Assembly: GCA_029213195.1 (NCBI GenBank)
Contig: JARGNI010000004.1
Span: 62,001-126,000, forward strand
Source: Verrucomicrobiales bacterium
Lineage (GTDB): Bacteria; Verrucomicrobiota; Verrucomicrobiia; Verrucomicrobiales; DEV007
DNA length: 64,000 nucleotides
Direction: 5' to 3'
The position numbers were made by a program, and so were the translations under genes. The notes below the pieces were generated by a model that was given only the letters and a program-made list of their open reading frames with translations, was not told where the DNA came from and ran no database searches. This document shows positions 1-64,000 of the stretch, in pieces; the first letter of the stretch is position 1, and each line of letters opens with the position of its first letter.

Positions 1-1614
1 CGCCAGCATCTCTTCTCGAGACGAGGCGACCAGGGCAGCGCGATGCTCGAAGTGTTTCCTTTCCGTGGCCGCGTGCACGCAGACCTCCCGTAGAGAAATG
101 TCAGGATGCTCTTCCAGCCACTGGCGATATCTTCCCGCGAGGTCGGAAACGGATTGCTCGGTACGCCCCCCTAACGGTAAGAGAAAACCATCTTCCGTGC
201 CGACCTCCTTCTCAAGCGAAATGCCATCGATGCGAGCTTCCTCGGGGGCTTCTGAAATCACGAGATGGGCATTGGTGCCGCTCATCCCGAAAGCACTGAC
301 TCCGGCAATCCTTTGATCATCCGAATCCCAGGCGGTCGCCTCTTTGACGACCTCAACGGGCAACTGATCCCAGGCGATATGCGGATTCGGCGTTTCGAAA
401 TGAAGGTGTGCCGGGATCTTCCGATGCTGAAGAGCGAGCACGGTCTTGATAACTCCCGCGATCCCCGCAGCCGCCTCGAGGTGCCCGAGATTGGTCTTCA
501 CCGAACCGACGAGAAGGGGATCGTCCTTGCTGCGACCTTCGCCGAGGACAGATGCCGCCGCATTCATCTCGATGGGATCTCCAAGCTCGGTCCCTGTACC
601 ATGAGCCTCGAGGTAGTCGATTTCCGAAGGCGCCACCCCGGCCTGTTCGAGGGCCTTGCGAATGACTCGCTGCTGCGAATCGGGATTGGGTGCGGTGAGA
701 CCGCTGCTGAATCCATTGTGAGTGATCGCCGATCCGCGAATAACCGCGAGAACCGGGTCGCCGTCGCGCAAGGCATCGGAAAGTTTCCGCAGGGTCACGA
801 CCCCACAGCCTTCTCCTCGCAAATATCCATCCGCAGAAGCATCGAAGGCTCGAGAATGCCCGGAAGGGGAAAGGGCATGCAGCTTGCAGGTCATGATCGT
901 CGTCTTGGGCGACGCCATGATGTTCACACCTCCCGCAATCGCCCGATCACATTCCCCCTGCCGCAGGCTCTGGCAGGCCAGGTGGAGGGCAACCAGCGAT
1001 GACGAGCAGGCCGTATCGATCGCGAGGCTGGGTCCCTGCACGCCGAGATAGTAAGAAAGTCGGCCACAGAGAAAGCTGCCGGCCGATCCGGTCGCAATGT
1101 AGGGGTTCAGGTCGAGGAGCGATTCGCTCGCCTCATTCTGGTAGTCGTTGTGCATCCAACCGACAAAGACCCCCGTGCTTTTGTCGGTGCGATCGGAAGC
1201 CCAGCCAGCTCGCTCGAGGGCTTCCCAGCCCACCTCGAGAAAGAGACGCTGCTGCGGATCGATCCAGGTTGCTTCCCGCGGAGAGATGCCGAAAAAATCG
1301 GCATCCATCTCGTCGATGTCCTCGAGGAACGTTCCCTTCCGGGCATACATTTTCCCCGGCACATCCGGATCCTCATCGTAGTAGGCATCGAGATCCCACC
1401 GATCCTCAGGAAGCTCGGTAACGACATCGGTTTCCTCGAGCAGGTTTTGCCAGAAAGCTTCCGGTGTATTCGAAGTCTTCGGAAATCGACAGGCCGTTGA
1501 GACGATCGCAATCGGATCGTTCCGATCGCTCTCCGCCTCGGCAAGCTTCTGCTTCAGCTCGCGAATCTTGGCGAGCGCTTCTTTGGCAGCCGAGGCAGCA
1601 TTGGATTGAGACAT
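1..1614 (-). CDS. Type I polyketide synthase, N-terminal part (ketosynthase), cut by window edge
   Basis: First 538 residues of a modular polyketide synthase; the frame is open to base 1, so the rest lies outside. Residues about 5-30 form a charged helix (KIRELKQKLAEAE) like a class of N-terminal docking coiled coils. A complete ketosynthase follows, with active-site Cys203 in DTACSSS, then HGTGT and NLGHLE carrying the two catalytic His. The last 80 residues (HFEHRAALVA) match the linker that precedes an acyltransferase domain, so an AT probably follows. It would extend the acyl group loaded on the upstream ligase-ACP by malonyl units. It starts 9 bases after the ligase stop in the same run. 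Family is certain; the product is not. Confidence 0.93.
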   Translation of the reverse strand, partial: MSQSNAASAAKEALAKIRELKQKLAEAESDRNDPIAIVSTACRFPKTSNTPEAFWQNLLEETDVVTELPEDRWDLDAYYDEDPDVPGKMYARKGTFLEDIDEMDADFFGISPREATWIDPQQRLFLEVGWEALERAGWASDRTDKSTGVFVGWMHNDYQNEASESLLDLNPYIATGSAGSFLCGRLSYYLGVQGPSLAIDTACSSSLVALHLACQSLRQGECDRAIAGGVNIMASPKTTIMTCKLHALSPSGHSRAFDASADGYLRGEGCGVVTLRKLSDALRDGDPVLAVIRGSAITHNGFSSGLTAPNPDSQQRVIRKALEQAGVAPSEIDYLEAHGTGTELGDPIEMNAAASVLGEGRSKDDPLLVGSVKTNLGHLEAAAGIAGVIKTVLALQHRKIPAHLHFETPNPHIAWDQLPVEVVKEATAWDSDDQRIAGVSAFGMSGTNAHLVISEAPEEARIDGISLEKEVGTEDGFLLPLGGRTEQSVSDLAGRYRQWLEEHPDISLREVCVHAATERKHFEHRAALVASSREEMLA

Positions 1615-1623
1615 GGGGGAAAT

Positions 1624-3576
1624 TTATTCGTTGAGCTCCTTCAGGAGAGCTTGCATGGCTTCCTCCTCGGACATTTCGTCGATCGACTTGGATGGGGCCG
1701 CTTTCGTTTCGGAGGGAGCCGCCGGTTCCGGTTTCTCCGCACCCAGACCGAGAACCCCGATGAGATAGGATACGAGATCACCGATGCGAGGGTAGTCAAA
1801 AACCAGGGTAGCCGGAAGATCGAGGTTGGGGCCGAGCTGGTCCTGGAGGCGGGTGCTCAAGGTAATCATCATCACCGAGTCCATCCCCGTCTCGAGGAGG
1901 GCGGTATCGACCGCCGGAACCTCGTCCGCTCCGGTGAGCCCGCGGATCTCCTCCTGGAGAAACTCCGTCAGCATTCTCTCCCGGGCCGAGCGGTGAGCAG
2001 CCTTGAGGGCTTGCAGCAGCGCAGCCTCCGGTTTTTCTTCTGTCTGTTTCCACTCGACACCATCGACGACCACGGGTGCGGAAAGTGTCGGATCGACGGG
2101 GTGTTCCCGCAGCACCTTCTTGAGAACCTTGCCCGCCGGATTCCTGGGAAGCTCATCGACGAAGACAATCTGCCCGGGGACCTTGTAGGAAGCGAGGTGC
2201 TCGAGGCAATAGGATCGAATCGGCTCCCCTTCCGGATCGGTCTCGGAATCGGAAACGACAAAACCGACCACACTTTCGCCCCAGATCGGGTCCGGGCATC
2301 CCACGACCGAGCAATCGGCCACCCCTGGGGCATCGAGAAGAACTCGCTCCACTTCGGACGGGAAGACTTTCATCCCGCCCACGGCAATCATGTCCTTGAT
2401 CCGATCGACGATGAAGAAGTAGCCCTTTTCATCCTGTCGTCCCACGTCTCCGGAGTGAAACCAACCATCCTTGACCGCTTCGGCAGTATCCTCAGGTCGG
2501 TTCCAATAGCCCAGCATGACATTCGGACCTCGGACCACGATCTCCCCAGTTTCCCCCGCAGGGCAGGTTTCCCCTGTTTCTTCATCGACGACCTTCATTT
2601 CAACGAGATCGACCGGAACCCCGATCGAACCCGGAACATGCTGGAGGGGATGGTTGTAGGAAGCAAAGGGGGCCGTTTCCGTCAGCCCGTAGCCTTCATA
2701 GATGGGCATCCCGAACTTCTTCGCCCAGCTTTCCCCCAGCTGGGGAGCGAGGGTCGCGGCGGCACAGAAACAGTAGTGGATGCTCGCGAGGTCTTCCGGC
2801 TCGCAGGCGTCCTGCATCAGCTGAAAGGTTGTCGGTACTCCGAAAAGCTTGGTCACTTTTTCGTTTCGGATCAGGTCGAGGGCTTCGGACAAATCGAAAC
2901 GGCGCTGCAGTACGATGGTTGCCCCGACATTCAATCCCGAATTGAGCAGGGCATTCTGCCCGTAGCAATGGAAGAGCGGAACGACGAGGAGCAGCCGATC
3001 CTCCGGGGTCATACCACAAAGGTGATTGAAGGAGTGCACGGTGGAACGCACATTCTGATGGGAAAGAGTCGCGCCTTTGGGAAATCCCGTGGTCCCGGAG
3101 GTGTAGAGAATGATGGCCGCGTCGTTCGGTTCACCCTCGAAATAGGTGCCCGCAGGCAGACCTTCCTCTTCCTCCAGCTTCTGCTCGTCAAAACCGGCCC
3201 CATCGTCGGATACGCGGATGACCTGTCCTTCAAATCCGGAAAGGGTTTCCGATCCTCCCGCGGAGGCGATCAGAAGCTTGGCTCCGCAATCTGAAAGAAT
3301 GAATTCAACCTCCTCCTCGGCCAGCCGGGTATTCACCGAGACGGCAATGGCACCGAGACGGAGCGCTCCGTAGTACCAGACCGGAAACGCAGGTAGATTG
3401 GCCAGGCAAAGAGCGACCCGATCTCCCTCCTCCACCCCGGCGCCTTCGAGGACACGGGCGGCTTTCCCCGAAAGCCTCTCGAGGTCGGCATAGGTGTAGC
3501 TCTCTCCTTCGAAAACGATGGCGTCCGAGTCGGGAAAGATCCGATACCCGTCGATGATGCACTGACAGACATTCAT
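1624..3576 (-). CDS. AMP-dependent acyl/aryl-CoA ligase fused to a C-terminal acyl carrier protein
   Basis: 650 residues. The N-terminal adenylation domain has the P-loop-like YTSGTTGFPKG (about 158-168), YEGYGLTE, GWFHSGDVG and the C-terminal catalytic Lys in PRNPAGKVLKK. A carrier domain follows at about 535-605; Ser567 in GMDSVM is the expected phosphopantetheine site. The tail ends in a Pro/Ala linker and an acidic helix (EMSEEEAMQALLKELNE) that looks like a PKS docking helix. It probably activates the lyase product and loads it in cis on its own ACP for the following PKS. It lies 18 bases after the lyase gene and 9 before the PKS. Substrate is inferred from neighbours; a fatty acid cannot be excluded. 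Confidence 0.9.
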   Translation of the reverse strand: MNVCQCIIDGYRIFPDSDAIVFEGESYTYADLERLSGKAARVLEGAGVEEGDRVALCLANLPAFPVWYYGALRLGAIAVSVNTRLAEEEVEFILSDCGAKLLIASAGGSETLSGFEGQVIRVSDDGAGFDEQKLEEEEGLPAGTYFEGEPNDAAIILYTSGTTGFPKGATLSHQNVRSTVHSFNHLCGMTPEDRLLLVVPLFHCYGQNALLNSGLNVGATIVLQRRFDLSEALDLIRNEKVTKLFGVPTTFQLMQDACEPEDLASIHYCFCAAATLAPQLGESWAKKFGMPIYEGYGLTETAPFASYNHPLQHVPGSIGVPVDLVEMKVVDEETGETCPAGETGEIVVRGPNVMLGYWNRPEDTAEAVKDGWFHSGDVGRQDEKGYFFIVDRIKDMIAVGGMKVFPSEVERVLLDAPGVADCSVVGCPDPIWGESVVGFVVSDSETDPEGEPIRSYCLEHLASYKVPGQIVFVDELPRNPAGKVLKKVLREHPVDPTLSAPVVVDGVEWKQTEEKPEAALLQALKAAHRSARERMLTEFLQEEIRGLTGADEVPAVDTALLETGMDSVMMITLSTRLQDQLGPNLDLPATLVFDYPRIGDLVSYLIGVLGLGAEKPEPAAPSETKAAPSKSIDEMSEEEAMQALLKELNE

Positions 3577-3594
3577 GAGCAGAGAGTAGTCCTT

Positions 3595-5283
3595 TTAGAG
3601 AGCAAACTCAATCTCATCCAAGGTCTCAAGGAGAGGAGCGACAGTAAACGGAAGAGATCCGCCCTCGGTCAGATCCCGCTTCAAGGTTTCCACGAGATTC
3701 TCGAGAGGGAAATCCTGATCGTTGAAGAGGAGAGGGCGATCCTTTCCAGGCTCTCTCCCGGCCGCCTCGTAGACGACTTCGTAGACTCTCGAGATCAGGG
3801 GACTCAGCAAAGCCCGGCCATCGTAGTGACGATCGGTCGCGAAACTTCGCAGATCGGCGCCCTGGACTCCAAAGATGAGGGCAATGGGGAGATAGTTCGC
3901 ATACAGGTCGACAGACTGACTCGCCAGATTGGCCGCTCCCCAGCTGAGACCGTTGATATTCTGGTTGTATTGCTCCGCATGGGTCGGGAAATGCTCGACA
4001 TGTGGATTTCCGAGATAGGTCAGCATCGGCATGATGGAATTGCCGGTGATCTGCAAGCCCTTGAGCCCCATATTGATCGGGGACTCCTGGTTGCCGACCA
4101 GCGATGCGGGGAGGCCATGATTGAATTCCGGGGAAACCAGGTGAGCAATCTGGACGTCGAGGTGCTTCGCGAGCAGACCGAGGCAACGGCGAAGATCATC
4201 CATCGCCATCCCGACATACTGACCAAGGAAATTGCCGCTCTGGAGGAATCGTCCCGCTCTCACATCGATCAGTGGATTGTCGGTGACCGAATTCATCTCG
4301 GTCTCGATAGTTCGCTGCACCCGAAGAATCCCTTCGACGAGCGGACCGAAATACTGGGGAAGACAGCGGAGCGAGTAACGATCCTGAAGATGATTCCGAT
4401 CATCGACATCAGCCTTCTCATTCTGTGCCTCGTCGATCCCGAGGAGACTCCGCATCGTCTTCGCCGTCCAGATCTGACCGGGGTGCGGTTTGCACTCGTG
4501 GACAAAGGGATCGAAGGGATCCTGATGCCCGAGCAAGGATCGGATCATCATGGCATGGGCTGCGAGGGAAAGCCCAAGATAGGTGCGGGAGGCCGAGACA
4601 CAATTCGCGGCGATGGCCGAGGAAAAGGTCGTACCATTGATCATGGCGAGGGCTTCCTTGGGGCGAAGCTCCAGCGGTGGCAGCCCCATCTCCACGAGGG
4701 CATCATCGCGATCGAGATGACGACCATCGGCTTCGACCTGGCAGGACGCCGCCTGACCAGTGATAGCACGAGCAATCGTAGCCAGGGGAACGAGGTCTCC
4801 ACTCGCACCGATCGAGCCCAACTCTTTCACGATGGGAGTGACCCCGTGATTCAAGAAATAGAGATACCTCTCGATCAACTCGATCCGCACTCCCGAAGCG
4901 CCATGGAGGAGCATGTTGGCACGCAGCAGCATCGCCGCTCGAACATGAATACCATTGATCGGAGTTCCGGCTCCGCAGGAGAGAAACGAAAGCAGGTTTT
5001 CTTGTGATGCATTGGCCAGGTCGGAAGGGACTTCCTGGTTCGCCAAGCTCCCAAAACCGGTCGTCAAGCCATACACTTTCCACTGATTCTCGACCGCTTC
5101 GTCGACAAGATTCTGCGCATCCTGCAGTCGCGCCAGCGTATCCGGGTCGGCAGTCAGGGTGACACGGCGCCCCCCAGCTGCAACGCTGTAGACCTCTGAA
5201 ACAGAGAGCGTTTGTCCACTGAGACGCAGTGCTGACTCCTCTTTCCGCAGAGGAGTCACCATATTACAGCTAGGGTTCGACAT
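3595..5283 (-). CDS. Aromatic amino-acid ammonia-lyase (MIO type), probably phenylalanine-selective
   Basis: 562 residues, the usual length for bacterial PAL/TAL/HAL enzymes. Ala160-Ser161-Gly162 in GSIGASGDLVPL would cyclise to the MIO electrophile; Tyr71 in VYGLTTGFG is the catalytic Tyr of the inner loop. The selectivity pair that is His-Leu in tyrosine lyases and Ser-His in histidine lyases reads Phe100-Leu101 (NLLSFLSCG), as in phenylalanine lyases, so trans-cinnamate is the likelier product. An MIO aminomutase of the same fold is the main alternative. It feeds the ligase-ACP gene 18 bases downstream. A 114-base gap with a small hairpin separates it from the RND gene, so it may also have its own promoter. 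Confidence 0.92.
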   Translation of the reverse strand: MSNPSCNMVTPLRKEESALRLSGQTLSVSEVYSVAAGGRRVTLTADPDTLARLQDAQNLVDEAVENQWKVYGLTTGFGSLANQEVPSDLANASQENLLSFLSCGAGTPINGIHVRAAMLLRANMLLHGASGVRIELIERYLYFLNHGVTPIVKELGSIGASGDLVPLATIARAITGQAASCQVEADGRHLDRDDALVEMGLPPLELRPKEALAMINGTTFSSAIAANCVSASRTYLGLSLAAHAMMIRSLLGHQDPFDPFVHECKPHPGQIWTAKTMRSLLGIDEAQNEKADVDDRNHLQDRYSLRCLPQYFGPLVEGILRVQRTIETEMNSVTDNPLIDVRAGRFLQSGNFLGQYVGMAMDDLRRCLGLLAKHLDVQIAHLVSPEFNHGLPASLVGNQESPINMGLKGLQITGNSIMPMLTYLGNPHVEHFPTHAEQYNQNINGLSWGAANLASQSVDLYANYLPIALIFGVQGADLRSFATDRHYDGRALLSPLISRVYEVVYEAAGREPGKDRPLLFNDQDFPLENLVETLKRDLTEGGSLPFTVAPLLETLDEIEFAL

Positions 5284-5296
5284 GTTGGTTTCGTGC

Positions 5297-5312
5297 GACG
5301 AGTAAACTCGTC
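5297..5312 (-). other. Small hairpin in the leader of the ammonia-lyase gene
   Basis: GACGAG-TAAA-CTCGTC forms a perfect 6-bp stem 14 bases before the lyase start codon. It has no following T-run, so it is not a standard terminator. It could tune translation or mRNA processing between the pump genes and the biosynthetic genes. A TATAGT box on the minus strand lies just upstream of it (about 5318-5325), which would suit an internal promoter. Confidence 0.35.
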
Positions 5313-5397
5313 TCCTTACTATAGACCGATTTCTACCGAAAAAGATAGGATGGACCAGTTGAAAAAGAATGCATAAAAAGGGCCAAAAAAAGTCTCG

Positions 5398-8300
5398 TCA
5401 CGCCTTTTTTTTCGGATTTGAAGCTTTCTTGGTCGTTCCCGTCCGCTTTCGAGCCGTTTTTTTGCCAGAAGCACGCTTGCGACGCGCCGACTTTTTCGGA
5501 GGAATAGTCTGCTCGACCGGCATGGCGGCTTTTCCGAAGATGACGAGGTAGAGGCAAGGCACGAAGAAGAGAGCCAGCAAAGTCGCTCCGGCAACACCGC
5601 CCGCGATCGTAATCGCCACCGGAGGCCAGAATCCCCCTCCACTCATGATCAAGGGAATGAATCCCACCATCGTCGTCAGCGACGTGGCCACGATATGACG
5701 AGTCCGCCTCACGATGATGTCGGCCAGTTCTTCGATATTCCCCCACTTGGCTGCCTCGGAATCACGAATCCCCGCTAGCACGACGATCGCATCATTCACC
5801 GCAACTCCGACCAGGCCCATGGTCCCGACCACTCCCATGAATCCATAGGGAAAATCGAACAGCCAGATCGCAAGCAGCCCCAGACCGATCGAGAGTCCCC
5901 CGACGATGGCGATGATCATCGCGGCACGAAAGGAACGGAACGCGCTGACGAGTGTCGCAATCATCAGTGCGATCAGCAGTCCCACATTCGCCATGAGGTC
6001 CCCGACGGCTTCATCCCGCTTTTTCGCTTCTCCACCGAACTCCATGGAGTACCCCACCGGCAATACAAAGTCGGAAGCATCGAGACGCTCGCGAAAATCG
6101 GTGATGACCACATCCGGGAGAACTCCCGCGGTGACGTAGGCCTTGATCTCATTCACTCGCTCTCCATCCCGACGCAGGATGGCAGAGGCATCCGATCCCA
6201 GCTCGAAGGAACTGATCGCCGAGAGAGGCGTACCCTGGGCAGAGCGCCCGCGAGGGCCCAGTGCCCGGATCTGCAGGGAAGAAATGGCGTTCGCATCGCT
6301 TCTCACCTCCTCCTTGAGCTTCACCCGGATCGGAAGCTCTTCGGTTACCTCGATGAGAGTGCCCGCCTCCATTCCTTCCAGCGAAGTGTAAAGCTGTTGG
6401 GACAACTCCTGGTGGGAAAGACCGGCCATGCGGGCTTCCCATTCGTCGACTCGCAAAGCGAGCTTGGGAACCGACTCCGACAAGTCCGCCCGGGTGTGCA
6501 CCACCTCCACGGTTTCGGTGAGGAGAAGTCGAATCTCGCTCCCCAGTTGCTGGAGTTTCGCGAGATCCGGACCATAGAGCTGGACCTCGACCGGCGCGTC
6601 GAAGGCCGGACCCTGTTCGAGCTGCCGGACCAGGATTCGCGCTTCCGAAAACTGCTCGTCCAATGTCTCCTGCAGCTCCCGGATGACCTGGCGCGAATTC
6701 ATCTCGGGCTTCAATTCCACGTAGGCTTCTCCATAGAAGGGAGAATGCTTCCTCCGAGGAATCACGTTGTAGAAAAAAATGGGAGCACTCTCGCCGAGAA
6801 ACCAATGGACCCGGGAGACGGATTCATTCTCGAGAATGACTTCCCTCATCTCCTGCGCAAACCGCTCGGTCTCCTCAAGGCTCGATGAAGCGGGCAGCTC
6901 CAGCTCGATGCGGAACTGATCGCGATCGGTGGGCGGAAAGAACTGCTCGGACAGCTCACTCGATTTGTAGAATCCAAGAATCGGCAGCGAAACCCCCAGG
7001 AGGATCCCGATCACGGGGAATCGAAGCAGATGAACCAACGACCAGCGGTAGACTCGGGCCAGCGGTTCGCTGTTGAATCCGTAGGCCCAGAATCCCGACT
7101 TCTGCCCATTCTTCCTCCGCGGTTGGACCAGCGCCGTGAGCGCGGGCACGACCGTCATCGCAAGGAGGAAGGATGCATTGATCGCAAGAATCACACTGAC
7201 GGCAATCGACCCGACAAATTCCCCGCTCGATCCCGGCAGAATCGCAATGGGCATGAAAGCGAAGGTCGTCGTGAGAGTGGATCCGAAAAGGGGAAGGGCG
7301 AGATGCTTGATCGTATCGGTGATGGCACGAGCCGGAGTCTTGCCGGATCTCATCGCCGCCCTGACCTCGTCAACAATGACAATGGCGTTGTCGATCAGGA
7401 GTCCGAGAGCAATGATCAGTCCCGTCACCGACATCTGGTGAATGGGAATTCCGAGAAATCGCATTCCCGTGATCACGATGAGCGCAGAGAGAGGGAGCGC
7501 TGCCCCGACCACGATCATGCTGCGCCAGCCCATCAATAGAAAGATGACCCCCACCACCGCACCAGTAGCGAGGAGAAGATTCCAACCAAGTTGACCAAGG
7601 CGTTCCGTGACATAGCGGTCCTGGGAGAAGATCTCCGTGATCTCCACCCCGGCCGGAAGCGATTCCTGGAACATTTCCAGGTCGGCCTGGAGATTGGACG
7701 CCCATTTGTCGATGCGGTAGTCGTCTTCGACAAAAACGCCCAGCACGATCGCGGTCGTGCCATCGACGAGAGCGTGACTTTCCGGCGGAGCGGCAAAAGC
7801 CTTGCGCAGATCCGCGATTTCCGACAACTCGACAAGCTGGCCTCTCTGTCCGTAGCGGATCGGCGTTTTTCCAACCCTCTTCAAAGTGCCGAAGTCCTCA
7901 TCGATCTCGATCACGAGCCCATTCTCGCTACCGCGAAAAATCCCTGCAGATGCCTTGGCTTCGCTTGCTTCGATCTGCTTCGCCACATCCGCTACGGTCA
8001 ATCCGAGGCCGTCGAGAACTTGGGTGGAAAACTCGACGAGAATTTCCTCTTCGGGCGCTCCATAGACGAGGACGCTCTCGGTGCCACTGACTCCCCGTAT
8101 GACCTGGGCCAATTCTTCCCCGATCCGATTCAAGATCGCGAGATTGACTTCCTCTGAATTCCTCGTCGGGCGGATTCCCAGGATCGAAGCGTAGGCCTTG
8201 AGCTCGGGCTGTCGGAAGTCGGGCTCGAAACTTCCCTCTGGCAGGCTTTTCGCCACTTCGGATAATTCGTCCCGGACTCGAGACCAGACCGTATCGACAT

Positions 8301-8595
8301 CGGTGATCCGCTCCTCCAACTCGACACTGATGGTCGAAATTCCGGCCATGCTCTCCGAAAAGACTTCCTTGATGCCACTGACGGTTCGGATCCCATCCTC
8401 GAGCGGCTGAGTGATCTGGGATTCGATCCTTTCCGCATTCGCTCCCGGAAGTACGGTTCGCACCACACCGAACCGCTCCGTCAGGGGCGGGTCCTCCATC
8501 TGGGGAAGCGTGGTGTAGGAAGAAAATCCCGCCACCGCGATCACTCCGACGACCAGGAGCAGGAGCCGCGGATTTTCAAAGAGCAGTTTCGCCAT
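5398..8595 (-). CDS. RND-family efflux pump, inner-membrane transporter
   Basis: 1065 residues, normal size for an HAE1/AcrB-like proton antiporter. The N-terminal membrane segment (LLLLVVGVIAVAGF), porter-domain start (TLPQMEDP), and two blocks of membrane helices with the intramembrane acidic motif ALGLLIDNAIVIVDE are present. Its start codon overlaps the adaptor stop (TGATG). The last 35 residues are an unusual Lys/Arg/Ser-rich tail (KKSARRKRASGKKTARKR) resembling histone-H1 tails; by family topology it would be cytoplasmic. Genomic position suggests export of the polyketide product or an intermediate, but pumps of this family also export drugs. No TolC-like gene is next to it. Confidence 0.93.
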   Translation of the reverse strand: MAKLLFENPRLLLLVVGVIAVAGFSSYTTLPQMEDPPLTERFGVVRTVLPGANAERIESQITQPLEDGIRTVSGIKEVFSESMAGISTISVELEERITDVDTVWSRVRDELSEVAKSLPEGSFEPDFRQPELKAYASILGIRPTRNSEEVNLAILNRIGEELAQVIRGVSGTESVLVYGAPEEEILVEFSTQVLDGLGLTVADVAKQIEASEAKASAGIFRGSENGLVIEIDEDFGTLKRVGKTPIRYGQRGQLVELSEIADLRKAFAAPPESHALVDGTTAIVLGVFVEDDYRIDKWASNLQADLEMFQESLPAGVEITEIFSQDRYVTERLGQLGWNLLLATGAVVGVIFLLMGWRSMIVVGAALPLSALIVITGMRFLGIPIHQMSVTGLIIALGLLIDNAIVIVDEVRAAMRSGKTPARAITDTIKHLALPLFGSTLTTTFAFMPIAILPGSSGEFVGSIAVSVILAINASFLLAMTVVPALTALVQPRRKNGQKSGFWAYGFNSEPLARVYRWSLVHLLRFPVIGILLGVSLPILGFYKSSELSEQFFPPTDRDQFRIELELPASSSLEETERFAQEMREVILENESVSRVHWFLGESAPIFFYNVIPRRKHSPFYGEAYVELKPEMNSRQVIRELQETLDEQFSEARILVRQLEQGPAFDAPVEVQLYGPDLAKLQQLGSEIRLLLTETVEVVHTRADLSESVPKLALRVDEWEARMAGLSHQELSQQLYTSLEGMEAGTLIEVTEELPIRVKLKEEVRSDANAISSLQIRALGPRGRSAQGTPLSAISSFELGSDASAILRRDGERVNEIKAYVTAGVLPDVVITDFRERLDASDFVLPVGYSMEFGGEAKKRDEAVGDLMANVGLLIALMIATLVSAFRSFRAAMIIAIVGGLSIGLGLLAIWLFDFPYGFMGVVGTMGLVGVAVNDAIVVLAGIRDSEAAKWGNIEELADIIVRRTRHIVATSLTTMVGFIPLIMSGGGFWPPVAITIAGGVAGATLLALFFVPCLYLVIFGKAAMPVEQTIPPKKSARRKRASGKKTARKRTGTTKKASNPKKKA

Positions 8596-9821
8596 CAGGG
8601 AGCGTCCTCGGGTTCTGTCGTTCCCTCCTCGGTCTCTGCGCCGCCCTCTTCGACCTCATCCGCTTTCTCTTCGGGCGCCGGGCTACCGGGCGCCGGATCT
8701 GATTCCGCTTCCGCCGTTTCTTCCGCGGCAGCTTCCTCCTCCGCAGTGGTCTCGCCTTCTTTCGTTTCGACATCTTCCGGAAGGACTTCACCCTCCCGAC
8801 GAATCCGTTGACCCGGGACCACTCGATGGACCCCCTTGGCGATGTATTCGAACTCCTTTGCGTCCATCCCTCGGACCCGCGCACGATCTCCTTCGACATG
8901 GATCACTTCGAGATAGCGGCGAGCAACCCGGGAAATCTCTTTCTCATCCTTCTCCACCACGAAAACCGACCAGAGTCCTCTCATTTCCCGAGTCAGGGCA
9001 CTCAGTGGGAGCCAGAATCCTGCCCCCGTTTCCTCTCGATCGAGACGCAGCCGGACGACATCACCAGCGGTGACTTCCTCGGCGGTGGCTTCATCCAGCG
9101 AAAAGAGCACGGTCTGGGTCCGCGTCGTCAGATCGACCTCCGGCAATACGGCCTGCACCTCGGCAGTGATGGTTTGATCCCCAACCTGCAACTCCTTCCT
9201 GTCGCCTTCCCTCAGTTCGACAGCGACATCACCGGGAAGGGAGACCAGGGCCTCAAGATTGCCTCTTTCCACCAGCCGAACCACTGGATGCCCCGGACTC
9301 GCCATGGAGCCCACATTCATGTGCCGGATGGTCACAGTCGCATCGAAAGGCACTTTCAGCTCGCTGTCTTCAAGGTCGAGATTGACGAGGTCCAGGTCCG
9401 TCTGCGTCACTGGTTTTCCGGCAGGAGGCTGCTGAGGATTGACCGGTTGGTCGAGCGCTTCCTCGTAGGCGTCCTTCTGCAATTCCAATCTCCGGGTATC
9501 CAGTTTCGCGATCACCTGCCCTTCGTCGACGAGATCTCCGACCTCGAGATCCATCTCGATGATTTGTCCGGCACGGGAGAATCCCACATCCATCGTACGA
9601 GCCGACTGGATGATCCCGGAATACTCGCGCGGAATCGAGAAAGAGTTCGTCGGAGTGGCCGTCTCCGTTTCGACCGTAATGATCTTCTGCTCCGCATCAT
9701 CAGGCTGTTCCTCTGCGGAGCCTGGAGTCCCCTTGCCCTGCAAGAGGACGACGGCAATCAAGGCGCCCAGGAGGAGGCAAACTACGCCGGAAAAGAATAC
9801 GTTGGCCTTCTGCAGGTTCAT
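8595..9821 (-). CDS. RND periplasmic adaptor (membrane fusion protein)
   Basis: 408 residues. One N-terminal membrane anchor (VVCLLLGALIAVVLLQ, about 13-28), then a lipoyl half-motif (VGDLVDEGQVIAKLDTRRLELQ), a second half (KVPFDATVTIRHMNVGSMASPG) and beta-barrel domains. The alpha-helical hairpin normally between the lipoyl halves is reduced to about 40 residues with a Pro-rich stretch (QPVNPQQPPAGKP). The last 65 residues are almost entirely Glu, Ala, Thr and Pro, a long acidic tail not typical of the family. It is 9 bases after the halogenase-like gene and overlaps the pump gene by one base, so it is clearly the pump's partner. Confidence 0.9.
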   Translation of the reverse strand: MNLQKANVFFSGVVCLLLGALIAVVLLQGKGTPGSAEEQPDDAEQKIITVETETATPTNSFSIPREYSGIIQSARTMDVGFSRAGQIIEMDLEVGDLVDEGQVIAKLDTRRLELQKDAYEEALDQPVNPQQPPAGKPVTQTDLDLVNLDLEDSELKVPFDATVTIRHMNVGSMASPGHPVVRLVERGNLEALVSLPGDVAVELREGDRKELQVGDQTITAEVQAVLPEVDLTTRTQTVLFSLDEATAEEVTAGDVVRLRLDREETGAGFWLPLSALTREMRGLWSVFVVEKDEKEISRVARRYLEVIHVEGDRARVRGMDAKEFEYIAKGVHRVVPGQRIRREGEVLPEDVETKEGETTAEEEAAAEETAEAESDPAPGSPAPEEKADEVEEGGAETEEGTTEPEDAP

Positions 9822-9830
9822 GGTGTCGAA

Positions 9831-11435
9831 TCAAATTCCCAGGGCTTCGAAGACCCGACCCAGCCGCTCTTCGCGCGGTCCGGATACGGTTCCGGAGAGT
9901 TCTTCGGCGACCTGGGAATGGAAAGCGCCCCGGCCCATGATCTCCGAGGCCAGCTCTTCGAGAATGCGGGTGTTTCGATGGAAGCGCTCTCGCAAGGCGG
10001 CTTCATCGAGCGGTTGTCGCAACTCGCCGTTGAGCTGAGAGAGTATCGTGATCTCGTTCTGGTTCACAAAGGTAGGGGATTCCTCGCAGACGGAATCCGC
10101 CGCATCCCAATCCCGAAGGAATTTCTGCATGCCCTTGTTCAGCTCTCGAATCTTCTCGATCGGCTCTGCCATGGAAGCAAAAAATCGGGGATCTGTCAGC
10201 TTTCCGTTGAAATAGAGCAAGGCCGGAAAACTCCAGTAGAGGGCGTAGTCCCAGACATATTTCAGGGACATGACCCGAGGGTTCCCGAAAAGCGGATACT
10301 GATCTTCGTAGGTTCGCAGATTGTCCTCGAACAACTGGAGGTAGAGCCCCTGGTAACGGGGTGCCGAGAGTCCGATGGACTCCCCCGCCTGATCTTCTGC
10401 GATCAGGGCACAAATCTGCGTATTGGCCATCGCAATGTAATCGATTCCCGGGGAATAAAGAGGATCGAGGAAGACCCCAGCCTCGCCGGTAATCGCCCAT
10501 CGATCCGCCGAGTAGACCTGCTTGCAACTGTGGGCGATCTGCTTGATCGCCTTGAAATCCTGGACCTTCTCCCGGTGGGGAGCCAGCGCTTCCGCGCAGA
10601 GAGGCTCGTGGCGCGCGATCCAATCGATGGCTTTTTCGAATTGATTGAACTCGTTGAGAGGATGAACTCTCGGGTCGGCGACGATCCCGAAGCTGGTCGC
10701 ACCGGAAGCGAGTGGGATGATCCAGATCCAATACCCCCGCCCCAGGAGATGGTTGGTACTCAACCAGCGACGCTGCACCTTGCCCGTGCGTGATTTCCAA
10801 TCCGGATTGTCACTCCAGCAATCCACACAGATTTCCGCCCCGATGCGAAACCAGGCTGCGTTGATCTGGTGTGAGACCGATTCTTTCAGTCCGAGCTTTC
10901 GTTTCAACAGTCCAGCCCGACCACTCGCATCGACGACCCAGCGAGACTGGACCCGGTGTCGTTTTTTCTCCTGGTCCTCATACTCGACTTCGTGAAGCTC
11001 ATCCCCCTCGCGCAGATCGATCTCACGGACAAAGGACTCGCGCTCGATTCGGACCCCTTCGGCGACCAGGTCCGTGTGCAGGTGATTCTCGAGTCGGCCT
11101 CGATCGATCTGGTATCCCGGAGTGGGGAAAAAATCACTCAATCCGACCTCGATCGCCTCATCGAAAGATTCCATCCCTCCATCAAAGAAAAAGCGCAGAC
11201 CGAACTTGGGGAGATGCTCTTCAACCAGGTGTTTTTTCAACCCGACCTCTTCTGCGAGGTAATGAGCGCCCACTTCGATGGTCGACTCGCCCACCTTGAA
11301 AGCGCCCTCCGGAACCGGATGAGAGCGACGCTCCAGGATGAGAATTTGAAGATCCGGCTGCTGGTTGCGCAACTGGCGGGCCAAGGTCAAACCGGCGAGG
11401 CCGCCGCCCAGGATCGTAACATCGAATGAACTCAT
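9831..11435 (-). CDS. Flavin-dependent halogenase-like oxidoreductase, paralogue 1
   Basis: 534 residues from ATG 11435; a longer frame upstream lacks a sensible start. The FAD-binding GGGLAGL is at residues 10-16, the substrate loop KVGESTIEVGAHYL at 47-60, and the halogenase signature WxWxIP is intact (Trp236, Trp238, Pro241). Lys77 in LPKFGLRFFF sits where the catalytic Lys of flavin halogenases lies. GVFLDPLYSPG is the second flavin contact. It heads the run leading to pump, lyase, ligase and PKS. Likely roles are chlorination or another flavin-dependent oxidation of the aryl polyketide. Members with this signature that do not halogenate are known, so the chemistry is open. Confidence 0.8.
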   Translation of the reverse strand: MSSFDVTILGGGLAGLTLARQLRNQQPDLQILILERRSHPVPEGAFKVGESTIEVGAHYLAEEVGLKKHLVEEHLPKFGLRFFFDGGMESFDEAIEVGLSDFFPTPGYQIDRGRLENHLHTDLVAEGVRIERESFVREIDLREGDELHEVEYEDQEKKRHRVQSRWVVDASGRAGLLKRKLGLKESVSHQINAAWFRIGAEICVDCWSDNPDWKSRTGKVQRRWLSTNHLLGRGYWIWIIPLASGATSFGIVADPRVHPLNEFNQFEKAIDWIARHEPLCAEALAPHREKVQDFKAIKQIAHSCKQVYSADRWAITGEAGVFLDPLYSPGIDYIAMANTQICALIAEDQAGESIGLSAPRYQGLYLQLFEDNLRTYEDQYPLFGNPRVMSLKYVWDYALYWSFPALLYFNGKLTDPRFFASMAEPIEKIRELNKGMQKFLRDWDAADSVCEESPTFVNQNEITILSQLNGELRQPLDEAALRERFHRNTRILEELASEIMGRGAFHSQVAEELSGTVSGPREERLGRVFEALGI

Positions 11436-11443
11436 GGTGGAGT

Positions 11444-11456
11444 GGACAAAATGTCC
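11444..11456. promoter_or_regulatory. Candidate operator in the leader of the metabolite operon
   Basis: GGACA-AAA-TGTCC is a perfect 5-bp inverted repeat starting 9 bases upstream of the paralogue 1 start codon. It lies in the 179-base space between the two divergent halogenase-like genes, which also holds AT-rich boxes (TATAAT at 11495-11500 on plus). No regulator gene is adjacent, so the binding protein is unknown. Confidence 0.3.
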
Positions 11457-11614
11457 GGAAACATGACAGCCAACTCTTTGGCTATTCCGTATCCTATAAT
11501 CTAACACAACCTTGACAAGTCGTCATTCGTCAGGCTCCTTTCTCTACCGTCCGGGGAAAACCTTTTCTCTGCTGAGAGGAGGGTTGGCTTTCCACGAACC
11601 ACCCCATCCATCCC

Positions 11615-13309
11615 ATGAATCCATCCTCGGAGCAATACGACGTCACCATCCTCGGAGGAGGTCTTGCCGGTCTCACTTGCGCACTGCACTGCCTCAAAGA
11701 ATCTCCCGACGCGAAGATTCTTGTTCTTGAAAAAGGCGCTCATCCGGTCCCGGAGTCGGCTCACAAGATCGGCGAATCGAGTGTCGAAGTAGGCGCCCAC
11801 TATTTCCGTGAATTTCTCGGCCTCGAAGAGCATCTCGAAAACGACCAGATCCCCAAGATGGGACTGCGACTCTTCTTCGACTGGGAAGACAATTCCCAGA
11901 TCGACAAGAGACTCGAGCTGGGCGGTACGAACTTCCCTCCCGCCCCCAGCTATCAGTTCGACCGGGGGCGATTTGAAAACTATCTCGGTGAAAGAGTCCG
12001 TTCCCTCGGAATTGATTTTCGCGATGAGACGCGCGTCAAGCAGGTCGACCTCAAGGGTGGACGAGCCCGTCACATCGTCGACTACGAGAAGGATGGAGAG
12101 AAGGGGCAGGTGCACTCGCGCTGGGTCGTCGACGCGACCGGGCGTGCCGGCTTTCTGAAGAAGAAGCTTGGCCTGAAGAAGGAATGCTCTCACAAAGCGA
12201 GCTCGGCCTGGCTGCGAATCGGAAAACGCGTCAAGGTCGACGACTGGAGCACGGACGAGAAGTGGCAGGAGCACTTCAGCGAAGACCATCCCCGCTGGCA
12301 AAGCACGAACCACCTCCTCGGGGAAGGCTACTGGATCTGGCTCATCCCTCTCGCCTCGGGTTCCACCAGCATCGGGATCGTCGCCGACGAAGCCCTGCAC
12401 CCCATCAGCGGATTCAACTCGCAGGAAAAAATGCTTTCCTGGATCGAAGAGAGAGAGCCGCAACTCGCCGCCGATCTGCGGGAAAACGAATCCCTGATCC
12501 AGGACTTCTCCGCGATCAAACGCTACTCCATGGAGTGTGGGCAGATGTATTCGACGAAGCGCTGGGGAATCGTAGGTGACGCCGGATTTTTCATCGATCC
12601 GTTCTACTCCCCGGGGAATGACTTCATCGCCTTGAGCAATTCGTTCGTCTGCGAACTGATCAAGAGAGACCTCGCCGGGAAATCCAACCTCGTCCGAGTC
12701 CCGCTCTACAATCACCTCTTCGGACTGTTCTTCAACGGAACGGGATTGATCTTCAAGGAGAACTACCCGGTATTCGGGAATCACCAGGTCATGCCCATCA
12801 AGATTCTCTGGGACTGGATGGTCTATTGGACCATCACCGGACACATCTTCATCCAGGGGCGCCTTTGCCAGCCGGGAATGTATGCCCGGCACATGATGCA
12901 TCTGAAACGCCTCAATGATCTCAATCATGATCTCCAGGCCCACTTCCGTAGGTGGAACAAGGAGAAACCGAGTCACGAAGTCGGCGGGACCATCGACACT
13001 TCGAAGCTGTGTTTCATCATGGATACCAATCGCCGACTGATCGATCAGCTGGACGACAAGGGGTTCTCGGAGCGTTTCGCCTCGAACGTGGCGCAGATGG
13101 AAACCCTCTTCTGGGAGATCGTGGACCACTCGGGAATGGAGATCGAAACCTCCATCAAACGTCGGGAACACTCCGATGTCGTCCGAGGAGGAATCGACAT
13201 GGTGTTTTCGATGGTTTCGCAGGAGCCCGGAGCTCCCGGGATGAATTCCGAAGAAACGGAAGAGTCCTCCGCAAAGAGCAAAGTGGAAGAACCGGCCATG
13301 ACCAGCTGA
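11615..13309 (+). CDS. Flavin-dependent halogenase-like oxidoreductase, paralogue 2
   Basis: 564 residues, divergent from paralogue 1 and clearly its relative: GGGLAGL at 14-20, KIGESSVEVGAHYF at 51-64, Lys81 in IPKMGLRLFFDW, and WxWxIP at Trp240/Trp242/Pro245 (GYWIWLIPLASG). The second flavin contact reads GFFIDPFYSPGND. The last 35 residues are Glu/Ser-rich and specific to this copy. It stands alone on the plus strand with its own promoter region and a hairpin at its stop codon. It would act on the same product family as paralogue 1, perhaps at a second ring position or step. Confidence 0.8.
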   Translation: MNPSSEQYDVTILGGGLAGLTCALHCLKESPDAKILVLEKGAHPVPESAHKIGESSVEVGAHYFREFLGLEEHLENDQIPKMGLRLFFDWEDNSQIDKRLELGGTNFPPAPSYQFDRGRFENYLGERVRSLGIDFRDETRVKQVDLKGGRARHIVDYEKDGEKGQVHSRWVVDATGRAGFLKKKLGLKKECSHKASSAWLRIGKRVKVDDWSTDEKWQEHFSEDHPRWQSTNHLLGEGYWIWLIPLASGSTSIGIVADEALHPISGFNSQEKMLSWIEEREPQLAADLRENESLIQDFSAIKRYSMECGQMYSTKRWGIVGDAGFFIDPFYSPGNDFIALSNSFVCELIKRDLAGKSNLVRVPLYNHLFGLFFNGTGLIFKENYPVFGNHQVMPIKILWDWMVYWTITGHIFIQGRLCQPGMYARHMMHLKRLNDLNHDLQAHFRRWNKEKPSHEVGGTIDTSKLCFIMDTNRRLIDQLDDKGFSERFASNVAQMETLFWEIVDHSGMEIETSIKRREHSDVVRGGIDMVFSMVSQEPGAPGMNSEETEESSAKSKVEEPAMTS

Positions 13310-13328
13310 TTCGCCTCTGCGAATCAGC
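13305..13328 (+). terminator. Hairpin overlapping the stop codon of halogenase-like paralogue 2
   Basis: GCTGATTCGC-CTCT-GCGAATCAGC forms a perfect 10-bp stem that includes the TGA stop. No clear T-run follows, so termination may be inefficient or the hairpin may protect the 3' end. The convergent DUF2141 gene ends 28 bases further on. Confidence 0.5.
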
Positions 13329-13355
13329 AATGATCTCGCGCACGCGCCCGGGAAA

Positions 13356-13775
13356 CTAGTCCACCAGCTGAATGGTGATCTTCCCGCCCTCTTCAGGAAC
13401 CAGGAAAGTCGTCTCTTCGTACTTGGGGGGACCGAGAGCCGTACCGGGATTGTTGGAGAATCCGTAGGGCTCGACGGGCTTGGCAAAGAAGCCTTTCTTG
13501 TCGAGGACGTTGTTCATGTTCTGATCCCAGATCACCGCGAGGGAGTAGATGCCTGGAGGCAAATCTTTCGCAACGGCAACAAGAGGACCGGCCTCCATCA
13601 CTTTTACGAGGGGAGATTGAGGAATGGGATTCTCCTGGAAATCTTCTTCTTTATCGAAGAAGCCGATGAGGACCTGCCCTTTCACTTCATCAATTCCCAA
13701 CACTGTAACCTCCACATCAGCGGCAAGAAGCGCATTCGTAGCAAGGAGACCCAAGGTTAAAAGAAATCCTTTCAT
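13356..13775 (-). CDS. Secreted DUF2141-family protein
   Basis: 139 residues. Residues 1-19 (MKGFLLTLGLLATNALLAA) are a signal peptide, so the protein is periplasmic or secreted. The body has the DUF2141 pattern: an early beta strand (GQVLIGFFD), DLPPGIYSLAVIWDQN, an Asp/Asn-rich turn (NMNNVLDKKGF) and PVEPYGFSNNPGT. The function of the family is unknown; a ligand-binding beta-sandwich is plausible. It lies between two halogenase-like genes and is transcribed like paralogue 3, which suggests a link to the pigment or metabolite locus. Confidence 0.75.
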   Translation of the reverse strand: MKGFLLTLGLLATNALLAADVEVTVLGIDEVKGQVLIGFFDKEEDFQENPIPQSPLVKVMEAGPLVAVAKDLPPGIYSLAVIWDQNMNNVLDKKGFFAKPVEPYGFSNNPGTALGPPKYEETTFLVPEEGGKITIQLVD

Positions 13776-13788
13776 ATAGTAAGGTAAA

Positions 13789-13806
13789 CTTAAATATTAA
13801 TTTAAG
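13789..13806. promoter_or_regulatory. AT-rich inverted repeat upstream of the DUF2141 gene
   Basis: CTTAAA-TATTAA-TTTAAG is a perfect 6-6-6 inverted repeat 14 bases before the DUF2141 start codon, in the 62-base gap after paralogue 3. Position suits an operator or promoter element. No binding protein can be named. Confidence 0.3.
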
Positions 13807-13837
13807 CGAGACAAAAACTAGTCAGATTGGCATCTGA

Positions 13838-15688
13838 TTAGTAGGGCGCTGCCTCTGGAACGTGCCGATTCTCTATCTTGTTAGAAGAATCCGTTTCGGA
13901 TTTGGGGGCACCATCGGGTTCTTCCTCTGCCCAGGGGATCAGTCTGCGATCAAATTCGTAGTTCTCGGAAAAGTGTTTTTCCTGCTCCAGGAAGCGGGTG
14001 TGCCCCGGTCGCCCGCGAACCTCCCACCGATGGATCCATTCTCCCATCGTGGTATAGAGAAACCAGCCGGTCAACTTGGTGAAGAGACGAATGGATCGAG
14101 GTTCCAGCAGCCCATAGATTCCCCCATTCTTGATCCGCAACTTTCCATAGAGGATCCCGATATAGAAGATGCTCTTCCGGATTCCCTTGAGGGCATTGAG
14201 ACGACGTTTTTCATACTTGCTGTTCTGGCGAAAATCGTCCCAGAGACGCAAGGGATTGTATCCGAACGGCATCTGATCCGTACGGGTGTAGTTCAGCATA
14301 CCCAGCTTCTTTCCGGATTCCTGGGCGGCACTGAGCTCCGCATAGAAGGAAGAAACCACCGAACGCGGTCCGTGAAAGAAGGTTCTCGTGAGCTTGAAAA
14401 ACTGCCCGATGAAATCCGGCTCGAGATGCCACTTCCCCGCAAACATCGGCACGAGAATCCCAAACCAGAAGATCGACTCGAAATAGATCCTCCAGCTCAT
14501 GGCATTGGCATCGCCGAGATGCTCTGCGTGTCTTTGATAGACTCGGTTGTAGACCCGCGAGGCCTGCAGGATATACTCGTCGTAAAGAGCGCGACGAGCG
14601 TCGGCGAGCTCGTTCCCTTCACGCTTCAGGCGGATCACCTCCGTCACCCCTTCGATATTCTGAGCTGCAAGGACAAGTCCCGTTGAATAGAACGGATCAA
14701 ACATGTTCGCCGCTTCTCCAATGACATACCACTGGTCTTCGGACAGCATCTCCTTGCTGGCATGGGCAATGCGAGGAAGATACTTGAAATCGAGAACCTC
14801 CCCGCTCTCGATCATGTCGAAGAGAATGCGCTGATTGGCCTTGAGGAAGGCGAGAAACTTTGCTCGCGAATTGATATCGCTGCTTTTGATCACGCTCTTG
14901 TGATGAACGATCCCAATCGAGAGCGCCCGTGATCCGGTTTCGATCGGGATCATCCAGATCCAATACCCGTTTCCAAACCAGTGGTTGGTTCCGTAGTAGT
15001 GACTTGCGGAGCCATTCGTCGGATCGCGCTCCTTCTCGAACAACTCTCTCTCCACCCCATCCACTCGCAGCCAGGCCGAGCCGGTGTCGAGACCCGCCAA
15101 CTTCTCCGGATCGGTGATGAGGTTATCGAGCTTCTTCCCAAGAAGGAATTTCCGACCCGCGGCATCAATGAGGTGATGCGTCTGAAACTCGACGATCCCC
15201 TCGTGGGTGCGCACGGTGGCCGAGTTGAGTTCTTCTTTCGAATTGATCTCGGTGTCGACCACCTTTCCCTCGATGAACTCGACCCCCATCTCGATACACA
15301 TCTCGAGCAAGTCCTTCTCGAACTTCGCACGATTCAGCTGGTAGCTGGGAAGGTCGGGACTGCCGTTCGTCCAAATGTGATAGTAGTCATCGATCGTCTT
15401 CGTCTGATCGACACGTTTCGGCCAGTGAAAATTCAGACCATACTTGGGAGCGTGATTCTCGATCAGGTACTCATGCAACTCGAGTTCCTTGTAGAGGAAC
15501 ATGGCGCTGATCTCGACGAGGGACTCCCCCACCTTCATCTGGCGGTTTTCCGCCTCCGGTCCTTTCGGGTCGATCAGGCCCACCCGGAGACCCGGCACCT
15601 TCAGCATCAGGTGTCGTGCCTGGCAAAGGCCAGCGAATCCTGCTCCCATGATGAGAACATCGAAAACAGGCGAGTCCGATTTTTTCAT
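13838..15688 (-). CDS. Flavin-dependent halogenase-like oxidoreductase, paralogue 3 (divergent)
   Basis: 616 residues. GAGFAGL at 15-21, KVGESLVEISAMFL at 52-65, Lys82 in APKYGLNFHW, and WxWxIP at Trp243/Trp245/Pro248 (GYWIWMIPIETG). The second flavin contact is NMFDPFYSTGL. It is longer than the other two, with a C-terminal region of about 200 residues rich in aromatic and basic residues (TFFHGPRSVV, IFYIGILYGKL) that could sit at the membrane. KYGxxFHW is closest to the form seen in halogenases acting on carrier-bound phenols or pyrroles; that is inference. It has its own 208-base upstream region on the minus strand. Confidence 0.78.
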   Translation of the reverse strand: MKKSDSPVFDVLIMGAGFAGLCQARHLMLKVPGLRVGLIDPKGPEAENRQMKVGESLVEISAMFLYKELELHEYLIENHAPKYGLNFHWPKRVDQTKTIDDYYHIWTNGSPDLPSYQLNRAKFEKDLLEMCIEMGVEFIEGKVVDTEINSKEELNSATVRTHEGIVEFQTHHLIDAAGRKFLLGKKLDNLITDPEKLAGLDTGSAWLRVDGVERELFEKERDPTNGSASHYYGTNHWFGNGYWIWMIPIETGSRALSIGIVHHKSVIKSSDINSRAKFLAFLKANQRILFDMIESGEVLDFKYLPRIAHASKEMLSEDQWYVIGEAANMFDPFYSTGLVLAAQNIEGVTEVIRLKREGNELADARRALYDEYILQASRVYNRVYQRHAEHLGDANAMSWRIYFESIFWFGILVPMFAGKWHLEPDFIGQFFKLTRTFFHGPRSVVSSFYAELSAAQESGKKLGMLNYTRTDQMPFGYNPLRLWDDFRQNSKYEKRRLNALKGIRKSIFYIGILYGKLRIKNGGIYGLLEPRSIRLFTKLTGWFLYTTMGEWIHRWEVRGRPGHTRFLEQEKHFSENYEFDRRLIPWAEEEPDGAPKSETDSSNKIENRHVPEAAPY

Positions 15689-15896
15689 GATGCTGCTCCG
15701 AATCCATTTTCGCGGAGAACACCAAAAAAGAGAACACCTCGGAAACGGATCACGGCTTCCTTACCCCATGAGTAAACGTTCAGTCCACGCCGATGGCAAG
15801 CAACGTTTCTCCTCAACGAAATCATCCGATGCCCAGCGAACTGGAAAATCGGGTGATTCGAAAGCGCGTTCGAGTTGATTTCCGAGGACGAAGGAA

Positions 15897-16289
15897 TCAA
15901 CCCTTGCCTTCGCCACCATCCCACTGCGGAGCATTGAGAACAAGATAAGCGTGAAGGGCTTCCAGAAAATAGAGATACTCGTGACGGGATACGGTGAAGG
16001 GATTCTCATCCCAACCGAGAATGTAGAGTGCCTTTTCGCCTCCCAGTTCTTCGAGAACATCGTCACGAAAACGTGCCGTGATCTTCTTCTCTTCCTTGGT
16101 GACCTGGAGGTGAGAGTCTTCCGCGGGACTGATCACGAATCCGTGAACGTCGGTGATGTGCTTGGCCACCGAAGCATTTTCAGGAAGCCAGTCGGACTTG
16201 GAGACGGAGTCTTCTTTCTCTCCTTTTCCACAAGAGACAAGGAGGGTGAGGGTGATCAGGCTAAGGAGGGTGAGGTGGTAATTTTTCAT
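15897..16289 (-). CDS. Small lipoprotein, unknown function
   Basis: 130 residues from ATG 16289. A lipoprotein signal (LTLLSLITLTLLVSC, Cys20) precedes a short acidic linker and a soluble domain of about 100 residues with no motif I recognise (GFVISPAEDS, EKALYILGWDENPF). The start codon overlaps the stop of the 59-residue membrane protein upstream as ATGA, which indicates translational coupling. It follows the halogenase-like genes on the same strand, but a shared role is not shown. Confidence 0.65.
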   Translation of the reverse strand: MKNYHLTLLSLITLTLLVSCGKGEKEDSVSKSDWLPENASVAKHITDVHGFVISPAEDSHLQVTKEEKKITARFRDDVLEELGGEKALYILGWDENPFTVSRHEYLYFLEALHAYLVLNAPQWDGGEGKG

Positions 16290-16465
16290 GCCCAGTCGTT
16301 CCAGTCGTTCCAGGTGTTCCAGGTGCGCCAGCCAACATTGGCAAAGCAGATGATTGCAGTGATGATACAGATCCCAGGCCCCAACCTGGGGCTCTTGATG
16401 ATTCTCGGAAAGAAAACGTGACGGAAAGAAAAACCGATGAGAAAGATAATCTGTTCGAGGCTCAT
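16286..16465 (-). CDS. Small membrane protein (59 aa) with Trp-Asn repeats, coupled to the lipoprotein
   Basis: 59 codons from ATG 16465 to a TGA that overlaps the lipoprotein ATG (ATGA). Two hydrophobic stretches (QIIFLIGFSF and GICIITAIICF) suggest a membrane hairpin. The C-terminus is a repeat, TWNTWNDWNDW, encoded by a 9-base tandem repeat (TGGAACGAC and close variants). There is no good Shine-Dalgarno sequence. The overlap and hydrophobicity support a real gene; no family is recognised. A 147-base AT-rich region with a TTAAG-CTAT-CTTAA repeat (16496-16509) precedes it and could hold the promoter. Confidence 0.5.
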   Translation of the reverse strand: MSLEQIIFLIGFSFRHVFFPRIIKSPRLGPGICIITAIICFANVGWRTWNTWNDWNDWA

Positions 16466-16612
16466 GCCGCAAAGGGGGACTTCGACGGAATAAGCTTAAG
16501 CTATCTTAATAGAGAAACAATAAAAAATATAATTTTTGTAACGGATTAATCTCCGGTTTCTCGCCTGCAATCCATCTCGCCCTCCCCCAGTTCAATCCTC
16601 GATTCGGTTCTC

Positions 16613-17395
16613 ATGAACCCTTCTTTCCCCCTCCCGTTCCTGTTTTCCGTCTCCCTGCTGGCCCTTGCTTCCTGCCAGGAATCAAACGTGGCGCCACCAA
16701 CACCGCTCGAGGCCGAAGTCGTTGAAGTGCTGCCCCACGACAATCAGGCCTTCACCCAGGGGCTCCTTCTCCACGATGGGCATTTCTACGAATCCACCGG
16801 GCAATACGGCGAATCCACGCTTCGGAAAATCAAACCCAGGACAGGGGAGATCGTGGAAGTTCGCTATCTGACCGACGAGTTCTTCGGTGAGGGTCTCGCC
16901 CTGCTCGGGGATCGACTTTTCCAACTCACCTGGAAGGCGGGCAAGGGCTTTATCTACGATCTCAAGACCTTCAAGAAACTCGACGAGTTCGCCTACGAGG
17001 GAGAGGGCTGGGGACTGACAACCGACGGCACCCACCTCATCATGAGCGACGGCACCTCGACGCTTCGGTTTCTCGATCCGAAGACGTTCCAGGTCGTCCG
17101 GCGTCTCGAGGTAGCCGATCCATCCGGCAAGGTCGCCGACCTCAACGAACTCGAATACGTCAATGGGCAGATCTTTGCCAACCTCTGGTATCGCGACGAG
17201 ATCGTTCGCATCTCTCCGGAAACCGGCCATGTCACGGGCATCCTCTCGCTACGGGGACTCCTGCGCCCCATCCCGTCGGACCCCGATTCGGTCCTCAATG
17301 GCATCGCCTACAACAAGGAGAAAGATCTCTACTACGTCACCGGAAAACGATGGCCCAAGATCTTTGCGATTCGGATTCGTGAATCGTCGGAGTGA
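16613..17395 (+). CDS. Glutaminyl-peptide cyclotransferase (beta-propeller type), lipoprotein
   Basis: 260 residues. A lipoprotein signal ends in ALASC (Cys22). The body is the five-bladed propeller of plant-type glutaminyl cyclases: HDNQAFTQGLL, ESTGQYGESTLRKI, FFGEGLAL, FQLTWK, GEGWGLTTDG, LNELEYVNGQIFANLW and GIAYNKEKDLYYVTGK are all conserved blocks. It would convert N-terminal Gln of exported proteins to pyroglutamate, acting in the periplasm. Length matches the family. It is transcribed alone and converges on znuB. Confidence 0.88.
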   Translation: MNPSFPLPFLFSVSLLALASCQESNVAPPTPLEAEVVEVLPHDNQAFTQGLLLHDGHFYESTGQYGESTLRKIKPRTGEIVEVRYLTDEFFGEGLALLGDRLFQLTWKAGKGFIYDLKTFKKLDEFAYEGEGWGLTTDGTHLIMSDGTSTLRFLDPKTFQVVRRLEVADPSGKVADLNELEYVNGQIFANLWYRDEIVRISPETGHVTGILSLRGLLRPIPSDPDSVLNGIAYNKEKDLYYVTGKRWPKIFAIRIRESSE

Positions 17396-17431
17396 CGGAG
17401 CTCCGGAAACGGGTGGATCCCCATTTCCCCA

Positions 17432-18274
17432 TCACCGCTTCTGCACCACCTTCTTCGCGAGGAAGGAGAGGGCGTAGACGAGGGATGCGACCAGGACAAT
17501 GAACGGCCCGGTAGGAGTATCGAGCTGGAAACTGATCGCAAGCCCGCCCGTGTTGTAGATCAGTGTCAGGCCGATCGAAAGGAGAATGATGACCCAGAGT
17601 CGACGGGAGAATCGAGAGGCCGTCGCTGCAGGGAGAACCAGCAGAGCGAGGGAGAGAATGATCCCGACAAGCCGCACCATGAGGACCATGCTGATCGCGG
17701 TGATTCCGAGCAGGAGCAGGTAGTAGACTTTCGACGAAACCCCTCGGAGGCGTGCATATTCTTCATCGAAACACACCGCCACCAGCTTGTGGTAGAAGAG
17801 AAGAATCAGGGTCAGGACGAAGGCGCCGAGGACCACGGTCGCAACGACATCGTCCCGAGAAGTGAGGAGGATGTTGCCAAAAATGTAGCTCTCGAGGCTG
17901 ACGGCCTTACCGGGCGCGTAGTGGATGAAAAGCAAACCCGTCGCCATGCCGAAGGCCCAGATCGCTCCGATGATCGTGTCTTCCCGTTCTCCGGCGCGAA
18001 GCGTGACCCATCCGATCAAGGCGGCCGAGAGGAGAGCAGCGATCACCGCTCCAAGCATGGGCGTGAGCCAGGGCAACTCGTAGACCCGGCTGAAATAGAT
18101 CGCGGCTCCGATCCCGCCGAGGATGCTGTGCGCAATCGCCGCCGCGATATAGCCGATCCGACGCGTCACGACAAAGGCACCCACCGCACCAAAGGTGAAA
18201 CTGGACACGATCCCCGCGAGGAGCGCATAGCGAATCAGGGGAATGTTTTGGACGGCGTCGAGAAACTCACTCAT
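17432..18274 (-). CDS. znuB: Zinc ABC transporter permease
   Basis: 280 residues from ATG 18274, inside a longer open frame. Seven to nine hydrophobic helices; conserved blocks include SFTFGAVGAFVVTRRIGYIAAAIAHSILGGIGA, split by the usual loop, and YARLRGVSSKVYYLLL. It forms the inner-membrane channel of a ZnuABC importer. The start overlaps the znuC stop by 8 bases, and znuA lies upstream in the same run. A manganese transporter of the same family is possible, but the His-rich ZnuA favours zinc. Confidence 0.88.
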   Translation of the reverse strand: MSEFLDAVQNIPLIRYALLAGIVSSFTFGAVGAFVVTRRIGYIAAAIAHSILGGIGAAIYFSRVYELPWLTPMLGAVIAALLSAALIGWVTLRAGEREDTIIGAIWAFGMATGLLFIHYAPGKAVSLESYIFGNILLTSRDDVVATVVLGAFVLTLILLFYHKLVAVCFDEEYARLRGVSSKVYYLLLLGITAISMVLMVRLVGIILSLALLVLPAATASRFSRRLWVIILLSIGLTLIYNTGGLAISFQLDTPTGPFIVLVASLVYALSFLAKKVVQKR

Positions 18275-19073
18275 GCTGGCAAACGGAGTGATCTCCTTGG
18301 AGGTGACGTGTCTTGCGGTCGTGCTCGAGACGACGAACGCCACTGTAGATTTCCTTGATCGTTTCTCCCGAGAGAGGGAGGGAATGTCGGTGGACCCGAT
18401 GGTTGACACACAGGACCGAATCCCCGATCTCCGAGATCAAGTCGAGGTCGTGCGTCACCATCAAGATGGTCATGCTCTTCTTCAACTCCGCGAGGGTCTC
18501 GATGAACTTTTCTTCCACCGAAAGATCGATGTTCGCCGTCGGCTCGTCGAGAAGAAGCAGTTGAGGTTCGCTGGCCAGTGCCCGCGCGATGAGGACCCGC
18601 TGACGCTGTCCTCCGGAAAGATCGGAAAAGGGACGATGCGCGAGATCTTGAAGTCCGACCTGACCGAGCGCCTTTTCGGCAGCTTCGTGACAGCTCTTTT
18701 TGAACCTTCCCCAGCGCAGTCGCTCCAGTCGCCCCATCAGGACGATATCGAGCGCCGTGATCGGGAAGAGCGGATCAAAGCGCATCGCCTGCGGTACATA
18801 CCCTACTTTGGATCGGGTGTTTTCGGGCGACGATCCGAAGAGGCTCAGGCTCCCCTTCCCGGGCTCCAGCAACCCGAGGAGAAGTTTCAGCAAGGTGGAT
18901 TTTCCACCCCCGTTCGGTCCGATCATGCAGAGAGACTCTCCCTCCGGAATCGAAAAACTCACGTCTTCGAGAACGAGCTGGCGGGTATACCCGAAGGAAA
19001 GATTCGACGCCTCGACGATGGCCGCATCCTGGGCGGGAGGCGGGTTGCCATCGGTTTCACGACACGTTTCCAT
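18267..19073 (-). CDS. znuC: Zinc ABC transporter ATP-binding protein
   Basis: 268 residues from ATG 19073 (a GTG directly before it is an alternative). Walker A GPNGGGKST, signature LSGGQRQR, Walker B LLLLDEPTANID and the switch His in VTHDLD are intact. Q-loop VGYVPQAMRFD is typical of the metal branch. It powers ZnuB and overlaps it by 8 bases; the 85-base gap to znuA shows no terminator. The short C-terminal extension is His/Arg-rich (RVHRHSLPL, GDHSVCQHE). Confidence 0.9.
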   Translation of the reverse strand: METCRETDGNPPPAQDAAIVEASNLSFGYTRQLVLEDVSFSIPEGESLCMIGPNGGGKSTLLKLLLGLLEPGKGSLSLFGSSPENTRSKVGYVPQAMRFDPLFPITALDIVLMGRLERLRWGRFKKSCHEAAEKALGQVGLQDLAHRPFSDLSGGQRQRVLIARALASEPQLLLLDEPTANIDLSVEEKFIETLAELKKSMTILMVTHDLDLISEIGDSVLCVNHRVHRHSLPLSGETIKEIYSGVRRLEHDRKTRHLQGDHSVCQHE

Positions 19074-19161
19074 CACGAGACTTGTTCTTCGCAGAAGCGT
19101 AGTGCCGGGAACGACAAACCACCACTGCGAAATACAATCGCATCCGCGTGAGGAAAGAGGT

Positions 19162-20205
19162 CTACCCTTGGCGGTTCCGAATCAATCCTGCAATCGTCCG
19201 CAGGTTGGAGAGGACATCCTTCTCGAGAGGATCGAGTTCCGCCACGTCACCTCCGATCGTTTTTGCGAGGGAGTTGGCGCTGGACTGATCGAACTGCGGC
19301 TGCACGAAAATCAATTTCACCTCGTCCTTCTTGGCCTGCTCGGCGATCTGTCCGAGCTGACGGGGGCTGGGGCGACGGCCCGTCGTTTCGATCGCTTTCT
19401 GTTCGAGCCCATAGGCATCGGCAAAGTAGGCGAAGGCTCCGTGATACACGTAGAAGGTTTCTCCTTTGATGGGGGCGAGAGCCTCTTTCAATTCGGCATC
19501 GACCGCATTCAGATCAGCGAGAAGAGCCGCCAGGTTCTCATCGATGGCCGGGTTGGCTTCGTCGACCGTGTGCTCCTTGAGGATGCCGGCGATACGGGTG
19601 GCCTGCTGGGCCAGAAGCTTGGGAGAAAGCCAGACATGGGGATCCTTCAGCTCGGCATGATCGTGATCATGGTGGGCGTGCTCGTGATCGTCGTCATGAC
19701 CGTGCCCCTCTTCGTGCCCGTCCTCCTTCGGGGCAGCTTTCTCCGCATGCTCGGCGTGATCGCTGTGATCGCTGTGATCGCTGTGATCGCTGTGATCGCT
19801 GTGATCGTGATGCTCGCCGTGGCCTTCCTCTTCGCCGTGGCCTTCGTGTTCACAAATCCCACAACTTCCTTCCAACAGGTCCAGCCCCTCGAGCAAACTG
19901 ATCTCCTTCGGAGCCGAGATCCCATCGCCCATTTTCACAAAAAAGTTCCCCTCGAACCCGAGGTCTCCGGAAAAAATCAAGTTCGCTCCCGCCAGCCGAG
20001 TCAATTGCCTCGGAGAGGGAGAATAATCGTGACAGTCATCGCCTTCTCCCACGATGGACCGGACTTCGATCCATTCTCCTCCGATGCGCTCGAACAGCCA
20101 CACGTAGGGAAGCACCGGCACATAGACTAAGGGCTTTTCCACCTTGGCTTGCAACGGGGAGAGAAAGATCGCGAAGAGAAGAAGAGAGAGGGGAATCGTT
20201 TTCAT
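19162..20205 (-). CDS. znuA: Zinc ABC transporter substrate-binding protein with a long His-rich loop
   Basis: 347 residues. Residues 1-20 are a signal peptide. The cluster A-I fold is visible: ligand-region GDDCHDYSPSPRQL, DPHVWLSPKL, YVYHGAFAYFADAYGL and GGDVAELDPLE. Between residues about 115 and 180 a loop holds more than 20 His and many Asp/Glu, including a DHS repeat. Such loops mark zinc-specific members and may trap zinc before transfer. It follows the HMA-domain gene by 33 bases and precedes znuC by 88, so one operon is likely, driven from the operator region at 20545-20656. Confidence 0.92.
   Translation of the reverse strand: MKTIPLSLLLFAIFLSPLQAKVEKPLVYVPVLPYVWLFERIGGEWIEVRSIVGEGDDCHDYSPSPRQLTRLAGANLIFSGDLGFEGNFFVKMGDGISAPKEISLLEGLDLLEGSCGICEHEGHGEEEGHGEHHDHSDHSDHSDHSDHSDHAEHAEKAAPKEDGHEEGHGHDDDHEHAHHDHDHAELKDPHVWLSPKLLAQQATRIAGILKEHTVDEANPAIDENLAALLADLNAVDAELKEALAPIKGETFYVYHGAFAYFADAYGLEQKAIETTGRRPSPRQLGQIAEQAKKDEVKLIFVQPQFDQSSANSLAKTIGGDVAELDPLEKDVLSNLRTIAGLIRNRQG
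19756..19809 (-). repeat. 9-bp tandem repeat coding the DHS repeat of ZnuA
   Basis: Five perfect copies of GTGATCGCT (plus strand) at 19756-19800 and one degenerate copy. On the coding strand they read Ser-Asp-His. The unit is in frame, so copy-number slippage would only change the length of the His-rich loop. Confidence 0.9.
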
Positions 20206-20238
20206 ATTTGAATGAGGGTAGCTGGAGGTAGAGATCCG

Positions 20239-20544
20239 TTAATTCACCCGCGACCACGAGGCCAACTTGTAGTGAGGTGCATTCTTCCCGAGAGCCTTGG
20301 TGACATCAGACCGACTCAACGAGTTCGTTCCATCGGTTACGACGGTCAACCGATGGCGTTTGTCATTGATCTTGGAAATCCGAATGGTTTTCACCCCGGA
20401 GAGTTTTCCAATCGATCGTGAAATGGATTTCTTGCATCCGTTGCACTCGATACCGGTCATGCTGGCTTGATAAGTCACATTCCCCGCATAGGCCGGACTG
20501 ACGATGAAACCAAAGAGGAGAAGAAGAAGGAATATTCGTTTCAT
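20239..20544 (-). CDS. Periplasmic heavy-metal-associated (HMA) domain protein
   Basis: 101 residues from ATG 20544. Signal peptide 1-20 (AYA-G cleavage). An HMA-like domain follows with the metal pair Cys34 and Cys37 in MTGIECNGCKKSI, then GVKTIRISKIND and DVTKALG. Such domains bind copper or zinc through the CxxC and pass it on. It is the first gene before znuA (33-base gap) and lies directly behind the repeated palindromes, so a periplasmic zinc-handling role is likely, although HMA proteins more often carry Cu(I). Confidence 0.78.
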   Translation of the reverse strand: MKRIFLLLLLFGFIVSPAYAGNVTYQASMTGIECNGCKKSISRSIGKLSGVKTIRISKINDKRHRLTVVTDGTNSLSRSDVTKALGKNAPHYKLASWSRVN

Positions 20545-20554
20545 AGCATGAAAA

Positions 20555-20569
20555 TGCAATTTACTTGCA
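20555..20569. promoter_or_regulatory. Zur-like operator site A (TGCAA-N5-TTGCA)
   Basis: TGCAA-TTTAC-TTGCA is a perfect inverted repeat 11 bases upstream of the HMA gene start. A second, overlapping copy with a 6-base spacer is at 20566-20581. On the minus strand they overlap a plausible -10 (TAAATT) and -35 (TTGGAC). Flanking AAA/TTT makes the full element like AAATGCAA-N5-TTGCATTT, in the size range of Fur/Zur boxes. Confidence 0.6.
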
Positions 20570-20603
20570 AAATTACTTGCAGTCCAAAAAAGTTTGGCTT
20601 AAA

Positions 20604-20618
20604 TGCAATCAAATTGCA
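20604..20618. promoter_or_regulatory. Zur-like operator site C
   Basis: TGCAA-TCAAA-TTGCA, a perfect copy of the same 15-bp palindrome, 49 bases from site A and 39 bases before the divergent outer-membrane gene. It is positioned to control that plus-strand gene. Confidence 0.6.
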
Positions 20619-20620
20619 AC

Positions 20621-20635
20621 TGCAATCTGCTTGCG
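20621..20635. promoter_or_regulatory. Zur-like operator site D (one mismatch)
   Basis: TGCAA-TCTGC-TTGCG, 17 bases centre-to-centre from site C and 22 bases before the outer-membrane gene start. The tight spacing of C and D suits cooperative binding of two dimers. Confidence 0.5.
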
Positions 20636-20656
20636 ACGTCAAATCTCTTTTTACCA

Positions 20657-21880
20657 ATGAAACACTACACTCACTCGCTTGTTCTCGCCTTCCGTGCCTC
20701 CGCACTGGGCGCCCTCCTCTCCGTCGGCCTATCAACAGCCGAGGCTCAAACCGACGAAGAAGACTTCGTCTATCATGTTGGGGAAGAGAGCCCCATTGCC
20801 GGCCACGGATTTTCGATCGGAGGATTTATCTTTCCGGAACTCTTCATCACAGGCACGGGTGGCCTGTTCGAACCGGGGAGCAATCCGGAAGACTACTCCA
20901 ACTCGGAACACGATCCCGCAAATGAGATCGGAATCCAATCGATCGAACTTGATCTCGCCTTTCTCTTCTCGGACACCCTGAGTGGATTCGTGAGTGGTGC
21001 CGGCTTTCAGACTGGAGACCACGAATGGGAAGCGGAACTGGAAGAGGCTTTCCTGTCGGTGCAGATCAATGATTCGATCTCGGTAGCCGGAGGGCAATTT
21101 CTCAACGAGGTCGGTTTCCAGGCTCACCGACACACGCACGCCTGGGACTTCGTCAACCAGAACCTGATCAACGGAAGATTCCTCAACGAAGGACACCTCA
21201 TCACCCAGGGAGGTCGAGTCACGATCGACTCTCCCGAGACCGGCATCCTCACCCTCGGCGTCGGCGGCGTGCGGTCTCATTCCCACGAGGAGGAAGAAGA
21301 AGAAGAACATGCAGTGGAAGCTCACGGCTCGGAATTCACCCAGTTCGTGTTCACAGTCGACCACAAGTTTCAGCTTCCCTCCGACCCATCCCTGACGATC
21401 GCTTCCTTCCTCTCGGGAGGAGAAAACGGAATCTATGACGAGACCTACGTGTTCGGTGTCGGATTTCGGAAGATCTGGAACGGTCACAATCACGGCTCAG
21501 GAGCCCCGGAATTCTGCACAGGAGCCGTCCAACTTCAATCGGAGTTCATGAAGCGAACCGTCCAGGGACTGAACGAAGACGGCGAACTGTTCGATTTCGA
21601 TGACTACGGCTTCTCGACCTCGATTCTCTACGGGCTCACCGATTCCATCATTCTCTCGCTCCGACACGACTTCGTCTCCGAGGTCGAGCATTCCGAAATG
21701 TATGCGACGCATCGGATCTCTCCTGCCATCACCGCTTTCTTCGGACCAGACAATCGCATCCGGACCCGCCTCCAGTATGATTATGTGGACCACGAGGAAG
21801 TGGGCGGAGAGCACGTCGCCTGGTTCCAGGTCATGCTTTACTTGGGAGGCGATGGCACCCACGCGGGCCACAACCACTGA
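20657..21880 (+). CDS. His-rich outer-membrane protein, probable zinc-linked porin
   Basis: 407 residues from ATG 20657. A signal peptide (VGLSTAEA) precedes a beta-barrel pattern with alternating strands (LSGFVSGAGFQT, ILSLRHDFVSEVE, TRLQYDYVDHEE, and a closing AWFQVMLYL strand). There are metal-binding stretches: HRHTHAW, a Glu run next to His (SHSHEEEEEEEHAVEAH), NGHNHG, and a terminal THAGHNH. It is divergent from HMA-znuACB and shares its palindromes, so it probably helps zinc cross the outer membrane under zinc shortage. It has no TonB box or plug that I can see, so it is not a TonB receptor. Exact family not recognised. Confidence 0.75.
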   Translation: MKHYTHSLVLAFRASALGALLSVGLSTAEAQTDEEDFVYHVGEESPIAGHGFSIGGFIFPELFITGTGGLFEPGSNPEDYSNSEHDPANEIGIQSIELDLAFLFSDTLSGFVSGAGFQTGDHEWEAELEEAFLSVQINDSISVAGGQFLNEVGFQAHRHTHAWDFVNQNLINGRFLNEGHLITQGGRVTIDSPETGILTLGVGGVRSHSHEEEEEEEHAVEAHGSEFTQFVFTVDHKFQLPSDPSLTIASFLSGGENGIYDETYVFGVGFRKIWNGHNHGSGAPEFCTGAVQLQSEFMKRTVQGLNEDGELFDFDDYGFSTSILYGLTDSIILSLRHDFVSEVEHSEMYATHRISPAITAFFGPDNRIRTRLQYDYVDHEEVGGEHVAWFQVMLYLGGDGTHAGHNH

Positions 21881-21920
21881 TCCAAATGAATTTCTTCCCG
21901 AAGGGGAAGGTTGATTGAGA

Positions 21921-21953
21921 AAGGGATGTCCACCTGCCGTGGGCATCCCTTTT
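21921..21953 (+). terminator. Intrinsic terminator of the His-rich outer-membrane protein gene
   Basis: AAGGGATG...CATCCCTT with an inner CCAC/GTGG stem and a CTGCC loop gives about 13 pairs (one G-T), followed by TTTCGGTTT. It stands 40 bases after the stop. The 190 bases beyond it, to the end of the second GTPase gene, hold no gene I can support. Confidence 0.8.
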
Positions 21954-22140
21954 CGGTTTCTGGGACGTGCATGTCGGGGTCCACCCATCCCCCTCCCTCG
22001 AGCTCACCGGGCTCTGGCGCGCCGAGCTGGTCAAGGACCCGGAAGGCAAACTCTTCCCCGAGGAGATTGAGCATCTGCAGAAACGGCTGGAATCGGAGCA
22101 CCCCGTCTTCGGCGATCGCCACACACAGAGATCACTCCCA

Positions 22141-23091
22141 TCAGGCATACAGCTGGCCCCGAACGAGTCGTCGAATCTCGTCCGGGTCCAGACCGGGCCC
22201 GATACAGACAAGAGAGGGTTTGACCCGATTGAGATCGTGGATCGGGAGGGGTTCTCCCACCGGGTGACGTCCTGTTTTCTCGAAGAGCCATCGCGAACCG
22301 AATGGTTCCTCGAGTTCGACGAGTGCCTTGGCCCGTACGACATTCTCGGGCAACACTTCGAGGAGCCGGATCATTTCCTCCTTTCGGAATCGACCCGGAA
22401 GCTTGGTCTGCACACCCGTGAATCGATGACTGATCCGGTGGGCAGGCGTCTCGAACAAGGCGGGATCGCAGGAGGTGTGTTCCGCTGCCGCGCTATCGAC
22501 CGTCGCGGAGGTTTCGGGGATCCTCGCGATCTCGATGGCAAACTGTTCGGCATCCACCTGGACACCGTAGGGATTGATTTTCCCGATCGACTCCTCGAGG
22601 TCGCGCAACGCCGTTTCCGAGAGGTCTTTCGTGTGAGTGGGCATCCAGTGGGTAGCGGTTTCCACCTGGCGCACCTCGAGTGCGGTGAACGTACCCCGTT
22701 GTCCCCAGTGGCGGGCATCGACGACGCCGACTTGCCAGCGGGGAAGGAATGGCATCTTTTCCTCGAGAAGGGTAAAGGTCTCGAGGAGAGGCACGGGATC
22801 CGCGGTGCCGTTCAACTCGATGAGGAGGAGATCGCCCTCGCTGCTCCTCGCGGCGAGGCAGAGCTCGACCAATTCATCGAGACTCCCGCAGCAGGCGCAG
22901 CTGGCTGCGATGGGCGCGATCGAAGCGGCATACTCGGGCAGGGTGGAGGCGTCGATCTCTGCATTCTCGAAATCATTGAGAATCACATCGGCACTTCGAC
23001 CACGTCTCTTCAATTCCTCGAGAAGTTCCCGAAGGAGCGTCGTCTTTCCCGCGCCGAGAAATCCGGTGATGAAAAGGAGGGGTTTTGTCAT
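22141..23091 (-). CDS. COG0523 (CobW/P47K-family) GTPase, second of two
   Basis: 316 residues. Walker [10 protein letters not shown] at 9-17, the metal-site CxCC in SCACCGS (about 64-67), Walker B-like LLLIELNGTADP, and a CobW C-terminal domain (SHRFTGVQTKLPGRF, GSRWLFEKTGRHP). Members act as GTP-dependent metal chaperones; those in zinc operons deliver zinc to key enzymes when it is scarce. It starts 12 bases after the first GTPase gene, so the two form an operon behind the palindrome at 24399-24457. It lacks the typical NKxD motif in clear form. Confidence 0.85.
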   Translation of the reverse strand: MTKPLLFITGFLGAGKTTLLRELLEELKRRGRSADVILNDFENAEIDASTLPEYAASIAPIAASCACCGSLDELVELCLAARSSEGDLLLIELNGTADPVPLLETFTLLEEKMPFLPRWQVGVVDARHWGQRGTFTALEVRQVETATHWMPTHTKDLSETALRDLEESIGKINPYGVQVDAEQFAIEIARIPETSATVDSAAAEHTSCDPALFETPAHRISHRFTGVQTKLPGRFRKEEMIRLLEVLPENVVRAKALVELEEPFGSRWLFEKTGRHPVGEPLPIHDLNRVKPSLVCIGPGLDPDEIRRLVRGQLYA

Positions 23092-23103
23092 CCTCGTCCG
23101 CCA

Positions 23104-24339
23104 TCACGATTCGACCGCAGTCTCGCCCTGGTTCCATTCGGGAAACGGGTCGGGAAAGCGTGCCTTCCACTCGTCCTTCTCCATGGCCAGCTCTTCCTCG
23201 GTGAGCAGCGCTCGATCGAGCATCGCGGTAAGCTTCTCCTGATCCATGTCGGAACCGATCAGGACGATTTCCTGGCGACAATCACCATTCGCCCCCCTAC
23301 TGACCCGCTCGATCTCCGCGAGCTGGGCGGGGTCTTCGGGCCAGTGCTCGCGGGGGACGGCCGCCCAGAAGAATCCGAGGCACTGATTCTGGCACATCGC
23401 TCCCGCCTGAGACCAGTAACCGGCAAACTGGAGGCGAGTCGCCAACCAGAACAGCCCTTTCGAACGGATCACTCCCGGCCACTCCTGGTTGAAGACTTCG
23501 TAGAGACGCTCGGGATGAAAGGGGGTGCGACGCTCGTAGACGAAGTTCGAGATCCCGTATTCCTCGGTCTCGGGAGTGTATTCGACGAGCGAATCGAGCC
23601 AGCCTGTCGTTTCTTCGGCATCGGCGAGATCGTAAAGTCTCGTTCCCATGACTCGATCCAACTCGATCTCGGAATTCGTCGTCTCGTGGACGTTCGCCTT
23701 GGGATTCAGCGCTCCAATCATCGCGCGGATGCGATGCCGGTCCTCCTCAGACACGAGGTCGATCTTGTTGATCAATATGACGTTGGCGAACTCGATCTGG
23801 TCGACGAGAAGATCGACGATGGTGCGTTCGTCCTCCTCGCCGACAGCGGTGCCACGTGCTTGCAGATCGTCGGTGCTTTCGTAGTCACGCAGAAAGTTGA
23901 GGGCATCGACAACGGTGACCATGGTGTCGATTGCAGCGATGTCGCCAAGAGAGTTCCCGTCCTCGTCCCGAAAGGTGAAAGTCTCGGCAACTGGCATGGG
24001 TTCGCTTACTCCGGTCGACTCGATGAGGAGGTGGTCAAAGCGCCCCTCGCGAGCCAGTTTTCCAATTTCGAGAAGAAGGTCTTCTCGCAGCGTGCAGCAG
24101 ATGCATCCGTTCGACATTTCGACCATTTTCTCCTCGGCATGCGAGAGTGAGGCATCACCGGAACGCACTAGGGCGGCGTCGATATTCACCTCGCTCATGT
24201 CGTTGACGATCACGGCGACCTTCTTTCCTTCCCGGTTGCGAAGGATGTGGTTCAACAAGGTGGTTTTTCCCGCTCCGAGAAATCCGGAGAGCACGGTGAC
24301 AGGAAGAGTTGGTGCCGGGTTTGGATTCGGGGAAGTCAT
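23104..24339 (-). CDS. COG0523 zinc-type GTPase (ZigA/YciC/YeiR-like), first of two
   Basis: 411 residues from ATG 24339. Walker [10 protein letters not shown], CxCC in SNGCICCTL, Walker [12 protein letters not shown], and the guanine motif NKID (ILINKIDLV) are present. The C-terminal CobW domain has the pattern of zinc-regulated members: [24 protein letters not shown], and [13 protein letters not shown]. These proteins are typically repressed by Zur and act as zinc metallochaperones, although transfer targets differ. Its ATG overlaps the stop of a possible 21-codon leader frame (TGATG). The second GTPase follows after 12 bases. Confidence 0.9.
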
Positions 24340-24404
24340 CACGATTGCAAGGCGGGCCGGAGGCAAGTGATCCCGTGGTGAGCAGCCCGCAAGCCTGGGA
24401 TCAT
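24339..24404 (-). CDS. Possible 21-codon leader peptide upstream of the zinc GTPase
   Basis: ATG at 24404 opens a frame of 21 codons ([21 protein letters not shown]) whose TGA overlaps the GTPase ATG as TGATG. The ATG lies 7 bases beyond a -10-like TATTTT in the palindrome, so the transcript could begin at or next to it (leaderless). The short length means it may be chance; the overlap and the His-His and Cys residues make it worth testing. Confidence 0.3.
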
Positions 24405-24457
24405 AAATGCAAAATACTTGCATAGACAAATAGTGCAAGTAGTTTGCATTTATGATC
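24399..24457. promoter_or_regulatory. Large palindromic divergent control region with two Zur-like sites
   Basis: Two 24-base arms (24399-24422 and 24434-24457) are inverted copies with one mismatch, separated by 11 bases. Each arm holds a perfect TGCAA-N5-TTGCA site (24408-24422 with AATAC; 24434-24448 with GTAGT). Each strand shows a mirrored promoter-like set: TTGCAT/TTGCAC, 16 bases, TAGTTT/TATTTT. The start codon of the plus-strand gene (24452) and the ATG of the leader frame (24404) both lie inside the arms. A dimeric repressor bound here would block both directions. Confidence 0.65.
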
Positions 24458-25105
24458 GAGGTCTTCGAATCGAAGCGGAAAACGGATCTTTCGGAGCAGG
24501 TTCCGGTGCAACACATCCCTCTCTCGAGATTGCGAGCCCTTCTGAGGGACTTCACGGACCTGCTTGGACAGCAGATGTATTTCTGGGGACGGGACGTGAT
24601 TCACCCGGAGGGAAATCTTCTCTGCGAGTACGGCTTCGAGAGACGAAAATCCGAGGGACTCGAAGGCACCAGTTGCTACCGGTATCGCTTTGCAGAGGGC
24701 GGTTCGATCGAACTCCACGGTGCCTGCGCCGGGCACTACGACTCGAGTCGAGCAGAGAGTCTGAACTTTCTCTACATTCGGAACCGGAAGCGCTGCTTCC
24801 TCTATTCCGAGAAGGAACCTCCTCCTCCTGGAGTCTACCGCCCTGAAGCACTCGGCAATGGTCCGGCAACGGACCTCTACTACGCCAGCCTCCGATTCCT
24901 CGACTGGTGGTTGGCCTACGAGAAGTGGACGGCTCGAAACACCGCTCAAGGTTGGAGGGAAAGGTGCTACGAGGCCTTTGCCAGTCTGCCGGCTTCCCGT
25001 CCCTCGCTGCCTCCTCGCGAGGCTGCGATCTGGCTTTCCCAGTACCGTCGGAATCCCGGAAAAATCAAACGCGTGCGAGAGCGTCTCCGCTCACTCAAAT
25101 CCTGA
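24452..25105 (+). CDS. Protein of unknown function, divergent from the zinc GTPases
   Basis: 217 residues. I do not recognise a family. It is soluble, basic and rich in aromatic residues: [75 protein letters not shown]. The C-terminal 40 residues are Arg/Lys-rich. There is no signal peptide or membrane segment. Its ATG lies in the operator palindrome and no Shine-Dalgarno sequence precedes it, so translation may be leaderless. Control from the same sites as the GTPases implies expression under zinc limitation. It ends before a bidirectional terminator. Confidence 0.7.
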
Positions 25106-25213
25106 ATCGGGGCGCCTGTTTCCACGCGTGGGTCGCTCGGCTTGGTGGCCTCTTCCTGTAGAAGGGCTCCTCGGCTTCTTTCGGAGTGGGGAGAGCGAAT
25201 CCTCGTAGACACG

Positions 25214-25246
25214 AAAAAGACCTCTGGCCTAAACCAGCGGTCTTTT
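25214..25246. terminator. Bidirectional intrinsic terminator
   Basis: AAAAGACC-T-CTGG / CCAG-C-GGTCTTTT forms a stem with one internal mismatch and a CCTAAA loop. T-rich ends occur on both strands (TCTTTT on plus, TTTTTCG on minus). It lies between the convergent unknown gene and the metallothionein gene and can serve both. The rest of 25106-25290 shows nothing else. Confidence 0.75.
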
Positions 25247-25290
25247 CGAAAATTGGCCGGATCGTCGCGAGGACATCCAAGCTCTGCCCA

Positions 25291-25458
25291 TCAACCGTGG
25301 CAGTCGCAACTTCCGTTGCAGCAGCCGTCACCGGTCTGGTGACCGCTGGCGCAGGCTTCGCTGCAGAAATCTTTTCCGTCTTTCACGACGTGGTGTCCCT
25401 GGGAAACCTTGCATTTGCAATCGGGACAGGCGCATGGAGTATCGGTAGATGTGCTCAT
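25291..25458 (-). CDS. Bacterial metallothionein (SmtA/BmtA type)
   Basis: 55 residues from ATG 25458. Ten Cys (9, 11, 14, 16, 32, 36, 46, 47, 51, 53) and four His. The [10 protein letters not shown] start, [10 protein letters not shown] centre and [10 protein letters not shown] end follow the zinc-finger-containing layout of cyanobacterial SmtA, which binds about four zinc ions. It would store or buffer excess zinc in the cytoplasm. It is divergent from an SmtB-type sensor gene, 55 bases away, repeating the classical smt locus arrangement. Confidence 0.92.
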
Positions 25459-25465
25459 AGTGATA

Positions 25466-25489
25466 ATATATGAACATACGCTCAGGTAT
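25466..25489. promoter_or_regulatory. Candidate SmtB-type operator
   Basis: ATATATGAAC-ATAC-GCTCAGGTAT is an imperfect inverted repeat (7 of 10 pairs) between the metallothionein and sensor genes. Size, the TGAAC half-site and the position resemble the repeats bound by ArsR/SmtB dimers in other smt and zia loci. Confidence 0.55.
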
Positions 25490-25513
25490 TTGTCAATTGT
25501 TTGTCCGTATATC

Positions 25514-25906
25514 ATGAGCGAAGTTGGATTTATGGCGAGTGAGTCTTCCCCAAAAGGAACCGAAATCGATGCTCCGATCTGCGACGAGCAACACGAACCC
25601 ACCCGAGATGTGGGATCATTTCCGCTCGAGGTGGAGGATTCTCAGCGAATGGCCGAGTTTTTCGCTGTCCTTGCCGATCCGACCCGTCTCCGCCTGATCT
25701 CCCTTCTCTCCTCTTCCGAGAGCTGCGTATGCGATCTGGCAGAGAACCTATCGGTTTCGGAATCGGCAGTGTCTCACCAGCTCAGGGCCCTGCGAAACGC
25801 CCGCCTCGTTCAGTATCGCAAGGTCGGGCGCCAGGTTTTCTACCGCTTGCACGACCACCACATCTTCGATCTCTATGCAACCGTTCGAGAACACCTTGCG
25901 GAGTAG
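25514..25906 (+). CDS. ArsR/SmtB-family zinc-responsive repressor
   Basis: 130 residues from ATG 25514. Winged-helix core: [17 protein letters not shown], then [31 protein letters not shown] with recognition helix and wing. The alpha-5 zinc site is complete with SmtB spacing: Asp114, His116, His127, Glu130. The alpha-3 region also has Cys71 and Cys73 (CVCDL), as in proteins with a second, thiolate-rich site. It should release DNA on zinc binding and so de-repress the divergent metallothionein. The 40-residue N-terminus contains Cys and His (PICDEQH). The 115 bases after it hold a weak hairpin and no gene. Confidence 0.92.
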
Positions 25907-25951
25907 TTTGCTCCCGGGTCCCAACTGATCGTTCTGGTGAGAACAGGACCG

Positions 25952-25975
25952 GGGAGCTCTCAGGAAGGAGCTCCC
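25952..25975 (+). terminator. Candidate terminator after the SmtB-type gene
   Basis: GGGAGCT and AGCTCCC can pair (7 bp) around a 10-base loop 45 bases beyond the stop, followed by TGCTTTC. The T-run is short. It also lies downstream of accC on the opposite strand. Confidence 0.4.
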
Positions 25976-26021
25976 TGCTTTCGGATGCCCGGGCTGGGAA
26001 GGTTCCCCGTCGGGCAACCTG

Positions 26022-27413
26022 CTACTCCTCCTCCAACATGATGTCGGGAAGACCCTCGGGAGGCGCAGGCTGCGAGGCGAGAAACTTCTCGACCCAGGCA
26101 ATGTTGTAGTCACCGGAGCGAAACGCATTGTGTTTCAGGATCGAGGCCTGGAAAGGGATCGTCGTCTTGATGCCCTTGATCACGAACTCGTTCAGCGAAC
26201 GAATCATCCGGGCAATTGCGATCTCGCGGGTCGCTCCGGTCACGATCAGCTTCGCGATCATGGAATCGTAATTCGGTGGCACCTCGTAGCCGCTATAGAC
26301 GTGGGTGTCGACCCGAACCCCACGACCTCCGGGAGCATAGAAGAGATTGATCTTGCCCGGGCTGGGAGCAAAATTGTTGTAGGGGTCTTCGGCATTGATC
26401 CGGCACTCGATGGAGTGACCCCGAGGCTGGCTTTGGACGACGTGCTCGGAGAGTTTGTGTCCGGCGGCAACCCGGATCTGCTCCTTGATGAGGTCGCACC
26501 CACGGACTTCTTCGGTGATGGGATGCTCCACCTGGATCCGGGTGTTCATCTCCATGAAATAGAAGTTCTCGTTGTCGTCGACGAGATACTCGATCGTCCC
26601 ACAGTTCTCGTAACCGATGTTCTTGACGAGAGTTTCGGATGCCTCTGCCATTCGCTGACGAAGCTCAGGGGTCAGGAGCGGGGAAGGCGTCTCCTCGATG
26701 ATCTTCTGATTCCGGCGCTGCATCGAGCAGTCCCGCTCGCCGAGCTCTTTCACGTTTCCGTGACTATCGGCGACGATCTGGAACTCCACGTGATGAGGAT
26801 TCTCGACCAGTTTCTCAAGGTACACGTCCGAATTTCCGAAACAGGCCTCGGCTTCCTGGCGAGCCGCATGGAAAGCGCTGACAAAGCTGGCCTTGTTCAA
26901 GGCAGGACGCATCCCGCGACCCCCACCACCGGCGGTGGCTTTGATCATCACGGGGAAACCGATTTCTTCAGCAAGCTGGATCGCTTCTTCTTCGGTCTCG
27001 ACGATACCCTCCGAGCCGGGAGTCACGGGAACTCCATATTTCGTCGCGGTCGCACGAGCCGTATTCTTGTCCCCCATCATCGTGATGACATCGGCGGATG
27101 GGCCGATGAATTTCACGTTGCAGCTGGCACAAAGCTCGGCAAAACGGGCGTTTTCGGAAAGAAATCCATAACCGGGATGAATCGCGTCCACATTGGCGAT
27201 CTCGGCCGCAGAGAGGATGCTCTCCATCCTCAAATAGGAGTCGGCACTCGCAGGAGGTCCGATGCAGATGGCGTCATCCGCAAGGTGGACGTGCATGGAA
27301 TCGACGTCGGCTTCGGAATAGACCGCCGTGGTGCGCACGCCCAGTTCTTTGGCGGCGCGGATCACTCGGAGAGCGATCTCTCCCCGATTCGCTACAAGGA
27401 TGTTTTTGAACAT
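26022..27413 (-). CDS. accC: Acetyl-CoA carboxylase, biotin carboxylase subunit
   Basis: 463 residues. The N-terminal [24 protein letters not shown]-grasp Gly-rich loop [17 protein letters not shown]-like [17 protein letters not shown], and active-site [16 protein letters not shown] are intact. It carboxylates biotin on AccB with ATP and bicarbonate, the first step of fatty-acid synthesis and the source of malonyl-CoA, which the PKS in this window would also use. It follows accB by 45 bases. The C-terminus is about 15 residues longer than usual. Confidence 0.96.
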
Positions 27414-27458
27414 GACGTTCTGAGAAAAATCTGGAATCCGCGGAGGAATGGCTGCGGA

Positions 27459-27932
27459 TCACGCCGTTTTGACTCGGAAGAGAGGCTCTCCGAACTGAAC
27501 CGCGGTTCCGTTTTCGACGAGCAACTCGACGATCTCCCCACTGATCTCGGACTTGATCTCGTTCATGACCTTCATCGCTTCGATGATGCAGACGGTCGAG
27601 TCCGCAGAGACTTTGTCACCGACCTTCACAAAGGGATCGGAGTCAGGAGAAGGTGCCGTATAAAATGTTCCCACCATGGGAGAGGTCACCTCTTCGGTTC
27701 CCGCGGGAGGTCCCGATGCGGCAGGCGCTGCTGCCGGGGCACCGGCGGCGGGGGCAGCTGGAGCGGCGGCCTGGGGAGCTGGGGCCGATGCGAGAATCTG
27801 CTGCACCGCCTGCATGTCGATCTCGCCACCTTTTTTCAGCTCCAGCTTCGTTTCGTCCTGCTCGAGCTTGAACTGAGACAGCCCATGTTGATCCATGAGC
27901 TCGACGATTTTCTTGATGTCTTTGAAGTCCAC
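27459..27932 (-). CDS. accB: Acetyl-CoA carboxylase, biotin carboxyl carrier protein
   Basis: 157 residues. The C-terminal biotinyl domain has Lys121 in EAMKVMNEI and the SPMVGTFY strand. An Ala/Pro linker (about 50-78) joins it to the N-terminal helix ([21 protein letters not shown]). It is transcribed with accC. The 132 bases upstream separate it from the aminotransferase gene and have no other feature I can support. Confidence 0.96.
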
Positions 27933-28064
27933 AGTATTTCGGGTTCGGGTTGATTCTTAAAAAGTTCGGGTCGACGGGGCGAGCCTGGCTGCAGTGTCAT
28001 GCAGAAGCGGTTCAGATTCCAGCGGAAAACACGCGCCCGATTCAAGCCGCGAATGAGCCTTTCG

Positions 28065-29243
28065 TCAAGCCCGGGCCAATCGCAATGCCTCCAGGGTTCG
28101 ATCGATATCGGAAAAGGTATTGTAGAAATGCGGGCTGAATCGCAGATAGGGAACCCCCTCGCGATCATGACGGAAACTCGGAACGATTCCCTGATCGAGG
28201 AGGGTGCGATAGGTTTTCGCCATGTCATCCGGTCGCTCGCGATCCGTGCAGGAGGTGATCCCGGACACGGCATCGCCTTCCTTCGGCCCGATCACCTCAT
28301 AACCCAGCATCGTCAGCCCGGAGATCAACTGCCCTTGCAACATCCGCAAGCGCTCGGCAACAACCTCGATCCCGACCGAGGTCAGCAAATCCATGGAGGC
28401 CTCCATCCCGAGGAGTCCCTGTGCATTGAGGACCCCGGGCTCATAGCGTCGGCCTCCGGGTTCAAAATCCACCGTCTCATCAGCGATGAAATCGGGGCAT
28501 TTCACATTCCACGCCCCGACGAGGCTGGGGCGCAGGTCCTCCATCCGCTCTTTCTTGACATAGAAAATCCCGGCGGTCATAGGGCCGAGCATCCACTTGT
28601 GGGAATCCGCGCAGAGAAAGTCGACATGCTTGGCCAGCGTTGGGAAGGCGCCCACGGTTTGAATCGCATCGAGACAGAACAGGATATCGCGGCTCCTCGC
28701 GAGCTCGCTCACGGCCTCGACATCGAGGCGATAGCCCGCGAGAAAATGATTCGATGCGAGCGCGAGCAGCCGGGTGTTGGGAGTGATCGCTTTCTCCACC
28801 AACTCCGGGGTGATCCGTCCGACCTCTTCCGGCTGCAGCAGGACGACTTTCACTCCGAACTCCTCGAGGTGCTTCCACGGATAGACATTGGCCGGGTAGT
28901 CGTCGAGATAAGTGATGATTTCGTCCCCGGGTTTCCAATCGATTCCGTTGGCGACGAGGCTGAGCCCGAGACTGGTCGGCCCGAGGAGGGCAATCTCGTC
29001 CTCTCCACACTCGATCAACTTTGCCGCGGACGCGCGGACACGATTCATGCGAGGGAGCAATACCTCGGAATAGTCGAGCTCTCCCGTCGAGGTCGACGTA
29101 TTGAAGTCGTTCATCGCATCGACCGCGACCTTGGGGAGCGTCGTGACCGCAGCGTGCGAGAGGAAGATTCGGTCCTGGCAACAGGGAAACTGCTCGCGAC
29201 GAAACGCTTCGTCTCCATCGATTCGAGAAAGAATATCAGACAT
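28065..29243 (-). CDS. PLP-dependent class V aminotransferase-family protein
   Basis: 392 residues. The fold-type I pattern of cysteine desulfurase/isopenicillin-epimerase-like proteins is present: FLSHAAVTTLP, LLGPTSLGLSLVANG, DDYPANVYPW, LASNHFLAGYRLD, LDAIQTVGAFP and the PLP Lys in ADSHKWMLGPMTAG. The catalytic Cys loop of desulfurases is not evident, so a true NifS role is doubtful; kynureninase- or epimerase-like activity on an amino acid is more likely. A RelE-like gene lies 24 bases upstream on the same strand. Substrate unknown. Confidence 0.85.
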   Translation of the reverse strand: MSDILSRIDGDEAFRREQFPCCQDRIFLSHAAVTTLPKVAVDAMNDFNTSTSTGELDYSEVLLPRMNRVRASAAKLIECGEDEIALLGPTSLGLSLVANGIDWKPGDEIITYLDDYPANVYPWKHLEEFGVKVVLLQPEEVGRITPELVEKAITPNTRLLALASNHFLAGYRLDVEAVSELARSRDILFCLDAIQTVGAFPTLAKHVDFLCADSHKWMLGPMTAGIFYVKKERMEDLRPSLVGAWNVKCPDFIADETVDFEPGGRRYEPGVLNAQGLLGMEASMDLLTSVGIEVVAERLRMLQGQLISGLTMLGYEVIGPKEGDAVSGITSCTDRERPDDMAKTYRTLLDQGIVPSFRHDREGVPYLRFSPHFYNTFSDIDRTLEALRLARA

Positions 29244-29267
29244 GACAGGAGGAGGGATGTCGATCGA

Positions 29268-29648
29268 TCAGACCCGGCGAGCTCGCTCGCCTTCCTCGAT
29301 CAACTCCCAGAACTGCTTCGACTGGGCGAGATCTTCGTCATCCCCGACAGGGAGATTGGCCCGATAGAGAAAGTCCTGGAAGGTGTTCCGGCTCAGGACC
29401 CGGTGCACGATGACCGACTGGTGATCCTCGGAAACTTCGAAGTAGAGCCGCACATCACTCGCCCGATAGCGATAGAGCTTTTTCCCATCACGCTCGATCT
29501 GGCCGAACGGCGCGTCGGCATCCTTTTCCTCGAGACCATCCAGGTCCTCGGGACGGACTTTGAACTCATTCAAAACCTCGAGCTGCTCCAGCGTAGGAAG
29601 CTGCGAGATCTCGGCGGCGCTGATTTCGTTGAAGATGACCTGGAACAC
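29268..29648 (-). CDS. RelE/ParE-superfamily-like small protein
   Basis: 126 residues. The core KLYRYRASDVRLYFEV...VIVHRVLSRNTFQDFLYRA has the strand pattern and basic residues of RelE/ParE toxins. An N-terminal part (MFQVIFNEISAAEISQLPTLEQLEVL) and an acidic C-terminus are extra. No antitoxin-like gene is next to it; the neighbour is the aminotransferase 24 bases downstream. It may be a domesticated family member rather than a toxin. The 212 bases upstream (29649-29860) show no gene. Confidence 0.5.
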   Translation of the reverse strand: MFQVIFNEISAAEISQLPTLEQLEVLNEFKVRPEDLDGLEEKDADAPFGQIERDGKKLYRYRASDVRLYFEVSEDHQSVIVHRVLSRNTFQDFLYRANLPVGDDEDLAQSKQFWELIEEGERARRV

Positions 29649-29860
29649 AGCTCAGTTTTTACCTGCCTGCGTCTCGAAACAAGAAAAACCTTCCCAGGAG
29701 GAGGAAATCCTGCGCGTCAGAAGAAATCGGAATGCGAATTCGCTTCGCTTCCACGAATTTTACAGAATGAGCGCGAATGAAGATTTCCGATTCGCGAAAC
29801 TCATTTCCACTCGCGTGCCATTCGCGTTGAGGCGGCGCTCGAGCAACGGGGAGAGCAGCG

Positions 29861-30454
29861 CTACGACCGGCTCGAGACGAAAACACTCGCCATCCCGGCG
29901 GCGGTGGCCGCATCGATTCCCGCCTGGCCATCTTCGAAAACGAGACAGTGCTCGGGAGCGACCCCCATCTGCTCGGCGGCGAGAAGAAACATGTCCGGAG
30001 CCGGCTTGCCTCGCTCGACGAGGGCCGGGGTGATCACGATATCGAAAAGGTCGCGAAGTCCGATTACCTCGAGCGAAGGCTCGACGATGGAGAGATCACT
30101 CCCCGAGGCCACCGAGATGTGTTTTCCTTCCTCTGCGTATTTCTTTGCGAGATCGGCAACCGCTTTCACAGGCAGCAGGCTGGAGAGATGTTGAGAATAC
30201 CACTCCACCTTCCAGTCGTGCACCGAGTCCGGATCGATGTTCGCCCCATAGCGCTCGTTCAATTCCATCGTCGTGACCCGGTCGGGAACTCCGGCATTGG
30301 CGTAGAATTCATCCTCGGTCCACTTCCACGGGGCACCATGGTGCTCGAAGCTGGCTGTCCAGGCGCGATAGTGAAGCGGCATCGAATCGACGAGCGTGCC
30401 ATCGCAGTCAAAAATGTAGCCTTCGAAATCGCGATCGGGGAGGTCCAGGGTCAT
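29861..30454 (-). CDS. HAD-superfamily phosphatase (beta-phosphoglucomutase-like)
   Basis: 197 residues. Motif I is DCDGTLVDSMP (nucleophile Asp in the first position, general acid two later), motif II SVASGSD, the Lys motif VERGKPAPDMFLLAAEQM and motif IV VFEDGQAGIDAATAAGM. A helical cap follows motif I (HYRAWTASFEHHG). These features match the PGM-like branch that hydrolyses small sugar phosphates. Substrate cannot be read from sequence. It is a single gene. Confidence 0.88.
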   Translation of the reverse strand: MTLDLPDRDFEGYIFDCDGTLVDSMPLHYRAWTASFEHHGAPWKWTEDEFYANAGVPDRVTTMELNERYGANIDPDSVHDWKVEWYSQHLSSLLPVKAVADLAKKYAEEGKHISVASGSDLSIVEPSLEVIGLRDLFDIVITPALVERGKPAPDMFLLAAEQMGVAPEHCLVFEDGQAGIDAATAAGMASVFVSSRS

Positions 30455-30564
30455 GGCGGAACCTTTGCCTGCATCCGCAGGGAATCAAATGACGAATGAG
30501 GAACTGCGTTACGAACCCCTTGATTCGATGATCAAAGGTCGGCCCAGCCCGGAAGAGAAAGAAA

Positions 30565-31095
30565 TCAGCTCTCGGAGTTGGCCGTTTCTTTTTCCTTGTC
30601 CTTGCTCAGGGTGGACTCGGAAGGAAGGGCCTCGACCACTTCGCCGTCGACGGTCTGTCCCCCTTTGGAGAAGAATTTCTTGAAGATGCGGCGAGGAAGA
30701 CTCTTTCCGGACTCTTCCGACTCCAACTCTCCGAGCGCGCTTTCCTTGGCCTTTTCCCAGGCCTGGGCAAATCCGGGGGCATTCACGACCATCCCCTTTT
30801 CGGCCCGGGCATAGATCTCCAACTCGCGTTCGAGGGCCTGGTAGTCGTCCTGGACACGTCCTGCGTTGATCTTCATCCGGAGATTCTCGTTCTCGACTTT
30901 GAGCTCATCGATCTTCTCCTTCATCTCCGACATTTTCTCCGCCTCGATCTCGAGCTTGTCGCTGAGGTGTCCCTTGAGACGCTTGAGTTCACGCTTGGTC
31001 TTGCTGTGGGCCACCAACGAAAGGATGCAAAGAAAGAATCCGAGGAGAAAGCCCAGCAGAAACCAGTTCGTGAAAATTGTCTTGAGTGTTTCCAT
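30565..31095 (-). CDS. Membrane-anchored coiled-coil protein, unknown function
   Basis: 176 residues. One N-terminal membrane helix (WFLLGFLLGFFLCILSLVA, about 11-29) and then a charged coiled coil from about 34 to 95 (KRELKRLKGHLSDKLEIEAEK). The C-terminal half is acidic with a basic patch (LPRRIFKKFFSKGG). The form is like a LapA- or YneF-type structural protein, but no family match is claimed. It is divergent from the GbsR-type gene, 117 bases away. Confidence 0.65.
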   Translation of the reverse strand: METLKTIFTNWFLLGFLLGFFLCILSLVAHSKTKRELKRLKGHLSDKLEIEAEKMSEMKEKIDELKVENENLRMKINAGRVQDDYQALERELEIYARAEKGMVVNAPGFAQAWEKAKESALGELESEESGKSLPRRIFKKFFSKGGQTVDGEVVEALPSESTLSKDKEKETANSES

Positions 31096-31185
31096 GTATG
31101 GAAACTATACGGGCCGTTCCGAGACCCGTAAACCGGTGAAATCGTCTCATGAGAAGAAAAAGAACTTGCGAAGCTTCATTCTTGC

Positions 31186-31205
31186 ATTTCTGTAAAGACA
31201 GAAAT
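31186..31205. promoter_or_regulatory. Operator of the GbsR-type gene (site 1)
   Basis: ATTTCTGT-AAAG-ACAGAAAT is a perfect 8-bp inverted repeat ending 7 bases before the regulator's ATG. An almost identical element stands at the same distance before the following gene, which points to autoregulation. Confidence 0.65.
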
Positions 31206-31212
31206 TAAGAAA

Positions 31213-31752
31213 ATGAAGGAACTTCCCGACTTTGCCCAGCACTTCATCCTCCATTGGGGAGAGATGGGCACGAAGTGGGGAATCAACCGCACCGTGGCAC
31301 AGATCCACGCGCTGCTTTTTCTCAGTGAAGAGCCTCTCAACGCCGAGGATATCTGCACCCGCCTCGGGGTGGCCCGCTCCAACGTCAGCAATAGTCTTCG
31401 CGAGTTGCAGAACTGGGGAATCGTAAAGGTCGTTCACCTCCCGGGTGATCGCCGCGATCACTTCGAATCGATCAAGGACGTCTACGAGATGTTCCGCATC
31501 ATCGCCGCTGAACGCAAGAAACGGGAAATCGACCCGACACTCGCCAATCTGCGCAACTGCGCCGATGAAGCTGGCCAGGAAAAAGGAGAAGGCGATCCCT
31601 ACGCCAAGAAGCAACTCGAGGAGCTGCTCGGCTTTTTCGAGCTGGTCAGCGATTTCTACGACAAGATGAACCGGCTCCCGACGAAGTCGGCGATCAAGGC
31701 GATTCGGATGGGAGACAAGATCGCCAAGTCCATTGGAGCCATCGGAAAGTAG
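31213..31752 (+). CDS. GbsR/MarR-family transcriptional regulator
   Basis: 179 residues. A winged-helix domain with INRTVAQIHALLFLSEEPLNAEDICTRLGVARSNVSNSLRELQNWGIV split over helix-turn-helix and wing (HLPGDRRDHFES) matches the GbsR type. The C-terminal helices (QLEELLGFFELVSDFYDKMN) would dimerise. It is preceded by one copy of a TTTCTGT/ACAGAAA palindrome and followed by a second before the epimerase gene, so it likely represses itself and that gene. The signal is unknown; GbsR relatives sense choline or other small molecules. Confidence 0.85.
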   Translation: MKELPDFAQHFILHWGEMGTKWGINRTVAQIHALLFLSEEPLNAEDICTRLGVARSNVSNSLRELQNWGIVKVVHLPGDRRDHFESIKDVYEMFRIIAAERKKREIDPTLANLRNCADEAGQEKGEGDPYAKKQLEELLGFFELVSDFYDKMNRLPTKSAIKAIRMGDKIAKSIGAIGK

Positions 31753-31773
31753 CCCTCTCTTTTTTCTCACCCT

Positions 31774-31793
31774 ATTTCTCTAACGACAGAAAT
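31774..31793. promoter_or_regulatory. Operator of the epimerase gene (site 2, GbsR-type)
   Basis: ATTTCTCT-AACG-ACAGAAAT differs from site 1 by one base in the arms and also ends 7 bases before an ATG. The flanking bases ATTAnTGAAATGAA are shared as well. Confidence 0.62.
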
Positions 31794-31800
31794 TACTGAA

Positions 31801-32775
31801 ATGAAAAACAACGAAACCGAACGCATCGTCCTCGCCGGTGGAGCCGGCTTTCTCGGACGTCATCTTGCCCGGACCCTCGAGCGCAGGGGCTACGACGTCG
31901 TCATCCTGACGCGGAACGCCGAACGCTACGACGGTCCCGGACGCGCCGTTTCCTGGGATGGGGAAACAGTCGAAGATCACTGGATGAGCGAACTCGAGGG
32001 AGCTCGCGCACTCGTCAATCTCGCCGGAAAGAGCGTCGATTGTCGGCGAACCCAGGCCAACTACGAAGGGATCCTCCAGTCTCGCATTCACTCGACCCGA
32101 GTCCTCGGGGACGCCCTGCGCAAAGTCTATCGAGTCCCCGAAGTCTGGGTGCAGGCCGGCAGTCTCGCGATCTATGGAGATGCGGGCGACCGCATCTGCG
32201 ACGAGAGCGGATTCATCCCTGATGAATATCCCACCGATGTCTGTGTCGCCTGGGAAGAAGCGCTGGGAGAAGCGATTCGCCCGGAAATGCGATGGGCCAT
32301 GCTGCGGATCGGATTTGTCCTCGGACGGGACGGCGGTGCCCTGCCCACCCTCGCTGGACTCACGAAGCTGGGGCTGGGTGGAACGATCGGATCGGGCAAG
32401 CAGTGGATCAGCTGGATCCACATCGACGACATGATGCGTCTCTTCGTCGAAGCGATCGAGAACCCTGCCGTCCACGGCATCTACAACGCAACCGGTCTCC
32501 AGCCCGTTCCCAATGCGGAATTCATGGAAACCCTGCGAAACACCCTCGGCGTTCCGTTCGGCATCCCCGCTCCCGCCCCGCTGGTCAAACTCGCCGCCCC
32601 TGTCATCAACACCGATCCCGATCTGGCCCTGAACGGTCGACGCGGGCTTCCCGTCCGCATCCACGGGCTCGGGTTCCAGTTTCGATTTCACGAGCTCGAG
32701 GACGCCCTCGCCGACCTCCTCGATGTCCCCATCCCAACCCGGGAAACGAGTTGGGTGCAAACCTTTGCCCGCTGA
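31801..32775 (+). CDS. NAD(P)-dependent epimerase/dehydratase (TIGR01777/YfcH family)
   Basis: 324 residues. Rossmann motif GGAGFLGRHL near the start; LVNLAGKSVDCR, VQAGSLAIYGD, MLRIGFVLGRDGGALP, WISWIHIDDM and a C-terminal DUF1731 part (LNGRRGLPVRIHGLGFQFRF) are the family blocks. Substrate is not known for this family. The gene has its own copy of the GbsR operator and stands 48 bases after the regulator. Confidence 0.88.
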   Translation: MKNNETERIVLAGGAGFLGRHLARTLERRGYDVVILTRNAERYDGPGRAVSWDGETVEDHWMSELEGARALVNLAGKSVDCRRTQANYEGILQSRIHSTRVLGDALRKVYRVPEVWVQAGSLAIYGDAGDRICDESGFIPDEYPTDVCVAWEEALGEAIRPEMRWAMLRIGFVLGRDGGALPTLAGLTKLGLGGTIGSGKQWISWIHIDDMMRLFVEAIENPAVHGIYNATGLQPVPNAEFMETLRNTLGVPFGIPAPAPLVKLAAPVINTDPDLALNGRRGLPVRIHGLGFQFRFHELEDALADLLDVPIPTRETSWVQTFAR

Positions 32776-32905
32776 TTCCCCATGACCATTCTCCACGATC
32801 TATATCGCCCTCGACGTGCACGTCCTCCTCGGAAGAAGCCGGGGAACCGGAAACCGTCCCGGCAAGAAAAACCGGTCGATCCCTTCACCCAAGAGGGTCA
32901 GGTCG

Positions 32906-33544
32906 ATGACCCAACCCTATTCGCGAAAACCAATGACCGATAATTCCACGCTGCCCCCTAACTCGGGCCTACGTGCTCAGCGATGGAAAGGCTGGTTCTT
33001 CAGCGGCCTGATCTCCTACCTGATCCAAGGGGTGTTGTGGACTGTCCTGGGGCTTGTCTTTGCGGTGTGGGAAGAAGTCTGGGGAAATGGCCTGATCGTC
33101 GACAGAGAGGCAAAGATCGCAGAAGGCGTCCTCGTCGCTTCCCCACTCGGGAGCATCCTTGGGTCTGCGATGCTCTACGCTGCCATCGGATTCATCATGG
33201 CAGGTCTCATTCACATGCTGGCCTACAGTATCCCGGGTGGCCTCTTCTGGGCTTTGATGAAACACGACTCAATCCTCGTGAGACATCCGTGGCTTTCGTG
33301 GATCGTCGGCTGGGCACTGGGAGCCAGTGCCATGGGATTCTTCTATTATGGAGAAGGCGGTTGGATCTGGAGTGCCACTGTTTTCGGCGGCTCTTACGGG
33401 ATTCTCACCGCAGTCGTTTGCCTCGCGGTTTGGAAGCGCACCATGGGAGGTGGGACATCCCGTGATGTGGGAGAATCGACGAAAGCTCGAACCGAGGAGC
33501 AAGGCGGAAGCGAACTGGAGGCTCCAGGCATTGAGACACCATGA
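32906..33544 (+). CDS. Membrane protein, unknown function
   Basis: 212 residues from ATG 32906, chosen because AGGG stands 8 bases before it; ATG 32933 is an alternative. About four membrane helices (GLISYLIQGVLWTVLGLVF, MLYAAIGFIMAGLIHMLAY, WLSWIVGWALGASAMGFFY, SATVFGGSYGILTAVVCL). The C-terminus is charged. No family recognised. It is followed on the same strand by two more small membrane proteins. Confidence 0.6.
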   Translation: MTQPYSRKPMTDNSTLPPNSGLRAQRWKGWFFSGLISYLIQGVLWTVLGLVFAVWEEVWGNGLIVDREAKIAEGVLVASPLGSILGSAMLYAAIGFIMAGLIHMLAYSIPGGLFWALMKHDSILVRHPWLSWIVGWALGASAMGFFYYGEGGWIWSATVFGGSYGILTAVVCLAVWKRTMGGGTSRDVGESTKARTEEQGGSELEAPGIETP

Positions 33545-33629
33545 TACCTGCGAAATCAAAATTGGCCCTATTACTGAGTGTTGCTACACGAACCCCACCG
33601 ATTCCCCTCGGAAAATAGGATATAGAGCG

Positions 33630-34106
33630 ATGGATTCACAAAAAGAAGAGAAACGCGGTATCCTCGAGAACCGCCTCTGGCGCCTGGCCATTGTGCTCTT
33701 CGCCTATGCTGCCCAGTGTCTGCTCATCGGCCTCCTGAGAGGAATACCATTTCGAGACATCTTCCTGGTCCCCGTGATCTATTCCCTCTACCTGCCCCAG
33801 ATCCTGCTCATCGGTTTCCTCCTGTCGCTCTGGTGGATACTGGATCGGAGAATCCCGCTCTTCGTCATCATCCTCGTTTATGCAATTCCCGCGGTCCTGA
33901 TAATCTCGCTGCCAAAAGGCCCTCCTGGAATGAGCGAAGAGGAACGGGCCGCCATCGAGGAAGCCATGGGAGAAGGTTTTTTGGAAGAAATCGAGGAACG
34001 GAACCGCCAGATTCTCGAAGATCGAAAGAACTCGGAAACAGACCCAACGCGGGCCGCTGGTGGAGACGCCCCCGATCCAGCGAGTACAGAACCAAAACCG
34101 GAGTAA
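33630..34106 (+). CDS. Small membrane protein, unknown function
   Basis: 158 residues from ATG 33630. Three hydrophobic segments (LAIVLFAYAAQCLLIGLL, IFLVPVIYSLYLPQILLIGFL split by a short loop, and FVIILVYAIPAVLIISL) and an acidic cytoplasmic-type tail of about 60 residues rich in Glu and Pro. No family recognised. It ends 8 bases before the next gene, so they are probably co-transcribed. Confidence 0.6.
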   Translation: MDSQKEEKRGILENRLWRLAIVLFAYAAQCLLIGLLRGIPFRDIFLVPVIYSLYLPQILLIGFLLSLWWILDRRIPLFVIILVYAIPAVLIISLPKGPPGMSEEERAAIEEAMGEGFLEEIEERNRQILEDRKNSETDPTRAAGGDAPDPASTEPKPE

Positions 34107-34114
34107 CCCAAGAC

Positions 34115-34621
34115 ATGACCACCCTCGCCTACATCGACGTTCGTCCCTTCCTGTTCCTCGTAGGCCTTCCTTTATTCATCGGTCTCGCTCTCTTGATCGG
34201 TCGCTTCGCTTGGAGAAAGGCCCCAAAGCGAACCGTGGCATTCTTCTCCACCCTGCTCTACACCGCGCTCTTCACCCTCTTCCTCACCGGTTTCGGTCCC
34301 TTCATCGATCAGGAGGAAACTCGTGAATACCTCATGACTTGGGAGCTCAATGAGGGCGGCTCCGACGAAAAGAGGGAAACGGAAGTCGTTCTCTCGTTTG
34401 TCGATTTCCCCGGCTACTACATCGGGGAATACTCGGATGACCTGGCGATCCATCTTCGGGAACAGGCAAACCGGGAAGTGAAAGTTCTCTTCGAGGTCAC
34501 CTCGGACTACGGAAAGGTCCGCGGTTTCAACGCGACAGAAATCGGCGGACTTCGGGAGTGGAAATCGGAATGGGGATACGCCGGCACAAAGGGATCCCCG
34601 GAGGAATCGCCATGGGACTGA
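34115..34621 (+). CDS. Membrane protein, unknown function
   Basis: 168 residues. Two N-terminal membrane helices (LFLVGLPLFIGLALLIG and VAFFSTLLYTALFTLFL) then a soluble C-terminal domain of about 110 residues (VVLSFVDFPGYYIGEYSDDL, VLFEVTSDYGKVRGFN). No family recognised. The end overlaps the DUF2071 gene by 10 bases, which ties it to that gene and the desaturase. Confidence 0.58.
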   Translation: MTTLAYIDVRPFLFLVGLPLFIGLALLIGRFAWRKAPKRTVAFFSTLLYTALFTLFLTGFGPFIDQEETREYLMTWELNEGGSDEKRETEVVLSFVDFPGYYIGEYSDDLAIHLREQANREVKVLFEVTSDYGKVRGFNATEIGGLREWKSEWGYAGTKGSPEESPWD

Positions 34622-35436
34622 CGCCTGCCATCCAACCTGACGTTCGAAGCGAGGCAAACCCCAGGGCCGCTGTTGCGGAAATGACTGCGAAATCCGACTC
34701 GGACCTGGCGCGGGAGGCGATGGCTGGCCGGTTCGGAGAAACCGTATTCCTCGCCGACTGGGTCGAGATGACCTTTCTGCACTTCCGAGTGGAGGAAGAA
34801 CGACTCGCGAAATGGACGCGTTTCACGCCGGATCGATTCGAGGGCGAATGCTATGTCTCGCTGGTGTCCTTTACGATGAATCGACTTCGATTTTTTCGGG
34901 GTGGTGCTCTCACTCGGTGGATGACCCTGCCGCTTTCCTCCCATCGATTCCTCAATCTGCGGACCTATGTTCGTCACCAGGGGGAATCAGGGATTCTCTT
35001 TCTCAGCGAATGGCTCAATCACCGACTCGCCGTTGCGCTCGGTCCACGGACCTTTGGCCTGCCGTATCAGCTGGCGAAGATCGACTCGAAGTTCGATCCC
35101 CAGGAAAGCGAGGCCCAGGTGGAAACGCGAGAAGACCGGCTCGGATTTCGAGCGGTCGCGACCGAACCTCCCCGCTCCGTTTCTCCCGAAACCCGCGACT
35201 ACTTTCTCCTCGAACGCTATTCCGCCTTCACCGAGGCTGGTCGTCGCCCCAAGCAGTTCCGCGTCTGGCACCCCTCGTGGAAAGTCAGCCCGACCACCGA
35301 AGTCGAGTGGGAAGATCGTTCTCTCCTCGAACATTCCGGAGGAGACCTGTTCGAAGACGCAGAATTCGTCGGTGGTCATCTCACCACCGGTCTCGAGGAC
35401 GTTTGGATGGGACGTCCCCACCCGGTCCAGATATGA
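34612..35436 (+). CDS. DUF2071-family protein
   Basis: 274 residues from ATG 34612. The DUF2071/YqjF pattern is clear: ETVFLADWVEMTFLHFRVEEE, SHRFLNLRTYVRHQGESGILFLSEW, LPYQLAKI and a closing FRVWHPSWKV region. The fold resembles acetoacetate-decarboxylase-like beta cones; no activity is established. Its stop overlaps the desaturase start as ATGA, so the two are translationally coupled. Confidence 0.75.
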   Translation: MGLTPAIQPDVRSEANPRAAVAEMTAKSDSDLAREAMAGRFGETVFLADWVEMTFLHFRVEEERLAKWTRFTPDRFEGECYVSLVSFTMNRLRFFRGGALTRWMTLPLSSHRFLNLRTYVRHQGESGILFLSEWLNHRLAVALGPRTFGLPYQLAKIDSKFDPQESEAQVETREDRLGFRAVATEPPRSVSPETRDYFLLERYSAFTEAGRRPKQFRVWHPSWKVSPTTEVEWEDRSLLEHSGGDLFEDAEFVGGHLTTGLEDVWMGRPHPVQI

Positions 35437-36365
35437 AAGAAACTGCTCAAACCGTGGGGCGGATGTGCCCTGTCGATCCGGACTGCAATCCAGAGGAAGG
35501 CCGGGTCCGCTGGGATCCAACCAAGTCGCTCTGGTATTCCGCCCACGTTCTCCTCGGGATCGTTGGGATGGCGTCGGGGTTCTCCTGGCCTGCCTTTTTC
35601 GTCTGTGGACTTCTCACCGTCGTGACTCTCTGCGCCGGTCACACCGTCGGTCTGCACCGATTGCTGATTCATCGAAGTTTTCAGGCACCTCGCTGGTTGG
35701 AACACCTTCTCGTCTACCTCGGCACTCTTGTCGGAATGGGTGGGCCCTTCTCCATGCTCTATCTGCACGACATCCGGGATTGGTCGCAGAGGCACCCAAG
35801 GTGTCACCGGTTCTACATCCACCAGGCCTCGTTCTGGAAAGACTGGATCTACAACCTGCATTGTCGTTTCGAGCTCACCCATCCCCCCGTTTTCGAGATC
35901 GAGCCGAGCGTTCGAGAAAACCGGTTCTACCAGTTCCTCGAAAAAACCTGGATGGGCCAGCAGATCGTCCTCGCCGTTCCCCTCTATCTCCTCGGAGGGC
36001 TGCCCTGGGTCCTGCTCGGCATTTCGGGTCGCATCGCCCTCTCGCTGACCGGCCACTGGCTGATCGGCTATTTCGCCCACAATCGAGGGGCGCGTCGGTG
36101 GATTCTCGAAGGCCACTCGATCCAGGGATACAACCTTCCCGGTCTGGGCCTCCTGACCATGGGAGAGGGCTGGCACAACAATCACCATGCCTTTCCTGAA
36201 TCGGCGAGATTGGGACATCGCGGCCAGAGCGACCCCGGTTGGTGGTTGATCCGATTTCTCGAATGGATGGGGCTCGCCCACAACGTCCAGTCTCCCGAAA
36301 TCCTGCCTCCCCGTCCCGAGCGGAAACGAATCCAGATCGGAACCGCGGATTCTCCAACAGCATGA
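35433..36365 (+). CDS. Fatty-acid desaturase (acyl-CoA/acyl-lipid type)
   Basis: 310 residues from ATG 35433. Box 1 is HRLLIH (GLHRLLIHRSF) and box 3 GWHNNHH. The middle box of standard delta-9 enzymes (HRxHH) is replaced by HDIRDWSQRHPRCH, a variant found in a bacterial subfamily. Membrane helices surround the boxes (LLGIVGMASGFSWPAFFVCG, YLLGGLPWVLLGISG). It would insert a double bond in a membrane fatty acid with a di-iron centre; position is unknown. It is coupled to the DUF2071 gene by a 4-base overlap. Confidence 0.85.
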   Translation: MKETAQTVGRMCPVDPDCNPEEGRVRWDPTKSLWYSAHVLLGIVGMASGFSWPAFFVCGLLTVVTLCAGHTVGLHRLLIHRSFQAPRWLEHLLVYLGTLVGMGGPFSMLYLHDIRDWSQRHPRCHRFYIHQASFWKDWIYNLHCRFELTHPPVFEIEPSVRENRFYQFLEKTWMGQQIVLAVPLYLLGGLPWVLLGISGRIALSLTGHWLIGYFAHNRGARRWILEGHSIQGYNLPGLGLLTMGEGWHNNHHAFPESARLGHRGQSDPGWWLIRFLEWMGLAHNVQSPEILPPRPERKRIQIGTADSPTA

Positions 36366-36434
36366 ATCTTTTCGATTCGAATTCCCCATTCAATTTGTTT
36401 GCAAAGCCTCTCTTTCTGCCGGTTCATTCCCTCA

Positions 36435-37970
36435 ATGGAAGACAATCCCTTTCGAGAGGCCGATCTCAGTCTCAGGAATCACCCCGAATCCTGTATCCTG
36501 GTCATTTTTGGAGCGACCGGTGACCTGACCCACCGAAAGCTCATCCCCGCCCTCTACAATCTCGCCGCCGACGGCGATCTCCCCGCCGGGCTCCGGGTCG
36601 TCGGTTTTGCAAGAAGGGACAAGCCCGACGACGTTTTCCGCGAGGGTCTCGAGGAATTGAACAGGAAGGTCTCTCGCCAGGGCCACGACGACGATCTCTG
36701 GGAACAATTTTCCCAAAGCATCACCTACCACCAGAGCACCTTCACCGACGAAGACGGTTATGCTTCGCTGAAGAAGCGTCTCGACGAGATGGAAGCAGAT
36801 GGCGCGAGTCCCAATCGTCTCTTCTACATCGCCTCTGCCCCGGAATTTTTCGACGATATCCTCCTGCATCTCAAGAAGGCGAAACTCAACGAGTCCGAAA
36901 ACGGCTGGTGCCGTGCCGTGGTCGAGAAACCTTTCGGAACCGATCTCGCGACGGCCCAGCATCTCAACGAAGTGGTCAACGAGACTTTCGAGGAGAAAGA
37001 CACCTACCGGATCGATCACTACCTCGGCAAGGAAACGGCGCAGAACATCATGGTGCTGCGCTTTGCGAACCAGCTTTTCGAGGTGCTCTGGAACAACCGA
37101 TTCATCGATCATGTCCAGATCACCTGTGCCGAGCCTCTCGGGATGGAAGGAGGACGAGGAGGCTACTACGACAAATCGGGAGCCCTTCGCGACATGGTTC
37201 AGAATCACCTCCTCCAGCTCCTCAGCCTCATCGCGATGGAGCCTCCGGCGGATCTTTCGGCGGATGGAGTTCGAGACGAGAAGGTCAAAGTCCTCAAGTC
37301 TCTTCGACCCTTTGCCGATGCCGAGGAAGTCGGCGAGAGCGTCGTTCGTGCGCAATACACCGCCGGCACGGTCGATGGAGAAGAAGTCGTCGGGTATCGC
37401 CGGGAAGACCGGGTCAACCCGGGCTCGATGACAGAAACTTATGTCGCGCTCAAGATCATGATCGACAACTGGCGCTGGGAAGGCGTCCCCTTCTACATGC
37501 GAATGGGCAAACGGCTCCCCAAGAAAGGCACCGAGATCTCGATCCACTACAAGGAAGCACCCAACGTCCTCTTCAACGCCGGGGTCGGCGCCGAAGCCAT
37601 GCCGGGCAACGTTCTCGTCATCCGGATCCAGCCCAACGAAGGGATCTCCCTGGGCATGCGCTCGAAGCGACCGGGCCCCGCCGCTACCCTCCAGCCCGTG
37701 AAGATGGACTTCCGCTACCAGACCAGTTTTGGAAAAAGCAGTCCCGAGGCCTACGAACGCCTACTCCTCGATGCGATGGCCGGAGATGCCACGCTCTTTG
37801 CCCGGAAAGACGAAGTCGAACACGCCTGGCGCTATGTCGACCAGATCGAAGACGCCTGGCACAAGTCGGCTCATCCTCCGAAGATGGCCGAATACCCGGC
37901 CGGATCCTGGGGTCCCCGAGAGGCCGATGAGTTGCTCGAAGATGATGGACACGAGTGGCGACGACTGTAG
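36435..37970 (+). CDS. zwf: Glucose-6-phosphate 1-dehydrogenase
   Basis: 511 residues from ATG 36435, the usual length. NADP motif FGATGDLTHRKLIPALYNL, active site RIDHYLGKE with the catalytic His, EKPFGTDL, FANQLFEVLWNNRFIDHVQI and GYYDKSGALRDMVQNHLLQL are all conserved. It makes 6-phosphogluconolactone and NADPH for the oxidative pentose-phosphate path. It is transcribed alone; no pgl or gnd gene is in the window. The 183 bases after it include a small CGTGAC/GTCACG hairpin (38009-38024). Confidence 0.96.
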   Translation: MEDNPFREADLSLRNHPESCILVIFGATGDLTHRKLIPALYNLAADGDLPAGLRVVGFARRDKPDDVFREGLEELNRKVSRQGHDDDLWEQFSQSITYHQSTFTDEDGYASLKKRLDEMEADGASPNRLFYIASAPEFFDDILLHLKKAKLNESENGWCRAVVEKPFGTDLATAQHLNEVVNETFEEKDTYRIDHYLGKETAQNIMVLRFANQLFEVLWNNRFIDHVQITCAEPLGMEGGRGGYYDKSGALRDMVQNHLLQLLSLIAMEPPADLSADGVRDEKVKVLKSLRPFADAEEVGESVVRAQYTAGTVDGEEVVGYRREDRVNPGSMTETYVALKIMIDNWRWEGVPFYMRMGKRLPKKGTEISIHYKEAPNVLFNAGVGAEAMPGNVLVIRIQPNEGISLGMRSKRPGPAATLQPVKMDFRYQTSFGKSSPEAYERLLLDAMAGDATLFARKDEVEHAWRYVDQIEDAWHKSAHPPKMAEYPAGSWGPREADELLEDDGHEWRRL

Positions 37971-38153
37971 TCGCGCAGATCACGACCTATCCCTCTTAGT
38001 GGCTCACTCGTGACTTTCGTCACGACCTTCGTGTATAAATACTAAAATTTCTGGAATCCCGGTCCAGCCGGAGATTCGGTTTTGCCGCGCTTGAAGGGAG
38101 AAATTTTTTGAATTCCATTTGAGCATCCATTTCGATCCGGGCTACTCTCCGAA

Positions 38154-39263
38154 ATGCACAGCAGCGCTCCCCTTGGCCAAATGCTCCTGACCGGAGTCCC
38201 CGGAACCGAACTCGATTCCGAGACTGCCGCTCGCTTCAAGAAACTCCAGCCTGGTGGTTTTATTCTCTTCGGAAGAAACATCGAATCGCCCGATCAGCTT
38301 CGGAAACTGATCGATGATCTGCGCGACCTCAGTGAGATCGAACCGTTCATCACCATCGACCAGGAGGGAGGGAGAGTCTCCCGCCTTCGCCTCATCGGGA
38401 GCGAGCCTCCCAATGCGCAGCAACTTCGCGAGAAAGGCGACCTCAAGCTGATCGAGCAGCACGGCCGGCTCACGGGTCAGATCCTCCGCATGTTCGGTTT
38501 CAACCTTGATCTTTGTCCGGTGTTGGATCTGTCCTACGACGATGAGGCGGACAACTCCTTGAAAGGACGCTGCTGGGGCAAGTCGCCCGAGGAAGTCATC
38601 CAGAACGCCACGCTCTTCAATCTCGGCCTCCGCAAGGAAGGCATCCTGAGCTCCGGGAAGCACTTTCCCGGCTACGCCTCCGCCGAATGCGACCCTCATC
38701 ATGAACTTCCCATCATCAACAAGACGCTGGAAGAGATGGAAGCCGATGAGCTGAAGCCATTTCGCGCACTCCTTCCCGATCTCGACAGCATCATGACCTG
38801 TCACTCCCACTATCCTTGCTGGGATGCCGACCGTCCCCGCTGGCCGGCCTCGCTCTCGAAGAATATCATCGGACAATTCTTGCGAAATCAACTCGCCTAC
38901 GACGGCCTCGTCATGACCGACGATCTCGATATGGGAGCGATCCTCAACGAAGTCACCTTCGAAGACACGATCCGAGCCTGTATCGAAGCGGGGAACGATC
39001 TCGCCATGATCTGTCACCGGGTCGAGCTGGTCGAAAAGGCAGCCGAGGTCATCGAGACCCTTCCGGATCCCATTCTCCACGACGCCCTTGTTCGCATTGA
39101 GAAGACCAAGAAAAAGATGAAGTCCCCCTTCGAATGGTCCCTCGAGAGATTCCAGGAGATCGACAGTCGGATCTGGGATCTTCGGGTTGCTACCCTGGGA
39201 GAAGAAGGCGCAAAAGAACTCTCGGTCGAAGACGGGAAACGTTCTCCGGTCGAACTCTACTGA
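38154..39263 (+). CDS. nagZ: Glycoside hydrolase family 3 beta-N-acetylhexosaminidase (NagZ-like)
   Basis: 369 residues, single-domain GH3. GGFILFGRNIESPDQL, ITIDQEGGRVSRL, FNLDLCPVLDLS, the catalytic loop SGKHFPGYASAECDPHHELP, and nucleophile region VMTDDLDMGAI are typical of NagZ. It would release GlcNAc from muropeptides during peptidoglycan recycling in the cytoplasm (no signal peptide is visible). A small GCGAG-AAGTT-CTCGC hairpin (39264-39278) stands directly after the stop, facing the convergent PrsW gene. Confidence 0.88.
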   Translation: MHSSAPLGQMLLTGVPGTELDSETAARFKKLQPGGFILFGRNIESPDQLRKLIDDLRDLSEIEPFITIDQEGGRVSRLRLIGSEPPNAQQLREKGDLKLIEQHGRLTGQILRMFGFNLDLCPVLDLSYDDEADNSLKGRCWGKSPEEVIQNATLFNLGLRKEGILSSGKHFPGYASAECDPHHELPIINKTLEEMEADELKPFRALLPDLDSIMTCHSHYPCWDADRPRWPASLSKNIIGQFLRNQLAYDGLVMTDDLDMGAILNEVTFEDTIRACIEAGNDLAMICHRVELVEKAAEVIETLPDPILHDALVRIEKTKKKMKSPFEWSLERFQEIDSRIWDLRVATLGEEGAKELSVEDGKRSPVELY

Positions 39264-39284
39264 GCGAGAAGTTCTCGCACCTCC

Positions 39285-39947
39285 TTATTCCCACTGCGTC
39301 CCCTCCGTTTCCGGAGCACGAATCTCCATCTTCTTCATGAGGCAGAGAAACGCGATGAAGAAGCAGAACGCCACGAGCATGCCAGCGACGAGGTGTCCTT
39401 CCCACATCGTCCAATTGAAGGCGCCGTGGTAAAGCGAAGCGAGAAGCAGCCCTCCGATAGCAATGGCTCCTCCCCTCGCACCTCCTCGCCGTTTCGCCAG
39501 GGTCAAGGCATAGCCTGACCATCCCGTTGCGACTCCGTGCATCAGGCAGGTCGAAAAAGACCGCAACACCATGAGCATCCGAGAATCCTCTTCCCCTTCG
39601 GAGAAACGGATCAAGTAGACGAGATTTTCCTCGATTGCGAAACCCATTCCACAGGCGAGGCCAAGAATGTAAAAGAAGGGTGTCAGGGAACGTGCCCCCC
39701 AGACGAGCAGGAAGTAGAGCGGGAGAGGCTTGAGAAGCTCCTCGAAGACGGGTCCGACCACCACGGCAGTGAATCGGTAGGCGTTGGTCAGGTCGAGCCA
39801 TCGGTAGAGCGGAGGCGAAACCAGGTAGATGACCAGGAAAGAAACCGCCCCCCAACAGAAACATCCAAAGAGTGGACGGCTGTGCCGGAGCAGGCCCCAC
39901 ATGAAGAGCAAGGGAATGATCGTCCCGATAAAGACGGCTTCTACCAT
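39285..39947 (-). CDS. PrsW-family intramembrane metalloprotease
   Basis: 220 residues with about seven membrane helices. The four family motifs are present: VFEELLKPLPLYFLL (EExxK), GFAIEENLVYL (ExxxEN), CLMHGVATGWSGYAL (His) and LYHGAFNW (His). PrsW proteins cut anti-sigma factors or related membrane proteins; the target here is unknown. It is convergent with nagZ and divergent from an outer-membrane barrel gene. Confidence 0.82.
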   Translation of the reverse strand: MVEAVFIGTIIPLLFMWGLLRHSRPLFGCFCWGAVSFLVIYLVSPPLYRWLDLTNAYRFTAVVVGPVFEELLKPLPLYFLLVWGARSLTPFFYILGLACGMGFAIEENLVYLIRFSEGEEDSRMLMVLRSFSTCLMHGVATGWSGYALTLAKRRGGARGGAIAIGGLLLASLYHGAFNWTMWEGHLVAGMLVAFCFFIAFLCLMKKMEIRAPETEGTQWE

Positions 39948-40087
39948 GGAAGGAACCTAGGCGAATCCCCCGATACGACAAGCCCTACGACGTTGGCAAA
40001 ACCGGGTAGCTCCTTCGCGCCGGACACGGGGAAGTTTCCGGTAATTTCTTCTCCCGCAGGCGCGTTCTGTGCGTATGGTTGCCTGAC

Positions 40088-40984
40088 ATGATTCTCAGAT
40101 CGACCCTCACCACCCTCCTGGGTGGCACCCTGTTCGCTTTCTCTTCTCTCTCAGCAGAAGAGCGATCGACCGAAGAATCCTTCATTCCCAATTTCGCGAT
40201 CGCAGGCAGCTATTTCAGCTGGGGCGGAGAATCCGATTTTTCGAATCGCCCCGGTACCTTCTCGAACAATGAGTTCGGGATCACTGCGAATGTTCCCATC
40301 GTGATGCGGGACGGGTTTCGTCTCACAGCGGGTGTCAGTTATCGTCGCAATACCCTCGATTTCAACGGATCGGGTTTCCCTTTCGGGACGCAGTCTCTCG
40401 ATCTCGACCGTCTCGACATCCCTTTCAACCTGTGGAAGGACTTCAATGATCGCTGGAAGATGTGGGTGCGGCTCCAGCCAGGTTGGTATTCCGATTTCAA
40501 TTCGGTCAATTCCGACGATTTTATCCTGACCTCGCTCGCTCTCCTCTCCTACCAGTGGAATGACACGACCCGGATTGCATTTGGAGCTTACTACTCTCGC
40601 GATCTCGGGGAAGAACGGGTCCTTCCGGCGATCGGTTTCATCTTCGAGCCCGATCAACATTGGTCGCTGGCCCTCACCTTTCCCCGCGCGGAGTTGGCCT
40701 ATGCTCCAAACGAGGACATTCTCTTCACAGCCCGGGCTCTCCTGAGCGGGGCTGGCTGGAACATCACCGATCCTGCCGGCGGTGCTGCCGATGTCGATCT
40801 CAACTACCGAAGCATCCGCGTCGGAGGAGGCGTCGACGCCCGGATCACCGGTCCCTGGTGGGCTTATGTAGACGCCGGGGTGCAACTCGGCCAGGAACTC
40901 ACCATCGAAGGCGCCAACTACACGTTTCAACAAGATCTGGAGAACAGCGCCTACGTGACGGGTGGCATCCGGCTCCGATTCTGA
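40088..40984 (+). CDS. Outer-membrane beta-barrel protein (DUF6268-like), unknown role
   Basis: 298 residues from ATG 40088. Signal peptide 1-24 (LSAEE). Repeating amphipathic strands (FRLTAGVSYRRNTLDF, RWKMWVRLQPGWYSDF, RIAFGAYYSRDLG, LPAIGFIFEPDQHWSLALTF) end in a C-terminal aromatic residue (GGIRLRF), as required for outer-membrane assembly. No transport signature. It stops 9 bases before the convergent lipoprotein gene. Confidence 0.72.
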   Translation: MILRSTLTTLLGGTLFAFSSLSAEERSTEESFIPNFAIAGSYFSWGGESDFSNRPGTFSNNEFGITANVPIVMRDGFRLTAGVSYRRNTLDFNGSGFPFGTQSLDLDRLDIPFNLWKDFNDRWKMWVRLQPGWYSDFNSVNSDDFILTSLALLSYQWNDTTRIAFGAYYSRDLGEERVLPAIGFIFEPDQHWSLALTFPRAELAYAPNEDILFTARALLSGAGWNITDPAGGAADVDLNYRSIRVGGGVDARITGPWWAYVDAGVQLGQELTIEGANYTFQQDLENSAYVTGGIRLRF

Positions 40985-40993
40985 GCGGATCGC

Positions 40994-41653
40994 TTATTCG
41001 ATCCCGGTGGCGCGGGCATACTGTCCGGGAGACAGCATCTTTTTCACATCGTCCATGGAAAGGGCGACGTTTTGTCGATACCCGGCTTCCTGGCGCACAC
41101 CATCCGCGACCACCGAGTTGTCATAGGCCCGATTGAGTTCCCGATTGCCTCCTGTCTCGAATCGCCTGTTGGAACCCTCTACGGAAGCGGTCTGGATAGA
41201 GTCGTAGTCCACCGCACGCTCCGATCGGCTCTTGAAGAGTCGGTTCGACTGCCTCGACTCCGTGGCTCCGTTTTCTCGAGCCCGATTCGAAAAATCATCG
41301 GTTTCCCGGGCACCCCGAAACTCTTGTCGCTGGAGGTATTCGGGAGTCGAGAACTCGTTGGTGGCTACCTTGGACTTGCGGAAACGAGCATTCCTCGTCT
41401 GGAAATCTCCATCCAAGCCGCGGGGTTTTTCTCCTGCGAAGAGATTCTCATTGTCTGCCTTGATCGACCCATCCTCCGCGATGGAGTAGCCACTCTCGGC
41501 AAACTTCTCTCGCAGCTTGTTCTCGTCGCCGCTCCCCGCAAAGGTGAAGGTGGACCGGGTCGATTTCACCTCACGGGTCGTGCACTGGCAGAAGGAGGCC
41601 AGGACAAGAACTGCGGCCAGGGATCGGCCTATGCGATGGAGAAATGTCACCAT
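40994..41653 (-). CDS. Lipoprotein, unknown function
   Basis: 219 residues. An N-terminal hydrophobic segment ends in SFCQC, a plausible lipobox (Cys22 or Cys24). The rest is hydrophilic, rich in Arg, Asn, Glu and Ser, with little predicted structure, and ends in ALSMDDVKKMLSPGQYA. The ATG overlaps the stop of the giant TPR gene by 7 bases, so both come from one transcript and may share an envelope role. Confidence 0.6.
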   Translation of the reverse strand: MVTFLHRIGRSLAAVLVLASFCQCTTREVKSTRSTFTFAGSGDENKLREKFAESGYSIAEDGSIKADNENLFAGEKPRGLDGDFQTRNARFRKSKVATNEFSTPEYLQRQEFRGARETDDFSNRARENGATESRQSNRLFKSRSERAVDYDSIQTASVEGSNRRFETGGNRELNRAYDNSVVADGVRQEAGYRQNVALSMDDVKKMLSPGQYARATGIE

Positions 41654-44600
41654 GTGTCGGAATACTCGACCATTTCCCGGTCTTCAGCAAGAGCAGAACG
41701 CCAGTCGGCGATGAGGGCATGCTGCCCGGGGGAGAGGTGAGAAAGCAATCTTCGACCCGATTCACTTACTGCCAGCCCCTCCTCTTCCAGCAAGGTAACG
41801 AGGAGACGAAGATCGATCCGCAAAGTTTTCGAGAAGGCATTTTCCGCAATCTCGAGCGCTTCCGGCAACTCCCTGCGATCGACGAGGAATCGGAGATACG
41901 ACTCGATGAACTCTGCGTGATTCCAGCGATAGCGATCCAACCCCTCGTGGTATCGCCGATAGAGTCGAAAGGCGAGATCGTCTTCGCCCAGCGCGGAAAA
42001 AAGCTCCGGGAATCGATATCGGCTCGTCAGAGTGGGAAACCAGAGATCAAGCCCCGTCTGGTGAAACAGGTCGGACCGAGCCTCCTGCATCAGGTTCTGA
42101 TGCACCTCCAGCAGACGAATCCGATCGCCGATAGCGTGATAAAACAAAACCTGCCGATAGGGCTGATGGGAAAACACCGCGGTTCCACGGACCGATTCCT
42201 GGTCGAGGATTTCACGAGCGATGACCGCACCCGTTTCGCCAAAAGCAGGAAGGGTCTCCAGGATCTGCTCTCTACGCACCTGGTCTCTCGCGCTCTTGTA
42301 GAACGAGTTTGCCACCAGTTTCAGCTCGCCCTGCAGAGATGCTACGAGTAATTCGCGCAACCAATCCGAAGAATCGGGAGCTGGGATCGCCTCCAGAACC
42401 TCGAGGGCTCCCTGTCCCTCTCGCAGCCCGGGTAGAATCGCTTCGACAAACCGACCCGCGTTGGTGGCCGGCACACCTGCCCGTGCCGACTCGAGAACCC
42501 CCACCGGAGGAGCCATTTCATAGGCAAAGTCTCGAAAGAACCCTTCCCACTCGGTTTCGGAATCGGCCCAGTTCACCACCTCCCCACTGCGCAGGGTCAG
42601 AATCTGGCCAGCGATGGCCGAACGCTGATTTCGCTGGAAAGTCTTTCGGCGCAGGAGTTGCAGGAGAGAGATGGCCTCTTCCTCTGCCCCGGCCTGAAAC
42701 GCTGCCGTGGCCATTTGCCGAGTCAGGTTCACCGGTTGCGACTCCTGGCTTTTCCTGGCAAGCTCGATCACAGCCCTCCCGGATGGCCAACCCAGGGTTT
42801 CATGAATGGAGGACGCGAGCAGAATCGCCTCTCTTTCAAGGACAGGTTCTGCCGGCACCTCGAGGATCTCATCGATCCAGACCAGGGCTTCATCATACTC
42901 CTTCCGGCCGGCAAGGGTCCGAGCACCGAGGAGGAGGTGAGTCTTTTCGATCTTCTTCCGTTCCCGATCCTCGCGCAGCAACTGCAGCAGAGCCTCCTCT
43001 TCTCCTCGAACCCGATACACTTCGATGAGGGCAGCCCGGTAGGGAACATATCCACGACTGGAAATGGGAGGCTTCCCGCTTCCCACCTCGGGACGGCGGC
43101 TCAGGGGAACGAGGCGGTCGAGATCGCGACTGTGGAGCAGAAACCTCGCTCTCTGTTCCGTGAGATACTCCGAGGTCAGCCCGGGGGGAGCTGGAAATTC
43201 ACGAGCGTTGATCTGCTCGATCACAGCAAGGGCGGGACCGGGGTCGAGAGCCTCGTTGCTCGCCTCGAAAAGCCCCTGAAGCGGAGCGTAGTCCCGATCC
43301 CGCTTCATCGCTTCCGCCCGAAAGACCGGGATCGCCTCGCGATGGAGCCCCACACTTTCCAGCCTCCGTGCAAGCTCAAGAAAACTGTCGGGTTCTTTCA
43401 GCCCTCCCCACAACTCTGCGACCTCTCGGCTTCGTTCGGAACCGGCGAAATTTTCGAGCTGGAGAACTCTTCGATCGATTTCGTATTGCTCGTATTCCGC
43501 CAGCACCGATTCATCGCGAGGAATCACGGAGAGATCCCCACCGAGAGCCTCGAAGAGAGCAACGCGATTTTCTTCGCTCGTGGTCGGAATCCGATTCCCG
43601 TAGTATCGAAGCAGCTGCGCCATCCGCTGCCAGCTCTGGATCTGTTCGTAACGGACCTGGTCGGCATCTGCTGATCGGGGCCGAATGACCCTCATCTGCC
43701 GCTCTACGAGCTGGGATAGCAAATCGATCGCGGTCTTCTCGTTCCCACCGGCAATCGCGAGGAGAATCTCTCGCTCGAGACGATCCGACTTGGTCAGGAA
43801 GTCTCCCTCTTCACTCGTCGCCGCAAACTCGGCAAGGTAGCGCTGCCGTTCCAGATCATCTGGAAACAGGCTCAATCGTTCGGTCAACGCGGTCAGAAAA
43901 TAGCCATCGCTCTTGTTCCTCGAGCCCGCCCTGAGATGGGAAAGAGAACGTTCCAGGTAGCGCTCGCGGGCTTCACGATGACCGGCCCATCCGGCAACCT
44001 GGGAGAGGGCGAAGAGAAATCCGCCCTGCTCACCCAGCTCGTCCGACGCGAATTTTTCGCCGAGATGAAACCCCTCTTCGTATCGGCCCTGCTTCCGGAG
44101 CTCGGTGAAGAAGTGCTCTCCGAGCTTGGGATGAAACGAGATCTCGTCGAACAGGGAATAGAGCCAGTCGCGATCGAGAAGCGGATCCGAAGGCTGATCC
44201 TTGAGCAGGAGAAAGGCCGCAATTGCAGCATAGGTCGCACGAGGCTGCCGGCCCTCGTCGCGCCGGGCCTCCGGCTGCGCCCAACTCGCGAGAGATCCCT
44301 GCTCGCCACAGAGGGACTGGAGATAGCAGAAGAGAAACCGGTCGAGATGGGTTTCCTTCCAGGAGCGTTCCTCGATCAGCTCGGCGAGGACAGCGCGGTT
44401 GTTCGTGTGACGGGCTACCCAGATCCTCTCGACGAGAGGGCGCGAGGCATCGAGGAAGGGCTTCGCCCATTCCTCCGCGGTTCCCAGATCACGAGCAATC
44501 CGGGAGGCCTCCTCGAGCGCTCGCAGTCGGATCATGGCCTCCTCGCCGGGAAGATAGGAAAGCTCGGGGCGAGGTTCTTCGAGATTCTCGGCAATCTCAT

Positions 44601-47600
44601 CCTGCAAATCTCCTCCCAGGTAGGGAAACTCTTCCACGGAGAAAATGAAGGGAAGCAGCTCACTCCCCTGTGCGAGCGTTTCCGCCTCGGGATGGCTCGA
44701 CACCTCGATCAAGGGAAGCGCCCTCTCCTGGACTTCCTCGGAAAAAACCACGTCCCCGGTTCTCTCCAACACCGATTGGTAGTGGGAAAACGCTTCCTCG
44801 TGTTTCTGACGAGTCTGGAGGAGCAGGGCGAGACGGAAGCGGATGGGGAGATCCCATTCCCGGAGAGCCAGCAACTTCTTCAACGTGCGCTCGGCAGACT
44901 CCGCATCTCCGTTCTTCAGATAGGTGTCCACAAGATCCTCGAGGAAATCGGGCTCACGACCGAACTTGCTCTCGAGTCGTCTTCGCAGCCGATCCGCCTC
45001 CTCGACACGCAGGTCTTTTTCCAGCATCGCGACAAGGGATTCCCAATGCTCGAGCTGTCCTCCCTCGTCCCGCGCGAGGAGTTGTCTCCGATAGTAGATG
45101 GCGGAATCGAGATCTCCCAGTTCATCGGCGAGGCGGCCCAACTCGTCGAGGAGGCCTTCGCGCTGACCCGACATGTAGTAGGCCTTTTTCAGTTGTTCGA
45201 AGGCCTTCTTCTCGTTTTCCGCAGCGAGATAGACTCGCGCCAAGGCTTCGGGATAGAAAGCATCGAAGGGCTTTTGTTGCGCCAGGTCGGTGTATCGCTC
45301 GAGAAGCCAATCGAGTAGAAAGTGCGAACGAGCCGCCGTCAGCTGGGTATCGAGCTGCTTCCGTCGCTGTAGCTCATCCGATTCTCGCTCGATGAGGTCG
45401 AGTTGTACCTCGAGCGCCTCCTCGGGCCGACCATTCTCCATCATCGCGGTGGAGAGTTGTTTCACGATCCGGCGCTTCTCGAAGATGTTGGCATCTCGGT
45501 AGGCGCGCTGCCATACCTCGACCTGCTTTCCGGGGCTGCCCTGCCTTTGATACACCTTCGCCAGGGTCGCGAGCGTGTTGAGGGAAGCATCGGGCTTCGC
45601 GACCAACTCTTTGAGCTCTCGGATCGCCTCGTCTTCGAAACCCAGCTCGAATCGCATCTCGGCTTTTCGATGCAGGTATTCGTCCGCATTCTCGGGATCA
45701 ATTTCTGCGAGCGTCGCGAGATGCTTGACCATCAGGGTCGGTCGCTCATTCAAAACCGCGAGTTCCAGGAGCATCTCCTCGTGGGGGATCATCGGCTTTC
45801 CCGCCTCAGCGGTTGCCTTGACGAGTTGCTCGTAACACTCCTGGTTGTCCTGAAGTTTGAGCGCCCACCACGCTGCCCGATAACGAAGGGGAGCACTGGG
45901 AGTCTCATTGGCCGCCTTCTTGATCTCTCCGTAGTAGGCCATGAGCTCTTCCGGAGGAGGCTCATCTCCGGGACGACCGACCCGGGAGGCGGCAGCGGCG
46001 AGTCGACGATACTGGGCGAGGCTCTGGATGGTGCCTCCCTTCAGAATGTTCAAGTCCTCTTCCAGTTCGGGCTCGGTCGAGTAATGCCCCCGCATCAGGC
46101 TGAACAATCGCTGATCGACATCGGCACGCTCGACGTAGGATTCCTTCCCATTCCAGATCTCCTCCAACTGTTTCACGGCGGCATCGAATTCATCGGAATC
46201 CACGAGGAGATCGGCGCGGGTCGTGAGAATACTGGTATTCTCCGGGTCCAGCTCGATCGCCGCGTCAATGGACTGCATAGCCCGGTCGAGCTCCCCGAGG
46301 TCGCGATACACAGCCGCCACCTGCTGCAACCGGCGCGCTTTCTCCCGGGGCGCCTCCTGCGCCGCCTCGATGTGGTTCTTGAGGGTTTCCCGCGCTTTCT
46401 CCTTTCGTCCCCGTTCGTGAAGGAACCGAGCCAACTCGATGGGGACGGCGGTATCCGCAATCGCCCCCGAGCTTTCCATCCGGCGGGAGAGGAGCTGCTC
46501 GACGAGGCGATCGAGGTAATTTTCCCGGGCAAAGTCGATGATCTCGCGGCTTTCCTCCTCGGACACATCCTGCTCTTCGAGATAGGTTTCGAGAATCTCT
46601 TCCGCTCTCTTCTTGTTCTCGTCGTTCAACGAGATCTGGGCGCGGAGGAGAACGAGATGGAGCGGAATTTTTTCCTGTCCCTCGAAGGCAACTTCGAGGA
46701 CTCGGGCGGCCTCTTCGTAGCGATCATTGCGCATCAAGACTCGAGTCAGGCGAAGTCGATAGTCGAGCTGGGACGGCACCCGTTCGACCAACCGATGCAG
46801 CGAAGACTCTTCTCCTGCGGGATCGGCCGTGAGGCGGTAGAACTCGGACAGATCATGCAAGGCCTTCTCGGTCGGGTTTTCTCCCTCCGCTGCGGCGGAC
46901 AGTTCTTCCTCCAAGGAGTCCAATTTTTCAAAACGCTCGTGGATCTGAACGAGGCGCGAGAAGAGACTCCCATAGTCATTGGATCGGAAATGAAGCATCG
47001 CGAGTCCGGCACGCGCCGACTCCGTCGCCGCCGGGAAATCACTGATAAGTTCATTGAGCCGAGTCAACTCCAGCAAGGCATCCACCCTCTCCCGCGCTTC
47101 GTCCGACTGGGACAATTCGGCAAGGACCGAGCGAGCGGCTTCGGTCTCCCCCACCTCGAGCAGAAGCGCAACGATCCGCGAACGTAGATCGTTCTTTTCC
47201 GGAAAGGTTCGAAGCAAGTCATTCCAGGTCTGGACGGCTTCCTCCACCTGCCCCTGGAGTCGATGCAACTCCGCTTTTCGCAATCGCATCGCCACGCCAT
47301 CTTCCTCTGCGAGAGGAACCTGCTCTGCCAGGCGGGTGTAGAGAGAGAGGGCCTTGTTGTAGCGCTTCTCCCGATCGTTGATTTCCGCGAGCGCCTGGAG
47401 AGCGTGGCGATTCTCCGGAGCCAGTTCGAGGGCTTCGCTGTAGACGGCCCTGGCCTGATCCAGATCTCCCGATTTCCGTAGAAGATGAGCAAAGAGGATC
47501 TTGGGAATGGCCTTCTCGGCGCTCGAAGCCTTGCCCAGGTAATCGAGGAGCAATGCCACCTGTCCCTTCTTCTCATACAAATCCCAGAGCAGAGTCAGGA

Positions 47601-47784
47601 CGCTCCCATATTCCGGGTCTTTCTGGAGAAGCTTGATGTAGTGGTTTGCGAGTCGTGTGTCGGTCTCCGTCCACTTTTCCTGCAGGAGAGCCTCTGCATC
47701 ATCCTGGCTGACAAGGTCGCCAGTCCAAAGACTCCCCGCCACGGTCAAGAGGACCAGGAGCTTGCAGGAAATCTTTGTGTTCAC
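41647..47784 (-). CDS. Giant secreted tetratricopeptide-repeat protein (2045 aa)
   Basis: 2045 residues from GTG 47784, which directly precedes a signal peptide (NTKISCKLLVLLTVAGSLW). The rest is helical TPR-like repeats from end to end: ALELAPENRHALQALAEI, AIELDPENTSILTTRADLL, EIDPENADEYLHRKAEM, AYYMSGQREGLLDELG. No enzymatic domain is visible. Such scaffolds organise envelope or exported complexes. It is divergent from the phzF-like gene and overlaps the downstream lipoprotein gene. Repeat number was not counted exactly. Confidence 0.85.
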   Translation of the reverse strand: MNTKISCKLLVLLTVAGSLWTGDLVSQDDAEALLQEKWTETDTRLANHYIKLLQKDPEYGSVLTLLWDLYEKKGQVALLLDYLGKASSAEKAIPKILFAHLLRKSGDLDQARAVYSEALELAPENRHALQALAEINDREKRYNKALSLYTRLAEQVPLAEEDGVAMRLRKAELHRLQGQVEEAVQTWNDLLRTFPEKNDLRSRIVALLLEVGETEAARSVLAELSQSDEARERVDALLELTRLNELISDFPAATESARAGLAMLHFRSNDYGSLFSRLVQIHERFEKLDSLEEELSAAAEGENPTEKALHDLSEFYRLTADPAGEESSLHRLVERVPSQLDYRLRLTRVLMRNDRYEEAARVLEVAFEGQEKIPLHLVLLRAQISLNDENKKRAEEILETYLEEQDVSEEESREIIDFARENYLDRLVEQLLSRRMESSGAIADTAVPIELARFLHERGRKEKARETLKNHIEAAQEAPREKARRLQQVAAVYRDLGELDRAMQSIDAAIELDPENTSILTTRADLLVDSDEFDAAVKQLEEIWNGKESYVERADVDQRLFSLMRGHYSTEPELEEDLNILKGGTIQSLAQYRRLAAAASRVGRPGDEPPPEELMAYYGEIKKAANETPSAPLRYRAAWWALKLQDNQECYEQLVKATAEAGKPMIPHEEMLLELAVLNERPTLMVKHLATLAEIDPENADEYLHRKAEMRFELGFEDEAIRELKELVAKPDASLNTLATLAKVYQRQGSPGKQVEVWQRAYRDANIFEKRRIVKQLSTAMMENGRPEEALEVQLDLIERESDELQRRKQLDTQLTAARSHFLLDWLLERYTDLAQQKPFDAFYPEALARVYLAAENEKKAFEQLKKAYYMSGQREGLLDELGRLADELGDLDSAIYYRRQLLARDEGGQLEHWESLVAMLEKDLRVEEADRLRRRLESKFGREPDFLEDLVDTYLKNGDAESAERTLKKLLALREWDLPIRFRLALLLQTRQKHEEAFSHYQSVLERTGDVVFSEEVQERALPLIEVSSHPEAETLAQGSELLPFIFSVEEFPYLGGDLQDEIAENLEEPRPELSYLPGEEAMIRLRALEEASRIARDLGTAEEWAKPFLDASRPLVERIWVARHTNNRAVLAELIEERSWKETHLDRFLFCYLQSLCGEQGSLASWAQPEARRDEGRQPRATYAAIAAFLLLKDQPSDPLLDRDWLYSLFDEISFHPKLGEHFFTELRKQGRYEEGFHLGEKFASDELGEQGGFLFALSQVAGWAGHREARERYLERSLSHLRAGSRNKSDGYFLTALTERLSLFPDDLERQRYLAEFAATSEEGDFLTKSDRLEREILLAIAGGNEKTAIDLLSQLVERQMRVIRPRSADADQVRYEQIQSWQRMAQLLRYYGNRIPTTSEENRVALFEALGGDLSVIPRDESVLAEYEQYEIDRRVLQLENFAGSERSREVAELWGGLKEPDSFLELARRLESVGLHREAIPVFRAEAMKRDRDYAPLQGLFEASNEALDPGPALAVIEQINAREFPAPPGLTSEYLTEQRARFLLHSRDLDRLVPLSRRPEVGSGKPPISSRGYVPYRAALIEVYRVRGEEEALLQLLREDRERKKIEKTHLLLGARTLAGRKEYDEALVWIDEILEVPAEPVLEREAILLASSIHETLGWPSGRAVIELARKSQESQPVNLTRQMATAAFQAGAEEEAISLLQLLRRKTFQRNQRSAIAGQILTLRSGEVVNWADSETEWEGFFRDFAYEMAPPVGVLESARAGVPATNAGRFVEAILPGLREGQGALEVLEAIPAPDSSDWLRELLVASLQGELKLVANSFYKSARDQVRREQILETLPAFGETGAVIAREILDQESVRGTAVFSHQPYRQVLFYHAIGDRIRLLEVHQNLMQEARSDLFHQTGLDLWFPTLTSRYRFPELFSALGEDDLAFRLYRRYHEGLDRYRWNHAEFIESYLRFLVDRRELPEALEIAENAFSKTLRIDLRLLVTLLEEEGLAVSESGRRLLSHLSPGQHALIADWRSALAEDREMVEYSDTW

Positions 47785-47896
47785 AATCCGAGAGGGGTAG
47801 AAAGAGAGACCGACTTTTCCAACGAAGGCGTTGACGATAGAACGGTAGGCGATTCCGCGAATTCCGTCAACGACACCCAACTCCTGTCCCTGTCCC

Positions 47897-48694
47897 ATGA
47901 TTCAGACGATTTTTCAGGTCGATGCTTTTGCTCGAGAGATCTTCCAGGGGAATCCAGCGGCCGTCATCCCCCTCGCAGAATGGTTGCCGGACAAAACGAT
48001 GCAGGCCATCGCGATGGAGAATCAACTCTCCGAGACCGCCTTTCTCCGTGTCTCTTCCGATGGCTATGGGCTTCGCTGGTTTACCCCGACCATCGAGGTG
48101 GATCTCTGTGGTCATGCCACCCTGGCGACTGCCCACGTGCTTTTCGAAGATCTGCAGACCAGGGAAGAAATCGTCTCGTTTCAGACCCACAGCGGCATCC
48201 TATCGGTTCGTCGAGATATCGACGGTTATGCGATGGATCTCCCGGCCGATCCGCCGAATCCGGTTTCTGGATACGAGGAAATTCTCCAGAAAGCACTCGG
48301 GCATCGACCGGACGCGGTTCTCCAGGGCCGGGACGACCTCGTCGCGATCCTGGAAAGCGAGGAGCAGATTCGTGATCTCGCTCCCGATTTTCGGCAGATT
48401 GCGACGCTGCCCTTTCGAGGTCTCATCGTCAGTGCTCCCGGCGAATCCTTCGATTTCGTTTCCCGCTGCTTTTTTCCTCAATCGGGAATCGATGAGGATC
48501 CGGTCACTGGATCCGCTCACGCCACCCTGGCTCCCTACTGGGTCGCTCGGCTTTCGCGTCACAAGCTGCGCGCGCGACAACTTTCGAAACGCGGGGGAAA
48601 TGTGACCTGCCGCTTTCACGAAGATCGGGTCACCCTCATCGGAAATGCGGTGACCTACCTCCGAGGAGAATACTTTCTCCCGGAAGCAACCTGA
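47897..48694 (+). CDS. PhzF-family isomerase/epimerase
   Basis: 265 residues. The N-terminal VDAFAREIFQGNPAAVI, catalytic Glu46 in NQLSETAF, RWFTPTIEVDLCGHATLATAH and DEDPVTGSAHATLAPYW are family hallmarks (two diaminopimelate-epimerase-like halves). PhzF itself isomerises dihydrohydroxyanthranilate, but most relatives have unknown substrates and no phenazine genes are present, so only the fold is assigned. 112 bases separate it from the divergent TPR gene. Confidence 0.88.
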   Translation: MIQTIFQVDAFAREIFQGNPAAVIPLAEWLPDKTMQAIAMENQLSETAFLRVSSDGYGLRWFTPTIEVDLCGHATLATAHVLFEDLQTREEIVSFQTHSGILSVRRDIDGYAMDLPADPPNPVSGYEEILQKALGHRPDAVLQGRDDLVAILESEEQIRDLAPDFRQIATLPFRGLIVSAPGESFDFVSRCFFPQSGIDEDPVTGSAHATLAPYWVARLSRHKLRARQLSKRGGNVTCRFHEDRVTLIGNAVTYLRGEYFLPEAT

Positions 48695-48749
48695 GCAAGA
48701 GATCCCCGTCCCGGGAAAATCCGATCTGCGAGCTCGCTTACCCGAAAGT

Positions 48750-50201
48750 CTAAAAGTCGAGATAGACTTCCGCACGCCGGTTCTGGGAGCGTCCGACCGG
48801 ATTGTCGGTTCCGTCCGGCTTGAAGTTCGGCTTTCTCGGCTTGGATTCCCCAAACGATTCGGTGATGACCTGATCGGGCGAGACTCCCATGGAGATGAGG
48901 GCATTCCGAATCGAAGCCGCTCGATTGTTGCTGAGCGCTTCGTTGTATTGATCGGTTCCGAGAGCATCCGCATGGCCATTGATTCGGATCACTCGATCGG
49001 CACCCTGACTCAGGATATCCGCAATGATCGCGAGCTGTCGGTTTCCGCGGGGAGTCACTTTTTCGTCATCGAATTCAAAATAGAGCACCAGGGAATCTCC
49101 TCCCATCGGATCCTCCACGATCGGGCTGTAGGCCACATCGCCACCGCCCGCCTGGCTGGCGAGGGCAGAGAGCACCTTCGAAAAGGTCAGTCCATTGACC
49201 TTCCACCCTTCGCTTTTCCCAAGCTCGAGAGCGAACTCGGAACCCATCGTTTCGGCCTGGATGCGAGTCAGCACCCAGGTGATGTCGTCTCGCGACAGGG
49301 TAACGACCATGGGGCGTTCTTCTCGCAGATCGAATCCGCCTTCCTCGACGGCAATCATGAGCGCCGCGACCCGCTCATCGGTCACCATGGCCGGATCGGA
49401 AAGAGCGCGCGCCGCCTGGAAGTCACGTCTCACGATGGCTTTGGAGAAGGCGTGGGCAATCGTCAGAGCATCCGCATCAGCAGCCCCGATCGCGAGAGGA
49501 GCAGGCTCGGCCGGATCGTTTGGCTTGGGAGTCACCGACGGATCGCCGTTGGCAGGAGCTGGGTTACCCGGCGTCGGTTTGGTTTCCGAAGGACTCACCT
49601 GGGTGAGGTCCAGGGGAAGGCTGACCTTGTCGAACTGAAAGGGATCCGTGCTCGTTCCCGCCAGATCCACATAGATGGTTTCACCCGCATCATCGGCCTC
49701 AGGGGTTTCCGCTGCCGGGACAAAGTTCAAAGCCCATCGCACCGAAGCCGCCGACTTCGAGAGCTCCGACGCTGGTTTCTTCGGATCGAGCTTCAACTTC
49801 GGCGATTCGATGATGCGCTTGACCTCCGGCCGGATGGCAGGAGCCACCGCATCCTCGCCAACGTAACCCAGAAAGGCATCGAAATCCTTTCCTCCAATCT
49901 TTTCTGCCAGTGCCCCCATGGCTTTTTCCGGAGAACGAAATGTCGTTTCCTCCTTTTTCTCGCCATCTGGTTTCGCCTGAGTGATTTCCTCCTTCTTCTC
50001 TGGCGAATCCGCCGGATCTTTCGGCTTCTCCGGAGTCACAGGGTCGGTCGGCTTTTTCACCGGTGTTTCGACCTGCTCGGAGGGACTTTCCGGTTCTTCA
50101 GGCAGTTCAACTTTCTCACCCTTCTGATTGAGAACAATCAGCGAAGTGGTGACTCCTATGGCAAGGATGCCAAAAAATACAATCGCAGACGTTTTGGTCA
50201 T
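48750..50201 (-). CDS. OmpA-family protein with N-terminal anchor
   Basis: 483 residues from ATG 50201. A membrane anchor (AIVFFGILAIGVTTSLIVLN) is followed by a long Pro/Glu/Lys linker (about 25-90), a middle region with two DUF-like repeats, and a C-terminal OmpA peptidoglycan-binding domain: LYFEFDDEKVTPRGNRQL, RINGHADALGTDQYNEALSNNRA split over the motif, and QNRRAEVYL. It would tether the inner membrane to peptidoglycan, as in MotB- or TolR-linked proteins. It follows hisS by 79 bases. Confidence 0.82.
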   Translation of the reverse strand: MTKTSAIVFFGILAIGVTTSLIVLNQKGEKVELPEEPESPSEQVETPVKKPTDPVTPEKPKDPADSPEKKEEITQAKPDGEKKEETTFRSPEKAMGALAEKIGGKDFDAFLGYVGEDAVAPAIRPEVKRIIESPKLKLDPKKPASELSKSAASVRWALNFVPAAETPEADDAGETIYVDLAGTSTDPFQFDKVSLPLDLTQVSPSETKPTPGNPAPANGDPSVTPKPNDPAEPAPLAIGAADADALTIAHAFSKAIVRRDFQAARALSDPAMVTDERVAALMIAVEEGGFDLREERPMVVTLSRDDITWVLTRIQAETMGSEFALELGKSEGWKVNGLTFSKVLSALASQAGGGDVAYSPIVEDPMGGDSLVLYFEFDDEKVTPRGNRQLAIIADILSQGADRVIRINGHADALGTDQYNEALSNNRAASIRNALISMGVSPDQVITESFGESKPRKPNFKPDGTDNPVGRSQNRRAEVYLDF

Positions 50202-50280
50202 GGGGCAGAGGGGCGAAGATCGAAGAGACTCCCCAATGTAGCAGAACGCTTTCCAATCGAAACCGAAAATCTCGCAAGCG

Positions 50281-51531
50281 CTAAGAATCAAGCGCCTCCA
50301 GAATCGTGTCCGGCGTTGCTTTGACCTCCGAACGCGCGGCGAGATTCTTGACGCTGACCTCGGGAAACTCGCTGCCAACGATCACCGCATGCTTCGCGCC
50401 AGCCTGCTCCGCAGCCTGGAATTGCTTGCCCACCTTGGCCTCGCCGAAGGAAAAGTGAACCCGCTTTCCCGCTTCTCGAAGTCGCTGAATGATCCCGGCC
50501 GCCTCGGCCTGCTTCCCCGGATCGGCTACGATCACGAAGACTTCGATGGCGCGATCTGCCTCGATCGCCTCGGTCAACAGCTTGTCAGGACCGGGCGTCT
50601 CGCGCACGAGGTCGGTGATGACCATGTCTCCCATCGCAAATCCACAGGCGGGAAGGTCGACGCCTCCAATCAAGTTCAGCAGCTGGTCGTAGCGACCGCC
50701 CCCGGCCACCGCCCTCATGCCTTTGCCGATATCGAAAATCTCGAAAACGGGTCCCGTGTAGTAAGCGAGACCTCGCACGATGCTGAGGTCCACCTCGAGA
50801 TAGGAGGCAAACCCACGGGCGGCTAAGTCATCGAGGATCCCCTGGAGATCCGTGGAAGCATCCGCCCCACTCTCAAGGAACTCGCGAATCTGGGGGAGAG
50901 AAAGACCGATCGCCTCCAACTGGCTGGCGGTCTTTTCTTCCGCTGTTCGCTCCATCTTGTCGATGATCTGGAGGAAGGTGGTGATATCCTCTTCGGCGAC
51001 GGAATTCTTTTGCGCAAACTCCACCCAGGCATTGCGATCGCTGATTCGAATCCGAAAATCCTGATCGGTGAAACCGAGCTCACGCATCAGGTCGATGGCC
51101 AGCGCGACCAGTTCGGCATCGGCAAGCCGCGAGTCTTCCCCGAGGATATCGCAATTGAACTGGTAGAATTCCCGTCCGCGTCCCTTCTGGTGTTTCTCGT
51201 AGCGAAAAAACTGTCCGATCGCAAACCAACGGAGGGGTTTCCGGAAGTCCCGCTGTCGAGCCGCCGCCATCCGCGCCAGCGTCGGGGTCAGTTCCGGACG
51301 CATCGAGACATCGCGCTCTCCCTTGTCCTCGAAACAGAAGAGCTGGTTTACAATTTCGTCTCCACTCTTTCGACGATAAAGCTCCGTGGGCTCGAGAATG
51401 GGGCCTTCATACTCCACAAAGCCATAGCGACGCGCGACCCGTCGCCAGACATCGAAGATGTAGTTGCGAGCCGCACAGTCTTCCGGAAAAAAATCGCGAA
51501 ATCCCGGGAGGGTTTGAAACTTCTGAGCCAT
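50281..51531 (-). CDS. hisS: Histidyl-tRNA synthetase
   Basis: 416 residues, class II. Motif 2 RWFAIGQFFRYE, HisA signatures VRGLAYYTGPVFEIFD and motif 3 AGGGRYDQL, plus the N-terminal LPGFRDFFPEDCAARNYI. The C-terminal anticodon-binding domain (VFVIVADPGKQAEAAGIIQRL) is complete. It charges tRNA-His. It precedes the OmpA-like gene on the minus strand and follows purU by 48 bases. Confidence 0.95.
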   Translation of the reverse strand: MAQKFQTLPGFRDFFPEDCAARNYIFDVWRRVARRYGFVEYEGPILEPTELYRRKSGDEIVNQLFCFEDKGERDVSMRPELTPTLARMAAARQRDFRKPLRWFAIGQFFRYEKHQKGRGREFYQFNCDILGEDSRLADAELVALAIDLMRELGFTDQDFRIRISDRNAWVEFAQKNSVAEEDITTFLQIIDKMERTAEEKTASQLEAIGLSLPQIREFLESGADASTDLQGILDDLAARGFASYLEVDLSIVRGLAYYTGPVFEIFDIGKGMRAVAGGGRYDQLLNLIGGVDLPACGFAMGDMVITDLVRETPGPDKLLTEAIEADRAIEVFVIVADPGKQAEAAGIIQRLREAGKRVHFSFGEAKVGKQFQAAEQAGAKHAVIVGSEFPEVSVKNLAARSEVKATPDTILEALDS

Positions 51532-51579
51532 GGGCGGAGTCTACCGGGAATTCGGTCGATTTCCAGAGGTTCCCGCTGA

Positions 51580-52452
51580 TCAACCGAAAACAACCGTGCG
51601 ATTCGAGTCGACCAGCGTCCGTCGATTCAGGTGCAACCAGACGGCACGAGAGAGAACGCTCTGCTCCAGGGCTCTGCCCTTTCGCACGAAGTCATGCACC
51701 GAATCGCTGTGGGAGACCGGAGTCACCCCCTGAGCGATGATGGGACCTTCGTCGAGATCCTCGGTGACATAGTGGCTCGTCGCTCCGACGAGCTTGACGC
51801 CCCTTTTGTGGGCGGAATGATACGGGCGGGCCCCCGGAAACGCGGGGAGAAAGGAGTGATGGATGTTGATGATCCGATTCGGAAATGCCTCGGTCATCAA
51901 GGGACTCAGGATCTGCATATAGCGAGCCAGGATGATCAGATCGATCTGGTTTTCCCGAAGCAACTCGATCTGGCGCTTCTCCTGCTCGATCTTGTTCTCC
52001 TTGGTAATCGGGAGATGATGAAAGGGGATCCGAAATCGATCCGCTATGCTCTGCAGGTCTTCCCGATTGCTGATGATCAGCGGCACCTCCATCCGGAGTT
52101 CCCCACTTTCGTGTCGGGAAAGCAGGTCGTAGACACAATGATTGTCCCTCGTGATGAACAGGGCGACGCGCGGCGTGATGTCTGAAAAGGAAAGCGAACA
52201 ATTCAGATCATATTTTTCCACCAAGGGTGCCAGGGCAGCGGTAATCTCGTCCCGAGGCACGGCAAAGCCCTCGATCTCCCACTCGACCCGCATGAAGAAG
52301 GAACCATTTTCGATATCCACATGCTGATCGATATCGACGATGTTCCCCTCGTTCTGGAAGAGAAAATCGGAAAGAGCCGCAACGATTCCCGGCTGGTCGC
52401 GGCAGGAGACGAGGAGGATCGCCGTATCGGTGTCTTTGAGAAGTGAACTCAC
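51580..52452 (-). CDS. purU: Formyltetrahydrofolate deformylase
   Basis: 290 residues from GTG 52452; the longer upstream frame runs through the tRNA and is not used. An N-terminal ACT domain ([21 protein letters not shown]) regulates activity; the catalytic domain has [12 protein letters not shown], the His of [18 protein letters not shown] and the Asp in [12 protein letters not shown]. It splits 10-formyl-THF to THF and formate, feeding PurT or balancing one-carbon pools. It starts 21 bases after the tRNA 3' end. Confidence 0.93.
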
Positions 52453-52473
52453 GGTTCCGGCCAGAAAGAAAAG

Positions 52474-52555
52474 TGCTCGAGGGGGGAATCGAACCCCCAC
52501 GGGTTGCCCCACAGGATCCTTAATCCTGCGCGTCTACCAATTCCGCCACCCGAGC
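52474..52555 (-). tRNA. tRNA-Leu, anticodon AAG
   Basis: An 82-base cloverleaf: acceptor GCTCGGG/CTCGAGC (one G-T), D-arm GCGGAATTGGTAGACGCGC, anticodon stem CAGGA/TCCTG with loop TTAAGGA (anticodon AAG at 52519-52521), a long variable stem GGG-GCAA-CCC, and T-arm GGGGG-TTCGATT-CCCCC. The long variable arm and discriminator A mark Leu. CCA is not encoded. A T-rich stretch (CTTTTCTTTC) follows. The anticodon is unusual: bacteria normally read CUC/CUU with GAG. Confidence 0.92.
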
Positions 52556-52596
52556 GTGAAAGCTGAACCCGAGGGAGGATCAGCACGGAGGGCAGA

Positions 52597-52625
52597 TTCA
52601 TAGGTTCGATTTGCGGTTTTCGCAA
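52597..52625 (-). promoter_or_regulatory. Promoter of tRNA-Leu
   Basis: On the minus strand TTGCGA, 17 bases, TATGAA stands 41 bases before the tRNA 5' end. Spacing is ideal for a sigma-70 promoter and the leader length is normal for a processed tRNA precursor. Confidence 0.55.
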
Positions 52626-52666
52626 GCATTCTTTGACAACTTCGTCATAATTCGGTTCCCCACCTT

Positions 52667-53443
52667 TTGAAAATCCCCTGCTCCATCATCATCCCCTGCC
52701 ACAACGAGGCAGCCTGCATTCGCACGACCCTGCGCGAACTTCGGGCATTTCTTGGCGACGAAGTCCCCATCGCGGTTGGTTTGAATGGGTGTTCCGATGA
52801 ATCCGGGGAACTGGCGCGGAGCGAAGGCGCCCTGACGGGTGAAACGAAGAACGTGGGTTACGGCCACGGTTGTCTCGTCGCGATCGAGGCCCTCCATAGC
52901 GCCGGGATGGAGTCCGATTCCTATATTTTCGTAGCCGCAGATGGGGCGAATCGCCCCGAGGATGTGCAACGCCTGATTCGTCATTTCGAGAAACATCGAG
53001 ACGAGCGATTCCTCCTCGGGCTTCGCGAGTTTCAGCTTTCGAGTTGGGTCCGGGAGTTTGGACGGGCGCTCCCCAACCTTCTCCTCGGGATCTGGTGTCG
53101 TCTTCTCGGAGGGCAGTTCTTTCACGACCTCGGACCCTTGAGACTGATCGAGAGGAACTTGTTCGAGGAACTCGCCCCTCGGGAGCTGACTTGGGGTTGG
53201 ACCATAGAGGCACAGATTCGTGCGGCCCAGTTAGGGGAACGGATCACCTCACTTCCCGTGATCGAACGAGAGCGAAGCGCCGGGGAGCAAAAGGTGAGCG
53301 GGGTTTCACTCCGACGATCCCTTCGGATCGGACTTGCGATCGCGGCCGCAGGTTGGAGGACTCGTAGAAACGAAAAGCGCCCCACGAATCGTGGGGCGCC
53401 AACAGGTTCAAGGGAGTCAGGGACAGGGATCAGCGAAAGCTGA
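52667..53443 (+). CDS. Family 2 glycosyltransferase
   Basis: 258 residues from TTG 52667, the start that keeps the family N-terminus [20 protein letters not shown]. It has [28 protein letters not shown] (the metal-binding Asp motif in modified form) and a late [16 protein letters not shown]. This is the polyprenyl-phosphate or lipid-linked type of GT2. The last 30 residues are basic and read through the terminator hairpin of the convergent gene and overlap that gene by 14 bases, so the true end may have been extended by loss of an earlier stop. Confidence 0.78.
53377..53399 (-). terminator. Intrinsic terminator of the small secreted protein gene
   Basis: GCGCCCCAC-GATTC-GTGGGGCGC on the minus strand, 9 perfect pairs (11 if the loop closes), followed by TTTTCG, 31 bases beyond the stop. 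It is inside the 3' end of the opposing glycosyltransferase frame. Confidence 0.85.
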
Positions 53444-53789
53444 TGCTGCTGCGCCCGAAACGGAGAGTCACTCCGGGAGTCCGACAGCTGCTACCTCCGT
53501 AGTAACGAGGGGTAGCGCGATAGGTCGGACGGTAGTAGGAACGACCATACGACGAGTGGGAATGACTGTGGCGCACGCTCCGAGACCGACAGTTGGTGTG
53601 GTAAGAGGGCACCCAGGCATAGCGCACGCATCCATCCGAATAGCGAATGGGTCGGTAGTAGGAGTAGATGTTGGAATTGCAACCGTTGCAGTGACCGATC
53701 ACCTTGGAGCGATGACCTGCCTCCGCTTGGGTGGGAGCAAACGCGAAGAGCGCCGTAGCGGCAGCTGCGATAGCGAGAAGTTTTTTCAT
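53430..53789 (-). CDS. Small secreted Tyr/His/Cys-rich protein
   Basis: 119 residues. Signal peptide 1-24 (LFAFAPTQAEA). The mature part is rich in Tyr, Ser, Arg and His with CNGC and three other Cys (SDGCVRY, HTNCRS, SSCRTPG) and a RHSHSHSSYGRSYY tract. It resembles cell-surface or extracellular-matrix proteins of unknown role. It has its own terminator and a 158-base upstream region. Confidence 0.7.
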   Translation of the reverse strand: MKKLLAIAAAATALFAFAPTQAEAGHRSKVIGHCNGCNSNIYSYYRPIRYSDGCVRYAWVPSYHTNCRSRSVRHSHSHSSYGRSYYRPTYRATPRYYGGSSCRTPGVTLRFGRSSISFR

Positions 53790-53947
53790 AGATCAGGATG
53801 GTTTTGTTTTCTTTATTGCCTTTCGAATGAGGAAAGGAAGCCTTGGTGACAACAGAAAGACGCACAGGGTAGCGGATCTATGCAGACCCTGGCAAAGAAA
53901 AAGATCCCTGGTCCGACCACAAACGAGCGGAATCTCGGACAAAAGGC

Positions 53948-55501
53948 TTAGACCCACAGGTTCCGATCGAGAGTGCGATACTGAATCGCCTCCATCACGT
54001 GAACCTCTTTGATCTCCAGGTGTCCTTCCAGATCAGCCAGGGTACGGGATACCTTGAGAATCCGATCGTGAGCGCGAGCGCTGAAATTCAGGCTTTCCAT
54101 GGCCTGTTCCAGCATTCGCTCGCTCCGCTTGTCGAGCCAGCAGTGTTTCGCGACCTGGCGACTCCCCATATCAGCGTTGCAGTTGATGTCGGGATCACTC
54201 ACAAAGCGCTGCAGTTGGATCTGCCGCGCCTCATCAACCCGCTCACGAATCACCTCGGAAGATTCTCCGGTCTTTTCCGAACGCAGTTCCTTGTAGTTGA
54301 CCGCCGGCACGTCGACATGGAGATCGATTCGATCGAGCAGCGGTCCACTGATCCTCTGACGATATTTTTCGATCTGGTTGGGAGAACAGCGACACTCTCG
54401 GCTCGGGTCACCCAGATAGCCGCAGGGGCACGGGTTCATCGCCGCGACCAGGCTGAAACGACTCGGGAAAGTGAATTTTCCGGCAGCCCGGGAAATCGTG
54501 ACCTTGCCGTCCTCCAGGGGCTGGCGAAGGACTTCGAGAGTGGAGCGCCGAAACTCGGGCAGCTCGTCGAGAAAGAGAATCCCATTGTGCGCGAGACTGA
54601 CTTCACCGGGAGTGGGATGACTGCTTCCGCCAAGGAGCCCGGCATCGGAAATCGTATGATGCGGTGACCGGAAGGGGCGGGTCGCGAGGAATCCGTTCTT
54701 TCCATCGAAGAGACCGGCGACACTGTGAATCTTGGTGGTTTCGATCGCCTCCGACTCCGTCATTTTCGGCAGGATGGTGGTGAGACGTTTCGCCAGCATG
54801 GACTTTCCCGTGCCCGGGCTTCCCAGCATCAGCATGTTGTGACCACCTGCCATCGCGACTTCAAGCGCGCGCTTGGCATGGGCCTGTCCCTTCACTTCAT
54901 CAAAATCGATCGCGTAGTGACTTTGAGCCGCAAAAAACGCCTCCCGATCCAATTTCTCCGGCGAGACACTCTTTTCCCCACAGAGGAGTTCATAGGCCTG
55001 GCGGAGATTCTCGATCCCGTAGACATAGATGCCCTCCACGATACTGGCTTCCAGCGCATTCTCCTTCGGGACGAGAACGGCTTTCTTCCCCTGTTTCTTC
55101 GCCTCAAGAGTCAGCGGCAGCACCCCCTTGATCGGTCGCACTCGCCCATCGAGGGCCAACTCTCCGACGACCATACACATATCGAGTGCCCCTTCCTTGA
55201 GGGTCCCATTCCGTTCTTCATCGAGCGAAACCATCCCTAAGGCGATGGGAAGATCGAAGCTGGGGCCTTCCTTGCGAAGGTCGGCGGGCGCGAGGTTGAT
55301 CGTGATCGGTTTCTTCGGCCAGGATAGACCACTGTTCTTCACGGCCGTTACGACCCGGTCCACACTCTCCCTCACCGCAGCATCAGGCAGTCCGACAAGC
55401 TTGATATCGATATTCCCACTGTCGGCTGCATTCACCTCGACTTCGACGGGAATCGCTTCGACTCCCGCAACCGCTCCGGAATACACACAGCAAAGGGACA
55501 T
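53948..55501 (-). CDS. comM: YifB/ComM-family Mg-chelatase-like AAA+ ATPase
   Basis: 517 residues. The N-terminal ChlI domain ([32 protein letters not shown]) precedes an AAA+ core with Walker [15 protein letters not shown], Walker [12 protein letters not shown], the ISRAAG region and a C-terminal lid with CPCGYLGDP and C-terminal His/Cys motifs. ComM is a helicase that helps integrate DNA during natural transformation. It is complete; no other competence gene is in the window except priA next to it. Confidence 0.92.
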
Positions 55502-55593
55502 GAATCACCCATCTTCAATTTCGAACGGCTTTGCAACTCAAAACACGACTTTTTGCTGTTCAAAAAGACAATATTCCACTTGAGAGATCCGTA

Positions 55594-57840
55594 TCAGCCC
55601 AAAGAATACGGATCCACATCGATCGTGACGATGACATCCGAGGGAAACGTCAGATCTTTCATTACCTCGCGAACGTGGCGACTCATGAGGCGAACCCGAG
55701 TCGACTTCAGGAGAACCTGGTATCTCCACTGATCGTGTGATTTCACGAGAGGGGAAGGAAGTGGCTCGGTCAGGGAAATGTCTTCGGGAAGATGTCGCTT
55801 CAGCCGGGCATGTAGCGTTTTCAGAGAAAACTCGGCACGCTCCTGGTGCACGGACCGAACCGTGACCAGGACGACATGAAGAAAGGGAGGATGTCCAAAC
55901 TGCCGACGCATCGCGAGCTCCTGCTCCGCAAACCCCTCGAAATCATGATGTCTTCCAAATTGAATCGACGGATGGTGGGGCGTGTAGGTCTGGACGATGA
56001 CTTCGCCTTCCAATTCGCCCCGTCCGGCCCGACCCGCAACCTGGGTGAGGAGTTGGAAGGTTCTCTCCCCGGCACGAAAGTCCGGAATATGGAGCCCCAC
56101 ATCCGCATTCAGGATGCCGACCAGCGTCACGTTGGGAAAGTGAAGACCTTTCGCGATCATTTGCGTTCCCAGGAGAATGTCGATCTTCTTCGACTTGAAG
56201 GCCGTCAGTGTATCGCGGAGCTGATTCTTCTTCCGCATGCTGTCGGTGTCGACTCGAGTGATGCGAGCATCGGTGAAGACCTTTCGAAGGACTTCCTCGA
56301 CCCGTTCCGTCCCGTATCCAGCATTCACGATCGCTTTTGCGGAGCACTCGGGGCAGGAGCGAGGAGGAAGTTGGGAAAACCCACAGATATGGCATACAAG
56401 CCGATCCTCCTTGCGGTGGAGAGTCATCGTCGTGCTGCAATGACGGCAATTTGCTACATATCCGCATTCCGGGCAGAGAATGTTGCGAGCAAACCCTCGT
56501 CGATTCAGAAACAGGATCGTTTGCTCCCCATCCGCGAGACGAGTCTCCATGGCCTCGCGGAGTTTTCCAGATAGGATCGATGGACCGCCTCCATGATGCT
56601 TCCGAGTCTCCTGCCGCATATCGATGATTCGGATCAGCGGCATCTTCCTGTCATCGATCCGCTGCGCCATCGTCGCGAGTTCGTATTTCCCGGTCAGCAC
56701 ATTGTTCCAGGATTCGAGCGAAGGCGTCGCACTGCCAAGCAAGACGGGGCATTTCTCCATGTGGGCGCGCACCACTGCGATATCGCGGGCCTGATAGCGG
56801 GGCACGATGTCCTGCTTGTAGGAGTTCTCATGCTCCTCATCGACGACAATGAGTCCGAGATTGGCGATCGGGGAAAAAATGGCGCTGCGCGCCCCGATGA
56901 CGATCCGTGCCTTTTGATCGAGAACCTTCCGCCACTCATCGTGACGCTCCCCTTCGGAGAGGCTGCTGTGAAGAATCGCCACCTCGTCCTGGATCTTCGC
57001 AAAGCGCTGCTTGAAACGATCTGCCGTCTGCGGAGTCAACGCGATCTCAGGGACAAGCACGATCGCTCCCTTGCCTTCGTCGAGGGTCTTCTCGATCGCC
57101 TGGAGATAGACCTCGGTTTTTCCGCTCCCGGTCACCCCGAAGAGGAGAATGGGTTTCACCGGCTTCCCCTCTGCCAGGTCCTCCCACGATTTCTCGATCG
57201 ATTCGAGAACGACGGCCTGCTCCGGATTGAGAACCAGAGACTTCGATTCCACATAGCGGATATCCTTGAGAGGATCTCTCGATACGATGCGATCCGAAAT
57301 CTCGACGAACCCCTTTTTCTCAAGGGTGGAGATCGAGGATCGAGAAAAACCTAGCGGTCCGGTCAGTTCCGCGAGAGACCGTTCCGATTGGAAGAGCTCC
57401 TCGAGCACTTCCCTTTGCTTCTTTTCCCGTGCTTTGAATTGATCGAGGACGTCCCTCTCCGTTCCCGACGTGACAACGACCCATTTCTCGACTTTCCGCT
57501 TCTCCGATTCTCCCCTGGATGGTTTCGGGAGCATGGTTCGGATCACTCCCTCCACAGAGGCAAGGTAAAACTCCGAGATCCAATGAGCCAGCCGGATCAG
57601 GCTTGGTGTCAGGAACGGTTCTTCGGAAACCACACCCTGGATCGGCTTGAGCGCATACTTCAGAGAGTCTTCTTCGACTTCCCCGATCCGAATCGCGGTC
57701 CCAAGAGCCGCTCGATTGCGCAGGGGGACTCGGATCCGTTGTCCCGGCTCGACGGTGAGCGCTTCGGGGATGGCATAGGAAAAGGTCAGATCGTTGGTCG
57801 CTCCATCGATGAGCACTTCCACTGTCCGAATCCGAGCCAT
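55594..57840 (-). CDS. priA: Primosomal replication-restart helicase
   Basis: 748 residues. N-terminal 3'-end-binding domain, Walker A FGVTGSGKTEVYLQ, Walker B VDEEHENSYKQD, and helicase motifs up to the eight-Cys zinc cluster (CPECGYVANCRHC, CHICGFSQLPPRSCPEC). The C-terminal domain is normal. It unwinds stalled forks and loads the primosome. The gene starts after the terminator of the TorF-like gene and is followed after 92 bases by comM. Confidence 0.96.
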   Translation of the reverse strand: MARIRTVEVLIDGATNDLTFSYAIPEALTVEPGQRIRVPLRNRAALGTAIRIGEVEEDSLKYALKPIQGVVSEEPFLTPSLIRLAHWISEFYLASVEGVIRTMLPKPSRGESEKRKVEKWVVVTSGTERDVLDQFKAREKKQREVLEELFQSERSLAELTGPLGFSRSSISTLEKKGFVEISDRIVSRDPLKDIRYVESKSLVLNPEQAVVLESIEKSWEDLAEGKPVKPILLFGVTGSGKTEVYLQAIEKTLDEGKGAIVLVPEIALTPQTADRFKQRFAKIQDEVAILHSSLSEGERHDEWRKVLDQKARIVIGARSAIFSPIANLGLIVVDEEHENSYKQDIVPRYQARDIAVVRAHMEKCPVLLGSATPSLESWNNVLTGKYELATMAQRIDDRKMPLIRIIDMRQETRKHHGGGPSILSGKLREAMETRLADGEQTILFLNRRGFARNILCPECGYVANCRHCSTTMTLHRKEDRLVCHICGFSQLPPRSCPECSAKAIVNAGYGTERVEEVLRKVFTDARITRVDTDSMRKKNQLRDTLTAFKSKKIDILLGTQMIAKGLHFPNVTLVGILNADVGLHIPDFRAGERTFQLLTQVAGRAGRGELEGEVIVQTYTPHHPSIQFGRHHDFEGFAEQELAMRRQFGHPPFLHVVLVTVRSVHQERAEFSLKTLHARLKRHLPEDISLTEPLPSPLVKSHDQWRYQVLLKSTRVRLMSRHVREVMKDLTFPSDVIVTIDVDPYSLG

Positions 57841-57844
57841 TAGT

Positions 57845-57882
57845 ACAAAAAGAAATCGCCCTCCGTTTCCGGAGGGCGATTT
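57845..57882 (-). terminator. Intrinsic terminator of the TorF-like outer-membrane gene
   Basis: A 13-bp perfect stem (57853-57865 with 57870-57882), loop GAAA on the minus strand, followed by CTTTTTGT. It ends only 5 bases before the priA start codon, so it insulates priA from the strongly expressed gene upstream. Confidence 0.9.
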
Positions 57883-57919
57883 ACACCAAGGTTTTAAGTA
57901 AAATCTTGCTTAAAACTGA

Positions 57920-58768
57920 TTAGAAGGAAACGCTGAGGCTCACTCCACCGGAGAGAACGTCAGAGGATCCACCAGCAACCGTGCTGATGTTGTTTACAAC
58001 AGATCCGGTAGGAGTTCCGTTGTAGGAGATGTAAGGAGTGAGCGTCGCACGGCAGTTGAGCTCGATAGGAAGCTCAGCAGTCACGAAGTAGTGGCTGAAG
58101 CCATTACCGCGAGTGAGAGTTCCACCAGGACCGTTGGCGACACCAACAAGACCAGCGTAACCCGAATTCCAGTATCCGTTCGTCCATCCAGCACCACCGG
58201 TGATCACGAGAGACACAGCATCAGTGATTCCGAAAGTCTTGGAAAGAGATGCCTGGTGATACCAGCCACCTCCAGTCGAAGCGACAGGAACAGTGTTACG
58301 CTCCGTGAAAGCGTAGTTGGTTTCCCATGCGAAATCAACGATGGAGAAGGAACGAGAGATATCGAGTCCGATCTCACCGTAGCTACCAAGCCCAGCAACT
58401 TCTGGGAAGAAGTAGTGAGTGTAGCCGAGGCTCACGTCGAAACCGTAGTAAGTTCCGAGTTCAGCGCTGACATAGAGGTCAAGCTCATCAACTCCAGCAG
58501 GAGTGATACCGTTAAGGTACCATGCGCCAACGTTGATTGGAACGATGAGGTTGTCGAACGTGTAGTTGACGTCCGTCCAAACGCTGTCACGTGCGAAACG
58601 GACACCGTAGAAGACATAGTCAGTCATGTAGCCTGCGCTAATGGAACCGCCGATGTCGACGCACTCTTCGATTGGGGCTTTGGCCGGAACCGGCGCTTTG
58701 CCCCAATCACCTGCGTTAACGCCGAGCGTCATCGCACCGATAATTGCAACTAGGATTGCTTTTTTCAT
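57920..58768 (-). CDS. TorF-family-like outer-membrane protein, probably abundant
   Basis: 282 residues. Signal peptide (GAMTLGVNA) then a short Pro/Ala linker and a beta-barrel: GGSISAGYMTDYVFYGVRFARDSVW over the start, then repeating strands to a C-terminal GGVSLSVSF. This layout (ISxGYxTDYVFYG) is common in Verrucomicrobiota and in TorF-type proteobacterial proteins; function is unknown. AGGGAG stands 13 bases before the ATG. A sigma-54 promoter match lies upstream and a strong terminator follows. The codon choice is more AT-tolerant than in its neighbours. Confidence 0.78.
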   Translation of the reverse strand: MKKAILVAIIGAMTLGVNAGDWGKAPVPAKAPIEECVDIGGSISAGYMTDYVFYGVRFARDSVWTDVNYTFDNLIVPINVGAWYLNGITPAGVDELDLYVSAELGTYYGFDVSLGYTHYFFPEVAGLGSYGEIGLDISRSFSIVDFAWETNYAFTERNTVPVASTGGGWYHQASLSKTFGITDAVSLVITGGAGWTNGYWNSGYAGLVGVANGPGGTLTRGNGFSHYFVTAELPIELNCRATLTPYISYNGTPTGSVVNNISTVAGGSSDVLSGGVSLSVSF

Positions 58769-58848
58769 AATAGTATTAACTCCCTTGGTTTGAGATGTGG
58801 TCGTAATAACCTGTTTTCGTTTTTGGCTTTCGCCGTGTGTCAGAACTT

Positions 58849-58865
58849 AGCATCTCTCGTGCCAA
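58849..58865 (-). promoter_or_regulatory. Strong sigma-54 (RpoN) promoter match
   Basis: Minus strand reads TTGGCACG-AGAG-ATGCT against the consensus YTGGCACG-N4-TTGCW, one mismatch in the core, preceded by CAAG that also fits. The -12 element is about 80 bases before the ATG. Upstream, ACACAAA and TTTGTGT (58899-58905 and 58920-58926) form an inverted repeat that could bind an enhancer protein. Confidence 0.6.
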
Positions 58866-59020
58866 CTTGAAAAGTGGTCGAGGTGAAAACAAAGATAAAC
58901 ACAAAGTGACCTTTATTGATTTGTGTCAGGCGTGCAACAAAAAATTTGGCGCTTTTTTCTAAGAAGGTAAGGGAATTGTTCGTTCCTGTATCTTGAGTTC
59001 ATTCATCCATCGATCGTAAG

Positions 59021-59824
59021 TCACTCAACAGGAACGGGTTGCCGCGAATTCAGAGGTCCTCGAGTCCAGGCAAGACCGAGATAGAAACCCGTAGAAATTT
59101 CTTTGCTTTTCCTCGTCGCAGCAAATTCCTGGCCTGAGGTGTTTCTCAAGAATGAGTTTTGCTCGAATGGCTCTTTCGCAACTACGAGGCAAAGGTGGCG
59201 CTTGACCTTTCCCACACTCTCGATCCGAGAGATGACCTCCTGCCCCAGGTAGCAGCCTTTGTGGAAGTCCACCGTCCAGGAATCGATCTCCAGCTCTGCA
59301 GGGAACTCCGCCCCCGTTATCTCTTCCGGCGCCCTGGGGATGCCCAGTTCCAGCTGGTGAATTTCGAATTCCTCTTTATCCACCCGATGCTCCTCCGAAA
59401 AGGGAACCGCTTCTCCCAAAGGCAACCACAGATCCCTGCCCTTCGTTCGAGTCCGCCGGGTGAGCGTGCCATCCTTCGCCTCGTCGAAATGATGAAGGAT
59501 CACTCCCTCCTCGGTCCGGTCATGGATTTCGCAATCATCGGCAATCAAATAGCGGTCGAGTCGGGCGAACAACTCCTCTCGCTGACTCAGTTGCCCATCG
59601 ATCCAGAGGGAGTCGCCGTCGGATCGGATCCAGACGAGAAACTCGACCTTCCCCTTGAGGCTGCAGACACAGGCGGCGACCCCTTCCGTCTCCAGGTCTT
59701 TAGAAACATCATTGGTGACCTGACCGTTTAGATAACGAACGCGATCTTCTCCGGTCAGCTGAAATACGGCCCGGTCTTCGAGCAGGGCGAATCGGCCGGT
59801 CAGTGGATTTTCCTGATCCTCCAT
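59021..59824 (-). CDS. ygfZ: YgfZ/GcvT-like folate-binding iron-sulfur protein
   Basis: 267 residues. The signature KGCYLGQEVISRI with the conserved Cys is near the C-terminal half; the start FALLEDRAVFQLTGEDRVRYLNGQVTNDV (shown here in two parts by the family as a barrel entry) matches YgfZ. It helps maintain Fe-S enzymes with tetrahydrofolate. It follows the next gene by 16 bases on the same strand. Confidence 0.88.
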   Translation of the reverse strand: MEDQENPLTGRFALLEDRAVFQLTGEDRVRYLNGQVTNDVSKDLETEGVAACVCSLKGKVEFLVWIRSDGDSLWIDGQLSQREELFARLDRYLIADDCEIHDRTEEGVILHHFDEAKDGTLTRRTRTKGRDLWLPLGEAVPFSEEHRVDKEEFEIHQLELGIPRAPEEITGAEFPAELEIDSWTVDFHKGCYLGQEVISRIESVGKVKRHLCLVVAKEPFEQNSFLRNTSGQEFAATRKSKEISTGFYLGLAWTRGPLNSRQPVPVE

Positions 59825-59840
59825 AAGATTTCTTTCTCTT

Positions 59841-60698
59841 CTACGATTCGCCTTTCTGAAATCGGCGGGCCACCACGGAGTAGTCTGCCTCGGAATGCCC
59901 TGCCTTCATCGTGCGATACATCACATTGGCAGTGGTCGAAAGAGCCGGTAGCTCCACTTGCAAATCCTTGGCAAGGCTGAGCGCATACTGGGCATCCTTG
60001 AACATATTTTTCAGGGAGAAGTGCGGATCGTAATCTCGAGCCATGATGCTCGGCAGCTTCATCGAGGTCAGGACCGAACCACAGGCATTGTTCTCGATGG
60101 CATGCTGCAGCCGTTCCGGTTCGATGCCGGCAGCGGTGACGAGGCCATACGCTTCGGAGAGCACCTCCACCGTTGCGGCCGAGATCATGTTCGTTGCAAT
60201 CTTCAAAACGGTTGCCTCTCCCACCCGGCCCATCGGGAGGATCTCCTTTGAGGAAACCTCTAACATTTGCCCAACCTGATCCAGAACTGCCGAATCCCCT
60301 CCGACATAGTATACGAGGGCACCGTTGGCAGCGGCCTCCTTGCTGCCCGTAAACGGAGCATCGAGAAACTTCGCCCCCGCCTTTTTGGTAATTTGATAGG
60401 CTTCGACGACGGACTCGGGATCGGCGGTGCAGTTGTTGATCACGACATGTTCGGAAGTGAGATCTTCCGCCATCGCTTCTACAACCTCTACGAGGGCTTC
60501 CCCATTCGCGACGAAGATTTGAATCTGCTTGGTGAGCTTGGCAATCTCACTGGGCGAAGCAACAAAGTTCGGCTCCGATTTCGGACTTCGGTTCCAAACG
60601 TAGACGTGGTAGTCGGCATCCCGAAGACATTGCGCGACCCGACTCCCGATGATTCCCAGGCCGATGACTCCCGCTGTTTCCGTTCCAAGTTTTTGCAT
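59841..60698 (-). CDS. Beta-hydroxyacid dehydrogenase (3-hydroxyisobutyrate/GLYR type)
   Basis: 285 residues. Rossmann start GVIGLGIIGSRVAQCL, substrate motif FLDAPFTGSKEAAANGALVYYVGG and catalytic Lys in VLKIATNMISAA. The C-terminal helices are complete. Substrates may be glyoxylate, succinic semialdehyde or 3-hydroxyisobutyrate. It lies 16 bases upstream of ygfZ and 93 bases after ruvX. Confidence 0.88.
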   Translation of the reverse strand: MQKLGTETAGVIGLGIIGSRVAQCLRDADYHVYVWNRSPKSEPNFVASPSEIAKLTKQIQIFVANGEALVEVVEAMAEDLTSEHVVINNCTADPESVVEAYQITKKAGAKFLDAPFTGSKEAAANGALVYYVGGDSAVLDQVGQMLEVSSKEILPMGRVGEATVLKIATNMISAATVEVLSEAYGLVTAAGIEPERLQHAIENNACGSVLTSMKLPSIMARDYDPHFSLKNMFKDAQYALSLAKDLQVELPALSTTANVMYRTMKAGHSEADYSVVARRFQKGES

Positions 60699-60791
60699 GG
60701 GGGAAAGCAGGACGAGTTCGGACTCTTTTGCAATATCCCATTTCCCGTATTCCCCGTTCCTTCCTGACCGAGGGGCTGGCTCTTCGAAAAC

Positions 60792-61256
60792 TCACGATTC
60801 GTGATCCGGCGGGAGAAATGCATTCTCCTCGGCCTGTCGATCGAGCCAGGTTTGGAGGATCTCCACCGCCGCCGCCTGATCGATCATGTGACGGGTGTTC
60901 TTCTCGGTGCGACCCACCGCGTGGAGCTTCTCCATGGCAACCTGCGTCGTGAAACTTTCGTCCACCTCATGAATCCTGATGGTTTCCGGAAGACGCGGAA
61001 CGAGCACTTTCAGAAATCGCCTCACCTTGGCCACCGCGTCCCCCTCAGTACCATCCGATCGAAGGGGCAGCCCAACGATCATGTCTTCGATTCCACGTAC
61101 TGAAACCACTTCGCAAATCTCCACCGCAGCGGTTTCCTGATCATGTCCCGCCACCGTTTTCAAAGGATGGGCCAACATTCCGAGATCATCGCTGACCGCG
61201 AGACCGATCCTCGCATCTCCGTAGTCGATCCCGAGCGCCTTGACCCACTCTCCCAT
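60792..61256 (-). CDS. ruvX: Putative pre-16S rRNA nuclease / Holliday-junction resolvase-like protein
   Basis: 154 residues from ATG 61256. RNase-H-like core: ALGIDYGDARIGLAVSDDLG at the start, MIVGLPLRSDGTEG, and the late DESFTTQ and MIDQAAAVEILQTWLD. This family (YqgF/RuvX) matures the 5' end of 16S rRNA. It follows manC by 5 bases, so they share a transcript. Confidence 0.92.
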   Translation of the reverse strand: MGEWVKALGIDYGDARIGLAVSDDLGMLAHPLKTVAGHDQETAAVEICEVVSVRGIEDMIVGLPLRSDGTEGDAVAKVRRFLKVLVPRLPETIRIHEVDESFTTQVAMEKLHAVGRTEKNTRHMIDQAAAVEILQTWLDRQAEENAFLPPDHES

Positions 61257-61261
61257 GATGC

Positions 61262-62350
61262 TCAGATCAAGTGATCGGGAAGTTCTTCGACCAGCTTCTT
61301 GATCTGGTCGGCATCGTCCCGATTCGCGACGAGTACGGCATCGGAAGTCTGGACAATAATCAAATTCTCCACTCCCAGGAGAGCAACAAGCCGATCGCAC
61401 CCCTCTTCAGAGAAAATGATATTTTTGTGAGCATCGATCGCGAGGATGGGACCGCGGTGGGCATTCGCATTTTCGCCCTGATCGAGATACTTGGCCACCG
61501 AAGGCCATCCTCCCACATCGTCCCAACCCACATCGGCCTCGATATTAATAATGCGATCGGCATTCTCCATGAGAGCGTAGTCGATCGAAACTTTTTCGAG
61601 GGAGGGAAACTTCGCATCCACGGCCTTGGAAAAACTGGAGGCCGTTCGGAGTTCCTCGATGAATTGGGCGAGCGAAGGGCAGTGCTGCTCCAATTCGCGG
61701 ACGACCGTGGGAATCGTCCAGACAAAGATGCCGGCATTCCACGAAAAGTTTCCGCTCGCGAGATATTCCTCGGCCTGGGAGGGGCTCGGCTTTTCCCGAA
61801 ATCGAATAACCTCTCGGGCAGAGATTCCGTGGGGCAATCCGGTTTCGTCGTTGATGGGTTCCCCTCTTTCTATATACCCGAAGCTGGGACAGGCCCAATC
61901 CGGTCGAATTCCGAGAGTCACGATCGCCGAGTGATCCGCGGCTGCGGCACAGGCGGCTTCGAGTACGTTTCGGAACTCTTCCTCTTTCGTTACCAGCTGA
62001 TCCGCCGGAAGTGCGATCATCGTTGCCTCGGGATCCCGCGCGGCGATCCAACCGGCCGCAAGCGCGATCGCTGGTGCGGTATCGCGTCTCGCCGGCTCCG
62101 CGACGATGTTCTCTTCGGGCAGCTCGGGAAGGACGGCACGGACTCCTTCCTTCTGCGCTTCATTCGTCAGCACGAGAATTCTTTCCGGAGGAATCAGGCC
62201 GCTCAGTCGACGAACCGACTTCTCGATGAGGGTCTCTTCGTCGAAGAGATTGAGAAGCTGCTTGGGTCGCGTGTTTCGACTCAGGGGCCAGAATCGTGTC
62301 CCGCTTCCACCGGCGAGGATCAATGCATAAGGGGTGGAGGAAAGTTCCAT
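61262..62350 (-). CDS. manC: Mannose-1-phosphate guanylyltransferase
   Basis: 362 residues, the short form without a C-terminal isomerase domain. Pyrophosphorylase signature ILAGGSGTRFWPLSRNTRPKQ split at the start, EPARRDTAPAIALAA, GIRPDWACPSFGYIE and FREKPSPSQAEEYL are conserved. It makes GDP-mannose for polysaccharides. The ATG (62350-62348) shares the palindrome CATG with the ATG of the divergent membrane protein gene, leaving no space for separate leaders. Confidence 0.95.
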   Translation of the reverse strand: MELSSTPYALILAGGSGTRFWPLSRNTRPKQLLNLFDEETLIEKSVRRLSGLIPPERILVLTNEAQKEGVRAVLPELPEENIVAEPARRDTAPAIALAAGWIAARDPEATMIALPADQLVTKEEEFRNVLEAACAAAADHSAIVTLGIRPDWACPSFGYIERGEPINDETGLPHGISAREVIRFREKPSPSQAEEYLASGNFSWNAGIFVWTIPTVVRELEQHCPSLAQFIEELRTASSFSKAVDAKFPSLEKVSIDYALMENADRIINIEADVGWDDVGGWPSVAKYLDQGENANAHRGPILAIDAHKNIIFSEEGCDRLVALLGVENLIIVQTSDAVLVANRDDADQIKKLVEELPDHLI

Positions 62351-63359
62351 GCTGAATCTCTTTGAATCAGAACTCGATTCGGAGTCCTGTTACCTCTTGC
62401 GAATAACCCAATCTGACCAACTCATCAAACGCTTCTTCCGGGTTCTGATCCTGCTCCCTTCCTTCCTTTGTCTCGACGCTGCTTTCGTCGCACTGGGGTG
62501 GAGTCGGTTTCTCGCTTTCGATTCTGTTGGCGTGAGCGAACCCGTTCCCATCGCTCCGACGGAATGGGGCCTCACGATACGAGAGACGGCCCTATTCCTC
62601 AGTGTGTGGGTCATCTACCTCTTTGATCGTCTCTACGATACGCGAAGGCATTCCTGGTCCGGAGCGAACCTGGCCGATTCGTCTCCTTTTTCTACCAGCT
62701 CCGATTCGGGTTTCCCTCTCCGACATCAGTTTGCGATACGGCACTCGAAATGGCTCCTGATGCTCTTCCTAGTCGGCGTTCTTCTACTCGGCCTGCTTTC
62801 CCCCCAGTTAGAAGGTTCCGACTGGCTTCTCGGCCTTTGGGTGGGAGTCGGGGTGTTCGGGTATTTCATTCTCTTTCGTTTTGCCAAGCAACTCCGGGGA
62901 ACCCAGGGTCTTGTTTCTCATTTCCCGGCCAAGGAAACCGCCCTCGCAGTCTTTTTCACTTTCGGTGTTCTCGGTGCCGCAGAGCGCTTCGAAGGTTCCC
63001 CTCATCCGTGGATCGAGACCTTCCTGATCGGAGCAGCGTTCGCCCTCCTCGTTCTTTCCGATTGCCTTCTCATCGCCTATGCAGAACGGAAGTTCGATCG
63101 GGATCACGACACCGCTTCCTATTTTTCCCGGAGGAAGTCGCCAGGGATGCGGATCGTTTTCTCGCTTCTTGCTATCGTCCTGCTGATTTCCGTCTCGCTG
63201 GCGACCCTGTTCGGCGAAAGCACCACCGGACTCATCCTCGCTGGAAGTGCGACAGGATTGATACTGGTGCATTTGTCTTCCCTTCCGAGTCGGTACCGGC
63301 AACCCGTCTTCGATGCGATTCTCCTCTTGCCCTGGATTCCCCTCCTGTTCTTCTCGTGA
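62349..63359 (+). CDS. Polytopic membrane protein, possibly UbiA-like
   Basis: 336 residues from ATG 62349 (62334 also possible). About eight membrane helices. Two acidic clusters at helix ends, IYLFDRLYDTRR and AYAERKFDRDHDTAS, recall the Asp motifs of UbiA prenyltransferases, but spacing differs and the match is weak. It is divergent from manC; the two start codons overlap. No substrate can be named. Confidence 0.55.
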   Translation: MLNLFESELDSESCYLLRITQSDQLIKRFFRVLILLPSFLCLDAAFVALGWSRFLAFDSVGVSEPVPIAPTEWGLTIRETALFLSVWVIYLFDRLYDTRRHSWSGANLADSSPFSTSSDSGFPLRHQFAIRHSKWLLMLFLVGVLLLGLLSPQLEGSDWLLGLWVGVGVFGYFILFRFAKQLRGTQGLVSHFPAKETALAVFFTFGVLGAAERFEGSPHPWIETFLIGAAFALLVLSDCLLIAYAERKFDRDHDTASYFSRRKSPGMRIVFSLLAIVLLISVSLATLFGESTTGLILAGSATGLILVHLSSLPSRYRQPVFDAILLLPWIPLLFFS

Positions 63360-63432
63360 AATCGGCCTCCTCCTTCCTCCACTCTCTATCTATAAAGGGG
63401 GCCCTCGTTCATCATCCCATTCGGGTGGCACG

Positions 63433-63460
63433 TTGACGCTTCCGATCTCTGGGCTACAAT
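63433..63460 (+). promoter_or_regulatory. Sigma-70 promoter of serS
   Basis: TTGACG, 16 bases, TACAAT: near-consensus. The -10 ends 9 bases before the serS ATG, so the transcript would have a leader of only about 2-4 bases. Confidence 0.7.
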
Positions 63461-63469
63461 CTGCCCGTC

Positions 63470-64000
63470 ATGCTCGATATCCGATTTCTCCGTGAAGACC
63501 CCCAGAAAGTGCAAGCCCAGGTCAAGACCCGTGGAGGCTCCGCATGGGAATTGATCGATGAAATCCTCGAATGCGATGTGAAACGTCGCGAAGGCGAGAC
63601 CGAAAAGCAGCGTCTGCAGTCCGAGCGGAATCGCATCTCCAAGGAGATCGGTGCGCTGAAAAAGGCAGGCGAGGACAGCTCCGAGATCGAGGCCGAGGTT
63701 CGGAAAATTGGAGAACAGATCAAGGCGATTGGAGAAGAAGCCAACGCAGCCGAAGAACGTCAGAAAACCCTGCTACTCCAGGTGCCCAATACACCCCACC
63801 CCGAATGTCCTGTCGGGGAAGACGAGACCGCGAACCCCACGATCCGGGAATGGGGCAGCCAGCCAAGCTTCGATTTCGACCCCGTGGACCACGTGGAGTT
63901 GGGACAGAAACTCGGCCTTTTTGACTTCGAGATCGCAACCAAGATCAGTTCCGGTGGATTCGTGACCTTCACCGGTGCCGGGGCTCGACTGGAGCGGGGT
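63470..64000 (+). CDS. serS: Seryl-tRNA synthetase, N-terminal part, cut by window edge
   Basis: 177 codons, open at the right edge. The start MLDIRFLREDPQKV, the long antiparallel coiled-coil arm (about 30-100: RLQSERNRISKEIGALKKAG) that grips tRNA-Ser, and the entry to the catalytic domain (HVELGQKLGLFDFE) are present. The catalytic motifs lie outside. A near-consensus promoter is directly upstream. Confidence 0.95.
   Translation, partial: MLDIRFLREDPQKVQAQVKTRGGSAWELIDEILECDVKRREGETEKQRLQSERNRISKEIGALKKAGEDSSEIEAEVRKIGEQIKAIGEEANAAEERQKTLLLQVPNTPHPECPVGEDETANPTIREWGSQPSFDFDPVDHVELGQKLGLFDFEIATKISSGGFVTFTGAGARLERG

What the first reader, a model, noticed from the sequence alone, without database searches (positions are those of the whole stretch)
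1..15688. Aryl-starter polyketide locus with three halogenase-like enzymes and a built-in RND pump
Seen: one minus-strand run of halogenase-like, adaptor, RND pump, MIO ammonia-lyase, ligase-ACP fusion and type I PKS, flanked by two more halogenase-like genes and DUF2141. Known: lyase plus ligase plus ACP plus ketosynthase makes aryl-primed polyketides (flexirubin, aryl polyenes, enterocin). Inference: the product is a cinnamoyl-primed polyketide, possibly chlorinated. The use of a modular type I PKS rather than discrete type II enzymes, and an RND exporter in the operon, distinguish it from the standard pigment loci.
Basis: partly seen in the sequence, partly recalled or inferred. Interest (0 to 1): 0.8.

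Follow-up and report, generated by a model that had tools for sequence, protein, structure and literature searches.

The report
Phenylalanine-primed polyene synthase with silent ketosynthase
A Verrucomicrobiota genome carries a gene cluster, shared with distantly related Planctomycetota, that probably turns phenylalanine into a phenyl-capped polyene with one reusable type I synthase; that synthase keeps a second condensing domain whose active-site cysteine has become serine in every relative examined.

Summary
The genes are real and the cluster is coherent. Read in full beyond base 1 it is 2611 aa: KS-AT-DH-KR-ACP-KS°-AT°. It has one working reducing module without ER or TE, then a second KS whose active-site Cys is Ser and an AT that has lost its GHSxG serine and its middle. 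The Ser is in all 11 second KS domains read, from two phyla. Both KS forms descend from one duplication. KS° is under purifying selection as strong as the active KS, while AT° is decaying.

The core (PAL, ligase-ACP, PKS, two halogenase-like flavoenzymes H1 and H2, usually an RND pump and adaptor) recurs in one Verrucomicrobiota genus and in Planctomycetota. The lyase carries the phenylalanine-type 'FL' motif, so the predicted starter is cinnamoyl. Best reading: iterative synthesis of a phenyl-capped polyenoate, with KS° as an in-cis chain-length-factor-like partner or Ser-based acyl-handling domain.

Not found in the papers searched; no product known.

The parts
1..1614 (-). 5' part of the type I PKS gene (full gene G000:C81:55779-63614, 2611 aa): N-terminal coiled-coil-like docking segment and active KS1 (Cys at residue 203 of the protein; KS1 at about window 250-1518). 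Outside the window: AT (malonyl HAFH), DH, KR (LDD, B-type), ACP, then KS° (DTASSSSL) and truncated AT°; no ER, no TE
1624..3576 (-). AMP-dependent acyl ligase fused to an acyl carrier protein (GMDSVM); predicted cinnamate activating and loading enzyme
   Evidence: Pfam AMP-binding + PP-binding; best solved match feruloyl-CoA synthetase 8wev, also 4-coumarate-CoA ligases
3595..5283 (-). MIO-type phenylalanine ammonia-lyase: ASGD MIO triad, catalytic Tyr loop VYGLTTGFG, FL selectivity pair in NLLSFLSCG
   Evidence: (PbPAL 9EQ5, 595 bits)
5398..8595 (-). AcrB-type RND permease
   Evidence: PF00873 E=2.6e-150; kept in most orthologous loci
8595..9821 (-). RND periplasmic adaptor (membrane fusion protein)
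   Evidence: TIGR01730 above its cut-off; kept next to the pump in relatives
9831..11507 (-). H1, FAD-dependent halogenase-like enzyme (likely true start ATG at about 11435); GGGLAG, Lys of PKxGLR, WIWIIP, FLDPLYSPG
11615..13309 (+). H2, second halogenase-like enzyme, 41% identical to H1, divergently transcribed; same motifs
13356..13775 (-). small DUF2141 protein with signal-like N terminus; neighbour, role in the cluster uncertain
   Evidence: PF09912 E=9e-23; also near H2 in L021
13838..15688 (-). H3, third and more distant halogenase-like enzyme (23-24% to H1 and H2); neighbour, not in the conserved core

Best explanation
This is a biosynthetic gene cluster for a cinnamoyl-primed, probably polyenic polyketide. 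(1) The MIO lyase deaminates L-phenylalanine to trans-cinnamate (strongly supported by sequence). (2) The ligase-ACP protein activates cinnamate and puts it on its own carrier domain, which hands it to KS1 of the PKS (inferred from the fusion, gene order and docking-like ends). (3) The single KS-AT-DH-KR-ACP module extends it with malonyl units, ketoreducing and dehydrating each time but never reducing the double bond, most likely several times, giving a phenyl-capped polyenoyl-ACP (iteration is inferred). (4) The C-terminal KS°-AT° arose by duplication of KS1-AT1. KS° cannot condense in the usual way because its Cys is Ser and the gate Phe is Leu or Ile, yet it is strongly conserved. I propose that it pairs with KS1 as an in-cis chain-length-factor-like partner, or handles the finished chain through its Ser-His-His-Lys site, while AT° is a decaying leftover (inferred). 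(5) H1 and H2 modify the chain or ring by flavin-based halogenation or hydroxylation (reaction unknown). (6) The adaptor and RND pump move the product out of the inner membrane (inferred).
For: Domain content and complete active sites of KS1, malonyl-type AT (HAFH), KR and ACP. FL motif in the PALs of this clade, against YH in most cyanobacterial relatives; same FL pair as PbPAL. Ligase closest to feruloyl and coumaroyl ligases. Conserved gene set in Verrucomicrobiota and Planctomycetota. KS°: Ser in all 11 KS2 domains, single origin (100/100), sister to KS1 (98/94). dN/dS of KS° 0.04, equal to KS1 (0.04-0.06), against 0.22-0.28 for AT°. Cross-phylum identity KS1 about 70%, KS° 63%, AT1 50%, AT° 30%. 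A PAL-ligase-ACP fusion beside a single KS-AT-DH-KR-ACP PKS without KS° occurs in an alphaproteobacterial genome (L035), a plausible simpler form.
Against: No product is known. Iteration cannot be read from sequence: one extension to 5-phenylpenta-2,4-dienoate is also possible. Both catalytic His and the Lys are retained in KS°, which fits a catalytic role as well as or better than a purely structural CLF-like one. The verrucomicrobial DH has Asp or Glu in place of the Gly of HxxxGxxxxP. No thioesterase or other release enzyme is in the core. The structure model of KS°-AT° was too poor to use (pLDDT 64.5).
Confidence: 0.6

Rival explanations
1. Single-use (non-iterative) PKS: cinnamoyl is extended once to 5-phenylpenta-2,4-dienoyl and then passed on to an unknown acceptor; KS°-AT° is a dead second module.
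For: Only one functional module is present; a KS-AT pair at a C terminus looks like a truncated next module.
Against: KS° is under purifying selection as strong as KS1 and the Ser is fixed in all orthologues read, which a dead remnant would not show; no acceptor or downstream module is conserved.
Confidence: 0.2
2. KS° is catalytic, not structural: its Ser-His-His-Lys site forms an acyl ester or decarboxylates malonyl-ACP, so that it releases or transfers the finished chain in a system without a thioesterase.
For: Ser, both His and Lys conserved in the KS2 domains read; no TE in the PKS or core cluster.
Against: No biochemical precedent was found in the searches made; the gate Phe is replaced by Leu or Ile; AT° cannot load malonate.
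Confidence: 0.25
3. H1 and H2 are not halogenases but flavin monooxygenases (hydroxylation or epoxidation of the polyene or ring).
For: The predicted ring is an unactivated phenyl, a poor substrate for flavin halogenases; the H1 model also matches hydroxylases such as kynurenine monooxygenase further down the list.
Against: Lys of the PKxGLR site, WxWxIP and FxxPxxSxG are invariant in all 20 H1 and H2 sequences; the best sequence and fold matches are halogenases or unassigned flavoproteins (CtcP, PltA, CmlS, CndH).
Confidence: 0.4
4. An ordinary aryl polyene or flexirubin locus misread.
For: Shares aryl starter, polyene-type reduction and an RND transporter with APE clusters (PMC8253772).
Against: No type II KS/CLF, DH or KR genes; Phe-type not Tyr-type lyase; type I megasynthase.
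Confidence: 0.03

Closest known systems
Celluxanthene (cex) cluster, iterative type I PKS CexF (PMC12144888)
   Same: Aryl-primed polyene made by an iterative type I PKS, with an acyl ligase and carrier protein
   Different: Starter is phenylacetate, not PAL-derived cinnamate; cex has a PPTase, two KASIII and a hydrolase; no PAL, halogenase or RND genes are listed in the sections read
Aryl polyene (APE) clusters such as E. coli CFT073 (PMC8253772), with the ApeO-ApeC KS-CLF heterodimer (PMC8358021)
   Same: Aryl starter on an ACP, a KS paired with a KS-like partner, KR and DH without ER, an RND transporter
   Different: Type II discrete enzymes, hydroxybenzoate-type starter, LolA/LolB-like proteins; here type I, PAL, in-cis KS°-AT°, AcrB-type pump with adaptor
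Flexirubin loci (FlxA tyrosine ammonia-lyase, NCBIfam NF053541)
   Same: MIO lyase plus ligase plus polyene chain
   Different: FlxA model matched far below its cut-off; FL not YH motif; type I PKS
PbPAL of Planctomyces brasiliensis (PDB 9EQ5; PMC5651878, PMC12535398)
   Same: Closest solved relative of the lyase; same pocket residues F93, L94, L205, K397, I401 by the alignment
   Different: Studied as a biocatalyst; its natural pathway was not established in the passages read
FAD-dependent halogenases PltA, CmlS, CndH, CtcP
   Same: Fold and motifs of H1 and H2
   Different: Only about 15-22% identity; substrate and reaction unknown
PUFA synthase KS-CLF and type II KS-beta (own knowledge)
   Same: An inactivated KS kept beside an active KS
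   Different: Here the change is Cys to Ser with both His kept, followed by a degenerate AT, at the C terminus of one chain

Membership tests
Phenylalanine ammonia-lyase (MIO) | ASGD MIO triad, catalytic Tyr loop, FL selectivity pair | tested here: met
   sequence
Phenylalanine ammonia-lyase (MIO) | Activity on L-Phe rather than Tyr or His; lyase rather than aminomutase | not testable with these tools
   needs enzyme assay
Aryl polyene (APE) cluster | Discrete type II KS-CLF, DH, KR and ACP genes | tested here: not met
   one type I PKS instead; only five KS matches in the genome, three of them in long type I ORFs
Aryl polyene (APE) cluster | Aryl-capped polyene product | not testable with these tools
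   needs expression and NMR or MS
Celluxanthene-type cluster | CexF-like PKS with two KASIII and PPTase genes | tested here: not met
   none in or next to the cluster
Flexirubin cluster | Tyrosine ammonia-lyase (FlxA) and type II PKS | tested here: not met
   FlxA model 234.6 bits against cut-off 700; FL motif
FAD-dependent halogenase | GxGxxG, catalytic Lys, WxWxIP, FxxPxxSxG | tested here: met
   H1 and H2 in all relatives; H3 with one departure
FAD-dependent halogenase | Halide incorporation | not testable with these tools
   needs assay or MS isotope pattern
Chain-length-factor-like KS | Active-site Cys lost, paralogue of the active KS, conserved | tested here: met
Chain-length-factor-like KS | Heterodimer with the active KS, shaping chain length | not testable with these tools
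   no usable model; needs structure and mutants

The most novel reading that the evidence does not exclude
A type I synthase that evolved its own in-cis partner by duplicating its KS-AT: the copied KS, fixed as Cys-to-Ser with both His and Lys kept, acts either as a built-in chain-length factor or as a serine-based chain-release domain, so that one polypeptide plus a PAL and a ligase-ACP does what a many-gene type II system does in standard aryl-polyene loci.
Probability: 0.35. Interest if true: 0.75.

Novelty: new variant of a known kind. Interest (0 to 1): 0.55.

Why it matters
If right, it is a compact cluster family shared by two little-explored phyla, present in two Planctomycetota genomes assembled as single long chromosomes (G565, G566), with a clear starter prediction. 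Its conserved serine-KS is a natural test of what a non-condensing KS does in a type I enzyme: chain length, dimer partner or release. It may also give a natural setting for planctomycete PALs that have so far been studied as biocatalysts.

Tried and rejected
Reading 11501-13486(-) as a gene: rejected, it is antisense to H2. The other MIO-lyase hits of the first Verrucomicrobiota scan: 33-36% identity; the four put into the tree fall outside the PAL clade, so they were set aside as other MIO lyases. Cyanobacterial and Shewanella loci as the same cluster: rejected; the lyase sits with other enzymes, without this PKS. The 2698-aa PKS in G539 (L082) as a relative of the cluster: it is a ligase-KS-AT-MT-KR-ACP protein next to an NRPS gene, a different system. 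AlphaFold of KS°-AT°: too poor for a fold search. Literature searches for an inactive or Ser-type KS in polyene PKSs found nothing, and for this PAL/PKS/halogenase combination in planctomycetes nothing relevant.

Full report
WHAT IS THERE. The window is G000:C81:62001-126000 of a 5.9 Mb, 115-contig genome of a Verrucomicrobiota genus (related loci L021-L023 are titled Verrucomicrobiales MAGs, and appear to be the same genomes as the same-genus hits). H1, adaptor, RND pump, lyase, ligase-ACP and PKS lie on the minus strand with gaps of 114 bases or less. H2 is on the plus strand, divergent from H1. DUF2141 and H3 follow on the minus strand. Outside lie unrelated genes: an NMT1-like protein beyond the PKS and a glutamine cyclotransferase beyond H3.

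THE SYNTHASE READ IN FULL. The sequence left of base 1 completes a 2611-aa protein: KS, AT, DH, KR, ACP, second KS, second AT. KS1 has DTACSSS, HGTGT and the second His motif; AT1 has GHSLG and the malonyl-type HAFH; KR has its cofactor site, catalytic Ser/Tyr/Asn and the LDD motif of B-type KRs; ACP has LGLDSL (motif meanings are established knowledge). There is no ER and no TE. KS2 reads DTASSSSL; AT2 reads GAGSG in place of GHSLG and lacks the middle of the domain. The N terminus (ALAKIRELKQKLAEA) looks like a PKS docking coil and the ligase-ACP ends in a short acidic helix-like tail; hand-off between them is inference.

CONSERVATION. A scan of genome contigs with the lyase found 30 loci, and whole-genome searches found more. 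Lyase, ligase-ACP and this PKS occur together in Verrucomicrobiota L021 and Planctomycetota L024, L025, L048, L084, L085, L086, L087, L089, L090 (L026 is a fragment with the same order). H1 and H2 follow the PKS in the planctomycete loci that reach that far. RND and adaptor genes are adjacent in most; in G566 they follow H2 (L087, L088). In genome G534 (L022, L077) the PKS lies on another contig, its second AT is almost gone, but KS2 with Ser remains. Within the genus the lyase was found in 4 genomes and not in the 20 other same-genus genomes listed; 7 of 170 genomes of the planctomycete order searched carry it. The distribution is patchy, so gain and loss or transfer is likely, but I did not test which.

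THE SECOND KETOSYNTHASE. All 11 distinct KS2 domains read have Ser at the Cys position, as does a partial one in L021. In the tree of KS domains KS1 and KS2 each form one group (100/100) and are sisters (98/94), which fits one internal duplication before the Verrucomicrobiota and Planctomycetota loci separated. Between G566 and G565, dN/dS is 0.063 for KS1, 0.042 for KS2, 0.156 for AT1 and 0.278 for AT2; between G566 and G575 it is 0.041, 0.039, 0.101 and 0.216 (simple Nei-Gojobori counts). KS2 is therefore kept by selection while AT2 drifts. The Phe of the GVSAFGMSGTNAH loop is Leu or Ile in the KS2 domains read; a gating mechanism of elongating KSs is the subject of PMC7138838 (abstract only; that this loop is the gate is my own knowledge). 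Both His and the Lys remain.

STARTER. The closest solved relative of the lyase is 9EQ5, which is PbPAL (PMC12535398). PMC5651878 gives FL as the PAL motif and YH as the TAL motif. The clade of this cluster has FL; most cyanobacterial relatives have YH (the window's own FL, NLLSFLSCG, is read from the alignment because the script's pattern caught another stretch). The ligase is nearest to feruloyl-CoA synthetase among solved structures, with 4-coumarate-CoA ligases further down the list. Cinnamoyl is therefore the predicted starter.

TAILORING AND EXPORT. H1 and H2 (41% identical) share 103 invariant residues over 20 sequences, including the Lys of PKxGLR, WxWxIP and FxxPxxSxG; H3 keeps most but is 23-24% identical and not part of the core. 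The H1 model (pLDDT 76, pTM 0.83) is nearest to CtcP, a Cytophaga flavoprotein, CmlS, PltM and PltA. Flavin halogenases usually need an electron-rich site (established knowledge); an unsubstituted phenyl is not one, so chlorination of the ring is doubtful unless hydroxylation comes first. The pump is AcrB-type with its own adaptor. APE clusters also carry an RND transporter, ApeM (PMC8253772), so the pump is not a distinguishing mark in itself.

COMPARISON. Iterative type I PKSs that make aryl polyenes are known (CexF, PMC12144888). A KS with a KS-like partner is known in APE clusters as ApeO-ApeC (PMC8358021). The combination of PAL, ligase-ACP, one-module PKS with in-cis Ser-KS and dead AT, and two halogenase-like enzymes was not found in the papers searched; the library lacks most subscription journals, and antiSMASH/MIBiG could not be queried. 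I file it as a new variant of a known kind.

WHAT IS SHOWN AND WHAT IS INFERRED. Shown from sequence: gene content, domain order, active-site residues, conservation, duplication origin, selection. Inferred: substrate of each enzyme, iteration, polyene product, role of KS°, chemistry of H1 and H2, export.

Noticed in passing
L027, L029, L031, L037, L040 (cyanobacteria), L044 (Shewanella): Lyases related to this PAL sit with a ligase and, judged by eye from N-terminal sequences, a P450 (some), a ThDP-type enzyme and a KASIII-like protein; most cyanobacterial ones carry the Tyr-type YH motif. A separate conserved locus, not scanned by Pfam here.
   Followed up: partly
L035:10004-19266: Alphaproteobacterial MAG with PAL, ligase and ACP fused in one 1200-aa protein beside a KS-AT-DH-KR-ACP PKS without the second KS.
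   Followed up: partly
L022:13546-14694: In one same-genus genome a sulfotransferase gene stands next to the ligase-ACP in place of the PKS, which lies on another contig.
   Followed up: no
G000:C65:143397-144674 (L094): A second type I PKS-like ORF of about 4014 aa in the same genome, KS 44% identical to KS1.
   Followed up: no
window 13838-15688: H3, a distant halogenase-like enzyme, has a 68% identical relative in one same-genus genome on a different contig from the cluster, so it may serve another pathway.
   Followed up: partly
L082:8867-19998: One planctomycete carrying the cluster also has a ligase-KS-AT-MT-KR-ACP PKS followed by an NRPS gene.
   Followed up: no
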